This document shows, one piece after another, positions 1-52,571 of a stretch of DNA of 52,571 nucleotides (position 1 is the first letter of the stretch; each line of letters opens with the position of its first letter). Under the pieces are notes generated by a model. That model searched no databases and was not told the origin of the DNA. It saw only the letters and a list, made by a program, of their open reading frames with translations. This stretch comes from a virus, in IMG/VR virus record IMGVR_UViG_3300009514_000035, positions 1 to 52,571 of that record. One strand, 5' to 3'. The position numbers were made by a program, and so were the translations under genes.

Positions 1-365
1 ACTCGCAGGTGTTGGTCGGTTTTATTCAGGGTGATATCGATGAGCCGTATTGCATGTTCGGTCCTCCAGCGCTCAACGAGACACCTGCTGTAGTAGCCGA
101 GAAAACCACTGCGACGACACGCGGCGACATTGCAGCTTTCGAGACGGACACGTTTGAGGTGTTCATCGTCGACACTGCCACTGAAAAGAAACTGATGTTG
201 CGGACCAAAGACCAGGAGAACGTTGTTGAGATTGACGCCATAGATCATTCAGTGCTTTTGCGGGCGGCGAATGCAGTGATAATCGAGGGAGGTCTTGTGC
301 ACATTGACGCGGCACGGGTGCAGATTAAGGGTCGACCGGTCACCCCCACTGGGGCCCCCATCTAG
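1..365 (+). CDS. C-terminal part of a baseplate spike / gp5-gpV-like OB-fold protein (5' end outside window)
   Basis: The reading frame is open to the window edge, so the gene is cut at its 5' end; it stops with TAG. The first visible residues, VLVGFIQGDIDEPYCMFG, match the end of the OB-fold domain of gp5/gpV/VgrG-type spike proteins, where a strand of the type 'VLVxFxxGDxDxPxxxG' is typical. The rest is beta-rich, with a short repetitive strand pattern (VVEIDAIDHSVLLRAANAV) like the start of a spike stem. Its place directly before hub and wedge genes supports a central baseplate spike at the tail tip. The OB match is by eye and covers only the last strands, so gp5-like is likely but the exact subfamily is open. 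Confidence 0.6.
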   Translation, partial: SQVLVGFIQGDIDEPYCMFGPPALNETPAVVAEKTTATTRGDIAAFETDTFEVFIVDTATEKKLMLRTKDQENVVEIDAIDHSVLLRAANAVIIEGGLVHIDAARVQIKGRPVTPTGAPI

Positions 366-374
366 GAGACACGC

Positions 375-1052
375 ATGGCTGCACCAACAAGAACCACTGG
401 TCTGCCGAGCCTTGAAGGATTCGACCCCGTCAAGTTGGCGGACGACCACACGTACGCGTCAAGAATCGCAAGCGAGCGTCTGGCTACTTTCTGGGTGGAA
501 TACCCTGGCGAGTATGAAGGCTTGAACAAAGAGCTTCGCGTGCTGGTCAATCCGGAGAGTTACAGTACAAGTGTCGCGCCGAATTACTCTCGTCGCGCAG
601 TGTTGGGGTTATCGCACGACGTGGTGCAGTACATCCGCACGGGTTCCAGAGAGATCGATTTAGAGCTTTGGGTGTCTTGGCAAATCTTTTTGCAGAAGCA
701 ATGGATCAGCTCGTCGACCAACCCACTGCAATACCGAAACTCATTCGAGGCGCTTGTCATGCCGACAGCGCCAGGGCTTGCACCTCCGCGAGTGTACTTC
801 CATTGGCCAGGTGCACATCTAGACTTCTATGGTGTGGTGGACTCTTTGAGCATGGAGTTTGAGAGTTTCTCGTCACGCGGAGACCCGCTGTCTTACACCA
901 TCAATATTGGCTTGCTCGAGACGCCTATCGGCTTCATGGGCTCGCCGGCCGTGCACGAGCATGGTATCGGGGTCACCGCAGCCCGTCCGCCCTCTGGTGG
1001 ACCACCGATGGGTGACTTTCCTGTAATCAAGTCCAAGACTCAAGTTGCGTAG
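375..1052 (+). CDS. Contractile-injection-system tube-type baseplate hub/adaptor protein (Afp7-like)
   Basis: A 225-residue protein with ATG start and TAG stop, 9 bases after the spike gene. Residues about 57-100 (VNPESYSTSVAPNYS followed by SREIDLELWVS) have the layout of the CIS tube protein N-terminal domain: a 'NPxS' strand, then a 'G-x-x-x-I-x-L-x-L-W' strand. Residues about 137-183 (PPRVYFHWPGAHLDFYG, then VVDSLSMEFESFS) match the second half, in which 'PPxVxFxWG...FxGVVxSLxxxYxxFSxxG' is usual. Relatives join the inner tube to the spike in phage tails and injection systems. The C-terminus (from about residue 190) is Pro/Gly-rich and I see no LysM domain. Assignment to the superfamily is fairly firm; the precise role is inferred from position. 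Confidence 0.7.
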   Translation: MAAPTRTTGLPSLEGFDPVKLADDHTYASRIASERLATFWVEYPGEYEGLNKELRVLVNPESYSTSVAPNYSRRAVLGLSHDVVQYIRTGSREIDLELWVSWQIFLQKQWISSSTNPLQYRNSFEALVMPTAPGLAPPRVYFHWPGAHLDFYGVVDSLSMEFESFSSRGDPLSYTINIGLLETPIGFMGSPAVHEHGIGVTAARPPSGGPPMGDFPVIKSKTQVA

Positions 1053-1067
1053 CGCAAGGTATAGAAC

Positions 1068-1901
1068 GTGGCAACAGTTGTCTGCATAGAGATTCCTGAA
1101 ATCCCCAACAAGCTGAGCATCACCATGCCAGGAGTTGGAGAGCTTCAGTACTTGAAGGATTCGATCGATAAGATTCCGAGGCCGTCCACCTACGTTCTGA
1201 AGATGCTGAATGGCATCTCACCGGCACTCGCACCGATTTACACCATCCTCAAGATCCTTGACGTCATCTTGGCGTTGGTCAACTGCATCAACGCGATTCC
1301 AAAGTCTCTGCCGTTCAATCCGCAACCGATCATTGACTGCATCCAAAAGTTGATCGAGGCCTTCGCTGCTCTGCTGCCCCTGCTCCCGCCGTTCGTGTAT
1401 ATTCGTTTGGTCGTGGACATCGCCGTGGCGATTCGTTTGTTGATCGACGACCTGATTTCAGTGCTCGACGTCATTGACCAACAAATCACGCAGGTGAAGA
1501 ATCTGATCAACAAGGCGTTGGATTTCGACAACACCGCCATGCTGCAGATCGGAAACTGCGCACGCACGGACATTCAACGCAGCACTGCAGGCCTGCAGCA
1601 AATAATGGAGGCGATGGCCAAGGTGATGGGCATCATCATGGGCATCATGGAGCTCATGACGGCCGTGTTGCCGGGTCCGGCAGCCGACAAGATTCAGAAG
1701 ACCATCGATGACATTAACACTTTCAATGCCGCAGTGACTGCACTAGACCCAGCCGCCGACTACCCGCCGCTGCAGCAAATGTATGATGCGTTGGCCGCAG
1801 CACGTAAGCCTATGGTCTTTGTTGAAGAGTTCGGCAAAGCACTGCTAGGTATTCCGTTCACTTTCACGGCGCCTGTGGTGCCGTCGTACGACAATCCGTA
1901 G
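1068..1901 (+). CDS. Hydrophobic alpha-helical protein of the baseplate operon, function unknown
   Basis: 277 residues, GTG start, TAG stop, between the hub adaptor and the gp25-like wedge gene. Residues about 50-150 are strikingly hydrophobic, with several long helical stretches (TILKILDVILALV, FAALLPLLPPFVYI, LVVDIAVAIRLLIDDLI), then amphipathic helices containing Met repeats (MGIIMGIMELM). There is no signal peptide, and Asp and Lys residues occur inside the hydrophobic runs, so buried helices or coiled packing are as likely as true membrane segments. I do not recognise a family. Its place in the baseplate operon suggests a structural or assembly part, possibly one that meets the host membrane; that is inference only. 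Confidence 0.75.
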   Translation: MATVVCIEIPEIPNKLSITMPGVGELQYLKDSIDKIPRPSTYVLKMLNGISPALAPIYTILKILDVILALVNCINAIPKSLPFNPQPIIDCIQKLIEAFAALLPLLPPFVYIRLVVDIAVAIRLLIDDLISVLDVIDQQITQVKNLINKALDFDNTAMLQIGNCARTDIQRSTAGLQQIMEAMAKVMGIIMGIMELMTAVLPGPAADKIQKTIDDINTFNAAVTALDPAADYPPLQQMYDALAAARKPMVFVEEFGKALLGIPFTFTAPVVPSYDNP

Positions 1902-1909
1902 GGCATCTC

Positions 1910-2323
1910 ATGGCTGACAGGACATTCAACTACAAGAGAGACGTTCTGGGCTACGGCTTGCTAGCGCCTCTTCGTCGTTTGGCCGGCAGTGACTTCGCCG
2001 CTGGCTATGGAGAGAAGCTCGTCGAGGCGGCCGTGCGACAGATCCTCGGCACACGGCAGGGAGAGTTGCCTTGGCGTCCCGACTTCGGCCACAACCTCGA
2101 TCGGTATCGACACAAGAATCTATCCACTGTAGCCACGGCAGCTATGCGCAGTCACGTGCAGCGCCTGCTTACGATTTACGAGCCGCGCCTGTCCATTGTC
2201 AATGCGACTGTGCGCAGCGAAGACAACAAGGCGTTCATCACTGTCGGATGGACTGTGCGTTCAGCTCCGACCCCCTACAGTGACGTCATTCTCGGACCAG
2301 TGACTCAAGAGGTTGTGATCTAA
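1910..2323 (+). CDS. Baseplate wedge protein, gp25/gpW-like
   Basis: 137 residues. The central part (GEKLVEAAVRQILGTRQG, then ELPWRPDFGHNL) is the signature of the T4 gp25 / P2 gpW family: a helix ending in 'xxILxTxxGExxxxPxFG'. Residues about 85-135 (VQRLLTIYEPRLSI ... NKAFITVGWTV) give the usual 'EPRl-x-v' strand and final beta strands. Length fits the family (about 110-140). Family members sit in the wedge next to the sheath and help start sheath polymerisation. The TAA stop overlaps the ATG of the J-like gene as TAATG, the normal gp25-gp6/J gene order. Confidence 0.93.
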   Translation: MADRTFNYKRDVLGYGLLAPLRRLAGSDFAAGYGEKLVEAAVRQILGTRQGELPWRPDFGHNLDRYRHKNLSTVATAAMRSHVQRLLTIYEPRLSIVNATVRSEDNKAFITVGWTVRSAPTPYSDVILGPVTQEVVI

Positions 2324-3858
2324 TGCCCATTCTAAAACTAGATTTGGACTACTCGCCCCGCGACTTCGATAGCATCCGCTTTCGACTGCAAGACTTGATT
2401 CGCTACGTCTACCCGGACTGGACCGACTTCAACATCGCCAACCTGGGTAACATCTTGTTGGAGCTCTTCGCGTACGTCGGCGACGTTCTGCACTTCTATC
2501 AAGACAACCAAGCTGCCGAGGCGTTTTGGCCGACGCTCACGCAACGCATTTCAGCAATCAAGCTTGGGCGTCTGATCGGCTTCACGCTTACTGGAGCGTC
2601 AAGGGCGACCGGCACTGTCAGGTTTTCTCTGGCATCAGTCGCGACTGACAAAGTGATCATTCCACTTGGGACTCGGCTGGCGACGTCGGACCCGGAGACA
2701 CCAATCTACTTCCGCACCACAGCCTATGCGGAACTTTTGGTCGGCACGACGTTCATCGACGTGCCTGTCGAACAGGCAGAAGCCATCACAGGCTCCAGCT
2801 TCGCCTCTAACGACGAGCCCAATCAAGAGTTCGTGCTGACCCGTACACCGTACTTGGACAATTCAGCGACCGTCACAGCGGCGAACGGCGCCTACACAGA
2901 GGTCGACTCGTTCTTGGGCTCTGGCCCCACCAGCCGAGTGTACGTTGTGCTCGTTGACCAACTAGACCAGGCGCACATCCGCTTCGGTAACGGTGTGACT
3001 GGCAACATCCCCAGTGGTCAAATCGACGTCGACCACAAGATTGGTGGCGGCTCGGACGGTAACGTCGAGGTCGGCAAGATCAACGTCATGCTAGAGACGG
3101 TCGCCTACCAAGGTGGAGGCACGGCTCCTGTCACAGTGACCAATCAGACAGCAACGAGTGGCGGTGAGCCACGCATGACACTCGACGAGGCCCGTGCACA
3201 GGCTCCAGCGTCGTTGAAAGTGCTCACTAGGACAGTCACCCGTGAGGACTTCGAGACGGTCGCCACGGGGATTCCTGGCGTCGCACGTGCTCTCATGGTC
3301 ACCGCTAACGAGTATGCAGGTCTCGCCGAGAACTACGGCGAGCTCTATGTTGTAGCTCAAGGCGTAAAACTGGCTTCGGGGCGCATCGAGCCTGCGGCTC
3401 CTTCTAGTACAATGCTGGCGGACATACGCACAGAGATTGACACCAACAAGCCGCCTACGATCACGTTCACCTACCAAGAAAAGGCGGCAGTGTTCAAGGA
3501 CATTGCAGTGTCAATGCGAGTCTACCTGAAACAAGGCGCTGACGGTGCAATTGTAGGTGCCGCCATACGAGAAGCTCTGAAGGATTTTTTTGCTGCGCAA
3601 CTGTCCAATGGCCTGGCGAACTCGGCCATCGACTTCGGTGCGAATCTGAAAGATTCCACTGGCACTATCGTAGGAGAAATCGCCTGGAGCGACGTCTTCA
3701 ACGCCGCCCGCGACGTGGAAAATGTGCGCAAGATAGACGAAGGTGTATCCGGTGTTTTGTTGAACGGCAGGCGGGAATCTGTGACGTTGTTGCCAATTGA
3801 ATTTCCTCGTCTGTCGACTGTGACTATCATTGACGTCGACACCGGCGCGAGCTTGTAG
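2323..3858 (+). CDS. Baseplate wedge protein, gpJ/gp6-like
   Basis: 511 residues. The N-terminus (DLDYSPRDFDSIRFRLQDLI ... GNILLELFAYVGDVLHFY) is typical of baseplate J-like proteins of large myoviruses: a 'DF' motif followed by 'ANILLELxAYxxDxLxxY'. Middle strands include VRFGNGVTGNIPSG-type residues (HIRFGNGVTGNIPSG), the conserved 'FGdGxxGxxPp' loop. The last third (PASLKVLTRTVTREDFETVA) is the usual 'R.VT.eDfe' segment. The protein forms the wedge core that dimerises around the hub. It overlaps the gp25-like gene by one base, suggesting coupled translation. No oddity in length or motifs. Confidence 0.93.
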   Translation: MPILKLDLDYSPRDFDSIRFRLQDLIRYVYPDWTDFNIANLGNILLELFAYVGDVLHFYQDNQAAEAFWPTLTQRISAIKLGRLIGFTLTGASRATGTVRFSLASVATDKVIIPLGTRLATSDPETPIYFRTTAYAELLVGTTFIDVPVEQAEAITGSSFASNDEPNQEFVLTRTPYLDNSATVTAANGAYTEVDSFLGSGPTSRVYVVLVDQLDQAHIRFGNGVTGNIPSGQIDVDHKIGGGSDGNVEVGKINVMLETVAYQGGGTAPVTVTNQTATSGGEPRMTLDEARAQAPASLKVLTRTVTREDFETVATGIPGVARALMVTANEYAGLAENYGELYVVAQGVKLASGRIEPAAPSSTMLADIRTEIDTNKPPTITFTYQEKAAVFKDIAVSMRVYLKQGADGAIVGAAIREALKDFFAAQLSNGLANSAIDFGANLKDSTGTIVGEIAWSDVFNAARDVENVRKIDEGVSGVLLNGRRESVTLLPIEFPRLSTVTIIDVDTGASL

Positions 3859-3867
3859 GAGATCAGC

Positions 3868-5139
3868 ATGACCTGGGGTACAGCAATATGGGGGACGGGC
3901 CTTTGGGGTGGCGCGCCGCTGGCCGCGTCGACCAACCTGTCGTTCGAAATTGCCGAGGCCACGGAGCAAGGTCAGGCTCACTCGTGGGATGTGCAATCCG
4001 ATACAGGCATCGTCGGTCGCGGCCTATTCGATGGCGATATTGGCCTGCACACGTGGCAATCAGCTGCCGACTTCGAGCAGTTGTGGCGTCTGCCTTATGT
4101 GGTGCACGAGACTCCAGACTTGGTCAACACTGCCAGCGTGATCAACGCCAGCGATTTGGCTAGTGCCATCTTGCTCGCGAACCATATCAAGTTGCAGTAC
4201 AACAAGCATCGAGGTCTCGGTGGACCGATCCACTTGGTGCCGGACATCACCAACCTCGTTACGACCGAAGATGCGTCTGATTCTGCGACGACCATTGCGC
4301 TGGTTAATGCCATTAGGATTGCGCTCAACGCGCACGTGGCCGAGTGGACGACAATTCACCGCAGGGAAGACGTGTTGGCTGAAGTCACCACAGATCCGGC
4401 ATCAGACACGGCGACAGCAATCACTCTCATCAACGCGATAAAGTACGCCTACAATGGCCATCTGCTTCGTCAGGGCTTCGGCACCACGAACAGTGACGCC
4501 AAGTTTGAGTACGCGTCTGCAGACCTCGACGCGGCGATTTTCTCGTTCGGCGGTCTAGCTGTAGAAAATTTCGAGGCGCATTGGTCCATACCCGACATGT
4601 TCCCGGTGTCCGACGATCAATCCGTCATGGTCTCCACCGACGCTGAGCCATCTTTCGCCCCCTCGCACGTCATTGACGTCTTTCTTGGCTCTGCGAGCGG
4701 CGTGCAGCCAGTCTCGGTGCGCTCTGGCTTCAATGTCTCCTGGCCCGACGGTCACGTGCAGTTTCTAAACGACTTCAACATGGTCGATAGTCAACCTGCA
4801 TTTCCGCCGGAAGGCGAGACGTTTGACGCGGACTGGTTCCTTCCCGGCTCTGTAGGTACATACCCGAACGATACTTTCCTGTTCAACTACTACGATGCCG
4901 TCACAGACACTTGGGGCTTCGGTGTCGCCGATCTGGTGACGGGCTTCTTCGCCTCAGGGGAGTCCACCGAGGACTTCGAAGACAGTTGGACAGGTCAGAC
5001 CTACTCCGCAAAATTCTGGTCCGGAACAGAATGGAGATTTCTGCCCGGAGAAGGGGTGCATTTGGAGTATGGATACATGGACTCCGGTTACACCTACGAT
5101 TCATTTGACCCGTCCGATTGGACGCTGACACTAACGTAA
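3868..5139 (+). CDS. Tail/baseplate-associated protein with three helical repeats and W-rich beta repeats
   Basis: 423 residues, unrecognised as a whole. The N-terminus is Gly/Trp-rich (TWGTAIWGTGLWGG). Residues about 92-205 hold three imperfect repeats: NASDLASAILLANHIKLQYNKH, then DASDSATTIALVNAIRIALNAH, then ASDTATAITLINAIKYAYNGH, each a 'D..(T/S)A...L.N.IK...N.H' helix. This type of helix repeat is seen in fibre and baseplate proteins of large phages. The C-terminal half has recurring 'F(E/D)xxW' strands (FEAHWSIPDM, FDADWFLPG, FEDSWTG), suggesting a repeated beta domain. Strongly supported as a tail structural gene by context; exact function unknown. Confidence 0.8.
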   Translation: MTWGTAIWGTGLWGGAPLAASTNLSFEIAEATEQGQAHSWDVQSDTGIVGRGLFDGDIGLHTWQSAADFEQLWRLPYVVHETPDLVNTASVINASDLASAILLANHIKLQYNKHRGLGGPIHLVPDITNLVTTEDASDSATTIALVNAIRIALNAHVAEWTTIHRREDVLAEVTTDPASDTATAITLINAIKYAYNGHLLRQGFGTTNSDAKFEYASADLDAAIFSFGGLAVENFEAHWSIPDMFPVSDDQSVMVSTDAEPSFAPSHVIDVFLGSASGVQPVSVRSGFNVSWPDGHVQFLNDFNMVDSQPAFPPEGETFDADWFLPGSVGTYPNDTFLFNYYDAVTDTWGFGVADLVTGFFASGESTEDFEDSWTGQTYSAKFWSGTEWRFLPGEGVHLEYGYMDSGYTYDSFDPSDWTLTLT

Positions 5140-5149
5140 GAGAGACATC

Positions 5150-5854
5150 ATGGCAGAAACTGATTTTGGGTTATTTGGCGCACAAGCAGGCAGCATTAAG
5201 CGCGGCGTCACTGCGGGATTCGACGCACCTAACGGTGGCGGGAACTACGTGGTCGGCTTCCACTCGGCAGTCACGACAGCAGAGGCCATGGGCTTTTACT
5301 ATAGTGGCACCAACTTCTCCCCACTGCGAGATGACGCCAACAATGCCACTGGTTGTTCGATTCGTGCGGCAATGAAGCGCGGCCCTGCATCGAACCCTCT
5401 CGGGTTCTCTGTGGCGTTATTCGCTTGCCTGCAGGCCGCGTCGGAGACGGCGTACGGTTACTTGCTGGGGTTGTCCAACAATGACCCTCATCGCATCTTG
5501 CTCGCCAAGACGACGCCTGCCGCAGGCTTGGACCCGAATGCGTCGGCAACAATTCTTGCGACGTCGTCGGCGACATTCCTTATCGACACGTGGCATCACT
5601 TGAAACTGGACGTTATCGTGAACCCCAACGGCGACACGGTGCTGAAGTGCTTCTCCAACGACCTCGGCACCAACCCGGTCAACGGCCCGGTTTGGGTTCA
5701 GGTGGCAGGCATGAACGACGTGATCGACGACGCCCTCGGCATCACATCGTCAAGTAATCCACTGGCCGGCGGCTACGCTGGCTTCTGTTTTGAATCATCT
5801 GAATCCGGCGCATACGCGTTTGTGGACCACTTCGAGATCGATCGCCAGAAGTAG
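5150..5854 (+). CDS. Lectin-like (concanavalin-type beta-sandwich) tail decoration protein
   Basis: 234 residues with no clear family name. The pattern of the last 90 residues, DTWHHLKLDVIVNPNGDTVLKC-type strands (key residues W-H-x-L-x-L-x-V at about 145-152), then AGYAGFCFESSESGAYAFVD and FEIDRQ at the end, is typical of jelly-roll carbohydrate-binding modules ('WH.v.l.v...g......y......G..Gf......'). It probably sits on the baseplate and may touch host surface sugars. SD-like purines precede the ATG and the TAG stop is 9 bases before the next gene. Fold inference is by eye. Confidence 0.7.
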   Translation: MAETDFGLFGAQAGSIKRGVTAGFDAPNGGGNYVVGFHSAVTTAEAMGFYYSGTNFSPLRDDANNATGCSIRAAMKRGPASNPLGFSVALFACLQAASETAYGYLLGLSNNDPHRILLAKTTPAAGLDPNASATILATSSATFLIDTWHHLKLDVIVNPNGDTVLKCFSNDLGTNPVNGPVWVQVAGMNDVIDDALGITSSSNPLAGGYAGFCFESSESGAYAFVDHFEIDRQK

Positions 5855-5863
5855 AGTACGACG

Positions 5864-7738
5864 ATGCCAAACCCAAAATGGAGTGACAGTACAACCGACG
5901 CCGACGGTAATGTGCACCTGGGCAGTCTGCTGGTGTCAGACGTCAGCGTCATCGCGTCCGCCGTAGGCAGCTTCGGTGACCCCGTGCCTAATGGCCATTG
6001 GGGTGCAGCTGCAGATGGCATCTTCTACGCGGATGGCATTGCATGCGGGCCTGGCACATTCGATGAGGGAGTCGCCCTCAACACCAAAGCGTACCGCTTC
6101 CACAACCTCGATCCGATGGCACTCGGCTCGTCAGGGCATTCGATCACCCGACAGTCTGCCGACACCCTGCGTCTTGCAAGCTCAGGCGGTCTCACCGGTG
6201 AGCTCGTCAACATGCAATCGCGCCACAAGTGGTACCTACAGGGTGACTTCGATGTCTCCGTTGACTTCGCTCTGTGGGCGTACACGCCAGGAGGTGGCGG
6301 AACGCTGGCCGACTTCGTGCTGGAAGCACGCTCTACGACAAACCCCGTCAATTCTACGGCTGTCGCGCGCCGTGAACGCGCAGGCATAGACGGCTTCATC
6401 CGCTGGTCCTTTGACGCCGGCTCGCCACAAAACAGCTTAGAGCAGTTCCCAGCGTCCGCTGCGTCCGGTTCGCTGCGCATCGCTCGAGTCGGCACAACGC
6501 TGTTCCACTACTATGACATCGGTGGTGGATGGGTTGCCGTCGGCACGCCATTCAGCTCTGCAGCGAATATCGTCGACAATGACTGCTACATCTCGATGTA
6601 CATCACAGGGCTGGCCGGTGCCGATGTGACAGTCGACATCAGCAACTTCACCATTCTGTCCGGGTCAACAACCAACACGGCAGGCTGGTCACGTGAAACG
6701 TTCCATGCCCATCGCGGCAACGCAGGTGCCATGCCCGCAGAGTTGGCTGTAGCGTGCACGTTGGACTCTGTCGACATGATCGACACAGACACCGAACTCC
6801 TCTGGCAGCGATTTGTTACCGGCGCAGATACGGCCCTAGACACTGGAGACGAAAGAGCGATACGGACGGCGTGGAACAACGGACGAATGTTGATAGCTAA
6901 TGGCACATCCCCGCCCGACGCAGACGCCTTTGGAGGCGTCCTCGTTGATTACGTGCTTGATGACATTCTCCTACATGAGTCTGGAGGAGGCAAGGACTTT
7001 GTTGCAGCCCGCATCGAGGCCTTTGGGGCCATTGCGTACAGAAATGCCGGCACTATCGCCGGGGCGTACACCTCGGGGCCCACATCCAGGTCGATTCCGG
7101 ACAACAGAGTGCGCGATGTTGCCTTTTACCAAGACGGCACTATGGAGTATCGAGCGTTTGCGACAAGCAGCGGTATCGGCGTCTATGAGGAAAAACGCTT
7201 GTACGAGCTTGTCACGCGAGACTCAGGCTCGAGTACGGCATCGACGGTGATGCAGTACTGCTGGTTCGACCCGGCAGACGGCACACTGTACTTCATGGAC
7301 GACTCGACAATCTACTCGGCAGACGCAGCGACATGGCAAGCCTCCATTGGTGGTTCCAGCTTTGGCGCAGATGACAGTGAAGCGCTACCAGGCACCATGA
7401 ATGCGCCAGGCTTTTCGCAGTTTCGGCCTGTGATTCGATCTGGTGTCGTCTACGTTCCCACCAATGAGGGCATCTACAGCATGGCGTGGCCTGCCGGCTC
7501 GTTTTCCTTGCTCTACGGTGACAGCGCTTCTACGGCGGCCTACAAGGTCTTGCCGGACAACGACCGTGTGACTGCACTGGCACTGGGTTTTAGGGACTTG
7601 ATTCCTCATCTAGTGTGTGTCGTGAAATCGGGTTCGACATTTTCTGCTCTCGCCGTTAACTTGAACGACAACACGGCAACAAACGTGGAAGATGTCACGA
7701 CAAGCACCGTGACTGAGCCTGTGACTGTGAGCGACTAA
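5864..7738 (+). CDS. Large tail protein with lectin-like N-terminal part and propeller-like C-terminal part
   Basis: 624 residues. Residues about 85-270 carry a second lectin/jelly-roll pattern (WYLQGDFDVSVDFALW ... IARVGTTLFHYYDIGGGWVAVG ... CYISMYITG), as expected for a concanavalin-type domain that binds sugars. From about residue 330 on there are repeated short strands ending in 'Y-x-x-D/A' with aromatic residues (VMQYCWFDPADGTLYFMDD, VVYVPTNEGIYSMAWP), resembling propeller blades. It sits in the baseplate operon and overlaps the next gene as TAATG. The family is not recognised; a host-contact or fibre-attachment role is inferred. Confidence 0.75.
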   Translation: MPNPKWSDSTTDADGNVHLGSLLVSDVSVIASAVGSFGDPVPNGHWGAAADGIFYADGIACGPGTFDEGVALNTKAYRFHNLDPMALGSSGHSITRQSADTLRLASSGGLTGELVNMQSRHKWYLQGDFDVSVDFALWAYTPGGGGTLADFVLEARSTTNPVNSTAVARRERAGIDGFIRWSFDAGSPQNSLEQFPASAASGSLRIARVGTTLFHYYDIGGGWVAVGTPFSSAANIVDNDCYISMYITGLAGADVTVDISNFTILSGSTTNTAGWSRETFHAHRGNAGAMPAELAVACTLDSVDMIDTDTELLWQRFVTGADTALDTGDERAIRTAWNNGRMLIANGTSPPDADAFGGVLVDYVLDDILLHESGGGKDFVAARIEAFGAIAYRNAGTIAGAYTSGPTSRSIPDNRVRDVAFYQDGTMEYRAFATSSGIGVYEEKRLYELVTRDSGSSTASTVMQYCWFDPADGTLYFMDDSTIYSADAATWQASIGGSSFGADDSEALPGTMNAPGFSQFRPVIRSGVVYVPTNEGIYSMAWPAGSFSLLYGDSASTAAYKVLPDNDRVTALALGFRDLIPHLVCVVKSGSTFSALAVNLNDNTATNVEDVTTSTVTEPVTVSD

Positions 7739-8718
7739 TGCCCGAACACAACACATTCATCGCGGAGTACGGACAAAGTCAGGGGCGCATTCGGCCGACC
7801 AACTACTATCCGGCCGATGGCGAGTTCGTCTATGTTCTTGGATCTGAGCTCCTAGAGAGTCGCGATGTAGACCTCGGAGACTACGTTCGCATCTATCAGA
7901 CCATAGACCTGACAACGATTGATGTCGTCCGCATGGACACTAGCATCGTGCAACACGCGGGGATGCCTGTTGCGCGAGATATAGCCGCAGGTGCGACACT
8001 GAAGCGTGCTGAAGTTCTCGGTGCATTCAGCCCGTCCACCGAGACTACGCTGAAACAGCCGTTCAGTGTGGCCGCCAGTGCCGTTCTTCGTGTCGAAATT
8101 GACGGCGGAGGCAACCAAGACATCTCGTTTCCTGCAGGCCCGCCAGACCCACAGTCACTGACCGCACAAGAGGTGGTCAACGTCATCAACGGAACGCTGA
8201 CGGATGGTACGGCAACGCTGGGCGGCACAGCGGACGACCCAACCGTAGTCATCACGGCGACGTCGTCGGGGCGCAATGCGACTATCGAGGTCAAGTCGCA
8301 TGGCGGCACGGACGCAAATGACGGTCTGAGCTTCTTTCAAAAAGAGAATCATCCGACGTACGGCACTGCCATCTATGGTGGCGATGACCTTTCGGCGATT
8401 ATTGCACCGGCAGCCAACTTCACGGCGGCCGATGCGGGTCAGCTGATTGCCATCAATGCTGTTGCCAACAAAATCACGGCAATCGTCGACAGCCAAACTG
8501 CCATTCTGCAAGACGCCGTCACCACGACCCCCACTGGATTTACGGCAGTCATAGGCGGCGCTTTGTGGCGTGCCGCAATAGACATCGATGGCACAGAAGA
8601 GATTAGCAAACTCGTCGCGCGAGATCGCTCTATTCTGTCGAATGACATCGCCGTCAATGTGTCAAAGCTCACCAGCACACACGAAGTCGCCTTTCGCTGG
8701 CAACTAGAGGTCGCCTAA
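7738..8718 (+). CDS. Tail structural protein with a hook-like beta domain shared with the next gene
   Basis: 326 residues. The N-terminal 100 residues are beta-rich and unrecognised. Residues about 105-195 (LRVEIDGGGNQDISFPAG ... LTAQEVVNVINGTL ... NATIEVKSHGG) match a domain that also occurs in the following 1062-residue protein (DTLVISVDGGFSQTITLAG ... ATAEEVAQSISLQL ... SSIQVTSGTA). The shared plan is strand-'DGG'-strand, then 'TAxEVxxxI', then a strand pair. That plan is common in fibre and adhesin-type phage proteins. TAATG overlaps on both sides imply it is co-translated with its neighbours. Function unknown beyond tail structure. Confidence 0.75.
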   Translation: MPEHNTFIAEYGQSQGRIRPTNYYPADGEFVYVLGSELLESRDVDLGDYVRIYQTIDLTTIDVVRMDTSIVQHAGMPVARDIAAGATLKRAEVLGAFSPSTETTLKQPFSVAASAVLRVEIDGGGNQDISFPAGPPDPQSLTAQEVVNVINGTLTDGTATLGGTADDPTVVITATSSGRNATIEVKSHGGTDANDGLSFFQKENHPTYGTAIYGGDDLSAIIAPAANFTAADAGQLIAINAVANKITAIVDSQTAILQDAVTTTPTGFTAVIGGALWRAAIDIDGTEEISKLVARDRSILSNDIAVNVSKLTSTHEVAFRWQLEVA

Positions 8719-11700
8719 TGTCTCATGTAGTAGCGGTCGTAGGAGACGATCCGCCTGTCGTAATGGAGCTCGTTGGTGGGGCGTGGTCGGCAATGGCCTC
8801 GCAACCGGCGTTCAGTCCGGCACTCACAACGAGTCGGGCAATTTGGACTGATGGCACAGTCATTGTTGTAGGCGATAGCAACAGCACCCGTTTTTGGCAC
8901 TACGATGGTGCCGCTTGGACATACAAAGCAGCGGCAGTTGGCGGAGTCGCACTAAAGATCGAAAAACGGGGTGGAGATCTTTGGGCTTGCACACTGGGCA
9001 GTGTGCAACGCTATGTCGCAGGTGTTTGGACAGACGTAACGCCGGGTGGCGCCCACAGCATCAATGATATGTCTCTGTCGTCAGACAGTGACGTGTACGC
9101 TGTAGGCGGCTCTGGTGGGTCGGAGCAAATTTGGCATTGGAACGGTCTAACGTGGACGAATATCTACGGATCGATTCAGGGCAGTGGCCTGCCGACCAGT
9201 GTTTTTTGTCTTGATGCTCTGAATGTCTATGTCGGTTACCGCCTTGGTGCTGTCTGGCATTGGGACGGAACCACTCCGACGCTCGTCAAAGTAATCCCAG
9301 GATCTGGTGTCAACAAGGCTGAATCTATTTGGGCCGCCTCGACCACTGAGCTGTTTGTGGCGGGCCGCGTTTCTGACCTCACTTTGCAGTTGTCATACTA
9401 CAATGGTTCGACATGGAGTCATTACAATACTTCGGCAGCGACCACTGCTGAGATTCAAGTGCATGGCGCAAGCGCCACTGAAGCGTATGGCATAGGTGTA
9501 TGGACCGCTACAGGCCATTTGTGGGCATGGGGTGGGACCAGTTGGACGCAAGCATCAGAAACAGCGATGACGACCAACAACGTGCATGCCGTGTATGCCG
9601 CAGGTGGATCGTCTGTCGGGCTTCGGGCGCCACTTGGTACTTGGTTTGTCGATAGAGTTCAACTCAACACTGAAGCTGACAACATCGGTATCGCCAACCG
9701 ATATCCGGCACCGCCGCTTGAAGCGTCTATTGAAGGCCTGAACGACGAACCGTTTGTGCTGACGGACGGCATGACGCTCAGTGGTGCAGTGCCGACAGCC
9801 GGTGCGGAAGAATCGAGCAATGCTGAGACATTCAATGTGCAAGATGGCGACACACTAGTCATCAGCGTCGATGGCGGCTTCTCGCAGACCATCACTCTCG
9901 CGGGGGTCACGGCTGGTCTGGCCACGGCTGAGGAGGTCGCACAATCGATCTCGTTGCAGCTGTTGTACGCTCGTTGCTCCTTGACGTCTTCAGGAACCAA
10001 AGTCACGTTGACGTCCGGGACCTATGGCACTGATTCGTCAATCCAGGTGACGAGCGGCACCGCACGCACGGCGTTGGGCTTCGACGGCTTCTTGCACGCC
10101 GGCACACTCACCACTGAAACGGCAACGTTCAACACGGCGGACTTCAGCGATATCGCTAACGCGACAGCCGCTGAGGTTCTTGCCGTACTGGGGACTGACT
10201 TCTCAACTCTCACCTCGTGGGCCGCCACGGAGGGTCTACGAGTCCGCATCGGCACGACTGGATTGGCGCTGACCATCACAGGAACAGTCGGAACACTCGA
10301 TGCTGCAGATGCTGATACGGCAGCCACAGTCCTCGGCTTTCCGGCGGCAGAGCGCGCGAAGACCTTCACTGTCGCGAAGGCGACAGACCCTCTCGAGCTC
10401 ATGCTGTTTGATTACTCAGCAACCGGATTCGACGAAGTCACCGTCACCGCCATACTGAATAACGTATCCACCGTGATTTACAAGTCGGACGGAGCCGTCC
10501 TCGATCCGGATTGGACACTCACCACTGGTACGCAACGCGCGAGTCCAGGGTCCGGCACTGACGACGTGTGGGAAATCGTTCTCGACCACGCGACGCCGTT
10601 CACATCCTCGGACATGATCACTGTCCAAGTCGACGCCAACCTTACAGGTGGCGGCGCAGGAAACGTTCTATCCGAGACGCACGTGTTTTTGGTCGAAGAC
10701 ACGAAACGCCCATCGGTCCAGTCTGTGACACCGTGGCGACGCGACAAGCTGCGCGTAAAGTTTTCGGAGCCGATGAGCACTACGGCCGATGATGTCACGT
10801 CGGCGACGTACCACCGGGACATTTCAGGCCGAGTGAGCTTCCATTCAGAGATCACTGTAGGTCTCACCGTCTACAACAACGTGGTGCAGGCCCCGACTGC
10901 CGCATTTACTGCCGCAGACCTCGGCTTGTTTATCGGATCCTACGGTGCACAAAACGCGCTGAACAATGGCTACCTCACACCAGTCGAGCTCATCTCGGAT
11001 ACAATGATGCGCGTCAGTGAATCGTTGGCTGAAGAAGCTGTCGTTGACCAGACGCTTTACAATGCGCCGACAGTAGTGATTTCTCCATACAAGGTAAGCC
11101 GTGTCGACCCGGGCGCAGGCGTGGTTGAACCGACACATGTCCCGATTGTCGTCTCCGTGACAGAAGCGGACGCTGATGCAATCCCGACAGGAGATCTCAG
11201 CGCACGTTACGTACACGTGCAACTGCAAGACGTACTGACGCCGGACTCCTCGTACCAATTGGAGGTCGTCGGCATCGTCGACTTGGCCGGTAATGTCATC
11301 GGATCGACGTATCCTTTCACGTCGTGGGAGATGACTGGGCCAGCCACGCGCTCATTCAACGTCTGGGAGCACATGCTTCCGCAGATCAACAAGGATGAGG
11401 ACGTCACGCAGGACTTAGAGAAGCTGGCCAAGTGCATCAACGAAGTCACCCAAGTCATGTTGGCTGACATCGACCACTTCGGCAACCTGATGGACCCTGA
11501 TACAGTTGTGGAGCACGTGCTCGACGTTATTTTGGCCCATCTCGGCAACCCGCTTGTGTTTAGTGCCAGTCTCACCGAGCAAAAGAAGCGTGACTTGATC
11601 CCTCTTCTTGTACCGATGTACAAGTCAAAGGGGACAGCTAAGGGCGTAGAAGACGCTGTGGTGTTCTTCACGGGTAAAACTGTGACCGTCACGCCTTGGG

Positions 11701-11906
11701 ATGTACCGGCGGACACCTGGACCCTCGGCGAAGCAGAGCTCGGCTTCGATACGTATCTTGGACCATCACAATCGTTCGTGCTTTACTCGTTCTACCTGGA
11801 GCACTCGGTCGCTCTTAGTGCCGCAGAGAAGAGCATCATCAACCAAATTGTCGAGTTCATACGCCCGGCGCACACCCATTTTGTCGGCTACACACTCGTG
11901 CCTTGA
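8718..11906 (+). CDS. Giant baseplate/tail protein: beta-propeller N-terminus, hook-like domains, gpI-like C-terminus
   Basis: 1062 residues. Residues about 1-300 form repeated 'W-x-W/Y-x-G-x-x-W' units (FWHYDGAAWTYK, IWHWNGLTWTN, VWHWDGTTPTLV, LWAWGGTSWTQ), a likely five- or six-bladed propeller. Residues about 375-555 hold two or three copies of the hook-like domain seen in the gene before. Residues about 880-1062 match phage P2 gpI-type tail proteins: MLPQINKDEDVTQDLEKLAK, ILAHLGNPLVF, then KKRDLIPLLVPMYKSKGTAK with the 'R-x-L-I-x-x-x-x-x-Y-x-x-KGT' motif. gpI normally links baseplate to fibres and is about 180 residues, so this is gpI fused to a large N-terminal decoration or adhesin region. 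TGA stop. Confidence 0.88.
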   Translation: MSHVVAVVGDDPPVVMELVGGAWSAMASQPAFSPALTTSRAIWTDGTVIVVGDSNSTRFWHYDGAAWTYKAAAVGGVALKIEKRGGDLWACTLGSVQRYVAGVWTDVTPGGAHSINDMSLSSDSDVYAVGGSGGSEQIWHWNGLTWTNIYGSIQGSGLPTSVFCLDALNVYVGYRLGAVWHWDGTTPTLVKVIPGSGVNKAESIWAASTTELFVAGRVSDLTLQLSYYNGSTWSHYNTSAATTAEIQVHGASATEAYGIGVWTATGHLWAWGGTSWTQASETAMTTNNVHAVYAAGGSSVGLRAPLGTWFVDRVQLNTEADNIGIANRYPAPPLEASIEGLNDEPFVLTDGMTLSGAVPTAGAEESSNAETFNVQDGDTLVISVDGGFSQTITLAGVTAGLATAEEVAQSISLQLLYARCSLTSSGTKVTLTSGTYGTDSSIQVTSGTARTALGFDGFLHAGTLTTETATFNTADFSDIANATAAEVLAVLGTDFSTLTSWAATEGLRVRIGTTGLALTITGTVGTLDAADADTAATVLGFPAAERAKTFTVAKATDPLELMLFDYSATGFDEVTVTAILNNVSTVIYKSDGAVLDPDWTLTTGTQRASPGSGTDDVWEIVLDHATPFTSSDMITVQVDANLTGGGAGNVLSETHVFLVEDTKRPSVQSVTPWRRDKLRVKFSEPMSTTADDVTSATYHRDISGRVSFHSEITVGLTVYNNVVQAPTAAFTAADLGLFIGSYGAQNALNNGYLTPVELISDTMMRVSESLAEEAVVDQTLYNAPTVVISPYKVSRVDPGAGVVEPTHVPIVVSVTEADADAIPTGDLSARYVHVQLQDVLTPDSSYQLEVVGIVDLAGNVIGSTYPFTSWEMTGPATRSFNVWEHMLPQINKDEDVTQDLEKLAKCINEVTQVMLADIDHFGNLMDPDTVVEHVLDVILAHLGNPLVFSASLTEQKKRDLIPLLVPMYKSKGTAKGVEDAVVFFTGKTVTVTPWDVPADTWTLGEAELGFDTYLGPSQSFVLYSFYLEHSVALSAAEKSIINQIVEFIRPAHTHFVGYTLVP

Positions 11907-11916
11907 GGTATAGACC

Positions 11917-14121
11917 ATGGATAGAAAAGACTTCTACTACCGCCAAAAAGTTCTGGAAGATGAGCTCGACGGTGCGCTCTCTGGCGCAGAAAACGCCATG
12001 TGGAATGCTATTGTCGACTACAACCTCGGCAAGGACGAGTCCAACCCTGACGAGTTCGGTAGTATCATGTGGGGCTTTGCGGCTTCACTGGTCTCGGGGC
12101 AAGACATACAGGTCACCTCCGGTGCCGCGTACAACGCGCTCGGCAAGCGGACCTACACTGATACGAGCTACACCACAACGGTATCAGCCGCCGGTGATGT
12201 AGCCATCGGTGGAGGTGGAACGCCAACTGGCGCGTCAACAGACCCTGGTAACGGCAACGAACGTTGGCTCTCGCTGTTCATCGTGTTCGACCGTGCAGTG
12301 TCGGACTTGCGCTACGATGGCTACAACAACCCCGTGTACTTCGAACGTGCCGAGTCCTTCCACTTCTACGTGTCGGCAGGTGCAATCAAGTCCATCGGCT
12401 CGTTGCTTGACGCAGACAAGCCAGCCCGTGAAGCCGGCAAGACGCTTATCACTGACATTCGAATTCAGAACTCTGGCGGCATCACTGTCACTGACGTGAC
12501 ACAAAGCCGCATGGAGCAGTTCTTCAAGGTGACGGCTCCGGCTTCGCCTAACAAGGCAATCACCCGTGGCGACATACGTAACGCGCTCAAAGACCTTCTG
12601 ATCTTCTACAACAACCATGTTGGTGGCGGCGCAGACTTGCATGCAGGGACCGATGTATCGTTTTCTTCCAGCCAAGTTTGGGCTGATGGGACGGGCGGAG
12701 TTTATGGCGCGGCCACGAATGTCGAAGCAGCTATTGACGGCATCGTGCAGGACCTAGCCAAGACTACTGACGTCGACGGAGCAAAACGTATCGGGGTCGA
12801 AGCGTTGGGTGGAGCCGTCAGCACACCAGATCAATCTTCACCAGTGGTCATTGGAGCAGGCGTACTGCTCCATTCAGTTCTCAACGCCATTTTGGCGGGC
12901 ACCAACGGTCGCGTGTTTCGGGGTGGCGATAATGGTATTGCCGGCGCGCTCTCGCCTGCCACTGACGGCATTGCGCTTGGCACCGCTTCGAAGTCGTGGG
13001 ATGGCCTGATTCGTGACTTGACAGTAAAAGGAGTGCTGAAGTCTGACTTGGTGCCGGACGGTGATGGCACAAGAACATTGGGAGGGTCCGGAGCGGCGCT
13101 TGTTGCGCACTTAGATAACACCACTGTGTATGGCAACCTGACTGTGGATTCCGGTGGCGCATTGATTGTTGACTCCGGTTCCACTTTCAACGGCACCATC
13201 ACGGCCAATGTCACCTTGAATGCCAGCGGCGGCACCCAAAACTTAGGTGTTGTGGATATCGATCCAAACAGCGCCAACGTCGATGCCTTGACCGTATCAG
13301 CACGTGGTTTCGACTACACCCAACTCAAGAGCATCAACACCAAAAAGACGATACGTGAGACGGCCTCCAGCCCCGTAACTTACTACAAGGAGGACGTGTT
13401 CGGTCTCGTCGATCCTGGACGTCTGCACTATACGAGCGATTGCGTAATAGCCGGAGCGACGAGCGGCGCAATACTTCTCTCTGAGTTAATGCTGCACCTC
13501 CCCCCTTGGAGGAGCGTCAATCCTGGCGGGACAGTTTCACTAGTGCCAGACGCAGTAGGCTACGAAGGCGTGACAGCAATCGGCATCGACATTCCAGAGA
13601 GTGCCGACAACGCAACGCTGCAATATGGCAGTTGGGGGTGCGTCCTTGCAGGTGATAAACCGGCTTTTCTGTTTTCGTTTTACTCTCCGTCGTCTGAGGG
13701 CACAATAAACAGTCGTGGGGTCGTCAGTTTCGGGTTTGATACTTCAGACACATCAAATCCAGATGTGACTCGAGACGTGCGCATCGACTTTGATGGAGTG
13801 ACTGTAGGTGAAATCAAGGCGGTGTACTATGAAGGTTCAGTGGCCACCACCTACCAACTACAAAACGGCTCGCCACTTGACAACATTCTGTACCAGGGAC
13901 GAGTGGTGGTGCTGGATGACTCTACCTTCTTCTTTGACGTTCGTGGTAATGGGTCCTTGATCGCCCAGAATACGATGAACTACGGTGGCGGCAATCTTCT
14001 CAGCAGCGGAATTCGCCTTCGGCCATACATCAGTATTTCCAATGGGAGTGGAACCGGCGGACCGACCATCGTCATGCATCGAATCTCGCTGAGCTCCGCC
14101 AAGATGATGATGACGCCGTAG
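11917..14121 (+). CDS. Tail fibre protein
   Basis: 734 residues. The N-terminal 230 residues begin DRKDFYYRQKVLEDELDGAL and look like an attachment domain. A helix with the 'N-x-H' ending follows at about residues 215-238 (IRNALKDLLIFYNNHVGG), like the helical repeats of the gene at 3868. Residues about 320-450 are Gly/Ser/Thr/Asn-rich repeated strands (GTRTLGGSGAALVAHLD, LTVDSGGALIVDSGS, TITANVTLNASGG), typical of trimeric fibre shafts. The C-terminal 270 residues are an unrecognised beta-rich head, possibly receptor-binding. It follows the gpI-like gene, the normal place for a fibre gene, and ends one base before the convergent gene at 14123. Confidence 0.85.
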   Translation: MDRKDFYYRQKVLEDELDGALSGAENAMWNAIVDYNLGKDESNPDEFGSIMWGFAASLVSGQDIQVTSGAAYNALGKRTYTDTSYTTTVSAAGDVAIGGGGTPTGASTDPGNGNERWLSLFIVFDRAVSDLRYDGYNNPVYFERAESFHFYVSAGAIKSIGSLLDADKPAREAGKTLITDIRIQNSGGITVTDVTQSRMEQFFKVTAPASPNKAITRGDIRNALKDLLIFYNNHVGGGADLHAGTDVSFSSSQVWADGTGGVYGAATNVEAAIDGIVQDLAKTTDVDGAKRIGVEALGGAVSTPDQSSPVVIGAGVLLHSVLNAILAGTNGRVFRGGDNGIAGALSPATDGIALGTASKSWDGLIRDLTVKGVLKSDLVPDGDGTRTLGGSGAALVAHLDNTTVYGNLTVDSGGALIVDSGSTFNGTITANVTLNASGGTQNLGVVDIDPNSANVDALTVSARGFDYTQLKSINTKKTIRETASSPVTYYKEDVFGLVDPGRLHYTSDCVIAGATSGAILLSELMLHLPPWRSVNPGGTVSLVPDAVGYEGVTAIGIDIPESADNATLQYGSWGCVLAGDKPAFLFSFYSPSSEGTINSRGVVSFGFDTSDTSNPDVTRDVRIDFDGVTVGEIKAVYYEGSVATTYQLQNGSPLDNILYQGRVVVLDDSTFFFDVRGNGSLIAQNTMNYGGGNLLSSGIRLRPYISISNGSGTGGPTIVMHRISLSSAKMMMTP

Positions 14122-14122
14122 C

Positions 14123-14539
14123 TTACGCGCCTAAGTAATGCACTTGGAGAAGCCCGGCACCCGGTAAAAAGGTCACGGTGGTTCCGCTGACACTGTACTC
14201 TGTCGCGGAGGCAGGCGTGTCGACTTTCTGCATCAATAGCCCATCTCGAAAGACGAGAAGAGAGGCATCAGCGACAGGCGTCGCTGTCAATGTCACGGCC
14301 ACCTGCAGTGGATCTACGACAGTGAACTCGTCTTTGACCCATTGGTCCATGACCGCACCGATGGCATGCATGAAACCATCCATGTAGCCGGGTGTCGTCC
14401 AGCTCTGCCCAGTTTCTTCGGTGACGTTGTTGACTTCGATGCGGCTACCCGGCGTACCGAACATCACACGTAGCATCAAGTCGCCTGCGCTGTCCGCGTA
14501 GGACTGTAGCGCCGCAATCAATCGGTCCTTCGCGCTCAT
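14123..14539 (-). CDS. Small protein with a phage structural-type beta C-terminus
   Basis: 138 residues, ATG start overlapping the stop of the gene upstream (ATGA). The N-terminal half is helical (KDRLIAALQSYADSAGDLML). The C-terminal 60 residues follow a pattern common in phage fibre proteins: 'v.l..tp......vfrdG.l.......ys.sgttvtf.pa.g.vqv.y' (LLVFRDGLLMQK, YSVSGTTVTFLPG). It may therefore be a virion or fibre accessory protein although it is on the opposite strand to the tail operon, which it meets tail to tail with a one-base gap. No family recognised. Confidence 0.72.
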   Translation of the reverse strand: MSAKDRLIAALQSYADSAGDLMLRVMFGTPGSRIEVNNVTEETGQSWTTPGYMDGFMHAIGAVMDQWVKDEFTVVDPLQVAVTLTATPVADASLLVFRDGLLMQKVDTPASATEYSVSGTTVTFLPGAGLLQVHYLGA

Positions 14540-14811
14540 TGACGAACTGGACCGGGAGGCCGATTGTACTCGGTCATGCCTTCGATGACTTTGGAGCGAT
14601 CTTGTACCACCGCGCAGTAGGCGTAGATGGTGTTCTCTGGTCCAAAGTTCATTGCACGCACAGGCGGATGCGGCGATGCAGCTAGCTTGGCCTTAGCGAT
14701 CTGGTGCGCCGAGTCGATATCGCCCGCACGAAACTGCGTAGGAGCACCAACGGGCTGCATTTTACCGCTGTCTGGGTTCTGGACAAAGACCTTCAACGTG
14801 AACGCTTTCAT
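14536..14811 (-). CDS. Small hypothetical protein
   Basis: About 91 residues starting MKAFTLKVFV. I chose this internal ATG over the longer frame because a strong ribosome-binding site, GGGAGG, lies 7 bases before it. The start also overlaps the stop of the upstream gene as ATGA, which points to coupled translation. The protein has short beta strands, one helix (IDSAHQIAKAKLAA) and a Pro-rich end. No motif or family recognised. It is the second of four leftward genes at 14123-15645. Confidence 0.72.
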   Translation of the reverse strand: MKAFTLKVFVQNPDSGKMQPVGAPTQFRAGDIDSAHQIAKAKLAASPHPPVRAMNFGPENTIYAYCAVVQDRSKVIEGMTEYNRPPGPVRQ

Positions 14812-15143
14812 TCTTCGCCTCCCTTCTTGTACCCGTGACAGGATTCGAACGAGCTCGCCCTGTTCTCCTTGCCACGACGATGACAAAGCATGCGTTGACC
14901 GGGGCCAGCCGGACTGACGCCCTCCAATCTAGCATGTTTTCGCAGCCAAGCGCACGATCCGTCCTCTCTAATCCTAGCGCATGGCTCGACCTTCTCTAGC
15001 ATCTTGCGCAAACGGCGGAGTTCACCCAGCGAAGGCACGATGTTGCTGTTCAGGGTACGCAGAAGCTTGGTAGCTAGAGTGCGAGCCTGCGTTTCGACTC
15101 GCATATCGCTAGCGATACCCTTCAGCCAGTCTTTGGTTTCCAT
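14808..15143 (-). CDS. Small basic hypothetical protein, Cys/His-containing C-terminus
   Basis: 111 residues, starting METKDWLKGIASDMR. Residues 1-50 are a basic amphipathic helix region (ARTLATKLLRTLNSN, LRRLRKMLEKV). The last 60 residues contain several Cys and His residues (C-x-x-x-x-x-x-x-C-A-W-L-R-K-H ... CHRRG ... ESCHG) that could bind a metal, but the spacing fits no family I know. The last codons supply the ribosome-binding site for the next gene. The DNA for this tail also holds a tRNA-like T-arm string on the minus strand, which I judged not to be a real tRNA. Confidence 0.65.
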   Translation of the reverse strand: METKDWLKGIASDMRVETQARTLATKLLRTLNSNIVPSLGELRRLRKMLEKVEPCARIREDGSCAWLRKHARLEGVSPAGPGQRMLCHRRGKENRASSFESCHGYKKGGEE

Positions 15144-15144
15144 T

Positions 15145-15645
15145 TTACTTAGGAATCTTGTCGACAGAGGTGGGCAGACCGAGAATCTCGGCCGTCTCCC
15201 CCATGTGAGCGATCACAGACTTCCATTCTACGTAGTAGGCGCCGCTAAAGTCGACATGGTCAACCAGTCCGTCCTGAATCCACCTGTATAGGGTGGCGCG
15301 GTGCACCCCCACTAGCTCTGCAACCTCTGTGCTGCGCAAATAACCGCGCTTCCGCATGCGATTTGTCAGCTGTGACTCAGTTCGAGCTCGCTGTTTGGTC
15401 GGTCGCGCACCGTTTTTACCCTTGGAGGATGCTTTTGCCACTTCTTCGCTCACTTTGTCGTCAAATTCGCCAGTCTTTTTCCACTGCAGCAGTGCAGATT
15501 TACTGAATCTGACACTTCTTTTTGACATCCTGCGATATGGGACGACATCGTCAGCCACCCAAGACCGCACCCAACTCTCCGGTACCTCTAAAGCCTGCGA
15601 AGCCTCACGATATCCGAGTCCATTACTTGGGGAGTTAACGCCCAT
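15145..15645 (-). CDS. DNA-binding protein with two excisionase/MerR-type helix-turn-helix domains
   Basis: 166 residues. Residues about 10-58 (GYREASQALEVPESWVRSWV, then PYRRMSKRSVRFSKSALLQW) and about 100-148 (YLRSTEVAELVGVHRATLYRWI, then YYVEWKSVIAHM) each follow the HTH_17/excisionase pattern: helix-turn-helix with 'vs..TvyrWi.dG', then a short wing strand and a helix. A basic linker (KGKNGARPTKQRAR) joins them. It is transcribed away from the terminase genes across a 133-bp gap, so a repressor or activator of that divergent region, or a DNA-recognition role in packaging, are both possible. No strong ribosome-binding site precedes the ATG; the start is the only in-frame ATG near the 5' end. 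Confidence 0.8.
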   Translation of the reverse strand: MGVNSPSNGLGYREASQALEVPESWVRSWVADDVVPYRRMSKRSVRFSKSALLQWKKTGEFDDKVSEEVAKASSKGKNGARPTKQRARTESQLTNRMRKRGYLRSTEVAELVGVHRATLYRWIQDGLVDHVDFSGAYYVEWKSVIAHMGETAEILGLPTSVDKIPK

Positions 15646-15713
15646 AAGTAGTTTCTATTAGCATGTAGCCAGTCTTATTGCAAGCGTCCACACGGCCGAG
15701 CACGTAGTGTGAC

Positions 15714-15741
15714 TTGCGCTCTGCCTCTTGTAAGCTACTCT
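15714..15741 (+). promoter_or_regulatory. Candidate sigma70-type promoter for the terminase genes
   Basis: TTGCGC (15714-15719), 16-base spacer, TACTCT (15736-15741), 37 bases before the small-terminase candidate ATG at 15779. It lies in the 133-bp divergent gap opposite the double-HTH gene. Partial consensus match only. Confidence 0.4.
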
Positions 15742-15778
15742 TATCACTGTTACTCTCCCTGGTAGAAAGGTGCGCTTG

Positions 15779-16531
15779 ATGGCAGGTAAACGCATACCCA
15801 ATGTCCGTAGGTCTCCGATAACTCGGCCTATGTGGGACAAAATGCTGAAGGCGTACCGCGATCGACCTACCATCAAGAACATCATGGACACTGTCGGCGT
15901 CGGCCGCCGGCTGGCCAAGCGGGCCGTGACCGAAGGTTGGCCAGACATGAGCCTTCCGCCCTTCATCAATCTGCTCTCCTCTGGGACGTCCGTGCTCAAG
16001 GAAATGGCAGTCAATCGCGAGTCATGGGAGGACAAGGCTCTAGTGCAGGGTGAGGCGGCTCGTATGGCCGCCGAGCAGGCATCGGCCGCCCGTATCACCA
16101 TGTCAGGTGCTATGAAGGCTACGCAGCTCTCAATGCGCCTGGCGCAAGAAATGGTAGACCGTCTCGACGCTGGCGAGCGGCTATTACCTGACGAGCTCAC
16201 ACCGAAGGTCATCGGTCAGATTGTGAAGTCGATGGACATCAGCGCCGGTATCGTCAAGAAGGCACTGGAGATTGAAAAGCTGCGGGCGGGTGAGCCAGAA
16301 GCGCAGCTCGGCATTCAAATTGGTATCATGATCGAGGGTTGCAGTCTCGAAGAACTTGAAGTTGTCGCCAGCACTGGCGAACTCCCCATGCGAATCATCG
16401 ACCAGCGCAAGATGGCCAAGGCGCGACTCGCTGACGACGAGACCGACGCAGAGGCTTCAGCCATAGCAGCCGGCGACATCATCGACGTCGATGAAGTCGA
16501 CGAACCAGACGAACTGGACGTCAGTCTGTAG
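15779..16531 (+). CDS. Candidate small terminase subunit
   Basis: 250 residues starting MAGKRIPNVRRSPITRP. ATG 15779 is preferred over a GTG nine bases upstream because GAAAGG lies 8 bases before it. Residues about 25-50 (IKNIMDTVGVGRRLAKRAV) form a helix-turn-helix-like segment with a following 'W', as in DNA-recognition domains of small terminases. The middle is long helices (ALVQGEAARMAAEQASAA) that could oligomerise, and the C-terminus is very acidic (DVDEVDEPDELD). Small terminases vary greatly, so the call rests on position: it ends 2 bases before the large terminase gene. Confidence 0.6.
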   Translation: MAGKRIPNVRRSPITRPMWDKMLKAYRDRPTIKNIMDTVGVGRRLAKRAVTEGWPDMSLPPFINLLSSGTSVLKEMAVNRESWEDKALVQGEAARMAAEQASAARITMSGAMKATQLSMRLAQEMVDRLDAGERLLPDELTPKVIGQIVKSMDISAGIVKKALEIEKLRAGEPEAQLGIQIGIMIEGCSLEELEVVASTGELPMRIIDQRKMAKARLADDETDAEASAIAAGDIIDVDEVDEPDELDVSL

Positions 16532-16533
16532 CC

Positions 16534-18072
16534 GTGGCGCAAGCGACAACCAAAACGAAAAAGCCAGACGGGAGAAAGAATCTCTCTCCCGAGGAGATTG
16601 AAAAGCGTAAAGCCAGACTCATGCTGGCGGCTAGCGCGAGACTGAAGAAGCAAATTCTACAGGCTCGAAAGACCCCCGAAGATTTCATTGAATTCGTGAT
16701 GCGCACACCGAAGGGTGAGCGCGTCAAGCTCGAGCCTTTCCATCGAGAGTGGTTGAAGCTCTTCCGTTACGAACGTCGCGTGCAGATCGAGGCCTCCAAG
16801 AGTCACGGCAAGACGACGAACCTGATTGGTTTCTGTCTCTGGGCTATCGGAAACAACCCCAACATCCGCATCAAACTGTTCGCGCAGAGCGAGGAGAAAG
16901 CTCGAGAGCGTCTCGGTGTCATCTCCGAGATGATCGAGAAGAACAAGCTACTCAAGCTCGTCTTTCCATGGTTGATGCCGGCATCTAAGGGTGTGTGGCA
17001 CAAGCATGCCATCGTCGTCGATCGAGAGATCACCGACAAAGAACCGACAGTAGCATCCTCAGGCATCATGGGTTCTGTTGAGGGCGGACGCTCTGACCTC
17101 GTCGTGCTCGACGACATCTGCGACTTTCGAACCAGCCTCATCTACCCGCAACACCGTGAGGCTATCAAGAAGAAAATCTACGCCGAAGTGTTACCGATGC
17201 TCGAGGAGGATGGCCGCGCCATCTCCATCGCGACGCCGCATCACGAGCAGGACGCAGTCGCCTCGTTGCGCGCCAACCCGGAGTGGGTCAGCAAAATCTA
17301 CGCCGTTGGCACAACGGAGGACCCGTACCTTCCATTATGGACGTCACGTTGGCCGAGGAAGTCTCTCGAGAAGCTGCGCCGAGAGGTCGGGCCCATCGAG
17401 TATGATCGAGCGTTCCGTTGCATTGCGTACTCGGCGGTGATGGCGATCGTAAAGCCGGAGCACATTCAGTATTACACCACAGAGATGATGGTGAACCCGT
17501 GGAGCTTCATCTGCGTGCAGGCCTACGACGTTGCACTCACGCAGAAGAAAGGGTCCAGCTATTTTTCTTGCGTCACGTTGCTCTACGATTCGCAAAACAA
17601 CATCATCTTTGTCGCCGACGCGTGGCACGACAAGATGGGCTTCATCGAGCAGGCGACAGCGATCGTACGCGAGGCAGGCAAATGGCAGCCAGACCGCGTG
17701 GTCATCGAGGAGACTGGTTATCAGGGGGCGTTGAGGGCGTATCTGATGGAACTGTCGGACGAACCCCTCCCTGTCTTCCCCATTTCGCCGGGGAATAAAA
17801 GTAAGGAACTTCGTCTGACAGAGACACTACCAATGTTTGAGTCCGGGCGCATCTATTTTAATCCGAGGCTTGACGGGCAAAGACACCTTGACATCGGCAC
17901 TCGGGGAGACTTGATCGGTCAGCTCCTCAGCTTCACCCAAAACCCCGACAAGGACCTCGGTGACGCCTTCGCCTACGGTGTGAAAGCGCTACGTAACTAC
18001 CAAGAGTCAGAAGACGACGACGACTGGGCCGGCGGCGATGGCGTCGCTACTCGCATGTCAGTTCTCGGCTAG
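16534..18072 (+). CDS. terL: Terminase large subunit
   Basis: 512 residues, GTG start, TAG stop. The ATPase P-loop is EASKSHGKTT (residues about 86-95), and Walker B is LVVLDD (about 189-194). The C-terminal nuclease shows the three expected acidic sites: VQAYDVAL (D near 333), VVIEETGYQ (E near 390) and DLGDAFAYG (D near 477). The enzyme drives DNA into the capsid and cuts the concatemer. The P-loop has the 'S-x-x-H/G-GKT' form of phage terminases rather than a classical GxxGxGKT. Length is normal. It overlaps the convergent release-factor gene by four bases (CTAG shared by the two stop codons). Confidence 0.95.
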   Translation: MAQATTKTKKPDGRKNLSPEEIEKRKARLMLAASARLKKQILQARKTPEDFIEFVMRTPKGERVKLEPFHREWLKLFRYERRVQIEASKSHGKTTNLIGFCLWAIGNNPNIRIKLFAQSEEKARERLGVISEMIEKNKLLKLVFPWLMPASKGVWHKHAIVVDREITDKEPTVASSGIMGSVEGGRSDLVVLDDICDFRTSLIYPQHREAIKKKIYAEVLPMLEEDGRAISIATPHHEQDAVASLRANPEWVSKIYAVGTTEDPYLPLWTSRWPRKSLEKLRREVGPIEYDRAFRCIAYSAVMAIVKPEHIQYYTTEMMVNPWSFICVQAYDVALTQKKGSSYFSCVTLLYDSQNNIIFVADAWHDKMGFIEQATAIVREAGKWQPDRVVIEETGYQGALRAYLMELSDEPLPVFPISPGNKSKELRLTETLPMFESGRIYFNPRLDGQRHLDIGTRGDLIGQLLSFTQNPDKDLGDAFAYGVKALRNYQESEDDDDWAGGDGVATRMSVLG

Positions 18073-18734
18073 CGCAAGCCTATCAAGTACCGACTAAGCT
18101 TCCACTTTTGCCCGGACTGATGATGTTTGACGCTATCACGCGGCACCGAATAGGTGAAAACCTTGTCTCCACGCATGCCGGAGCCTACTTGGCCTCGTCG
18201 AGTGGCAGACCTGCTTGCGTCTAGGGCCTCCTGACGAGCTCGCCATAGCTTTGCTCGCAGCAAGAGGAGTGCGTGCTCCTTGTTGCGCTTTTGGCTGCGC
18301 TCAGACTCGCAGCGGACCTGCAGGCCGGTCGTCTTGTGGGTCAAGATCACTGCCGAGTCCGTCACATTGCGATGTTGGCCTCCCGCACCGGACCCTCGAC
18401 ACGTAGCCCAGTGCAATTCATTGGCGGGTAACCCGATTTCAGCCTTCGTAGGCTCCGGTAGCACGGCCACAGTGACCGTACTGGTGTGAACTCGACCTCG
18501 TTTCTCTGATGGCGGCACTCGCTGCCAACGGTGGCCTCCTGGTTCTCTGTCAAATGCGGAATCAGAGCCCACCCCTTGGGCTCTAAACGCACGGTAGCCA
18601 GATCTACGTGCTAGCTCCACGATATTAAAGTTTAATCTAGCAGCTAGACGAACGTAGAGTGCGAATTGGTCTTCGACCAGCATTTTGGCGTCGGCGCCAC
18701 CCTCGGCAGCGCGAATCTCGACGATCACAGACAT
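18069..18734 (-). CDS. Truncated RF1-type peptide chain release factor homologue
   Basis: 221 residues, preceded by an ideal AGGAGG six bases before the ATG. Residues 4-36 (VEIRAAEGGADAKMLVEDQF) match the PCRF region of RF1/RF2. Residues 68-93 (HRWQRVPPSEKRGRVHTS) match the RF1 codon-recognition domain, where RF1 has the PxT stop-reading motif; here it reads P-P-S. Residues 113-150 (RGSGAGGQHRN, THKTTGLQV, SERSQKRNKEHA) contain the catalytic GGQ loop that triggers peptidyl-tRNA hydrolysis. The helical domain 1 of cellular RF1 (about 100 residues) is missing, and the C-terminus is short. PrfH and ArfB also lack domain 1, but they lack this RF1-like domain 2. Its TAG stop may be read by its own product. 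Confidence 0.9.
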   Translation of the reverse strand: MSVIVEIRAAEGGADAKMLVEDQFALYVRLAARLNFNIVELARRSGYRAFRAQGVGSDSAFDREPGGHRWQRVPPSEKRGRVHTSTVTVAVLPEPTKAEIGLPANELHWATCRGSGAGGQHRNVTDSAVILTHKTTGLQVRCESERSQKRNKEHALLLLRAKLWRARQEALDASRSATRRGQVGSGMRGDKVFTYSVPRDSVKHHQSGQKWKLSRYLIGLR

Positions 18735-19040
18735 CTGCGACCTCCTATTTTATTGTTGGATGACTTACAGGTTCAACGCGCGAAGCATCTCATGGCTAAG
18801 ACTCGAGAAGCGGCGTGACGATATGCAGTAGTGATTGCATGACGGTAAGCATAACTCGCATAAGTCGTTGACGCAAGCTTGTTTCGCATATATCCTGCAT
18901 GACGGGACGGCGGGTGGTGTGCTACTACAGCATACTAACTGGCCGATGCTTCCTAGCGTCTCCATACCCTGATAAACTTCGAGTTGCTGGTGGCTTTGTG
19001 CTACTATGCGCTTGATTTTTATCGAGTCGAGGAGCTAGAC
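18735..19040. other. 306-bp divergent intergenic control region
   Basis: No credible gene lies here; a 66-codon Cys-rich frame on the minus strand (18765-18965) lacks any coding signal. It separates the leftward release-factor gene from the rightward adhesin/spike operon. It contains a candidate promoter (18868-18896) and two short direct repeats: TGCATGACGG at 18836-18845 and 18896-18905, and TGTGCTACTA at 18918-18927 and 18997-19006. Such paired motifs could be operator or phage-promoter elements. Confidence 0.5.
18868..18896 (+). promoter_or_regulatory. Candidate promoter for the adhesin/spike operon
   Basis: TTGACG (18868-18873), 17-base spacer, TATCCT (18891-18896). The same -35 and -10 hexamers with the same spacing occur before the endolysin gene (30676-30704, minus strand), which raises confidence that both are real. 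Confidence 0.5.
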
Positions 19041-20723
19041 ATGGGTCTTCCCCCATCTTTTCCGCTCAGCAGCGACCATTTCAGTGGTGGCAGCAACCTG
19101 ACCAAGGCCGTAGGCGGTCTGGTAGATTTGCTGAACGAGGTCTACGTCACTCTGTCTGAGCTCTCATCGGACGTGCACGGCGGTTGGGTGAAAATCACCG
19201 ACGCCAGTGTCAGCGGCGGAGTGGCCAGCGACAAGGTGTACCAAGACGCACCGAATGACACCATTTTGCAGAGCTTTTCTGCGTCCGGCACGGCGGTCAT
19301 CTTGACTGTGAGCTCGAGCTACCCTCTCGTCTACAATGGCACCTCTGACACCACGTTGCCTGAGGCGGTTGATGGCGGGCATTACTCCGGACCAGTGGCT
19401 ATTACAGTGCCCTCGTCGGGTCTTTATGCGGTGCAGGCCAAGAACGCCAATGGAGACCTTGTCGCCAGTGACATCGTGTCCGTCGTGTTGGATGCCCCGC
19501 CAGAGCTCTTGACCCTCGCCTTCACTGGCTCGTATCCCGGTGCGCAGACCGAGCTCAAAGCCGGCGACACGTTCGACCTCGTCGGCACCACGGATGTCGA
19601 CGCGACGCACATCGAGATCATCGACACCGAAGCCGGCACCAGCGAACTGCTCGCACTGCCGGGCGCACCGACACAAAGCTTCACGGTCAGCGCGACAATT
19701 GCTGACCGAGGCGATGTCAACACGGCCCGGCCAATCCGAGCAAAAGCGCGCAACGCAGCAGGCGCCTTCGGGGCTGAACGTGACACGGACGAGCTCGGCG
19801 GTACAACGGACGGCGTCGATCTCGTGTTTTGCAACAACCTTGCGCCGAGCTTCGTGGACAACGGCACGACGTTCCCTGGTGGACGATCGGCGTTCAAAGG
19901 CGTCGAAACCGGTTCCCAGGACACCACGGTCAGCGACTACGATACGATCGTCTACTCCTCGCCGCACGGCGATTTCACGCCTGACGCGCCCACGACGTAC
20001 GTCCAAGACAAAGGCATCACCTGCACCAACCCCGGCGACTACAACGACAGCGCCGACAACTTCCGCATCGTCGCGACGCGCGCCGCAAACGACAAGAGCG
20101 CGACGTTCAACAAGGTCATCGAGGTCGCGGACACCGCTCCTGTCGTCACAGTTACACAGCCCGCTGCGCGGCTCCGCTCTGGTGGCAACGATGGCACGGC
20201 TGCGCAAAACCACGTCATCACAGCGACGTCCGATCAAAACCTAAATGCTGCGCCAAACATCAACGTCGTTGTCGGCGGTACGTGGCAAGGCGGCGGATTC
20301 GTTGGCGGCCCAAAGATTTGGACGCGCACGTTGCAAGTGCATGACAACGACGCAAAAGGAACTGCTGCCTGGACGTTGACAGGAACGGTCCAAAATAACG
20401 CCAACACGAATGGCAGCCTTGCAGGCAACCAGGTCAACGGCGGCTTCGTCGCACGAAGTCTGACGTTTGCCGCCTTTTCGCAAACGACGGCGCTCAACAC
20501 CGAGGTTGTTGACTACTCGAAGGTTCAAGCCGGGATCTTTACCGGCACGAGCAATCCTGCGGTGCGCAACGCCGTGCAGGGCAACACTGACGACCTTGCT
20601 GATCAATACACGATTACGACGCTGGCCGTGAATCCGTCTGAAGTGTTCTGGAACGATCTCACGGCCGCGAATAACAACGCGACAGGGACGGCACAGATCA
20701 CCAACGTCGAGGAGATTGTATAA
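19041..20723 (+). CDS. Adhesin-like tail protein, probably Ig-like repeats
   Basis: 560 residues starting MGLPPSFPLSSDHFSGG. This ATG is chosen because GAGGAG lies 6 bases before it; the longer frame upstream has no ribosome-binding site. Residues 20-50 are helical (LTKAVGGLVDLLNEVYVTL). The rest is beta-rich with Ig/cadherin-like strand patterns (GLYAVQAKNANGDLVAS; ELKAGDTFDLVGTTDV; ADNFRIVATRAANDKSATF). There is no signal peptide, as expected for a virion protein. TAA overlaps the next ATG (TAATG). It opens the spike operon, so it may anchor or precede the spike proteins; that role is inferred. Confidence 0.75.
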   Translation: MGLPPSFPLSSDHFSGGSNLTKAVGGLVDLLNEVYVTLSELSSDVHGGWVKITDASVSGGVASDKVYQDAPNDTILQSFSASGTAVILTVSSSYPLVYNGTSDTTLPEAVDGGHYSGPVAITVPSSGLYAVQAKNANGDLVASDIVSVVLDAPPELLTLAFTGSYPGAQTELKAGDTFDLVGTTDVDATHIEIIDTEAGTSELLALPGAPTQSFTVSATIADRGDVNTARPIRAKARNAAGAFGAERDTDELGGTTDGVDLVFCNNLAPSFVDNGTTFPGGRSAFKGVETGSQDTTVSDYDTIVYSSPHGDFTPDAPTTYVQDKGITCTNPGDYNDSADNFRIVATRAANDKSATFNKVIEVADTAPVVTVTQPAARLRSGGNDGTAAQNHVITATSDQNLNAAPNINVVVGGTWQGGGFVGGPKIWTRTLQVHDNDAKGTAAWTLTGTVQNNANTNGSLAGNQVNGGFVARSLTFAAFSQTTALNTEVVDYSKVQAGIFTGTSNPAVRNAVQGNTDDLADQYTITTLAVNPSEVFWNDLTAANNNATGTAQITNVEEIV

Positions 20724-22300
20724 TGGGCGCGTTCGAAGATCTTGTCGTACTGGAATTTGCTGAGCGTCCAGCAACGCTTACGCTTGGAAGCACAGGCTAC
20801 GACGGAGACCCGAATCTGTCGGTCGTAGCAAAAGTCAATGGCGCACCAGTTGGTAGTACGTTTCTTGAGCAAGGTACTGGCTTGCTGTGGCAGAAGCTGG
20901 TGCAAGCCGATCCAGCATCGTGGGTGCAGGTTGGTGGTGGTCTCAAGGCGACAACGGCGGTCATGCAGTATTACGTCGACGGAACGTCTGGCGTGGACAC
21001 AGCAGGGAATGGCCTAGATGTCGGCACACCCGTCAAGACGTTGCAGTACCTGTTCACCAATGTGTTTCTGGCTAGGATTCTTTTGCATGACGTCGTTGTC
21101 AATTGCGTCGGCACCCTGGCCGCAGCGTTCGATCTCCCGTCGATCTTTGTCTTTCCGCAGGTGTGGGATACGGCTCGGCTCATCTTCGATGGCGGCGATG
21201 GACTCACGCAACTCGCTGGGCCGTTCACTGCGACCAGCAGTGCTGTCGGCTCCGTCACCGTCTCTGGTTCTGGTTGGACCGACGGCGAGCACCGTGGCCA
21301 CCTTGTAGAAATCACGTCCGGTCCTCAGGTTGGAACCGTGCGAAACGTCCACGACAACGTTGGCGATGTGCTCTCTTTCGGTAAAGAGATGACCGATCCC
21401 GGTCTTGCTAACTTCCGCACGGTCAGACCCGAGACGACTGTCACCGCTGGGTGGGATTTCTACAACACGTACAAGGGGCATGTGCATGTGCAGCGCATGC
21501 ACTTTGATGGCGGCGCTGGTGGTTACCTGTGGGCTGGTACTTTGCCGAGAGGTAAGATGGACCTGACCCTGCACGTCGCCATGCTCACGATATCTGACTG
21601 CGACTGGTCTTTTGGAACCGAGGGTGTCGCGCTTGCATTCGATGAGGACGTTCGTGATCCTGCCACACCGTCGACTCTCAAGCCCTTGCTGAAGGCTGGG
21701 TTTAGCACCTGGAACGACGGAACGTCCAGCTTGCATTGGATTATTGGCCGCGTGTCAGTCGAGAACAACAGTCTACACTCTGGGAGCCCGCCTTACATCA
21801 CAGGCGGCGGATTCAATAACGACGGCACGTTTAATTGCTGGAACGGGTTCTTTATCGAGTCTGGCTCTGGCGAGCAGCATTACGCTATAGGCGGCGGTGG
21901 CATGGGCGTCAACTCCGGCTGGGCCGTGCCAAAGATCAGCAACGTAGCCGCGCACTACAGCGGCTCTGGCGCTGGGCTCGTTGTTGAAGGTGGATTCTTC
22001 CGTGTTGGCCCGATCGATATTTCATATTGCGCTGGATCTGGTGTTGAGGTTCATCGCAATGGTGCGCTTGCTATCGATGGCGCGCTATCGGGCGTTGCAC
22101 TGGTCGGCTCCGGTTGCTGGATCAAGAGCGGAGGACAAGTGTCTGTTGCTAGCTGGGGCGTGCCTACAATCTCTGGCAACGCCGGTGAAATCTCATTCGA
22201 TGGCGAGCAGGAGCACGGTACCTGGGCCGCTGTTGCTGGCGGCGAGCCGCTCGCCTCTGCTGAGCATCAGGCGGGCTGTTACCAGAACAGCCAAGCCTAA
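20723..22300 (+). CDS. Tail spike-like protein, beta-helix module copy 1
   Basis: 525 residues. About 75 N-terminal residues form a small adaptor domain ending in GSTFLEQGTGLLWQKL. Next comes the module shared by all four large spike proteins: YYVDGTSGVDTAGNG with 'PVKTLQYLF', then a 'LIFDGGDGLTQLAGPFTATSS' stretch, WTDGEHRGHLVEITSGPQVG and FRTVRPETTV. After this lies a run of short strands rich in Gly, Asn, Ile and Val, typical of right-handed parallel beta-helices (pectate-lyase type) used by phage depolymerases and spikes. It ends with SFDGEQEHGTWAAV, a C-terminal motif also found in copies 2 and 4. Likely binds or cuts surface polysaccharide; no catalytic residues identified. Confidence 0.8.
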   Translation: MGAFEDLVVLEFAERPATLTLGSTGYDGDPNLSVVAKVNGAPVGSTFLEQGTGLLWQKLVQADPASWVQVGGGLKATTAVMQYYVDGTSGVDTAGNGLDVGTPVKTLQYLFTNVFLARILLHDVVVNCVGTLAAAFDLPSIFVFPQVWDTARLIFDGGDGLTQLAGPFTATSSAVGSVTVSGSGWTDGEHRGHLVEITSGPQVGTVRNVHDNVGDVLSFGKEMTDPGLANFRTVRPETTVTAGWDFYNTYKGHVHVQRMHFDGGAGGYLWAGTLPRGKMDLTLHVAMLTISDCDWSFGTEGVALAFDEDVRDPATPSTLKPLLKAGFSTWNDGTSSLHWIIGRVSVENNSLHSGSPPYITGGGFNNDGTFNCWNGFFIESGSGEQHYAIGGGGMGVNSGWAVPKISNVAAHYSGSGAGLVVEGGFFRVGPIDISYCAGSGVEVHRNGALAIDGALSGVALVGSGCWIKSGGQVSVASWGVPTISGNAGEISFDGEQEHGTWAAVAGGEPLASAEHQAGCYQNSQA

Positions 22301-22312
22301 TAGGAGAGTACG

Positions 22313-22588
22313 ATGCCCCCGAAGAATAGGCCAAGGCCACCCAAGCCGCAGAAGCCGCAGAAGCCTGCGAAGAAGGTTCGCAGTCCGCGCATCAAATCGA
22401 CCAACGGGAAGCACGTTTGTACCTTGTGTGACACCGAATACGATGCACTGCCGGTATCGTTGCAGGGGGCTCAAGGCCTGAAAAAAGGGCCGGCAATGGT
22501 CCGGAGAAAATGCACTACCTGTGGTGCTGCAAGTGAAGTGCATCGCAACCGGGGTAACACCGACCTCGAAGTCCAAGAAGAGGTCTAA
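22313..22588 (+). CDS. Small zinc-ribbon protein, paralogue of the gene at 23991
   Basis: 91 residues with GGAGAG before the ATG. The N-terminus is Lys/Pro-rich (PRPPKPQKPQKPAKK). Residues 42-80 form a two-knuckle zinc ribbon, HVCTLCDTEYDALP ... RRKCTTCGAASEVHRN, with C-x2-C twice. The core aligns with the 61-residue protein at 23991 (HTCTNCSTEFETLP ... KKRCPRCRKKHRIHRN), so the two are duplicates. Both follow a spike gene and precede the next one. Role unknown: possibly spike assembly or regulation. The basic tail would suit nucleic-acid binding. Confidence 0.8.
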   Translation: MPPKNRPRPPKPQKPQKPAKKVRSPRIKSTNGKHVCTLCDTEYDALPVSLQGAQGLKKGPAMVRRKCTTCGAASEVHRNRGNTDLEVQEEV

Positions 22589-22590
22589 CC

Positions 22591-23979
22591 ATGGCTAAGG
22601 ACTTTCAGACTAAAACTTTCGACTCGCGTCGGTACTACGTCGACGGCGTCAGCGGTAATGACGCAAACAGCGGGACGAGGTTTGCTTCGCCAAAGAAGAC
22701 CATCGAGGGCATAAAGGCCGCGCTGCCCGACCGAATCTCGCACAACACCACGGTGCAGTGCGAAGGACCGCTAGATGGCGTCGGCGGTGCCGCCGTGTTT
22801 CTCAGCAAGCATGTCGACCCTGGTGTCACGCTTTTGTTCTCTGGCTTCCCTGATGAAGTCGCTGCCGGCCCGGCAAGTGAAACAGCAACCAGTAACGACG
22901 CTACGTTCTTTGGCGTTGCTGGCACTCCTTGGGCCGTGAACACGGTCAATGGTATGTTCATCAAGCCGTCGAGCGGCGCTCAAGGCGGCAACATCCGGTC
23001 CGCGTTTAGCAACGACACAAACACGGTCTTTGTGCACAAGGATTGGGCGTCCGCACCAGGCAACGTGGCCTTCGCGTTCGTCAAGCCACGCACGGTCTTG
23101 AATCACTGGATCGACGTGCAAGTGCTTGGTGGTGGGACGATTCGCTTTCAGCGTTTCGATCTCACCGCTAACGGTGGCATTTGGAACGGGCCAGACAGCA
23201 ACGCATTACCAAACGAGATGCATAGCGATGGCATCGTCTACATCTCTGCCTGTACTACCGGGGCGGCCACGTGGGGCTTTGGCGGGTGGCACGGCAACCA
23301 GATGGTTTTCGGCGACGAAGTGCTCAGCGTCATCGATCAGTCGGTTGACACGGCAGTCGTCGCGGGGGTTGGTAATTGGAGCAGCGCCGCCGAGATGTGG
23401 TTCGATCGGATGGATTCATTGTTGCTGAATCATCTGATAACGCGCGGGCGGCTGCGTGTCTTCGGTGGCGAAGTTCGAATGCGTACGAACTTCCATTTGC
23501 TGGGCGCGGCTTTGCAGTACTGCAACAACGCCAGCTCTGAAAATATCTTCGACTACGTCGCTAACCAGCGCATTTCGGAGTTGCACGGCAACGGGACGTA
23601 TCCAGCTCTGGTGCTCATCGATTCCAACGTACGCATCGGTACTGCGCTAGCAAACGACACCGTGAAGCTCGGTGCCGCCGCCGCTAAGCACGCCATCGAG
23701 ATGATCAATAGTCGCCTCGAGCTCAACGGGCAGATTGCGGCGCTCGCAGCGTGCGCTGGGTTCAATTTGTACGCGCACGCAAATTCGCATGTCGACGTTG
23801 CAGCAGGAAATCTTGCGGCCATCATCGCCAACTTTACTTCAGGCGCTCTTGGCGCTATCTCTCTCGACGGTGCCAACGAATTTGGCACATGGACCGACGT
23901 GCAAAACGGTGAGGCAGTGGAATCCGCAGCTTCCGGCTCGCGGGTAAAGATCGCTGGGCCTGAGTACATCAATTACTAG
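22591..23979 (+). CDS. Tail spike-like protein, beta-helix module copy 2
   Basis: 462 residues, the shortest spike. It lacks the adaptor domain of copy 1 and starts almost at once with the shared module: RRYYVDGVSGNDANSG, SPKKTIEGIKAALP, HNTTVQCEGPL, then FVKPRTVLNHW. The later part has short Gly/Asn-rich strands of beta-helix type. It ends with SLDGANEFGTWTDVQNGE, the conserved C-terminal motif. It starts 2 bases after the zinc-ribbon gene stop. The central 'LLFSG' to 'AVNTVNGMFIKPSSG' part is more diverged than in other copies, as expected for a protein under receptor-driven change. Confidence 0.8.
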   Translation: MAKDFQTKTFDSRRYYVDGVSGNDANSGTRFASPKKTIEGIKAALPDRISHNTTVQCEGPLDGVGGAAVFLSKHVDPGVTLLFSGFPDEVAAGPASETATSNDATFFGVAGTPWAVNTVNGMFIKPSSGAQGGNIRSAFSNDTNTVFVHKDWASAPGNVAFAFVKPRTVLNHWIDVQVLGGGTIRFQRFDLTANGGIWNGPDSNALPNEMHSDGIVYISACTTGAATWGFGGWHGNQMVFGDEVLSVIDQSVDTAVVAGVGNWSSAAEMWFDRMDSLLLNHLITRGRLRVFGGEVRMRTNFHLLGAALQYCNNASSENIFDYVANQRISELHGNGTYPALVLIDSNVRIGTALANDTVKLGAAAAKHAIEMINSRLELNGQIAALAACAGFNLYAHANSHVDVAAGNLAAIIANFTSGALGAISLDGANEFGTWTDVQNGEAVESAASGSRVKIAGPEYINY

Positions 23980-23990
23980 GACGGACGACC

Positions 23991-24176
23991 ATGAACTACA
24001 GGCACACTTGCACGAATTGCTCCACAGAATTCGAGACGCTTCCAGCGCCGATGCGTGGAGAAGCCGGCCGAGACATAGGTCCTCGCGACTCGTTCAAGAA
24101 GCGCTGTCCTCGCTGTAGGAAAAAGCACCGCATTCACCGCAACGACGACTACAGCGTCACGGTTGAGGAGCTGTAA
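23991..24176 (+). CDS. Small zinc-ribbon protein, paralogue of the gene at 22313
   Basis: 61 residues. Zinc ribbon HTCTNCSTEFETLP ... KKRCPRCRKKHRIHRN with two C-x2-C pairs and a conserved 'HRN' after the second pair. It lacks the Lys/Pro-rich N-terminus of its paralogue. GGACGG lies upstream of the ATG; the TAA stop is 2 bases before the next spike gene, so the two are probably translated together. Function unknown. Confidence 0.82.
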   Translation: MNYRHTCTNCSTEFETLPAPMRGEAGRDIGPRDSFKKRCPRCRKKHRIHRNDDYSVTVEEL

Positions 24177-24178
24177 TC

Positions 24179-26929
24179 ATGCCAAGAGACTTTATCCTCG
24201 CAACGATGGGCGACGTCCACTTCTATCTCGACGGAACGTCCGGCGACGACACGAACGATGGGTCAAGTGGCAACCCGTGGAAGACGTGGTCCAGAGCCAT
24301 GTCGATCATCGGCAGCATGGTGATCAGGCATAAGCTCTGGCTGCATGTCTCTGGGACCTTCGAAGAAGCTAGCGGCGAAGCTATCGCAGCAACCATCCGC
24401 CTGCAAGGCGCGGAGCGTGGCGCTACACCTGACGTCAAGGTCGTCCCACAGTTCATCATCGACGGCGGCACTGGACGCAGTACGGTTGACTCGAAGGCGA
24501 ACCTCGTCAGCGACATCAATAGCTCGGGGCAAGTTGGCTTGTCTACGGAGAGCTGGTCTGTCAATGAATACGTTGGCTATATCGTCCGGTTTGATACCGG
24601 AGCGCAAGCTGGGCGCGAGTTTTTGATTCTTGAGAACTCCGCGACGACGATAAGCTTCTCGAATACCATCACGACGTCTGCCTCCGATCAGTTCTCGATC
24701 GTCCGACCATCGACGATCATCAAAGACATCGAGCTAGAGATGACCGTCTCTGGCGTCAACCTCGAAGCGGAGACTCAGTGGGCGCCATGCGTCCTTCAGC
24801 AAGTTACGCTCGATGGCTACGCAGAGTTCTTCATCAGTGGGGGCTACTGGGCAGTCAACCATGTGATCCTCGAAGACAGCGGGAACCAGCCTGGTTTGTA
24901 TTTCAGCGACTCGAAGCTCAGATTGTCGGGGCAACTCGTCAACGCTTCAGGCACGGAGACGTACACCGGCTACCACAGCATCGGCTGCGCTAATCCCAAG
25001 GCTGCTGGTGGGTTTGCTGTGTTGTCATTTGACGGCTGCACCATCCAATGGCTCCGAGCCATCGCTCAAGTTGAGTACCAGGAAATCATTTTCGACCGCT
25101 GCACGGTGCCAGCTTTTACCGCGTGTGCTGCGTGGTACCGTATGGAGTTCTACGACTGCAAAGTAGGTGGGTTCAGCGGCTCACAGAACGTGGTTGGCGA
25201 CTCTGGTGGTTTCGCTGCGCTCCGTTACTTCAACTGCCGACACGACTCCCACAGCATGGGGATGAGCGGTGTCACGCTGAAGAACTCCTCCCATGGAGTT
25301 GAGCTGGTCAATTCACAAATGAGTTGGTCGAGCATGCCTAACGGCAGCAACCTTAGCGGATACGGTGCGCTGCTGTATCGAAACTCAAGGCTGATGATTC
25401 CCGATCCGTCTGGCACGACCCTTGTCGGCACCGATGGGGAAATCGCACATTCAACCAATGCCAGGCCGTGGGCCACGTGGGCTGAAGCGTGGGACAGCAA
25501 CGGTCTCTACGACCCAGCCACGGGCGTATCAGTCGGCAGAAACAGCGGCGCAGCCACGTGGGTCAAAGGTCGTGTTACGGCGTCCGTTGGGGCTCGCACG
25601 TACTACATTAATGGATCCACTGGCAACGACGCATGGGACGGAGAAAGCCTAGCTCATGCTGTCAAGACGTTCTCCCGACTGTTTGAGCTGTTGCCCCGTT
25701 ACATTGACCACAACACCGTGGTCAACTTATCGGGGAGTTTTCCATCCAATGCGTTGAACGACGGCTTCTACGAGGTAGACGTTCGTGGAGACGCCATCCT
25801 GCTCTTTGACGGCGGCTCTGGTCGCACTACTGTAGAAGGCCCCTACACCGCGACTGCTTCTGCGGTTGGATCACTGACGGACTCTGGACGAGCGTGGACA
25901 GTCAACGCTCTTGTCGGGCACATGATCATCATGAACGACGGTCCACAGGCCGGACAGATCAGGATGATCCAGGAGAACACTGCCACACAGATTTTCTTCT
26001 CTCGCGAAATGGCATTAGATCCTGGGACGAGCAGCTTCACGATCTTCAGGCCCGAGACCTTGATCAACTGTGCCCTTGAGGTCCAATGCAACAGCGGGAT
26101 GTGGCATTTCCAGAGACTAAACATCGCAGGTAGCGGACTCATTTGGTTGACCGGAAACTCGTGGTCGCAGGCTGCAGCAGCACCTTGGATTAATGGTGGA
26201 TCCCCTGGTGGCCAGGTGTCGTTCAGCGCAATTTGCAACCAACGTTCTTGGGGCCTTGCCATTGAGGGAGGGCGTGGCGCGTTCATCAGTGAGTCACGAG
26301 ACCCTGCTTCGCCAGACGCAGCGTTATCTGGCGATCTGTCTGGCGTCGGCGATTGGACTGCCTCGGCTTATCTTTACATCATCGGGAATGGTGGTTTTAT
26401 CCGACTTGATGGATACTGCTCTGGTGGCGGATTGGACGTAGAGGGAGCCATGCCTTTCATTTACGGAGGGTGCTGGTGGGGCGGAGCATACTTCAACGGA
26501 TGCCTGCCTTATGACGGCGGGAGCTTCTACTCAGACACAGGGTATCGAGACACCATCATGGCGGACGTTGACGGAGCCGCCCTGTCTCTGCGAAACAGCA
26601 AGCTCGATGTTGGAGCTGATCTAGATCTACGCACCAGCGTCTACGGAATCGTGCTGGTTGATTCCTGGCTTGGGATCGGCGCCGCATTGCTCGGAGCTAC
26701 GCACACCAAGGGCGGTCTGCTTATCCACGCAGGGTCGAAAGCTTTGATCAGCGACGGTATTGGCGCTTCATGCACATTGTCTAAGTCCGGTGGTACGGTC
26801 GATGTAACCTTCGATGGAGTCAACCAGGCGATTAGCTGGGCCGATCTCGAAGCCGGAGGTCGAGCATCTGACGTCGATGAAATGTCGATGATCAAAGAAG
26901 TTGCGGATGCATTCGCAAGGTCTTCGTAG
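24179..26929 (+). CDS. Double-module tail spike-like protein (module copies 3a and 3b)
   Basis: 916 residues, holding the shared spike module twice. Copy 3a begins near residue 14 (HFYLDGTSGDDTNDGSSG, NPWKTWSRAM, FIIDGGTGRSTV, FSIVRPSTI). Copy 3b begins near residue 477 (TYYINGSTGNDAWDGESL, HAVKTFSRLFELLP, LLFDGGSGRTTVEGPYTATA, FTIFRPETL). Each is followed by about 250-270 residues of Gly/Asn/Ser-rich short strands fitting beta-helix coils. The C-terminal end of 3b (VTFDGVNQAISWADLEAGG) matches the motif ending the other spikes. It looks like two spike genes fused in frame after duplication. Two binding specificities in one chain are possible. Confidence 0.8.
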   Translation: MPRDFILATMGDVHFYLDGTSGDDTNDGSSGNPWKTWSRAMSIIGSMVIRHKLWLHVSGTFEEASGEAIAATIRLQGAERGATPDVKVVPQFIIDGGTGRSTVDSKANLVSDINSSGQVGLSTESWSVNEYVGYIVRFDTGAQAGREFLILENSATTISFSNTITTSASDQFSIVRPSTIIKDIELEMTVSGVNLEAETQWAPCVLQQVTLDGYAEFFISGGYWAVNHVILEDSGNQPGLYFSDSKLRLSGQLVNASGTETYTGYHSIGCANPKAAGGFAVLSFDGCTIQWLRAIAQVEYQEIIFDRCTVPAFTACAAWYRMEFYDCKVGGFSGSQNVVGDSGGFAALRYFNCRHDSHSMGMSGVTLKNSSHGVELVNSQMSWSSMPNGSNLSGYGALLYRNSRLMIPDPSGTTLVGTDGEIAHSTNARPWATWAEAWDSNGLYDPATGVSVGRNSGAATWVKGRVTASVGARTYYINGSTGNDAWDGESLAHAVKTFSRLFELLPRYIDHNTVVNLSGSFPSNALNDGFYEVDVRGDAILLFDGGSGRTTVEGPYTATASAVGSLTDSGRAWTVNALVGHMIIMNDGPQAGQIRMIQENTATQIFFSREMALDPGTSSFTIFRPETLINCALEVQCNSGMWHFQRLNIAGSGLIWLTGNSWSQAAAAPWINGGSPGGQVSFSAICNQRSWGLAIEGGRGAFISESRDPASPDAALSGDLSGVGDWTASAYLYIIGNGGFIRLDGYCSGGGLDVEGAMPFIYGGCWWGGAYFNGCLPYDGGSFYSDTGYRDTIMADVDGAALSLRNSKLDVGADLDLRTSVYGIVLVDSWLGIGAALLGATHTKGGLLIHAGSKALISDGIGASCTLSKSGGTVDVTFDGVNQAISWADLEAGGRASDVDEMSMIKEVADAFARSS

Positions 26930-26937
26930 GAAATAAA

Positions 26938-27228
26938 ATGGCAAAGAAAAAACCGACTAAAGAACAGCGACAAGAGCTTTACGAGGTAATGGCGATGCTC
27001 TTACGGACGGGCAAAGAGAGCAAAGCAGATAGAGCGCACGATCGGTACGTGAAGGCGCTTGACCTTGATGTCGGACCGAACCACAAAGAAAACATGAAGG
27101 CATTGGCCCGGACCAAAACAGCAGAGGCGCTGCCAGAGTTGACCAAGAAGCAGAAAGATCGAGACCACTCCAAGATGCGGCCAAAGCTGACGGCATCTGA
27201 AATCGCCGACTTGGATAAAGTGAGCTAG
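26938..27228 (+). CDS. Small basic helical protein between spike genes
   Basis: 96 residues, start preceded by AGGAAATAAA. Highly charged and helical (KKKPTKEQRQELYEVM ... KADRAHDRYVKALDLDVG ... LPELTKKQKDRDHSKM). No Cys, so it is not a third zinc ribbon although it occupies the same slot after a spike gene. The TAG stop is 2 bases before the next spike ATG. Function unknown; a spike-specific accessory or chaperone is a guess from position. Confidence 0.75.
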   Translation: MAKKKPTKEQRQELYEVMAMLLRTGKESKADRAHDRYVKALDLDVGPNHKENMKALARTKTAEALPELTKKQKDRDHSKMRPKLTASEIADLDKVS

Positions 27229-27230
27229 TC

Positions 27231-29009
27231 ATGAGCGAGTTTTACAGAAACTATGCCACCGCGACGACCAGGGACCTTCAACTTTACGCCAACGGCACCA
27301 CTGGCAGCGACGCCAACGACGGGCTGTCGTTAGCACAAGCTAAAAAAACGCGACAAGCTGTCTACGATCTGATCCCCGACATCTGCAACCACAACGTCGT
27401 GGTCAACCTGGCAGGCACGTTCACTGAAGATACAGATCACATGTATCTTGCTAGCAGGCACATCGCGAAGAACGTCACCCTGCGAATCGATGGCGGTGAC
27501 GGACTAAACGAGGTGGTTGCCTCTATGACGTCCACAGATCCAGAGACCGATACCACGAAAATCGGTGACTCCGGGCAAGCGTGGACCGTTGATCTCTATA
27601 AGGGCCAGTGGGTCGAGATTACCTCCGGGCCTGCCAGTGGAGAAATTCGAAGCATCTTTTCCAACACGGCGACAGAGTTGACAGTCGCGACCGACTTCTC
27701 CACCGATCCCGGCGTCTGCTCATTCAGAATCGTCGAACCGTTAACACACCTCAACAGCGCGACCAAGTACGAGCGCATCCGCAACAACAGCGGGCTCGGC
27801 TTCATCGTGTTCCAGCGTTTGCGCTGGAGCACGCGAGCGCCGTGGTTTGAAAAGAACACCAACCAATCGTGTGCGCTTGTAGCTTGTGTGATCAATAACC
27901 CCAGCAACTACCTGTTCACGCAGGGCAACCTGTCGACCATCACTTTTGGCAAAGGTGCGGTCAACCCTGTCACGCACGCAGCTATCACCGGCCATGACGC
28001 ATCAACGTACGTCGAAGGGCAAACGATAGGTGAATTCAATCACGCGCAGTTTAATGGCATCGCGTCAATCCATGGAGAGTTCATCGCCAGAGAGCAGGTC
28101 GCGCCTGCTCTTCTCGGCTGTCGCGCTGATTTCGTTGAAGCCTACGACTGCTCTTTACGGTCACCGAGCAGTCTCTTATTCAACTCGTTCGCTGGGTGGC
28201 GTACTTGTCAGATCGGAGACTCGGCCAGCGGAGTCGCATTGCGGCTATTCCGAAGCAACATACAAATTGGCGACGGCACGCTGAACATCAGCAACGCACA
28301 ATCACACGCCATCGAAGTAGACGGTGGGTGGCTTAAACTCAAAGGAGACCTGCTCGGCTCTGGCAACACCGGAGCTAGTATTCGGGTGAAGAACGGTGCC
28401 ATCGTCGACTTCAGCTCGACCGTACCTGCCATCACCAGTACAGTTGGCGACATCTCCTTTGACGGCACCACCGAGCAGTGCACCTTCGAGAACATCGTCA
28501 CCGACAACGAGACGTACACCAGCGCCGATGGCTCGGTGGTTTACGAAGGCGGCGTTGACGTAGCTTACCGGAAGCAGTTCGCCGAGATCAAAGGTGTCGC
28601 GGTTGGGACCGCGCTGGCATTGACGCTGCAGAGCACTTGGTACAAGGTCGCGACGTATAGCGCCAACGGACGCGCCAACGGGCTGGAAGCCGATGAGACG
28701 CTCAACCACATTGTGTGTCGACGTGCGGTAGAGCACCGCGTCAAGGCGATGATGAACTTCTACGCAGATGTATCTCAGGATTATGAAATCGCAATTTGCG
28801 AGGGCGATCCTGAGTCCACTGGTACGGTCTTGGCGTCTGCACGGCTCACGTATGGTGCAACATCAACGTTCTATGACCAAGCTTTCCTGGAAACAGGTTT
28901 CTTGGCTGCAGCCAGCGATCAAGTTGGCATCTGGGTTCAATGTCATACAGCGGCGGCGCAAAACTTTAATCCGTACAATTTCAACTTGCTCGTCGAAGAG
29001 GTGCTCTAA
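27231..29009 (+). CDS. Tail spike-like protein, beta-helix module copy 4
   Basis: 592 residues. Shared module at residues about 18-170: LQLYANGTTGSDANDGLSLA, QAKKTRQAVYDLIP, HNVVVNLAGTFTED, LRIDGGDGLNEV, WVEITSGPASGEIRSIF and FRIVEPLTHLN. A strand-rich beta-helix-like part follows, ending in SFDGTTEQCTFENIV (the conserved motif). Unlike the other copies it has a further C-terminal domain of about 140 residues (IKGVAVGTALALTLQSTWYK ... YEIAICEGDPESTG), a beta-sandwich-type ending that might trimerise or bind receptor. It overlaps the next small gene as TAATG. Confidence 0.8.
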   Translation: MSEFYRNYATATTRDLQLYANGTTGSDANDGLSLAQAKKTRQAVYDLIPDICNHNVVVNLAGTFTEDTDHMYLASRHIAKNVTLRIDGGDGLNEVVASMTSTDPETDTTKIGDSGQAWTVDLYKGQWVEITSGPASGEIRSIFSNTATELTVATDFSTDPGVCSFRIVEPLTHLNSATKYERIRNNSGLGFIVFQRLRWSTRAPWFEKNTNQSCALVACVINNPSNYLFTQGNLSTITFGKGAVNPVTHAAITGHDASTYVEGQTIGEFNHAQFNGIASIHGEFIAREQVAPALLGCRADFVEAYDCSLRSPSSLLFNSFAGWRTCQIGDSASGVALRLFRSNIQIGDGTLNISNAQSHAIEVDGGWLKLKGDLLGSGNTGASIRVKNGAIVDFSSTVPAITSTVGDISFDGTTEQCTFENIVTDNETYTSADGSVVYEGGVDVAYRKQFAEIKGVAVGTALALTLQSTWYKVATYSANGRANGLEADETLNHIVCRRAVEHRVKAMMNFYADVSQDYEIAICEGDPESTGTVLASARLTYGATSTFYDQAFLETGFLAAASDQVGIWVQCHTAAAQNFNPYNFNLLVEEVL

Positions 29010-29155
29010 TGTCTGCTGTGTGGGTAGTTGCTTTGCCATTGTGGGCGATCTTTGTTGCGATCGTTGTAGGAGGTTTCTTCTACTTGAAAACGACGGCCAG
29101 GGTCTGGGATCCGAAACGGGTCCGCACGGATCAACCAGACCCTGACGACGGCTAG
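29009..29155 (+). CDS. 48-residue single-pass membrane protein (holin candidate)
   Basis: A short gene starting in the TAATG overlap with the last spike gene and stopping with TAG. Residues 4-26 form one clear transmembrane segment (VWVVALPLWAIFVAIVVGG), followed by a basic and then acidic tail (KRVRTDQPDPDDG). There is no signal-cleavage motif. It ends the rightward operon and faces the leftward endolysin gene 324 bases away, so a small one-TM holin, or a spike-linked membrane protein, are both possible. Size and charge pattern suit small phage holins, but I cannot show activity. Confidence 0.6.
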   Translation: MSAVWVVALPLWAIFVAIVVGGFFYLKTTARVWDPKRVRTDQPDPDDG

Positions 29156-29174
29156 CGCTTGACGAACCAGACGT

Positions 29175-29483
29175 TTAAGTTGGAGATGATGCGGCAGTGT
29201 CGCTTGACGGCAGGACTGTGACTGCCCAACCGACACCTTGTCGCTGTTTGGCGAAATCGACCACCGCCTGTGCGCCTGCAACGAAGTCCGCATCCGATAT
29301 GCCAGCTCTCTTGGCGATGGCGTAGACGGCAAGCATGCCGGCCTGCAAAGGCTCTTCGTAGTCACTGGGGGTGGGATCTCGTTGCATTAACAGACGAACG
29401 TGCACCGTGCTCGTCAAGTGCCTGAATGAGGTGTTCGCCGTCTTCATGGCGGCGTATAGGCTATGAGGGTTGTACCACTTCAT
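29175..29483 (-). CDS. Small hypothetical protein downstream of the endolysin
   Basis: 102 residues; its ATG overlaps the endolysin TGA (ATGA), so it is probably translated by coupling. Mostly helical (GMLAVYAIAKRAGISDADFVAG, AQAVVDFAKQ), with an Arg/His-rich first third and a Ser-rich end. It has no transmembrane segment, so it is unlikely to be a holin or spanin. No family recognised. It lies in a lysis position and may modulate the endolysin; that is inference only. Confidence 0.65.
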   Translation of the reverse strand: MKWYNPHSLYAAMKTANTSFRHLTSTVHVRLLMQRDPTPSDYEEPLQAGMLAVYAIAKRAGISDADFVAGAQAVVDFAKQRQGVGWAVTVLPSSDTAASSPT

Positions 29484-30619
29484 GCTACCAGCTTGAATTG
29501 CTTCAGGCGAGCGTAGAGCGCTTCTTGGGTGCTGGAGCCAGGGATCTTGTCGGCGCCGCCTTCAAGCCGTGGGCCTTTGGACATCTGAAATTGGAACACG
29601 GCGTTGGCTGTGTCCTCGTCCAGCACTGGGCCTTGACCACCGGTAACGTAGGTGAGCTTTTCCAGTGCGCGGCGCACGGAGTCGAGCTCTTGCTTCCAGT
29701 TGCCGTCCTGGATGAGCGCTTGAAACTCAGGGGTCGGCATCTCTTCGACGGCGTCCCAGTCCAAGTCTCCGCTACGGCGTTCGGCCTTGCGCTCCTCGAG
29801 CTCCATCAGGAAGAACTCGTCGTCTTCATTTTCCATCTCCATCACGAAGCCTTCAGGCTGCGCTTGGTAGTCTTTCAGCCAAGGGATGCCCTCGGTAGGC
29901 ATCTGGGCGAACACGGCATCACGGACGTGCTTGGAGGGGAAGGCCTTGCCCGGATCCCACTTCTTGTCGGAGCTGCAGCTGTGGCCAATCCACCAGCGGG
30001 GGTCCAAGCCGCCGTAGTCCTGGCAGTAACAGTGGAGCATTTGCCCGAGTTGGATGTTGGCGAGAATCTGATCGGCCGGGTAGGGCTCCCACCATTGCCC
30101 GTCGATGGCGATCGGCGTCTTGCCGAGCTTCTCGTGGGGGAATTTTGCAGTCCAGCCTTTAGGCCACCAGCGCCAGTCGCCTTCTTTTCCTTTGAGGATG
30201 CCGGCGTTACGGTTTTCGACGCCGGTGTTCAGGCGATTCACCCAGCCGCCGTGCCACACCGGGATGATGCCATCGGATAGCATGAGCACGACAACCCGCA
30301 GGTCCTTGAGCAACGGGTACTTGGCGTAGATGGCGGCGACCTCAGGCAGCATGCGGTCCAAGATCATGAACTGGCAGCTGACCTGGTTCTTATGACCGCC
30401 GTCGTTCAGCCATCGAATAGACCCCTTCCACGTCACACCGGCGGTGAAGTGCACCGTGTTTCCGATGGGCCGAGCTCGCTTCCACTTGCGATAGCGCTTG
30501 TGTCCTTGGTCGATCGGCAGCCCGAACAGCTTGAGGACCTCTATCGACGCAGCGCGCAGCTGCTCGAAGAACTCTCGAGCCATACCCACGGAGTACAGGA
30601 AACCTATTGCGTGAGACAC
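29480..30619 (-). CDS. Endolysin: N-acetylmuramoyl-L-alanine amidase with C-terminal peptidoglycan-binding domain
   Basis: 379 residues from a GTG start at 30619, chosen for AAAGGA seven bases before it. The amidase_2 fold is shown by GNTVHFTAG (His near residue 57, a zinc ligand) and by WWIGHSCSSDKKWDPG (His near 213, then the 'K-x-DPG' end motif seen in this family). The C-terminal 55 residues (DEDTANAVFQFQM ... SSTQEALYARL) follow the PG-binding-1 pattern 'D..T..AV..FQ....l...g...G..T..aL'. An acidic linker (MENEDDEFFLMELEE) joins them. It cuts the bond between muramic acid and L-alanine. No signal peptide or transmembrane segment, so release needs a holin. Confidence 0.85.
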   Translation of the reverse strand: MSHAIGFLYSVGMAREFFEQLRAASIEVLKLFGLPIDQGHKRYRKWKRARPIGNTVHFTAGVTWKGSIRWLNDGGHKNQVSCQFMILDRMLPEVAAIYAKYPLLKDLRVVVLMLSDGIIPVWHGGWVNRLNTGVENRNAGILKGKEGDWRWWPKGWTAKFPHEKLGKTPIAIDGQWWEPYPADQILANIQLGQMLHCYCQDYGGLDPRWWIGHSCSSDKKWDPGKAFPSKHVRDAVFAQMPTEGIPWLKDYQAQPEGFVMEMENEDDEFFLMELEERKAERRSGDLDWDAVEEMPTPEFQALIQDGNWKQELDSVRRALEKLTYVTGGQGPVLDEDTANAVFQFQMSKGPRLEGGADKIPGSSTQEALYARLKQFKLVA

Positions 30620-30675
30620 TTGACGGTCCTTTCGTTGTATATGGTAGTGGCAGCATCCCACCCGCACCGCCTTGT

Positions 30676-30704
30676 AGGATACAGGTCGGACGACTTGCCG
30701 TCAA
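30676..30704 (-). promoter_or_regulatory. Candidate promoter for the endolysin operon
   Basis: On the minus strand TTGACG (30704-30699), 17-base spacer, TATCCT (30681-30676). It lies directly after the DinG-like gene stop and about 57 bases before the endolysin GTG, so the lysis genes may be transcribed separately from the replication genes. Hexamers and spacing are identical to the promoter at 18868. Confidence 0.5.
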
Positions 30705-30707
30705 TTT

Positions 30708-32645
30708 CTATCTCACAAACGCGAGAACGTCGGTGATATCGACGGAGCTCGGGATCGGTGGCAGACTCTGCAGGAAGGTGCGGCAGTACTTCGAGCCTCC
30801 CAACAGTCGATTATCAAGGATGACGATCACTCCTCGGTCCGTCTTGGTTCGCAACAGCCGACCGATACCCTGCCGAAGCGTGATGATCGCCTTCGGCATC
30901 GAGTAGGTCCAAAAGGACTGCTTGCTGCGCTCAGAGATCGCGTTGACCAGCGGGTCACTCATATTCGGGAACGGCAGCTTGTCGATGACCAAACCAGTCA
31001 GAGCTGACCCCGACACGTCGATGCCAGTCCAGAAGCTAGCCACACCGAACAAACATGAGGTCTCATCCTCTTGAAACTCTTTGTAAATATCTGCCCTCGA
31101 TCGCCCGTCACCCTGCATGAGCATCGTGTAGGGCAGCTCGGTGGTCCTCGGCGAGAGCTTCTCGAACGCGCTTTTCATGTTCCTGATGGAAGTGAAGAGG
31201 CATAACGTGCGACCCCCACAGGCCCCTATGACGTACGCCAGTGCGTCCGCAGTGGCTTGCTGGAAGTCTGGGCCTTTGGGGTCTGGCATCACCTGAGGAA
31301 CAACCAAGAGGCTCTGCTGGCCATAGTCGAACGGGCTCTCAACCATCAGCTCGGTGGTGGCCGGGGCAGCGGGTACTCCGGCCTCGCGGCGGATGAACTC
31401 GAAGTTGCGTCCGGTGGTCAACGTCGCCGAGGTCATGATCACGCATCGCGTCGGATCGAACACCTCCTTGGTGAGCAAGGCGCTGACCACGATGGGTTTG
31501 CCTCGCACTACCGTGTAGGCTGACTTGCCACTGAATTCTATCCAGTAGACGAAGTTCTTGTTGCTGAGCAGTGTGGCTTCTTCGACGCGCTCGATGAATT
31601 TGTTGAGCAACCGGCTGGTCTCGAAGGCGTCGTTGCGCTGCTCAGCGTTGTAGACGTCGCTGGCGGCGAACTTGTCGGATATGCGGCGCATCTTGGTGGC
31701 GCACTCGAGAAGTTGATCGCTGGCACCCTTGTCCCATTTCTGCGTGCGCAGGCGGATGTTGTAGCTTCGCGCGTTGCGAACCTCCTTCACCTTTTTGAAG
31801 AACTTCTTGGCCGCCTTTTCCAGTTCAAGAGCTTCCGCCTTGCGCTTCACGGATTTCAGCCAGCGCACAGGTCGCTGCAACGAGTACTGCGACAAAGAGA
31901 AACCGAAGAAGTCACGGGCGATGCTCGGCGCTTCGTGAGCCTCGTCGAGCACGAGGTTGTCGAACTTCGGCAAGATCAAGTCCTCGCCGGTCTGCCCCTT
32001 CACTGCGAGATGTGCGAACAGCATGTGGTAGTTGGTCACCACGATGTCGGCGCCACGTGCCTTGCGCTTCGCATCGTTGTAGAAGCATTCCTCTTTGAAG
32101 CTACAACGGTCGTTCTTGCACTCTTCGGAGCTCACGGACACCTTGCCCCACACCATTGGATGCGGATCGAATGGCAGGCCGGTCTTGTCTCCAGTCGATG
32201 TCGTCCGCGACCACTTCAACACGTCGCTCATCTGCACGGTGAGCTCCGCCGGTAGCTTACGAAAAGCGTCATCGACGTTGGAGGCGAACTCAGCCTCCTT
32301 GCAGTAGTAGTTGTTCTTGCCTTTCAGTAGTGCGAACGTGAAGTCGAATGGCAGCACGCTAGCGAGAAACGGAAGGTCTTTGTAGAACAGTTGCTCCTGC
32401 AATGCGATGTTGGCGGTGGCGATCACCGTCTTCGCCTTGTTGAATGCCGCATGTGCGATGGCGGGCACACCATAGGCGACACTCTTGCCGGTGCCACATG
32501 GACCCTCAGCCAGACAGTGATGACCGTGGCACATGGCTTTGTCGATGGCCTTTGCTAGCTCAATCTGGCCCTTGCGCACTTCGTAGTTCGGCAACTGCTG
32601 TGCCAGTAAACCTTCCGGTCCGAATATGTCGTCGATGTAGTCCAT
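30708..32645 (-). CDS. DinG/XPD-family Fe-S DNA helicase
   Basis: 645 residues. Walker A is GPCGTGKS (48-55) and the helicase box II is DEAH (234-237, LVLDEAHEAP). Four Cys at 115, 176, 181 and 187 (NNYYC; EECKNDRCSFKEEC) have the arrangement of the 4Fe-4S cluster of XPD/DinG helicases between boxes I and II. Near the C-terminus, ETSCLFGVASFWTGIDVSG and QGIGRLLRT provide motifs V and VI. The enzyme unwinds DNA 5' to 3'. There is no exonuclease domain, unlike some DinG proteins of Gram-positives. It starts 2 bases after the small zinc-protein gene. A role in replication or R-loop removal is likely. Confidence 0.92.
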   Translation of the reverse strand: MDYIDDIFGPEGLLAQQLPNYEVRKGQIELAKAIDKAMCHGHHCLAEGPCGTGKSVAYGVPAIAHAAFNKAKTVIATANIALQEQLFYKDLPFLASVLPFDFTFALLKGKNNYYCKEAEFASNVDDAFRKLPAELTVQMSDVLKWSRTTSTGDKTGLPFDPHPMVWGKVSVSSEECKNDRCSFKEECFYNDAKRKARGADIVVTNYHMLFAHLAVKGQTGEDLILPKFDNLVLDEAHEAPSIARDFFGFSLSQYSLQRPVRWLKSVKRKAEALELEKAAKKFFKKVKEVRNARSYNIRLRTQKWDKGASDQLLECATKMRRISDKFAASDVYNAEQRNDAFETSRLLNKFIERVEEATLLSNKNFVYWIEFSGKSAYTVVRGKPIVVSALLTKEVFDPTRCVIMTSATLTTGRNFEFIRREAGVPAAPATTELMVESPFDYGQQSLLVVPQVMPDPKGPDFQQATADALAYVIGACGGRTLCLFTSIRNMKSAFEKLSPRTTELPYTMLMQGDGRSRADIYKEFQEDETSCLFGVASFWTGIDVSGSALTGLVIDKLPFPNMSDPLVNAISERSKQSFWTYSMPKAIITLRQGIGRLLRTKTDRGVIVILDNRLLGGSKYCRTFLQSLPPIPSSVDITDVLAFVR

Positions 32646-32647
32646 GG

Positions 32648-32935
32648 CTATGCTGCTGCGCAGCCTGCGCAGTAGCCTTCGTTGGCTTGCGCGTCGTGCA
32701 GTTCGTCCGGTTCCATCTCAGTGCCGCAGCACTCACAGCCATAGATGTCCTCCACGCCCTCGGCATCATCTAGTAGGGAAGCATCACCGTCTTCGACAGC
32801 GCGAGTGAGCAACTGGCCCATGTCACTATCGGCTTCAAATCTTGTTTCCAGCAAGAACTCCAGGTAGTTCACCTTTGCCGTGTTATGCGCGATGCTTTGG
32901 TTAGCTTCGAGTACTCTTTGTCCGAATCCCATCAT
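32648..32935 (-). CDS. Small acidic protein with C-terminal zinc knuckle
   Basis: 95 residues. Helical acidic N-terminal part (AKVNYLEFLLETRFEADSDM), then two C-x2-C pairs at the C-terminus (CECCGTEM ... YCAGCAAA) that probably hold one zinc. The stop TAG is 2 bases before the DinG-like ATG. Function unknown; one of several small Cys-rich proteins in the leftward operons. Confidence 0.72.
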   Translation of the reverse strand: MMGFGQRVLEANQSIAHNTAKVNYLEFLLETRFEADSDMGQLLTRAVEDGDASLLDDAEGVEDIYGCECCGTEMEPDELHDAQANEGYCAGCAAA

Positions 32936-32941
32936 AGTCTC

Positions 32942-33715
32942 CTACATGCGCCTCAGGTCCATGAACCAGGCGAGTAAGAAGGTGAACGTCTTTTCGTTAT
33001 AGCCTTCTTTGTTTCCGATACGCCCGACAATGATTGGATCACCACGGCGTTGTCGACGCTCCGGCAAGCAGCCAATCTCATCGAAGATGCCGAGCTTCAT
33101 CGCTTCGGCGGCCGTCTCGGTGATGTCTGGCGTGACGAATGTAAACGGGAACGAGACGGGTTGGAATTCGTCAGCCACCCAACGTGTCTCAGGCACCCCT
33201 TCTTTGTTTTTCCGGACGACTTGCTTCACTGATGGTTCGGCGTCGACGTACTCACCGACGCCTAGCGGCAAGAGTTGCGTGGCGACGTTGGCGACATTTT
33301 GCTCCCGACGTTGTGCGGGACCGGGTGCGGGCTTCTTCTTTTTATTGCGCACTGCGAACACGCCTACAGGGAAGTTAGGCACCAAGTAGAAGCCTTGCTG
33401 TAATGCCGCCAGTACTTTCTCGTACATGGTGAGACGTTTCTGCGCACGAGTGATTGCGGCAGAGTACGACCTGGTCGCCCACTTGTTTTTCTTGGCGACT
33501 TCACGTGCGGCAGTCAGCGTCTCCACTTCGAGGCGCTCAGTGTTGACTTGGCTTTCAGCCCAAGCGACCATCTCCTGTTGGGCACTTTCCATTTGCGTAG
33601 GGTTCTTGGCGAACACCAGCATGTTCTTCGTGCCACTTAGCTTGGGGTGTTGTGGTGGGCCTTCGGCCATAGCTGCAGCTGAGACCATCGAGGCCTTTGC
33701 ATCTTTGCCTGCCAT
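32942..33715 (-). CDS. Hypothetical protein, possibly nucleic-acid associated
   Basis: 257 residues. Residues about 40-110 form a long helix pair (ESAQQEMVAWAESQVNTERL, ITRAQKRLTMYEKVLAAL), a likely coiled coil, followed by a basic linker (RNKKKKPAPGPAQRR). The C-terminal half is mixed beta/alpha with Arg-rich turns (ERRQRRGDPIIVGRIG) and aromatic residues at the end (FTFLLAWFMDLRRM). No motif I can name. It is in the replication operon, upstream of the small zinc protein and the helicase. Confidence 0.72.
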   Translation of the reverse strand: MAGKDAKASMVSAAAMAEGPPQHPKLSGTKNMLVFAKNPTQMESAQQEMVAWAESQVNTERLEVETLTAAREVAKKNKWATRSYSAAITRAQKRLTMYEKVLAALQQGFYLVPNFPVGVFAVRNKKKKPAPGPAQRREQNVANVATQLLPLGVGEYVDAEPSVKQVVRKNKEGVPETRWVADEFQPVSFPFTFVTPDITETAAEAMKLGIFDEIGCLPERRQRRGDPIIVGRIGNKEGYNEKTFTFLLAWFMDLRRM

Positions 33716-33732
33716 GTGACTCTCCGTTAAGG

Positions 33733-34452
33733 CTATGCAGCGAGTCGCTTGTACTCTTCTTCGACAATCTTTACGATGGCCAAATCTTTTACAGGCGAGT
33801 CACCGGATTTGATTCGTTCAGTGATCTGTTCCAGCTCGGCGCAGATCTTCTTTTTGTTTGGCTCCATGATGAAGTAGGCCATGGAGTGGAAGTTTTCGGC
33901 TCGATCTTCAATGTACTCTTTTTTGATGTGGCCGTGCACCAAAAAATGAATGTGCATCGAGACAGTGTAGGCTTGCAGCTCCCATCGCTTGCGCCATGGA
34001 TCGGGCCACTGCGGAATGAAGTGGACGCCGGTTGCGACCAGCCATGCTCCGAGGTAGACCAGCTTCCACCAGCCTGGCACCCAGAACACACCGACCCACC
34101 CACCAAGCAGCAGGGCGATTCCCTGGCTGATAGGCCAAAGGTAGAGATAAAAGAACAACGGGCGAGTCCACTTCATGGCCTGCACTACGTGGTAGATTTC
34201 GTGGGCGAGGACATCCCAACAAGTAAACTTCCCGTCGGCGGTCTCCGCGCCAGCACGGATGGCTATGGAGTAGCCAATTGTCGTCGTGAAGCTCTTGTAG
34301 TAGGAGTCCTGCTTCTCCTTGGAGTAGACGAGGTTCAATATCCAGTTGATCAGGGTGTGCAGCGCAAATGCTTTCTTTGGGCCGACGGTAATCTTCGGGC
34401 TGATTTCTTTCCTGGCCCGCGCCAGCACGGCGTCAAAAATCTTTTCATGCAT
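33733..34452 (-). CDS. Membrane-associated HExxH (gluzincin-like) metalloprotease-like protein
   Basis: 239 residues. DVLAHEIYHVVQ contains HExxH at residues 84-88, and a downstream Glu in WELQAY (residue 158) could be the third zinc ligand, as in gluzincins. Two hydrophobic segments lie between these (about 98-123, LYLWPISQGIALLLGGW; and 130-148, LVYLGAWLVATGVHFI), so the active site would sit at a membrane face. The C-terminal 60 residues are charged helices. I find no signal peptide. It overlaps the upstream gene by 8 bases. Some phages carry HExxH proteins, but a membrane form in a replication operon is unusual. Activity is inferred. Confidence 0.75.
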   Translation of the reverse strand: MHEKIFDAVLARARKEISPKITVGPKKAFALHTLINWILNLVYSKEKQDSYYKSFTTTIGYSIAIRAGAETADGKFTCWDVLAHEIYHVVQAMKWTRPLFFYLYLWPISQGIALLLGGWVGVFWVPGWWKLVYLGAWLVATGVHFIPQWPDPWRKRWELQAYTVSMHIHFLVHGHIKKEYIEDRAENFHSMAYFIMEPNKKKICAELEQITERIKSGDSPVKDLAIVKIVEEEYKRLAA

Positions 34453-34795
34453 CGCACACCGCCAGTCGATCGGACATGCAACAGGGGCACGTCTTGTCTT
34501 GGGCGAAATGGTAGTCGTCCTGCGTGAACCAAATTATCTGACTGACCGTGTCGGCCATACGGCCCAGAGTCGCGACGACTAGCATCCTGATGTCACAATC
34601 GATGGGGTCTTCACCTTCGAGCTTGAGGCCGGCAGTTAAGTCTGACTCATCCAGCGCGACTCGGCGGGCGTCATCGTTGAGCACGGCAAGCTTGAAGCCT
34701 TCCTGTAGCTTCTCCAAGCCAACCAAAGGGTGTTCGTCAGCGGTGCAGAAGGCTGGATGCTCCCAACCGCAGTTCAGGCATTTAGCAAAGGCCAT
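34445..34795 (-). CDS. Small protein with N- and C-terminal Cys pairs (zinc-binding)
   Basis: 116 residues. KCLNCGWEHPAFC at the N-terminus and KTCPCCMSDRLAVC near the C-terminus give two C-x2-C pairs 90 residues apart, which may close over one zinc. The middle is helical and acidic (ARRVALDESDLTAGL). It overlaps the gene before it by 14 bases and the protease gene after it by 8, so all three are likely co-translated. Function unknown. Confidence 0.72.
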   Translation of the reverse strand: MAFAKCLNCGWEHPAFCTADEHPLVGLEKLQEGFKLAVLNDDARRVALDESDLTAGLKLEGEDPIDCDIRMLVVATLGRMADTVSQIIWFTQDDYHFAQDKTCPCCMSDRLAVCDA

Positions 34796-35000
34796 TGGAC
34801 TCTCGCGTTTCTGTCTCGACTTCCTCTGGTGGGTACGAGAATCTCACGTTCATAAATCGCTGATGCCGGTCAAGCCATTTCCGCCACGCAGGGAACGCCG
34901 GATGGCCACCAGCGGAAAAGTTCAAATGCTTACCGTCAAGGGTGATGCAATCGATTGTTACTTCAGCGTCCGCGACGCTGCTCTGCTGCTTTGTAGGCAC
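34782..35000 (-). CDS. Small hypothetical protein (72 residues)
   Basis: A GTG at 35000 is proposed as start because AGGAG lies 7 bases before it; this makes it overlap the HNH gene by 38 bases. A longer start at 35051 has no ribosome-binding site. The protein has a beta hairpin (AEVTIDCITLDGKHLNFSA) and a basic aromatic helix (FPAWRKWLDRHQRFM). No family recognised. The start choice is uncertain but the downstream half, free of overlap, appears genuinely coding. Confidence 0.55.
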   Translation of the reverse strand: MPTKQQSSVADAEVTIDCITLDGKHLNFSAGGHPAFPAWRKWLDRHQRFMNVRFSYPPEEVETETRESNGLC

Positions 35001-35559
35001 GGAGCCACTCCTCGTATGTAGCGTACTTGGGCGGGTACTGCTTGGTGCCAATCACCAGTCGCCATGCGCCCCATGGTGCAGAATGCTCGAGTGGGGCAGG
35101 GATGAAAGTAGGGTCTAATATCTGCCGAGTGGCGTCAAGAGGACGCAATCCGGCATTGCGCAGGATCATGATACCGTGTTCGGTGCGCATGGCAAATTCG
35201 AGCTGAGACATCTCACCGGCGGCAACCATGGCGTCCATGCGTCCGATATGAATGAAGCTGTGGCAGTAGTTGCACAGTGCAACTATCTCGTCGAGACGAG
35301 CTCTGCCTTTCTGCTGATCTATGGTGTACGCCTCATGCGCCTCCAACCACGTTCCGCCTTTAGCGTGGGCACGACTATCTCCGCAGGCCCAGCAACATTG
35401 GTTGTTGCCGGCATAGGCAATCTCTCGTTGCTGGTTCCACCAGTCTTCACCGAGAATGTTTCGGGGGTTGACTTCGTGCAACGGCTTGGGAATCTGGGGG
35501 TGTCGTAGCAGCTCAGGGCGCTTGAACCTTGGCATGGTCCCAGACAGATCGATGGTCAT
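34963..35559 (-). CDS. HNH-endonuclease-like protein
   Basis: 198 residues from an ATG inside the TGATG overlap with the polymerase stop. A zinc-type HNH core is visible: CCWACGDSRA (C-x2-C), WLEAHEAYTID (the His-Glu part), then VALCNYCHSFIHIGRM (C-x2-C-H and the final His). About 90 residues either side are unrecognised; the C-terminus is basic. Such proteins cut or nick DNA, and HNH genes next to phage polymerase genes are often homing endonucleases. Here the gene is fully coupled to the polymerase gene, so it could equally be a resident recombination nuclease. Confidence 0.78.
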   Translation of the reverse strand: MTIDLSGTMPRFKRPELLRHPQIPKPLHEVNPRNILGEDWWNQQREIAYAGNNQCCWACGDSRAHAKGGTWLEAHEAYTIDQQKGRARLDEIVALCNYCHSFIHIGRMDAMVAAGEMSQLEFAMRTEHGIMILRNAGLRPLDATRQILDPTFIPAPLEHSAPWGAWRLVIGTKQYPPKYATYEEWLRAYKAAEQRRGR

Positions 35560-37565
35560 CACTTCACCGCTTTTAGCGTCTTGCCGATAGACGCGCCAGC
35601 TGTCAGGTCGACAGAGCCGGCCGGGCCTTCGATGACGTGATGGCCGAACATCTGGTTGACCAGGTCTTTGATTTCTTCTGCGTGGCGTTCGTAGCACTCG
35701 ATGTATAGAGCGTCATGACCGTGCAAGATGATATGCGCGTCAGCCCAACGACGACTCAGCTCGTCTTGAATCTCCACCATGGATTTGCCGACCACGTCGG
35801 AGCCGCATGTCTGGATGCCCCAGTTGGCGACTTCCGTGAACGGAGGCGGCTGTACTGGGAAGTAACGCCGTCGACCGAATGGCGGAGTCTCGAGCCAGCC
35901 CTGCGTCTCTGCGAGGTGGAAGTTCTGGTCATGCCATAAAGGAATTTCGACGTACTTGCCGAAGTACGAATGGTAGATGTGAGCGACCGCTTCGACAGTC
36001 AACGAAGCTCGCAGTGCGGGATCTAAGAACTTCTTCTTGCGAATCGATTTATGGACGGTCTTAACACCGGCTCGATACAGCGAAGCGTACACAGTGGTTT
36101 TAACTGCGTCCCTCAGGCGCTTTCTCACCGCCTTTTCTTTTTTCAGAAAGTCGTCGCCGTAGATGTTGATGGCCGCAAGAGTGTGTGGATCTCCATCCTC
36201 TTTTGCCATCTCCACGAGGAGCTCTCGCACTCCAGCAAATACAGCAGCCAGGCGTAGCTCAAGTTGATCCTTATCGGCGCCGATGAACACGCGACCCTCT
36301 GGTGCTTCGAAGAACTCTCGATCGCCTACGCGTTGGTTCTGCACGTTGGGTTGCGAGGTGAACCTGGAGCCCTTCTGTCCGGTTGGGTTCCACTTTACAT
36401 GGATGCGTCCGTCGGCTTGTTTTGCTCGCCAGTACGCGCCGCCCTTTGGGCCTTTCTTTCCGTGTGGAGGTGGATCGCGATACTGCGTTGCGAACACATG
36501 GTGCCCCTCGACATAGGCAATGAAGTCCTTGACGAACGGGTGCTCCATATGATCGATGATGTCTTCGTACCGAGTCGATGGCTGTTTAGTCTTTTCGGTC
36601 CACGACGTCGGCAGCAGTCCGACATATTTCTTGTCGTACAGGGCGCGCACTGCGTGATTCTTGTTCATGGGATTGAAGTCTTCCCAGTTCAACCACTGTC
36701 GCATACGATGCTTCAGCTCCTCGTTTCTGTTGAGGAGCTTCTCGCCCATCATGCGGCGTTTGTCCCAATTTACGGGGAGACCGACGAGCTCCATGTTGGC
36801 TGCAAGTCGGGCGAAGGCCATCTGGTACGACATCAATTCGTGCGACATGCCACGAGTGAGGATGTCTTCGATCAACAAACGCCTCAACTTGCAAGTGTTC
36901 AAAGCATCCTTGGCGTTGTACACCAGCAGTTCAATCACATCAGAAGTGAAGGCTTGCTTCTCTCCAAGGTGATTCAACTTCCAGGGTTCAACATCCAAAT
37001 ACGTGTGGCCAATCCAGCCGAGGTCATGCGGAATATCAGGTTGCACTAAATGATGGTAGCCTTGCGTGTCCTCGATAGGCCCGTCGATGGTGTAGCCTTT
37101 ATGTGTCAACACAGCGTAGTCGAACGGCGCGTTGTGGTAGACCGTCGACACGCGCTTGCTGATCAGAATCTCTCGCATCTTCTGCGTCAGTGCGAGCTCA
37201 GCGTCCCAAGGCAAGGATTTATGGTTTGCGAGGGTGAATGTGACTGCGGCGTTGTAGCCGTCGTCGCCGGCAAGCGCGATGGAGTACAGCTTGCAGGACA
37301 GGAAGTTGATGCTGGAAGTTTCGATGTCGACTGCAACCGGACAGCCCAAGTTCAGCCAACGGTCCATCCACGCAATGCCTTGCTTGACGGACTCATAAGT
37401 GCCAACAGGATTGGCAGGATGACAGACAATGAGTTTCTCTTCTTGGTTGGGTCCGTCCCATGAGACACGCTTGACTTTGGCGAGATCCATTCGAATGACA
37501 TCGGATATTGGCTTGCCGCCGCGAAGTAGGGCAGCAGGATGCACGCATGGAATTACGTGTGGCAT
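35559..37565 (-). CDS. polA: Family A DNA polymerase with 3'-5' exonuclease and a UDG-derived N-terminal tail
   Basis: 668 residues. The exonuclease domain shows VAVDIETSS (ExoI, residues 78-85) and VYHNAPFDYAVL (ExoII, near 160). Polymerase motif A is GADKDQLELR (near 430), motif B RDAVKTTVYASLYRAG (near 490), motif C HGHDALYIEC (near 616). Motif C reads HDA where most relatives have HDE; the metal-binding Asp is kept. There is no 5' nuclease domain. The first 35 residues, MPHVIPCVHPAALLRGGKP then RMDLAKVKRV, are not polymerase-like but match the C-terminal end of family-4 uracil-DNA glycosylases. In SPO1-type polymerases a whole UDG-like domain precedes the exonuclease; here only its end is attached. 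Confidence 0.93.
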   Translation of the reverse strand: MPHVIPCVHPAALLRGGKPISDVIRMDLAKVKRVSWDGPNQEEKLIVCHPANPVGTYESVKQGIAWMDRWLNLGCPVAVDIETSSINFLSCKLYSIALAGDDGYNAAVTFTLANHKSLPWDAELALTQKMREILISKRVSTVYHNAPFDYAVLTHKGYTIDGPIEDTQGYHHLVQPDIPHDLGWIGHTYLDVEPWKLNHLGEKQAFTSDVIELLVYNAKDALNTCKLRRLLIEDILTRGMSHELMSYQMAFARLAANMELVGLPVNWDKRRMMGEKLLNRNEELKHRMRQWLNWEDFNPMNKNHAVRALYDKKYVGLLPTSWTEKTKQPSTRYEDIIDHMEHPFVKDFIAYVEGHHVFATQYRDPPPHGKKGPKGGAYWRAKQADGRIHVKWNPTGQKGSRFTSQPNVQNQRVGDREFFEAPEGRVFIGADKDQLELRLAAVFAGVRELLVEMAKEDGDPHTLAAINIYGDDFLKKEKAVRKRLRDAVKTTVYASLYRAGVKTVHKSIRKKKFLDPALRASLTVEAVAHIYHSYFGKYVEIPLWHDQNFHLAETQGWLETPPFGRRRYFPVQPPPFTEVANWGIQTCGSDVVGKSMVEIQDELSRRWADAHIILHGHDALYIECYERHAEEIKDLVNQMFGHHVIEGPAGSVDLTAGASIGKTLKAVK

Positions 37566-37816
37566 TTTGGCTCCGCACGGTCCTGCACGTCACTTTTGCG
37601 GCGCGACAGCAACCAGTCGTGGTAGATTCCCCCGACTGTTTCGATGTAATCGATCGCGTCCATGCATTGCGTGTAGCTATGAAACCTGGCATTGGCCCAA
37701 CCAGCAACGTAGCCAATTGTGCCTGACGAATCTGCAGCGGCAATGCGCCACAAGACTTTCGGCTTGCCGCGAGCATCCTCCCCTTTGGTTTGCACACCGA
37801 CCAGTCTTCGTTCCAT
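37553..37816 (-). CDS. 87-residue hypothetical protein inserted between UDG and polymerase
   Basis: Starts in a TAATG overlap with the UDG stop and ends 13 bases inside the polymerase start, so it is coupled on both sides. The sequence has strands and a helix (KPKVLWRIAAADSSGTIGYV, CMDAIDYIETVGGIYHDWLL) and a basic end (SRRKSDVQDRAEPK). It matches neither UDG nor polymerase and has no HNH, GIY-YIG or LAGLIDADG motif. It lies exactly where a UDG-polymerase fusion seems to have been interrupted. Confidence 0.75.
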   Translation of the reverse strand: MERRLVGVQTKGEDARGKPKVLWRIAAADSSGTIGYVAGWANARFHSYTQCMDAIDYIETVGGIYHDWLLSRRKSDVQDRAEPKCHT

Positions 37817-38385
37817 TAGACGCCTTTGACCTGCCGCATAGGTGACGACATGGTTCCGTCGATAAGTTTTTTTGCCAACACGCGTAGATCTACGTCAGAG
37901 ATGGAGCCACGGTAGGAGTAAATTTTGGCTTTGGCGATGTCCAATACGCTCCACAAGGCCCAATTACCGAGAGGCACAATGACTACTGGATCGACGGTGA
38001 TGAGCTCGTTGATCAAGCGCCTGCGACATGCCATGGTGGCTGCCGCTTTCACTTGCAACTTGGGGATTATTGCGCCGTTGGCTAGCTTGATCTTTCGTGC
38101 TTTGCACATGGACGCATTGCTCACCCATACATCCTCACGCTTCAGACCGGCATCGGCGCACAACATCCACAGGAGCTGCCCTGATGGCCCAACGAACCCT
38201 CGACCTTCTGCGAGTTCTGTGTCACCAGGCTCTTCGCCGACAAAGGCGACACGAGCCGGCACTGGGCCATCAGGGTAAACTTTAGTGTCGTAGCGCAGAG
38301 GGCAGTTCACGCAGTCAGGATTGGCTAGCAAGCCATGATAGTAATTTCCTGACGGCCTGCCATAGCTAGCGTCTGGGAGCCGCAT
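37816..38385 (-). CDS. Family-4-type uracil-DNA glycosylase, C-terminal motif missing
   Basis: 189 residues. The Fe-S Cys pair is DCVNCPL (C25, C28), with C94 (NASMC) and C120 (ATMAC) as the other probable ligands. Motif 1 is AFVGEEPGDTE (47-57), then GRGFVGPSGQLL (61-72), VWVSNASMCK, and LITVDPVVIVPLGNWAL. These follow family-4 UDG order exactly. The usual final motif 'xxHPaxxlR' that positions uracil is absent; the chain ends RGSISDVDLRVLAKKLIDG and MRQVKGV. A matching VHPAALLR stretch begins the DNA polymerase encoded just downstream. The protein could be inactive alone or complemented in trans. Confidence 0.88.
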   Translation of the reverse strand: MRLPDASYGRPSGNYYHGLLANPDCVNCPLRYDTKVYPDGPVPARVAFVGEEPGDTELAEGRGFVGPSGQLLWMLCADAGLKREDVWVSNASMCKARKIKLANGAIIPKLQVKAAATMACRRRLINELITVDPVVIVPLGNWALWSVLDIAKAKIYSYRGSISDVDLRVLAKKLIDGTMSSPMRQVKGV

Positions 38386-38388
38386 CGA

Positions 38389-38730
38389 TCAGCTCCTCTT
38401 CCGCGAGTTTGGTCGGCGACACTGGAGGCAGCGCTTAGGTACGATAAGCCCGGCGCCAAACTTTTTTACCAGATTGGCGCGATCTTCATCGGTGAAGACC
38501 CACGGTTTTTTGCAGGCGACGCACGTCCAAGATCGGCTGCGCCGTCTCTTTGGTGGGGAGTGTGCGTTCTTTACGAGTGAAGTGGAGCCGTCGCCTGCTA
38601 CCAGCAATACCACGTCGGCTTCGCTGGCCAAATCCCGTACATCAGGTTTCAATGTGTCGAGACTTTGCACGTCGGCTCCTGGTTCAAAGTCGATGCCCTC
38701 GAAGACCCACAGTGCGGTTCCTCTGTGCAT
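38389..38730 (-). CDS. Small protein with C-terminal zinc ribbon
   Basis: 113 residues, AAGGGAG 7 bases before the ATG, stop 3 bases before the UDG ATG. The N-terminal half alternates strands and helices (ALWVFEGIDFEPG, EADVVLLVAGDGSTS) and recalls a small NTP-binding-like fold without a P-loop. A basic linker (PPKRRRSRSW) leads to a C-x2-C pair (TCVACKK) and a second pair (RCLQCRR). First gene of the leftward UDG-polymerase-HNH group, just after a strong terminator. Function unknown. Confidence 0.72.
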   Translation of the reverse strand: MHRGTALWVFEGIDFEPGADVQSLDTLKPDVRDLASEADVVLLVAGDGSTSLVKNAHSPPKRRRSRSWTCVACKKPWVFTDEDRANLVKKFGAGLIVPKRCLQCRRPNSRKRS

Positions 38731-38764
38731 CGGTTGACTCCCTTGTCGTAGGCAGTCACGTAAT

Positions 38765-38804
38765 AAAAAAACCCGGAGCGAATCATGCTGGTCTTCGCTC
38801 CGGG
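38765..38804 (-). terminator. Rho-independent terminator after the SSB-like gene
   Basis: On the minus strand an 11-bp perfect stem CCCGGAGCGAA / TTCGCTCCGGG (arms 38794-38804 and 38772-38782) with an 11-base loop, then seven T. It lies 40 bases after the stop at 38844, and separates the Sak4/SSB-like transcript from the UDG-polymerase transcript. Confidence 0.9.
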
Positions 38805-38843
38805 CAGAGTCGCTACAACGCGACAGCCTCGGTCAACAGACGC

Positions 38844-39596
38844 TTACTGACCGACGGTGCCGGGAGGAGGCGGAGGCGGCGCAGGGATAGCGGCGGCGCC
38901 TGGTGCCGGCGGAGCGGGCATGCCAGCGGTCGGGGGTGCGGCGAATGCCGGTGTCGCCACGGGCGCTGCGACTGCGGGAGGCGCTGCGACTGCGGGAGGC
39001 GCGGCCATGGGGGGTGCGGCCATGGGGGGTGCGGCCGTAACCGGAGCGGCCGGCAGTGCGGGCGCTGCGGGCATCGCCGGAGCGAACGCTGCGGGGGGCG
39101 CGGCGACAGGTTGCAGCAGTGAGGGACTTGCGACGGCTGCCACGGGCGGGGCCACGGCGGCGGGGGCTGCTGGGCCAGCGGTGGCCAACGCTTCATTCCA
39201 CTCGCCAGCGGCGCGCTCGTTGGTGATGTTGGTGTAGTTGTTGTTTCTGACGATGGTGGCCACGTACTGACGACCGATCAGCCAATCAGCTTGAACTTGG
39301 CCACCGGCCGACGCGATGAACTCGTCGGTGATGCCGCAAGAAATGAAGAAGCGCTTCAAGAACGGCGCACCCTTCTCGGTGAGCTGATAGCTGTTGGCGA
39401 TCTTGCGACCCGCCGAACCTGTGTCGGTGCCGGGGCCCATGACGATCTGGCTGGTGACCATCAAGCGCTGACCGACGCCATCGTTGTTGGTGCGGGTTTC
39501 GTGCTTCTCCACCTGCAAGAGGTAGATACCGGGCTTGTAGTCGAAGCCGGTTGCGGCCTGCACGTTGGCGAGATTGACTGGTAGAAAACCTGACAT
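38844..39596 (-). CDS. DUF669/SSB-like protein with a long Ala/Pro tail
   Basis: 250 residues from ATG 39596, chosen for AAGGAG nine bases before it. Residues 1-135 (GFDYKPGIYLLQVEKHETR, QRLMVTSQIVMGPG, YQLTEKGAPFLKRFFISCGI, DWLIGRQYVATIV) resemble DUF669-type phage proteins, which occur beside Sak4 ATPases and probably bind single-stranded DNA. Residues about 145-250 are low complexity Ala/Pro/Val with short tandem repeats (AAPPMAAPPM, AVAAPPAVAA), a flexible tail like those of single-strand binding proteins but without the usual acidic tip. It follows the Sak4-like gene and precedes a terminator. Confidence 0.72.
   Translation of the reverse strand: MSGFLPVNLANVQAATGFDYKPGIYLLQVEKHETRTNNDGVGQRLMVTSQIVMGPGTDTGSAGRKIANSYQLTEKGAPFLKRFFISCGITDEFIASAGGQVQADWLIGRQYVATIVRNNNYTNITNERAAGEWNEALATAGPAAPAAVAPPVAAVASPSLLQPVAAPPAAFAPAMPAAPALPAAPVTAAPPMAAPPMAAPPAVAAPPAVAAPVATPAFAAPPTAGMPAPPAPGAAAIPAPPPPPPGTVGQ
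38962..39030. repeat. Two short tandem repeats inside the Ala/Pro tail
   Basis: An 18-bp unit GGCGCTGCGACTGCGGGA occurs twice (38962-38997), then a 15-bp unit GCGGCCATGGGGGGT twice (39001-39030). Both units are multiples of three, so copy number can change without a frameshift in the SSB-like gene. Confidence 0.9.
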
Positions 39597-39646
39597 GATA
39601 GAAATCTCCTTGGGCGCCTTTACGCCCACGTTGTTGGTGACCGGAT

Positions 39647-40651
39647 TTACGTCCTGTAGACGAAGTTACCGATTCGGTGCAAGACACCATTAAATGTTGG
39701 CAAATCTCCGAAGTGGGGATCGACCAGTTTTCCTTCTGGAAACGCGTTGCCGTACTTGTGCCTGACGATCTTGGTCAGCCAGTTTGGTGACGTGTAGTAC
39801 GTGGGATGCACCATCATTCGACCTATGGCGTTGGGATCTGGTTTCAGGTCCTTGTGTGCATGGATGATCATCTTGCACATGCCAGGTAGTTTGATGTTCA
39901 TCTCGCCCTTGATGTACGGCTGGACGCCCGTGATGCTACTCGAACCCTGCTGGCCATCGGACTCCCTGGTTTCTTTTTCCAGGGCTATCCAGATGACGTT
40001 CAGTTTCGTGTTGTGGAGCTTCATCGCGAGGTCACGAATGTGCATCGCGATTAGGCCCCAATCGCTCATGGTCATGTTGGTCGCCTCGCCTCCGGCCTTT
40101 TCAATCCGCCGACGAATCTTAGGATCGTTGTAGCGGAGGCCCATCAGCTCGGCAATCCACATGTCAACATAGTAGGAGATCGAATCGATCACTACCGTGT
40201 TGACGCCCAATTGCACGTAGTGCGCAGCGAGGAAGTCGACTTTCTCCTTCATCATCTTTGCAGATGTGATGTGATAGGCCGGTGGCGCGTTCACTCCGTA
40301 GATGCTTGGAAGCATCGCGAGAGCGTCATCGCCGCCTTCTGCACCGACACTCAAGAACACAGCCTTGGGCCACTGTCCGGCCCAGGTTGTCTTCCACGTA
40401 CCGACAGAACCGAACAAGAACACCGTCACGCCTTGATTGACGTGCCCTTGGCCAGGGTGGTGCAGGTCGGGGTCGTTGAAGTTTACTGCAGGTGCGACCT
40501 GGGCAGCTGTTTGCACAGCTGTTTCGGCATGCACACCTACCGTCCCACTTTGCACCAACGCTTCTTGTGTGCGCGTCGGTGCTTGATGCACTTGCTCTGG
40601 CTGCGGGGTTGTCGCCACAGGTTGCTGCGGCGGTGGTGGTTGTTGGGTCAT
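39647..40651 (-). CDS. Sak4-like RecA-fold ATPase
   Basis: 334 residues. The first 70 are Pro/Gln-rich and unstructured (QQPPPPQQPVATTPQPEQ). The P-loop is GSVGTWKTT (81-89), with Trp before the Lys; Walker B is VNTVVIDSISYY (near 151-162). Later, WIALEKETRES and MIIHAHKDLKP fit the core strands of Sak4/AAA_24 proteins, which anneal single strands in phage recombination. The neighbouring SSB-like protein is the usual partner. ACGGAG precedes the ATG by 8 bases. The Pro-rich N-terminus is longer than usual for the family. Confidence 0.82.
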   Translation of the reverse strand: MTQQPPPPQQPVATTPQPEQVHQAPTRTQEALVQSGTVGVHAETAVQTAAQVAPAVNFNDPDLHHPGQGHVNQGVTVFLFGSVGTWKTTWAGQWPKAVFLSVGAEGGDDALAMLPSIYGVNAPPAYHITSAKMMKEKVDFLAAHYVQLGVNTVVIDSISYYVDMWIAELMGLRYNDPKIRRRIEKAGGEATNMTMSDWGLIAMHIRDLAMKLHNTKLNVIWIALEKETRESDGQQGSSSITGVQPYIKGEMNIKLPGMCKMIIHAHKDLKPDPNAIGRMMVHPTYYTSPNWLTKIVRHKYGNAFPEGKLVDPHFGDLPTFNGVLHRIGNFVYRT

Positions 40652-40732
40652 TCGTCAGTCTCCGTAGCTTCAGTATTATCAGGGTAGGGGTTTACTCGTT
40701 AAGGGTTCTTGTTTCGGCCGGCGTGGTCCTTT

Positions 40733-42526
40733 CTAGTCCATGGCCATGAGACGTTCGCAGAGCAAGTCCATGTCGAAACCTGAGCGGGCTTTCTCTGGGG
40801 TTAAGTCGTGAACGAGTGATAATCCGGCCGTGTCTCGGTCGGAAATTGAAGCTGCTTTTTCAGCCTTCATGCGCAACTTGTCAATGAATAAATCGTCGAC
40901 AGTTCGGCGCACGACTAAGTAGTAGATATCAACATGGTCTGCGGTGCAGCCGTCGCGGTGCACGCGCTTCTCGGACTGTCGCAGATCGGTGGTGTTCCAA
41001 TGCAAATCGACCATCAATGCGGCGCTCGCCGACGACAGCGTGTTGATCGACGTACCGGCAGAACCCATCGTCGCAACGTAGATGCTGTGCTCGCACTTCG
41101 AGAACTCTTTGGCCAAACGTTTGCGCTCGGCCATCTTCATGTCGCCATCGACTGGGCCAAACACTGTTGGCTTCTTGTCGCCGTAGGCCCAACCTTTGGC
41201 CATCAAATCCACCAGTGCGCTATGAATCCAACGCGAGGTTTCTTTGCGCCAAGTGAAGATCACCAATCGGTTATGCTTCTCGAAGATGGTGCTGACGGCG
41301 CGCAGGGCAGCTGCTCGCTTCATCTTGGACAGGATGCCAATCAATGTGGTCAAGCAGACCAGTTGCACAGCACCTGGTTTCTTGTCCTGCTTCTTCAACT
41401 TGATCGTCGTGGTGCCAATGCTGATGGTCGTCGTCTCTTCCGAGATAGCGCCCTTCATCCCCAAGTAGCCTGTGATGTCTCGCTGCGCATGTGAGTATTC
41501 GTCCAGCAGGTCGTCGTCGACGTCGGCCTCGATCACATGTCGTGCTACTGGCGGCAGCTCATTGGCGACATCTTCTGTGGTGTAGCGCAGGTACGTGCCG
41601 GCAAGTCGCGCTTTGAGCTCGCGATCGTTGGTTTCGCCGTCGTACATCCAGTGGCCGCCCTCCTCGGGTGTGAGGCGGATTCCGCCGCAATAACGAACGC
41701 CAAAGTCGTGCTTGTTCGATCCCCACTGTCGCGGTTGCACTGTGGCAAGTTGATTCCACAGGTCCATGCGCTCATTGGGGATGGCGGTACCGGTTAGTGC
41801 GATACGCCGATCGATAGAGCTGCACAACGCCAACTGGCGGCAGGCCATGGAGCGCTGCGCTTTTTGGTTGATGAGGTAGTGGCTCTCGTCGATGATCATC
41901 CAGGTCGGCTTTAGCGTCGCGAATATCCAGGTCTGCCACGCCTTGAGTATGTCGTAGTGGCAAAAGATCACCGGATACTTTTTCAGTATCTCGACGTCTA
42001 GATTCTTGACGCCTTCGAGCGACATGATGGGCAGACTGTAGTGCACAAGCGCGTCGGCATCGTCATCGCACCACACGCCTTTGGCGATATTTGGTCCGAT
42101 CACCAAGCCCGGTTTTTGCAAATACCCGTCAAGCCACAACGAGTGAAGGGCAGTGATGGTCTTGCCGAGACCGGGGTCAGCTACAAGCATTGCGCCTTCA
42201 CGCTCGCGGTGTAATTGACGAAGAAAAGTGACGGCACGGGCTTCGTACGATCGCAGAACCAAACCGGATGGGGTCTTGTTGTGCGCTTCCTCTTCATAGT
42301 CTTCGAGGTTGGCCGGGTACATGCCCATGTCCTTGACGGACTGTGGCACGTAGTAGCCGGTCTCCAACGCGTTTCTTGCATTTTCGAAGACCCAGGTTCC
42401 GGGGATTCGTTGCAGCATTTGCAACTGATTCTCAGATGGACAAGCTTCTATTTTTGAACGACCCGGCCAACGCGTCGGCGACGACATAATGCATTCAACC
42501 AGCGGATCTGTTGAGCGAGCTTGCAT
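40733..42526 (-). CDS. SNF2-family (SF2) DNA helicase/translocase
   Basis: 597 residues. Motif I is VADPGLGKTITAL (residues about 115-127), box II is WMIIDESHYL (DESH), motif III ALTGTAIPN. The C-terminal RecA fold has RLVIFTWRKE, IYVATMGSAGTSINTL (motif V) and LRQSEKRVHRDG (motif VI). This is a compact SNF2-type translocase as found in phage replication regions. Start choice is open: ATG 42526 is nearly at the predicted transcript start, ATG 42487 is the next in-frame one, and neither has a good ribosome-binding site. TAG stop. Probably remodels replication or recombination intermediates. Confidence 0.92.
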   Translation of the reverse strand: MQARSTDPLVECIMSSPTRWPGRSKIEACPSENQLQMLQRIPGTWVFENARNALETGYYVPQSVKDMGMYPANLEDYEEEAHNKTPSGLVLRSYEARAVTFLRQLHREREGAMLVADPGLGKTITALHSLWLDGYLQKPGLVIGPNIAKGVWCDDDADALVHYSLPIMSLEGVKNLDVEILKKYPVIFCHYDILKAWQTWIFATLKPTWMIIDESHYLINQKAQRSMACRQLALCSSIDRRIALTGTAIPNERMDLWNQLATVQPRQWGSNKHDFGVRYCGGIRLTPEEGGHWMYDGETNDRELKARLAGTYLRYTTEDVANELPPVARHVIEADVDDDLLDEYSHAQRDITGYLGMKGAISEETTTISIGTTTIKLKKQDKKPGAVQLVCLTTLIGILSKMKRAAALRAVSTIFEKHNRLVIFTWRKETSRWIHSALVDLMAKGWAYGDKKPTVFGPVDGDMKMAERKRLAKEFSKCEHSIYVATMGSAGTSINTLSSASAALMVDLHWNTTDLRQSEKRVHRDGCTADHVDIYYLVVRRTVDDLFIDKLRMKAEKAASISDRDTAGLSLVHDLTPEKARSGFDMDLLCERLMAMD

Positions 42527-42534
42527 CGACGAAA

Positions 42535-42563
42535 CAATTACCCTCTGCCGGAGAACCTGTCAA
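42535..42563 (-). promoter_or_regulatory. Strong candidate promoter for the SNF2-Sak4-SSB operon
   Basis: Minus strand TTGACA (42563-42558), 17-base spacer, TAATTG (42540-42535). The transcript would start about 42528, almost at the ATG at 42526, so the mRNA would have little or no leader if that start is used. It is in the 194-bp divergent gap before the rightward RepA-like gene; this A/T-rich gap is also a reasonable place to look for an origin. Confidence 0.6.
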
Positions 42564-42720
42564 CAACTAAATTACAACAACGCGACATGTCTAGCTAAAT
42601 CACCGACACTCGCAATATTCTCACAAAAAAGTTGGAACTACGGACACACAATGTTACAAGCGTTGGTGCACGCGTCGCTCCATATTCATAAGCGCGACCA
42701 CTTCACTTTTTGAGAGCGAA

Positions 42721-43932
42721 ATGAACCAACGCCCACGTCATCAAATCTACTCGGTCAGGGATTTGCTGGCCCTGAAGGACGACCCCGATAGGTGGATAGT
42801 TGAAAACATGATACCCACTTCTGGCCGAACTCTAGTATTCGGCCAGGGCGGCACTTTCAAGTCAACTATTATCTTCGATCTCTGCGTCGCCATCGCTTCT
42901 GAGGGCCTACTGCTGCGACAATTCTCAGTAAACAAGTATGGTCCGGTGTTGCTGAATTCCACCGAAGGAAGCATCTTCGATAACCGCGATAGAATTCTCA
43001 CGCATGCTCGCGCGCATGGCATCAATCCTGCCGACATGCCGCTGTACTTTTGCCAGCAACCATTCTGTTTGGACGACGCCGTCGACATCGAGTTGCTCGA
43101 AGGCTACATAAAGCAGCTCAAGCCTATAATGGTGGTTTTGGACCCTCTGGACTCATTCTTCTCGGGAGACGAGAACTCGTCCAAAGAGACAAAACTGCTG
43201 CGTCGCGCCATCGATATGTTGATCGACAAATACCGCGTGTCGTTCATCCTCATCCATCACGAGTCGAAGAATACCAAGGGCGGCTCGACGCCTCGTGGTA
43301 GCACGGCCTGGTACGGTTGGGCCGATGCCGTCCTGCACGTCAAGGTGGAGCACAAGAAGGTCGGCTTGCCTGAGAAAATGAAAGTCGTGTCGGTAGAATC
43401 GCAGAAGCAGCGCAATGGTAAGAGCGGCCACATATTTTCTGGTGTGCCTTTTATTGATGAGCAGCTGAAGCAGATGACGTTCAACTTTTACGACGGCACT
43501 GACGCGTCAGGTATCGCACTCACCTATTGGAAGCAGCAGTGCTACAAAGTCCTATGCGGTAGCTTAGTGCCGATGACCAACACCATGATCGCCGAACAGT
43601 TATCGATCAAGGCAGAGAAAATATCTGGCGCACTCAGCGCGCTGCAAGCAGATGGTATTGCCACCAAGGATGCGTTTGTGAATCGGGCAACCAACGCCGA
43701 TGGCACTCGGTCGCGAGCCGTGGCTGCGTGGCGACCGCTGAAGAAGGTAAGCCTTGTCGACCTAGCAGAATTCATGGTAAAAACGGAGGCAACAATGGAG
43801 GAGGAGCAGGATGCAGAGCTGTCCATCACTCCCATGATTCCAGAACCTGTGATAGCGGAGCCTCCAGGTGGTAACCAACCCGACACACGTCTCCTTCTCC
43901 CAGCTGGAGTTCCACCGAGACCCCCAGTTTAG
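42721..43932 (+). CDS. RepA-like AAA_25 ATPase/helicase with C-terminal winged-helix part
   Basis: 403 residues. P-loop VFGQGGTFKST (residues 39-49) and Walker B MVVLDPLDSFF (near 139-149) followed by ILIHHESKNT with the paired His of RepA-type hexameric helicases. Residues about 275-340 (NTMIAEQLSIKAEKISGALSAL, ADGIATKDAF) form a helix-turn-helix. The C-terminus is Pro/Glu-rich. It probably acts as the replicative or primosomal ATPase. One of only two rightward genes in the right half, transcribed away from the SNF2 operon. Upstream GAGAG is a weak ribosome-binding site. The end overlaps the next frame by 65 bases. Confidence 0.88.
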   Translation: MNQRPRHQIYSVRDLLALKDDPDRWIVENMIPTSGRTLVFGQGGTFKSTIIFDLCVAIASEGLLLRQFSVNKYGPVLLNSTEGSIFDNRDRILTHARAHGINPADMPLYFCQQPFCLDDAVDIELLEGYIKQLKPIMVVLDPLDSFFSGDENSSKETKLLRRAIDMLIDKYRVSFILIHHESKNTKGGSTPRGSTAWYGWADAVLHVKVEHKKVGLPEKMKVVSVESQKQRNGKSGHIFSGVPFIDEQLKQMTFNFYDGTDASGIALTYWKQQCYKVLCGSLVPMTNTMIAEQLSIKAEKISGALSALQADGIATKDAFVNRATNADGTRSRAVAAWRPLKKVSLVDLAEFMVKTEATMEEEQDAELSITPMIPEPVIAEPPGGNQPDTRLLLPAGVPPRPPV

Positions 43933-44137
43933 GCTCTTCTGCGCTCAATCTATCGAAAATCTTCGGGTGAAGTACACGCTGCCGGCCGACCTCATGGAGT
44001 GTCTTGCAGTTCAAGTCGCGCCAGGAATCCCTTTGGCCAAACTCTTGCTCGAGGCATACGACGACCAAATAGGCCTGCCGCAATGGCATCGTGCACGTCA
44101 GCTGCGCCGAGCGTATGAAGCAGGCGCGAGTAAGTAG
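43868..44137 (+). CDS. Small hypothetical protein overlapping the RepA-like gene end
   Basis: 89 residues from a GTG with GCGGAG seven bases before it; starts 65 bases before the RepA-like stop. The sequence looks protein-like and helical (SIENLRVKYTLPADLMECLA, LAKLLLEAYDDQIGLP, ARQLRRAYEAG). Its last 146 bases are antisense to the end of the leftward gene at 43992-44459, so one of the two may be spurious there. No family recognised. Confidence 0.5.
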   Translation: MVTNPTHVSFSQLEFHRDPQFRLFCAQSIENLRVKYTLPADLMECLAVQVAPGIPLAKLLLEAYDDQIGLPQWHRARQLRRAYEAGASK

Positions 44138-44459
44138 CGACGACCTCGGCCAGATCGGCCGGCGGCACGCCCTGCAGGTTGTTCTTCAGGCTTTTTTGGC
44201 CGAGTGCCACGCACTGCTCTAGCCACGCCATCGAGTCGCGGTAGGGCGCATCAGACACTTCCATGAAGGCCCACACCAGCAGACGTCGAGCCTTCGTCAG
44301 GTTGGGACCAGACCGTCCTTTGTGCCGAAGCAAATCTATGTGGGAGATTTTCAAGTGCGTCGACACGGCGAGGACCAGTGCGGCCCACCCTTTCATGGCG
44401 GTCAGGATGTTCAGTGGCGGCGGGCGAAAGCACGGCACTGGCTGTTTTTCTTTACACAT
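43992..44459 (-). CDS. Possible DnaA-domain-IV-like HTH protein
   Basis: 155 residues; AGAGGA lies 5 bases before the ATG. Residues about 30-80 (LAVSTHLKISHIDLLRHKGR, LTKARRLLVWAFMEVSDAPY, RDSMAWLEQC) follow the pattern of DnaA domain IV-like helix-turn-helix units: 'V...f.i....l....R......aR.l.v.l..e.t..s...I...'. It has no ATPase part. Small proteins with this domain occur in phage replication regions. The 3' 146 bases overlap the rightward gene at 43868-44137. One of the paired 53-bp elements lies just upstream of its start. Confidence 0.6.
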   Translation of the reverse strand: MCKEKQPVPCFRPPPLNILTAMKGWAALVLAVSTHLKISHIDLLRHKGRSGPNLTKARRLLVWAFMEVSDAPYRDSMAWLEQCVALGQKSLKNNLQGVPPADLAEVVATYSRLLHTLGAADVHDAIAAGLFGRRMPRARVWPKGFLARLELQDTP

Positions 44460-44492
44460 CCGATTCCTCTATACAAAGAGAGTGAAATTTTG

Positions 44493-44545
44493 GGATTTGT
44501 AAGGATTATTCGCGGGGATTGCTGAATGATTACGCATACGTGTTA
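44493..44545 (+). repeat. 53-bp inverted element, copy A
   Basis: Blocks GGATTTGTAAGGA, TTCGCGGGGAT, GAATGATT and ACGTGTTA, separated by short variable parts. A second copy, 45 of 53 bases identical, lies at 50985-51037 on the other strand. Copy A is in the 165-bp gap between the UvrD-like stop and the start of the DnaA-like gene. No other copy seen in the window. Confidence 0.85.
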
Positions 44546-44624
44546 TCCATTGGTTCCACCGGGAGTAATCTGGTTTATTTCCCTTGCAATTCCTCAATGA
44601 TTTCATACTCATGGTTATCGATAA

Positions 44625-46859
44625 TTACCTGCCTTTGATTTTCTTACCGATCAGATCGATAAAGGCCGACTTGATGTAGACGTCACTCTCGCCATCGAGG
44701 AAGTCCGTCTCCGAACTCTTCTCGTAGGTGTTGCGACGCGGTTTCGGTTTAGGTTTCGCCGACTTGTCTGGGTCTGGCGGTCCAACATAGCTGATGTTGC
44801 AGGTCTTGATTGCCCGCGTGACGGCGACATAGAGCAGTCTGAGTTCCTCGTCTGCGTCCTCCGCTCTCGCACATGGAAACCGGCCCTGGACCACGTCCAC
44901 CAGAAACACGTTTCCCCATTCTAGCCCCTTGCATCGATGGATGGTGGAGAGTACGAGCGCGTCGGACTTGTCGCTCTCTTTTTTTCTCAGCCCGCTCTTC
45001 TTTGCTTGTTGCACGGCGACGGTCAGCCGGTCGACGTAGATCAGAAACTCTCGCACCGACCGGAACAGTACGGCCATCCGTTGCAGGGCGGTCAGCATGG
45101 CCTGTTTGGACTCATCCAGGCCCAGCAGTCCTTCCTCGCGGCGGAGCTCTTCTAGGTAGTCGGTGCGGCGCAGGGTGACACCGATCATCTGGGCTGGCCC
45201 GGCCAACATCCGGTCGATGTCGTCGCTCTTCGGCTCGACTGGTGGCGTCTTGCCGGCGGCTTCGGCCTCGGCGCACGCGGCCAGATGCTCCTGATGGGCT
45301 TGCTCCCGTTCACCGGCGAGCACCGCGATCTCATTCAACTCTTGCAGCAGCTTGTACAGATCTTCCAACGAGTTTCGCTGACGGTAGTTCAGTTTGTTCA
45401 TCTTCAACATCATCGCGTCCAACAGCGATATGCCATTGGCCGTGGCGAAGGATTCGCACATTCCGATGAAGGCATTGCCGATGTATCGAAATGGGCGATT
45501 GATGATGTGCCGCAGCCAACGACCCTCTTCGTCGTATCCAGCGGCGACGCGCAAGTAGGCGAGGATGTCTTTCACTTCTCGTGACTCGAAGAACGAGCCC
45601 GACGCCATCTTGATGTATGGAATGCGATTGCGAATGCAAGCGATCTCTGCGAGGTCCAACCCCACACGCAATCTGGACAGCACGGCGCACGAACGCAGAC
45701 CGGAGTCTTGTGCGATAGCCATGCACTGCGCGATCACGTCATCGGCTTCCGCCTGCGAGGTGTCGTACCGCGCAATCTTCACAGCCTTGGGTGCCGCCTC
45801 AGGAACGGCGGGCTGAATCTTACCAGCGAGGTGCCACGGGCGACCTTTCACGATATGGGTACCGACGTCGCATATCTGCGAGTTCGATCGATAGTTCACC
45901 GGCAGCACGTACGTCGTCACGTCCTTGTGTTTCGAGTACTCCACAAACAGTGTTGGCTCGGCTGACCGCCAACCAAAGATTGACTGGGAGGGATCTCCGC
46001 CAACCATGAGACTGTGCGGTCGGTCGTCGATGACTGGCGGTTCGTCCAGCGCCGACGTTGCTGGGATGCACGAGTCGAGGCCGACAAGAAAGCGGGAGAT
46101 GTCCCACTGCACAGGGTTGGAATCCTGCGCCTCGTCGACGATGACGACGGACCAACGACCACGCCAGCGCTCGCGAGACATCGGATCAACGGCGAGTTGC
46201 ATCCACGCCCACAGTAGCATATCGTCGAAGCCGTACAGTCCCAAGCTTCCACGTCGCTGCTCGAACGCGATGAACACGTCAAGCAGCTTGTGTCGAGGCA
46301 GGCCGGCGAGGTGTCTGTAGTTGTCGGCCTGACGTAGCATCACTTCCTCAGATCTCATGTTGAGACCGAAGGGGTCGGTGTAGACGTAGCACAAACCGCG
46401 AGCCTTGCAGGCTTCGACGTAGCGAGACACGCCTTCGAGGTCGACACCAGTGTTCGGTATCTTGCGGTCCTTGCGCATACCTCCGAGAGTCTTCTTCAAC
46501 TCGAGGTGCAGTTGGTTGCGTTCATCGAGTCGGTAGTCCTGGAACATCGCCGTGTCGGACGCGATGATCTGTCGGCACACCGAATGAATCGTACCTACCC
46601 TTGCCGTGTGAATGCCGAGCGACTTCAGACGGTCTGTCATCTCCTGGGCGGCAGCACGCGTGAAAGTCATTGCGAGGATGTACTGCGGGTCAAGACCGTC
46701 GGCGACCATGCGTGCGATACGGGCGACGATAGTGCGTGTCTTGCCGGACCCAGGTACTCCGATCAGACAGGCTTGTTCTTGGCCGACATTGATGGCACGA
46801 GTCTGATGCTCGTTCAACCCATCGAATAGGGTTTGTAGTGGCGCGCTGTAGTTTGTCAT
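44625..46859 (-). CDS. UvrD/Rep-family SF1 helicase
   Basis: 744 residues. Q-motif region LNEHQTRAI, Walker A GVPGSGKT (34-41), AMTFTRAAAQEM (motif Ia), VVIVDEAQDSNPVQW with DEAQD at 242-246, GDPSQSIFGWRSAEP (motif III), YVLPVNYRSN (IV), LSTIHRCKGLEW (V) and LLYVAVTRAI (VI). All SF1A helicase motifs are present in order. The enzyme unwinds 3' to 5' and acts in repair, recombination or replication restart. The basic C-terminus (KPKPKPRRNTYEK) may bind DNA. It starts directly after the stop of the nucleotidyltransferase gene (TAAATG). Confidence 0.95.
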   Translation of the reverse strand: MTNYSAPLQTLFDGLNEHQTRAINVGQEQACLIGVPGSGKTRTIVARIARMVADGLDPQYILAMTFTRAAAQEMTDRLKSLGIHTARVGTIHSVCRQIIASDTAMFQDYRLDERNQLHLELKKTLGGMRKDRKIPNTGVDLEGVSRYVEACKARGLCYVYTDPFGLNMRSEEVMLRQADNYRHLAGLPRHKLLDVFIAFEQRRGSLGLYGFDDMLLWAWMQLAVDPMSRERWRGRWSVVIVDEAQDSNPVQWDISRFLVGLDSCIPATSALDEPPVIDDRPHSLMVGGDPSQSIFGWRSAEPTLFVEYSKHKDVTTYVLPVNYRSNSQICDVGTHIVKGRPWHLAGKIQPAVPEAAPKAVKIARYDTSQAEADDVIAQCMAIAQDSGLRSCAVLSRLRVGLDLAEIACIRNRIPYIKMASGSFFESREVKDILAYLRVAAGYDEEGRWLRHIINRPFRYIGNAFIGMCESFATANGISLLDAMMLKMNKLNYRQRNSLEDLYKLLQELNEIAVLAGEREQAHQEHLAACAEAEAAGKTPPVEPKSDDIDRMLAGPAQMIGVTLRRTDYLEELRREEGLLGLDESKQAMLTALQRMAVLFRSVREFLIYVDRLTVAVQQAKKSGLRKKESDKSDALVLSTIHRCKGLEWGNVFLVDVVQGRFPCARAEDADEELRLLYVAVTRAIKTCNISYVGPPDPDKSAKPKPKPRRNTYEKSSETDFLDGESDVYIKSAFIDLIGKKIKGR

Positions 46860-47459
46860 TTATTGTGGTCCTGGATGTGGCCTCCCGGCCTCTGTGAATA
46901 ATTTGTTGAAAAATTTGATGGCCTGCTCTTTGGTGACCGGCTTCATAGCAATCAACAAGTTCGTGCCATGCGCCCACAAGTGCAGGTCCAACCCGCTAGT
47001 GACGATGATGAAGTTGATGGCGCCGTATCGGTAACTAATGTCGCCGGAGCCCTCACGCTGCTCTTGCTTCTCAGCAAAAAGAGGAAACAAGGCCATAAGT
47101 TCTGGACTGGGCCAAATCACAATGTCGACGTCAGACGTCGGTCCAGGTGTACCGTAGGCCCTGGAACCGGTCAGCACGCAATTACTCGGTAACCCGCCAG
47201 TAGGCAAGGTGTGCACCGGCAACGAAGGCGGTGGTGGCACTGGAGGCGTCCACGCCTGAGGTGACGGTCGCCACGGCGATGGGGTAGGAAATACGGCAGG
47301 TCTACCAGGTGGAGGTACTGGCGGATACGCGACGACTGCCGGCGCCACGGCTGCAGGTTTGTGCGCTTTGCCCGCGCAACTGTCGCACGGCATACCCGCG
47401 TTGGCCCCGGTGCCGTTGCAGTCTCCGCAGGGTTCAAGTTCTTGCTCGTTATCTGCCAC
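46860..47459 (-). CDS. Nucleotidyltransferase fused to an N-terminal zinc motif via a Pro-rich linker
   Basis: 199 residues from GTG 47459, chosen for GGAG seven bases before it. Residues 11-30 hold PCGDCNGTG ... PCDSCAGK, a DnaJ-type half zinc finger with two C-x2-C pairs. Residues about 35-95 are Pro-rich (VPPPGRPAVFPTPSPW). Residues about 98-125 show the nucleotidyltransferase signature LTGSRAYGTPGPTSDVDIVI: 'GSxAxG' then D-x-D. Small transferases of this type act on RNA, antibiotics or proteins (MNT-type antitoxins). No HEPN partner gene is nearby. The combination is not one I know. Linked to the helicase gene by direct stop/start contact. Confidence 0.8.
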   Translation of the reverse strand: MADNEQELEPCGDCNGTGANAGMPCDSCAGKAHKPAAVAPAVVAYPPVPPPGRPAVFPTPSPWRPSPQAWTPPVPPPPSLPVHTLPTGGLPSNCVLTGSRAYGTPGPTSDVDIVIWPSPELMALFPLFAEKQEQREGSGDISYRYGAINFIIVTSGLDLHLWAHGTNLLIAMKPVTKEQAIKFFNKLFTEAGRPHPGPQ

Positions 47460-47473
47460 AGTTAATCTCCAGT

Positions 47474-47500
47474 GCTCACCCGGCACAACACCGGGTGAGC
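47474..47500 (-). promoter_or_regulatory. Hairpin just before the nucleotidyltransferase ribosome-binding site
   Basis: A perfect 10-bp inverted repeat GCTCACCCGG / CCGGGTGAGC with a 7-base loop lies between the nuclease gene stop (47511) and the GGAG of the next gene. No T run follows on the minus strand, so it is not a plain terminator. It could stabilise or process the mRNA or control translation. Confidence 0.6.
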
Positions 47501-47510
47501 GTGCTTGTTG

Positions 47511-50105
47511 TTATTCTGCTTGCGGAGGATTCGTACCGAGGTCCCACCACGCTTCGCAGATCTGCTCGGCGATTGCACGATGGGTCATCTTGCCACGATG
47601 CACCGTGGCCTTCGGCTTCCGCTTCTTCTTTTTGCTGCCAGGTGGTGGCTCTTCGACAGGCGGAGCGGGTTCCGTGTACATCCAGTTGAAGCTCTTCTCC
47701 GTCACGGTGATGCTCACCGAGATGCCATTGGCCTCAGCTAACGGACCAAAGGGCGGGAACTCCGTCTCGACAGGCCACGCGTCACGCAGAGCCAACACTA
47801 GTTGTGCCAACACCGTCTGCCTGGTGTGATTCGGCACCAAGTATTTCTCCTGCTTGAAGAGCTCGGTGGTCCGTATCGACGCGGCAAACGTCTTCAGCAC
47901 GATGGCGCTCAACGCAGCGCGGACCGCCGCCTTTGTTTTTCGCACAGCATCCGCGTCCGCCTTCTTGGGGTCGGACAGTCTTGCAGCCCGTTTCACGGCG
48001 GCCGGTGGCTCGAACAAGCGCTCCAGTGTGAAGATGCGATGCGGCTCCACGCGATACATAGCGTCCAACACGGTCTGCCCGCCGTTGTCGCAGAGGTGGA
48101 AGAACGGACACAGGCCATAGCGACCGACGCACTGCGAGTGGTTCTTCGCCCACAGGTTGATATCGCCACGGCACTCAGGAGAGTCCAGTCGTCGATAGAA
48201 CTCGGCGGCGACGGGGATGAGCTCGTCATGCAGGAAGCGTTCAAGTGTCGGCTCATCGGTGACGGTCTCGACGCGGTGGAACGAGCGGTCCGGGTCGGGC
48301 TTCGCATGCTTCGCGGCGACCGAGAAGATCATGCCTCGCAGCGGACCGAACTTTTCTGCCTCGTCTGAGCGCAAGTAGCAAATGGCGTTCATCAGAAACT
48401 GGCCGTCCATCGCGTAGCCTTTGACCATGTCGTAGGTCATCTGGCCAGTGGTTTTGCGGTCGACGATGTAGATGCCGGACTCCACTGGACCTGGAGGGGC
48501 GCAGGGATCTCCGGGCCGGCGTTTGGCGATCAACGTATCGTGTCGACAGCTGAACGGGAGGTAGACGTTCTTGCCGTTGATGCGGATGGGGTCAGCCCAG
48601 AAGACGGCATTCGCCTCCACGGCGCGGATGTCCCACTCGTCTGCTTCTTGCTGCGCATATTTCTGCAGCTCGACGAAGAAGAGTTGTTGCACCTCGGCAG
48701 CGAGCTTTGGTGCGCCTGCCTTGCGGATGGCATCGCAGACTTCGTCGTACGGACGTTGGCCCCCGAAGACGTAGCGGAGCTCCCAGCAGGCGTGGTAGGC
48801 CGAGCCGAACTGCAGCGCCTTGGCCGGCTTCTTTGGCACCAGACCACGAATGTGCGTGTAGTAGGCTTTGCGCCAGCATTGCATGCAGGGCTCTAGGGTG
48901 TGCCAGGAGAAGCCGCCCTCTGATGGACCGCCGATCAGTCCCGGCACCGAGTCGATGGCCGCATTGACATCAACGATACCTTCGCCGCCGATGTCGCCGA
49001 GGAGCTCGGATAAGACGTTTGTACTCTCAGGCAACCCCAGCGTGGCGGTCGCCTTGGCGGGCTCACCCACGGTCATTGCCGGCGCGACAACCGCTGCCGG
49101 TGCAGCTGCGGCAGCGACACGAAGCGACCACTCCGTGCCATTCCAGTCGTAGATCGAGCCATCCTCGGCGACGTGGATGTGCGGATGCGCGACCTCTTGA
49201 GCGGGCTGAGCCTCTGCGACGACTTGGGCGGCGTAGGCTTGAGTCGACAGCGTCGGTGGTTCTGGGGTGGTTTGTGGTACAGCCACGGGTGGCTCAGCTG
49301 GTGACGCTTTGGCTTGCGGTGTGGCTTCCAGGCTGGAAGCAGGTGCCGGGGTCTCGACTTTGCCGATGTTCCCGAACATGGCGGTCAGGGTGGTGGTCTC
49401 GGCTCCGGCGCCGTTGCTTGGCGCGGCGACAGCTGTGGCGTGGAGGCCGCCACCTGGCATCTCGGGCAGGTCGGCCATGCTGAGGCCAGTGCCGCCGTCG
49501 ATTGACGGCGTAGTCACGGGCTCGGCGGCAACAGGATCGATAGCGGTGGCTACTGGTGCCTCAGCCACTGCAGTCGGCGGGGTCGGCGTAGCTGGTGTTA
49601 CAGGTTGCGACGGAACAGCAGCCTGCGACGGTTGCGAACTATCTTGACCTTCACCCGGCATTGGTGGTAGGTTCGTGCCAAGTGCGGAATCCGAAGTGAC
49701 CGGTGGTTGGGGGTCAGAGGGGGGTGGTGTATTCTCACTTACTTTTGTTTCTGCGGCCGGTGCGGCGCCCTGCTTCGCGGTCGGCGCAGGCAACTGAGGC
49801 TGTGGTAGCACCCCGGTTACTGGTTTCGTTTTCGATTCGTTTTTCGTCTTCTCTTTGTTTTTTGCCATAGTTGGCGGCTCCTCGCTTCCTACTGTTACGC
49901 TGGCTATTCTTCGGCGACCGACGACCCCTGGGGTCCTCCGATCGCACGTTTTACAGGCGTCTCTCAGACTGCCGAGAGGCGCGCCTTTGCTTACTTTACC
50001 TTGCTCACATCCCTCAGTTAGCAGGTATCCGGCGTCACCAGCCCCTTCCTGCGTTAGCGCGATATCGTCGCGGCACGATGCACGAAATGCGTACAATTTC
50101 CCCAT
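47511..50105 (-). CDS. RecB/Cas4-type PD-(D/E)XK nuclease with long low-complexity N-terminus
   Basis: 864 residues if started at ATG 50105 (AGAGGAGA seven bases before) or 785 at ATG 49868 (GAGGAG nine bases before); both are in frame and both look usable. Residues about 90-370 are Pro/Ala/Thr-rich and unstructured. The nuclease core runs from about 400: SWHTLEPCMQCWRKAYY, FGSAYHACWE, then YIVDRKTTGQMTYD with the catalytic 'D..K' site, a Gln-containing helix (DGQFLMNAICYLR), and C-terminal Cys residues (ECRGDINLW ... QCVGRYGLCPFFHLC) that suggest a Cas4/AddB-like Fe-S cluster. Likely processes DNA ends in recombination with the helicases next to it. Confidence 0.82.
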   Translation of the reverse strand: MGKLYAFRASCRDDIALTQEGAGDAGYLLTEGCEQGKVSKGAPLGSLRDACKTCDRRTPGVVGRRRIASVTVGSEEPPTMAKNKEKTKNESKTKPVTGVLPQPQLPAPTAKQGAAPAAETKVSENTPPPSDPQPPVTSDSALGTNLPPMPGEGQDSSQPSQAAVPSQPVTPATPTPPTAVAEAPVATAIDPVAAEPVTTPSIDGGTGLSMADLPEMPGGGLHATAVAAPSNGAGAETTTLTAMFGNIGKVETPAPASSLEATPQAKASPAEPPVAVPQTTPEPPTLSTQAYAAQVVAEAQPAQEVAHPHIHVAEDGSIYDWNGTEWSLRVAAAAAPAAVVAPAMTVGEPAKATATLGLPESTNVLSELLGDIGGEGIVDVNAAIDSVPGLIGGPSEGGFSWHTLEPCMQCWRKAYYTHIRGLVPKKPAKALQFGSAYHACWELRYVFGGQRPYDEVCDAIRKAGAPKLAAEVQQLFFVELQKYAQQEADEWDIRAVEANAVFWADPIRINGKNVYLPFSCRHDTLIAKRRPGDPCAPPGPVESGIYIVDRKTTGQMTYDMVKGYAMDGQFLMNAICYLRSDEAEKFGPLRGMIFSVAAKHAKPDPDRSFHRVETVTDEPTLERFLHDELIPVAAEFYRRLDSPECRGDINLWAKNHSQCVGRYGLCPFFHLCDNGGQTVLDAMYRVEPHRIFTLERLFEPPAAVKRAARLSDPKKADADAVRKTKAAVRAALSAIVLKTFAASIRTTELFKQEKYLVPNHTRQTVLAQLVLALRDAWPVETEFPPFGPLAEANGISVSITVTEKSFNWMYTEPAPPVEEPPPGSKKKKRKPKATVHRGKMTHRAIAEQICEAWWDLGTNPPQAE

Positions 50106-50164
50106 GTTGAGGTCTCCTCTTTACTTGCGATGTGTGGGCTAGTTGCTGGCCAGCCGGAATAATC

Positions 50165-50193
50165 ATAGTAGATCAAACGTTTGCGGGTGTCAA
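50165..50193 (-). promoter_or_regulatory. Strong candidate promoter for the nuclease-UvrD operon
   Basis: Minus strand TTGACA (50193-50188), exact 17-base spacer, TACTAT (50170-50165), about 60 bases before ATG 50105. It overlaps the last codons of the helicase-domain gene at 50190. The -35 box is one arm of a palindrome (50188-50213). Confidence 0.65.
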
Positions 50194-50213
50194 CTCCCCT
50201 TTACTAGTTGACA
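50188..50213. promoter_or_regulatory. Palindromic operator-like site over the -35 box
   Basis: TGTCAACT (50188-50195), 10-base spacer, AGTTGACA (50206-50213): a perfect 8-bp inverted repeat. Its left arm contains the -35 hexamer of the promoter at 50165-50193, so a dimeric repressor or activator could bind here. The right arm also gives TTGACA on the plus strand. Confidence 0.5.
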
Positions 50214-50969
50214 TATAACAGAAAACACGGAGAAGCAAAAGAGCAGAATGTAGAACCACGCGGGCGGCCTGGGGATGTCCGAACCGAGAAAATGGAAGGT
50301 CGCGCCATCGTACTCTTCGGCCGATTCCTCGGGCTCAGGCTCCTCTTTGGGCTTCTTCACGGCGGACAGTGCGCCCTTGGCGTAAAGTTCGGCGAGCAGT
50401 ACGGCGTCGCCTTCGTCACCGTCCTCATCGATCTGGACGGCCATCCGGTTCACCTGGAAGCCGCCATCCTTGTAGTGCTGCTCGCGCTGCTTCGACTGCT
50501 CTTGGTAGGGCTCGGTGTCTGGCCCGACGTCCTGCCAGTCGTAGATGGTGTAATGCGCCTTCGCCTCTTCGAGCCTGACGCCGCGACCGCCGCCTTGTTT
50601 GAGCCAGATCGGAGCTTGCCCGGCGCCGGCCCATAGGACCCACTCGAGGCAGGGGATGTCGATGCCGGTTGACCAGACCATGCAGCAGACGGCGACGGGG
50701 ATCGACGGATCGCGCTCCCTCATTCTATCTGCTAGATCTTCTCGTTTCTTGCGGGGCATGTCCGAGGTCACGGTCGGAACCTTCCAGCCGGTCAGCTCGA
50801 CGATGGCTTCGGTCAAGAGCTCGGCGTGGCGCTTCAACCGGCAGAACACGATGCCCGGACGCGCGTCGTTATCGATCAGATCTGCGACGAATTGAGCTAT
50901 CGCAGCAGATCGGTAAGAGTCCTCAACGATTACGCGGTCGTACCTTGATTTGGGTTTCATCTGCGACAT
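50190..50969 (-). CDS. Stand-alone SF2 helicase C-terminal domain with C-terminal membrane anchor
   Basis: 259 residues from ATG 50969, with AAGGAT nine bases before it. Residues about 35-135 are the second RecA fold of an SF2 helicase: RPGIVFCRLKRHAELL (motif IV), AVCCMVWSTGIDIPCLEW (motif V), KQGGGRGVRL (motif VI, QxxGRxxR). There is no first RecA fold, so no Walker A or DEAD box. After an acidic linker (EEPEPEESAEEYD) the chain ends in PAWFYILLFCFSVFSVICQL, one clear transmembrane segment with a short basic end. Either a partner gene elsewhere supplies the ATPase half, or the domain has another task at the membrane. Confidence 0.75.
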   Translation of the reverse strand: MSQMKPKSRYDRVIVEDSYRSAAIAQFVADLIDNDARPGIVFCRLKRHAELLTEAIVELTGWKVPTVTSDMPRKKREDLADRMRERDPSIPVAVCCMVWSTGIDIPCLEWVLWAGAGQAPIWLKQGGGRGVRLEEAKAHYTIYDWQDVGPDTEPYQEQSKQREQHYKDGGFQVNRMAVQIDEDGDEGDAVLLAELYAKGALSAVKKPKEEPEPEESAEEYDGATFHFLGSDIPRPPAWFYILLFCFSVFSVICQLVKGS

Positions 50970-50984
50970 GCGCGAACTATCCTT

Positions 50985-51037
50985 TAACACGTGTTCGAAA
51001 TCATTCTACTATCCCCGCGAACATTCCTTACAAATCC
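50985..51037 (-). repeat. 53-bp inverted element, copy B
   Basis: Minus-strand copy of the element at 44493-44545, with 8 mismatches in 53. It lies directly before the helicase-domain gene; its inner end (ACACGTGT palindrome) is 16 bases from that ATG. Copies A and B point toward each other with the ACGTGTTA ends inward, 6.5 kb apart. Confidence 0.85.
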
Positions 51038-51052
51038 GAAAACCATCCGCAC

Positions 51053-51283
51053 TTAGGGGGCCTGGGTTGGGGTGGGTAACGCTTTCTCCATTGGGCATGT
51101 GGCATGATCGTGGTTGTCGCTGAGCCACATTCCACACTCACACTGCCAGACGTCGCCACAATGGCGGCAGCTGGCTGCGTGGTTTCCGGTGATGACTCCG
51201 ACTCCGACGTCGGCCTCGTCGCAGATGGCTACGGCGTTGGGCTTGCCGCACACTGGGCAATCGATAATGTCTCCGTCTCTCAT
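51053..51283 (-). CDS. Small zinc-ribbon protein
   Basis: 76 residues with GGAGGAG six bases before the ATG. Cys pairs CPVCGKP, CRHCGD and CECGMW, plus a His-rich stretch (DNHDHATCP), suggest one or two zinc sites. The ribbon lies around a hydrophobic middle (VGVGVITGNHAASC). First gene downstream of a chain of small leftward genes; its ATG is next to the stop of the gene upstream. Function unknown. Confidence 0.75.
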   Translation of the reverse strand: MRDGDIIDCPVCGKPNAVAICDEADVGVGVITGNHAASCRHCGDVWQCECGMWLSDNHDHATCPMEKALPTPTQAP

Positions 51284-51286
51284 GAT

Positions 51287-51508
51287 CTACTCCTCCAGCA
51301 GGCCCGCATCGGTGCTTCTGCTGAGTCTGATGGCGGCCTCTGTGATGCTCTCCAGACTTTGGCCTGTGACCTGGCTCAACTTGACCAACTGCTTGATGGT
51401 GAGGGCGCGCTTGCCTGAGGGTGCGATCTCCACCTTCCTGTGTGACCGATGGTTGAGGGCTTCGTGCCACTCACCTTCGATGTAGAGCTCTCGCCTATCC
51501 GTCTTCAT
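51287..51508 (-). CDS. Small hypothetical protein, possibly HTH
   Basis: 73 residues from ATG 51508, preceded by GAGGAG (5 bases), and overlapping the stop of the upstream gene as ATGA. Residues about 35-65 (ALTIKQLVKLSQVTGQSLES, ITEAAIRLS) could form a helix-turn-helix. The N-terminus is charged and His-containing. TAG stop. Function unknown. Confidence 0.65.
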   Translation of the reverse strand: MKTDRRELYIEGEWHEALNHRSHRKVEIAPSGKRALTIKQLVKLSQVTGQSLESITEAAIRLSRSTDAGLLEE

Positions 51509-51696
51509 TTGCGCTCCTCTTTTGTGGAGCACCGCCCACACATGTCCGGAGGGGTGGGCCGTTCGTCGGTGAACTCCAGGGTGGTGAAGTCCCCCTTGGC
51601 TCCACACGCCGGTCGGTCAAGCGCGTTTTTGTGTGTCTTGTGGTCTCTCCACCCATGCAGGAGGGGGCAGTGCAGTGCAGGTCCTTCGTTGCTCAT
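51505..51696 (-). CDS. Small Cys/His-containing protein
   Basis: 63 residues from ATG 51696 (GGAGAG upstream), joined to genes on both sides by ATGA overlaps. HCPLLHGWRDHKTHK, PACGAKGDF and DMCGRCSTKEE give four Cys and several His that may hold zinc. Function unknown. Confidence 0.65.
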   Translation of the reverse strand: MSNEGPALHCPLLHGWRDHKTHKNALDRPACGAKGDFTTLEFTDERPTPPDMCGRCSTKEERK

Positions 51697-51968
51697 AGTG
51701 CTCTCCGTCCGCCGGTGATCAGCGAGAAGTGGGTGAGGTCCTTGTTGTAAAAATTGCGGTAGCCGTTGCCAGCCTTCCACCAGCATGGATAACAAAGGCT
51801 CGTGAGCTGATTGATTGGCTCGCCCTCGCGTTCTGCTTTCGACAGGCTACGGTCAGTGGTGTGCCCGCAGCAGAGTGTGAGGTGCACCCGCTTCCCCCCT
51901 CTCGGTCCCTCGTACGGTCTGGTGGCTGTCACTCGGCGCCACGGTATTGGATCCCACGGCCACTTCAT
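51693..51968 (-). CDS. Small Cys/Trp-containing protein
   Basis: 91 residues, ATG overlapping the upstream stop (ATGA). VHLTLCCGHTTDRSL and SLCYPCWWKAGNG carry C-x-H and C-x2-C groups, a likely zinc site resembling restriction-alleviation-type small phage proteins only loosely. N-terminal Trp/Pro-rich (KWPWDPIPWRR). Function unknown. Confidence 0.65.
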   Translation of the reverse strand: MKWPWDPIPWRRVTATRPYEGPRGGKRVHLTLCCGHTTDRSLSKAEREGEPINQLTSLCYPCWWKAGNGYRNFYNKDLTHFSLITGGRRAL

Positions 51969-52381
51969 CCGGAGTACCCGTCGTGCCCTTTATCGGACCC
52001 TCGCCCCCAGTCGCCGGTGGCCGGTTTCTGGTTGTCCGGATGTTTGGGGCAGGCCGTCTCATGCGACTCACCGAGATGCCGATCTAGGCAGGTGCAGTGC
52101 AATGGCCCCGCGTCTGCTGTTTTAGTCTTCTCCCGCACCTCAGCACGCAGAGCACGTTCCGCCCCTGCACTGAGGAGCCCATCGCCACTGAACACTTGAT
52201 AGGCGGGCAAGTGCCTGCCACACGCCGGGCAGCGCACGTACTCGTAGGTTCCTCGTTCGCCTCGTCCAACTTGAATGTCGTTTCGAACGAACAGAATTCT
52301 GGAGTCGCAGGCGTGGCAGGTATGCAAGGCGTTGCGAGGGATTTCTTTTATTGCTTTACCTTTGGTGATAATCAGCGCCAT
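51965..52381 (-). CDS. Small protein with three Cys groups
   Basis: 139 residues from ATG 52381, with AAGGA nine bases before it, inside a tight overlap with the gene upstream. HTCHACDSRILFV and YVRCPACGRHLPAY form a two-knuckle zinc ribbon at residues about 22-58; a third group (HCTCLDRHLGESHETACP) is near the end. The C-terminus is Gly/Lys-rich. The ribbon resembles that of the partial gene upstream. Function unknown. Confidence 0.7.
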   Translation of the reverse strand: MALIITKGKAIKEIPRNALHTCHACDSRILFVRNDIQVGRGERGTYEYVRCPACGRHLPAYQVFSGDGLLSAGAERALRAEVREKTKTADAGPLHCTCLDRHLGESHETACPKHPDNQKPATGDWGRGSDKGHDGYSG

Positions 52382-52385
52382 CGGT

Positions 52386-52571
52386 CTATTTCCTTTCCAT
52401 TGCTTCAATCCAGTACGCGCGGCGCACGCGTTTATCCTCGTCTTTGCTGAGTATGTTCTTCTTGGTGAACACCGTGTTGGCCGCCAGCAAGATGTTGCAC
52501 ACTGGGCACGACACGAACCGAATCTCCTTCATGTTTCCGTGCTGGTCCATTTGCGGCACGACGTGGACGTC
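52386..52571 (-). CDS. Partial gene: C-terminal part of a small zinc-motif protein
   Basis: Open from the right window edge to a TAG stop, 61 residues visible. FVSCPVCNILLAANTVF gives one C-x2-C pair followed by hydrophobic residues; the end is basic (DEDKRVRRAYWIEAMERK). The 5' end lies beyond the window. It precedes the gene at 51965 by 4 bases, so it is in the same leftward operon. Confidence 0.65.
   Translation of the reverse strand, partial: DVHVVPQMDQHGNMKEIRFVSCPVCNILLAANTVFTKKNILSKDEDKRVRRAYWIEAMERK

What the first reader, a model, noticed from the sequence alone, without database searches (positions are those of the whole stretch)
37460..38385. Uracil-DNA glycosylase apparently split between a small gene and the N-terminus of DNA polymerase
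The 189-residue glycosylase has all family-4 motifs except the final HPA/HPS motif. The polymerase two genes downstream starts with IPCVHPAALLRGG and RMDLAKV, exactly the missing UDG ending, before its exonuclease domain. Known SPO1-type polymerases carry a full UDG-like domain in this place, so the simplest reading is a UDG-polymerase fusion broken into two proteins at the loop before the HPA motif. If the two chains meet, glycosylase activity would be tethered to the replisome.
Basis: partly seen in the sequence, partly recalled or inferred. Interest (0 to 1): 0.85.

Follow-up and report, generated by a model that had tools for sequence, protein, structure and literature searches.

The report
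Repair enzyme split across phage polymerase
In a group of uncultured phages, a DNA-repair enzyme (uracil-DNA glycosylase) is broken into two genes, and the piece with its key catalytic histidine forms the first 35 residues of the phage's DNA polymerase, so the repair enzyme can probably be completed only by docking onto the polymerase.

Summary
The 189-aa protein (window 38385-37816, -) is a family-4-like uracil-DNA glycosylase that stops before its last strand and HPA motif. The missing end (VIPCVHPAALLRGG...DLAKV) is residues 4-34 of the family-A DNA polymerase two genes on (37565-35559, -). The two halves match one profile of fused UDG-polymerases end to end (phrog_17: 480-596, then 607-1228). 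The same break occurs in 12 phage records of two deep lineages. In each of the 11 records that hold both genes, the HP block starts the polymerase. Unrelated genes fill the break (an RNA ligase, an HNH endonuclease, various small ORFs), or there is only a 1-nt stop/start overlap; in one phage the halves lie 3.5 kb apart. Trees place the split polymerases inside a radiation of fused ones. AlphaFold2 with fused relatives in the alignment closes a full UDG fold from both pieces (Z 21.4 to 1vk2); without them confidence was too low to judge. Best reading: an old gene fission leaving a two-chain glycosylase whose second part is the polymerase. Assembly is inferred, and catalysis less sure (Gly42 is Glu here; two other phages have lost motif 1). 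Genes-in-pieces enzymes are known in phages; I found no report of this one.

The parts
37816..38385 (-). UDG half: 189-aa family-4-like uracil-DNA glycosylase lacking the last strand, HPA motif and final helix. Holds E51, E57, F64, N90 (Thermus E41, E47, F54, N80) and C25, C28, C94, C120 (iron-sulphur positions)
   Evidence: Pfam UDG 3-101/141, E 7.9e-16; alignments; pocket residues named in PMC5387724
37464..37556 (-). HPA block, polymerase residues 4-34 (VIPCVHPAALLRGGKPISDVIRMDLAKV...): last UDG strand, motif with the catalytic His (H9, equivalent to Thermus H155) and C-terminal helix
   Evidence: phrog_17 match begins at residue 4; alignment to fused UDG-polymerases; 14 of 31 positions invariant in six split polymerases
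35559..37565 (-). family-A DNA polymerase, 668 aa, beginning with the HPA block
   Evidence: Pfam DNA_pol_A 4.7e-34 and DNA_pol_A_exo1 5.4e-9
36876..37355 (-). 3'-5' exonuclease domain of the polymerase (residues 71-230)
   Evidence: Pfam PF01612
35577..36749 (-). polymerase domain (residues 273-663)
   Evidence: Pfam PF00476
37553..37816 (-). 87-aa ORF of unknown function in the break. Its start overlaps the UDG stop (TAATG) and its end overlaps the polymerase start by 13 nt. Relatives in L002, L024 and weakly L006; not seen in the other split phages
   Evidence: sequence; no Pfam/PHROGs match

Best explanation
A fused UDG-exonuclease-polymerase gene of an ancestral phage was broken in the loop just before the last strand of the UDG domain. 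The upstream gene now makes a truncated glycosylase with most of the uracil pocket and the iron-sulphur cysteines. The downstream gene makes a polymerase whose first ~35 residues are the rest of the glycosylase, including the catalytic histidine. The two chains most likely meet after translation, the polymerase N-terminus adding the edge strand and HPA loop, so that a UDG domain forms only on the polymerase, in the place it has in fused relatives. There it would scan template or nascent DNA for uracil (excision, or only binding and pausing where motif 1 has decayed). Shown: gene anatomy, co-linearity with fused relatives, conservation of both halves, tree position. Inferred: physical assembly (likely), glycosylase activity (about even), coupling to replication.
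For: Co-linear halves of one profile. Alignment with ~20 fused UDG-polymerases. Same break in 12 records: window, L002-L006, L024 (UDG half only; contig ends), MW202637 (identical in MW202789), MW202477, L068, L069, L070. Pfam UDG matches tested there end at 96-101 of 141, and the polymerase starts only a few residues (6 to about 10) before the HP motif. HP is invariant across both lineages at ~24% polymerase identity. The block stays under purifying selection while synonymous sites are mostly near saturation, also when the halves lie 3.5 kb apart. Split UDGs (100/100) fall in one group with fused domains (92/85); split polymerases form a clade (98/97 in the 21-row tree; 96/94 with one fused member). 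AF2 of UDG half + spacer + polymerase N-terminus of L003: UDG ~97 pLDDT, HPA block 88-94, middle of spacer under 40; 175 of 190 residues of 1vk2 aligned at 2.1 A, Z 21.4, model span 15-310. His155 to Ser cuts k2 over a thousandfold in Thermus UDGa (PMC5387724), so the small protein alone should be nearly inactive. Phage precedents for split but working enzymes: Aeh1 NrdA and gene 43 of phage 25 (PMC2988022).
Against: The two chains were not modelled as separate molecules; the linked model rests on fused homologues, and the control without them gave no confident structure at all (mean pLDDT 54.6). Position 42 is Glu in six of seven window-clade members (Gly in L024); G42D lowered k2/Km about 100-fold in the Thermus enzyme. 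MW202637 and MW202477 keep the split but have lost motif 1 (GGGPTRDD, ITDQPTQQDE), so activity is not what preserves the arrangement everywhere.
Confidence: 0.78

Rival explanations
1. The two pieces do assemble, but the domain is no longer an enzyme: it serves as a structural or uracil/DNA-binding part of the polymerase.
For: Motif 1 is degenerate in split MW202637 and MW202477 and in fused Serbin, Almagne and LysYB1; Glu at position 42 in the window clade; the fold persists although catalytic residues do not everywhere.
Against: In the window clade E41, E47, F54, N80 and H155 equivalents and four Cys are invariant in the aligned members, and L068 has the classical GEGPGHEE...F...N plus HP on the polymerase; such conservation is hard to explain without catalysis there.
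Confidence: 0.33
2. The small UDG works, or is dying, on its own, and the HPA block on the polymerase is a fossil of the fused ancestor without function.
For: Fission of fused genes leaves such remnants; no contact was measured.
Against: The block is among the most conserved stretches of the polymerase (14/31 invariant, against 21/80 and 37/100 in the two exonuclease segments) with low pN/pS, and was kept through two lineages and eleven records. The small protein lacks the strand and the catalytic His.
Confidence: 0.1
3. The halves are rejoined before folding: intron, intein, programmed frameshift or translational bypass yields one UDG-polymerase chain.
For: Inteins seem to occur in the polymerases of L005 and L006.
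Against: No Rfam match at 37000-38500. The break holds different genes in different phages (RNA ligase, HNH, phosphoesterase, small ORFs), a bare TAGTG overlap in L005 and 3.5 kb in L002. No intein-like sequence was seen by eye at either edge; no intein profile was run there.
Confidence: 0.05
4. Assembly or sequencing error in a fused gene.
For: The window is an uncultured virus contig.
Against: Independent records from many samples share the break, with real genes inserted and clean start codons.
Confidence: 0.01

Closest known systems
Fused UDG-family-A polymerases of phages (phrog_17; SPO1 relatives such as Lysinibacillus phage LysYB1, Pseudomonas phage PaBG, Thermus phage phiLo with structure 9qhs)
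   Same: Order UDG - exonuclease - polymerase; the HPA block directly precedes the exonuclease domain
   Different: There one chain; here the chain is cut before the last UDG strand and other genes sit in the cut
Family-4 uracil-DNA glycosylase (Thermus UDGa 1ui0, Thermotoga 1vk2) and UdgX (6ajo)
   Same: Fold (Z 20-21 for the linked model), pocket residues, four Cys
   Different: Catalytic His on another protein; Glu at the Gly42 position; complete only as two chains
Genes-in-pieces phage enzymes: Aeh1 ribonucleotide reductase NrdA, T4-related gene 43 polymerase, T4 gene 60 topoisomerase (PMC2988022)
   Same: A phage gene broken into pieces; for NrdA and gene 43 the pieces were shown to work; L069 even carries an HNH endonuclease in the break
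   Different: Here the cut lies inside one small domain and shares its active site between a repair enzyme and the replicative polymerase
UDG+exonuclease / polymerase split (MW202554, L084, L086, L092, L093)
   Same: Same fused family broken into two genes
   Different: Cut between exonuclease and polymerase domains; UDG domain intact

Membership tests
Family-4 uracil-DNA glycosylase (the 189-aa protein alone) | Motif 1 G-E-G-P-G with E41, G42, E47 | tested here: inconclusive
   E51 and E57 present, but position 42 is Glu52
Family-4 uracil-DNA glycosylase (the 189-aa protein alone) | F54 and N80 of the uracil pocket | tested here: met
   F64, N90 invariant in split clade
Family-4 uracil-DNA glycosylase (the 189-aa protein alone) | Four iron-sulphur cysteines | tested here: met
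   C25, C28, C94, C120 invariant; cluster itself not tested
Family-4 uracil-DNA glycosylase (the 189-aa protein alone) | HPx motif with catalytic His in the same chain | tested here: not met
   Pfam match ends at 101/141; the motif is on the polymerase
Family-4 uracil-DNA glycosylase (two chains together) | Complete UDG fold | tested here: met
   Linked prediction of the L003 pair aligns to 175 of 190 residues of 1vk2, Z 21.4, rmsd 2.1; depends on fused rows
Family-4 uracil-DNA glycosylase (two chains together) | Excision of uracil from DNA | not testable with these tools
   Needs an assay
Fused phage UDG-PolA (phrog_17) | UDG domain N-terminal to exonuclease and polymerase in one chain | tested here: not met
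   Two chains; only the last ~35 UDG residues are on the polymerase
Fused phage UDG-PolA (phrog_17) | Common descent of polymerase part | tested here: met
   phrog_17 E 4.3e-74; nested in fused radiation
Genes-in-pieces phage enzymes | Single ancestral ORF broken into pieces that assemble and work | tested here: inconclusive
   Broken ORF shown; assembly and function not testable here

The most novel reading that the evidence does not exclude
A DNA-repair glycosylase whose active site is divided between a free protein and the replicative DNA polymerase, so that uracil excision is switched on only on the replisome, kept as a two-chain enzyme across two deep phage lineages.
Probability: 0.45. 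Interest if true: 0.85.

Novelty: new variant of a known kind. Interest (0 to 1): 0.7.

Why it matters
It would be a natural split enzyme in which repair activity is made conditional on the polymerase, a direct way to test how glycosylase and replication are coupled in phages. It also gives a natural cut site for a family-4 UDG, useful for a split-reporter or a polymerase-gated glycosylase, and shows a single small domain shared for a long time between two genes with other genes inserted in between.

Tried and rejected
Intron: no Rfam match in 37000-38500, and genes of different kinds fill the break. Intein or trans-splicing: no intein-like sequence seen by eye at the edges. Assembly error: rejected by independent records. 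The polymerase as a first query in IMG/VR gave no confirmed hit; the UDG query and alignments did. Genome contigs gave nothing, so no cellular or prophage copy was seen. AF2 control with split rows only gave no usable model, so it neither supports nor refutes docking. The 87-aa ORF as an essential third subunit: rejected as general, because no relative was found in L003, L004 or L005 and the breaks of the second lineage hold other genes, though a local role is open. No Pfam, PHROGs or phage hit for it. The best-matching phage MW202637 was first taken as a degenerate stand-alone UDG; its polymerase turned out to begin with a HP block too.

Full report
What is there. On the minus strand the window reads, in order, a Sak4-like ATPase (40651-39647), a 261-aa protein, a 113-aa Cys-rich protein, the 189-aa UDG (38385-37816), an 87-aa ORF (37816-37553) and a 668-aa family-A polymerase (37565-35559), then an HNH endonuclease gene. 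The UDG stop overlaps the next start (TAATG), and the 87-aa ORF overlaps the polymerase start by 13 nt, so translational coupling is plausible (inference).

The UDG is cut. Pfam UDG stops at profile position 101 of 141. The fused-family profile phrog_17 is matched by the small protein at 480-596 and by the polymerase at 607-1228, starting at its residue 4. In an alignment with natural fused UDG-polymerases from IMG/VR and GenBank phages, VIPCVHPAALLRGG...DLAKV of the polymerase sits in the HPA column and runs straight into the exonuclease domain. In Thermus UDGa the uracil pocket is E41, G42, E47, F54, N80 and H155, and H155S lowers k2 over a thousandfold (PMC5387724). By alignment the small protein holds the first five positions (G42 replaced by Glu) and the polymerase the histidine.

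The cut is conserved. Five IMG/VR relatives found with the UDG all have a polymerase beginning with the block. What lies between differs: an 87-aa-type ORF (window, L002, weakly L006), an unrelated 86-aa ORF (L003), about 0.8 kb with small ORFs (L004), nothing but TAGTG (L005). In L002 a 905-aa ORF and others push the halves about 3.5 kb apart. L024 has the UDG half, a phosphoesterase and an 87-aa-type ORF before the contig ends. Re-examining the best phage hits gave the same break in MW202637 (RNA ligase in the break; polymerase GTG start, PKIEALHPGTAFF) and MW202477 (94-aa ORF; polymerase GTG start, FVVPVEHPKNSWF). A further scan gave L068, L069 and L070. L069 has an HNH endonuclease exactly in the break (Pfam HNH_5, 2.7e-8). 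L068-L070 keep motif 1 (GEGPG or GESPG), F and N; MW202637 and MW202477 have lost motif 1.

History. The UDG N-part tree puts the split clade (100/100) in one group with fused UDG domains (92/85). A 21-row polymerase tree makes all split polymerases one clade (98/97). With more rows the clade (96/94) contains one fused member, L067, sister to MW202477. So either one fission and one re-fusion, or more than one fission. The trees are rooted at the midpoint, so that the fused state is the older one rests on its wide spread on both sides of the split clade. The polymerases of L005 and L006 also carry what look like inteins in the polymerase domain.

Selection. In six split polymerases the HPA block has 14 of 31 invariant residues, against 10 of 36 in the following linker and 21 of 80 and 37 of 100 in the two exonuclease segments. 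pN/pS in the block is 0.19-0.54 with synonymous sites mostly near saturation. A useless remnant should not look like this.

Structure. I read L003 through its two TGA codons so that UDG, spacer and polymerase N-terminus form one 354-residue chain. With fused relatives in the alignment AF2 gave pLDDT about 97 for the UDG half, 88-94 for the HPA block and under 40 for the middle of the spacer. The model aligns to 175 of 190 residues of Thermotoga UDG 1vk2 at 2.1 A, Z 21.4, spanning model residues 15-310, and to Thermus UDG 1ui1 with Z 20.5. The control without fused rows had mean pLDDT 54.6 throughout. The placement of the block therefore rests on homology to fused proteins, not on an independent signal. 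L003 is 63% identical to the window in both halves.

Mechanism. Most likely the polymerase N-terminus completes the UDG in trans and holds it where the fused relatives have it. Whether it still excises uracil is open: the pocket is kept in the window clade apart from Gly42 to Glu, and fully by sequence in L068, but MW202637 and MW202477 have decayed motif 1. A binding-only role is the main rival. Insertion of a homing endonuclease as the origin is suggested by L069 and by phage precedents (Aeh1 nrdA, T4-related gene 43; PMC2988022) but is not shown; the HNH gene could have entered later.

Known or new. Fused UDG-polymerases are described (PaBG and relatives, PMC7412058), and the phiLo polymerase has a PDB entry (9qhs). 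Genes-in-pieces enzymes are described. Seven full-text searches of the held open-access library did not turn up a glycosylase split in this way; subscription papers are mostly not held.

Noticed in passing
L005 5534-8545; L006 5779-10101: Polymerases of two split-UDG phages carry in-frame insertions that look like inteins (one in L005, two in L006) inside the polymerase domain.
   Followed up: partly
L084, L086, L092, L093; L045 1727-4364 (MW202554): Same polymerase family broken at another place: UDG plus exonuclease in one ORF, polymerase domain in the next.
   Followed up: no
L067 4482-7145: A fused 888-aa UDG-polymerase with degenerate UDG motif 1, nested among split ones in the polymerase tree: possible re-fusion.
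   Followed up: partly
window 37553-37816: 87-aa ORF with a GW..RF.SY..C..AI motif, relatives near the UDG half in L002 and L024 (weak in L006), no known family.
   Followed up: partly
window 34963-35697: HNH endonuclease gene (phrog_5200) directly downstream of the polymerase.
   Followed up: no
L002 5648-8365: 905-aa ORF without PHROGs match between the UDG half and the polymerase of record G001.
   Followed up: no
window 33733-34452: 239-aa protein with a sub-threshold match to the eCIS core domain (Pfam PF13699, 20.3 bits against cut-off 22).
   Followed up: no
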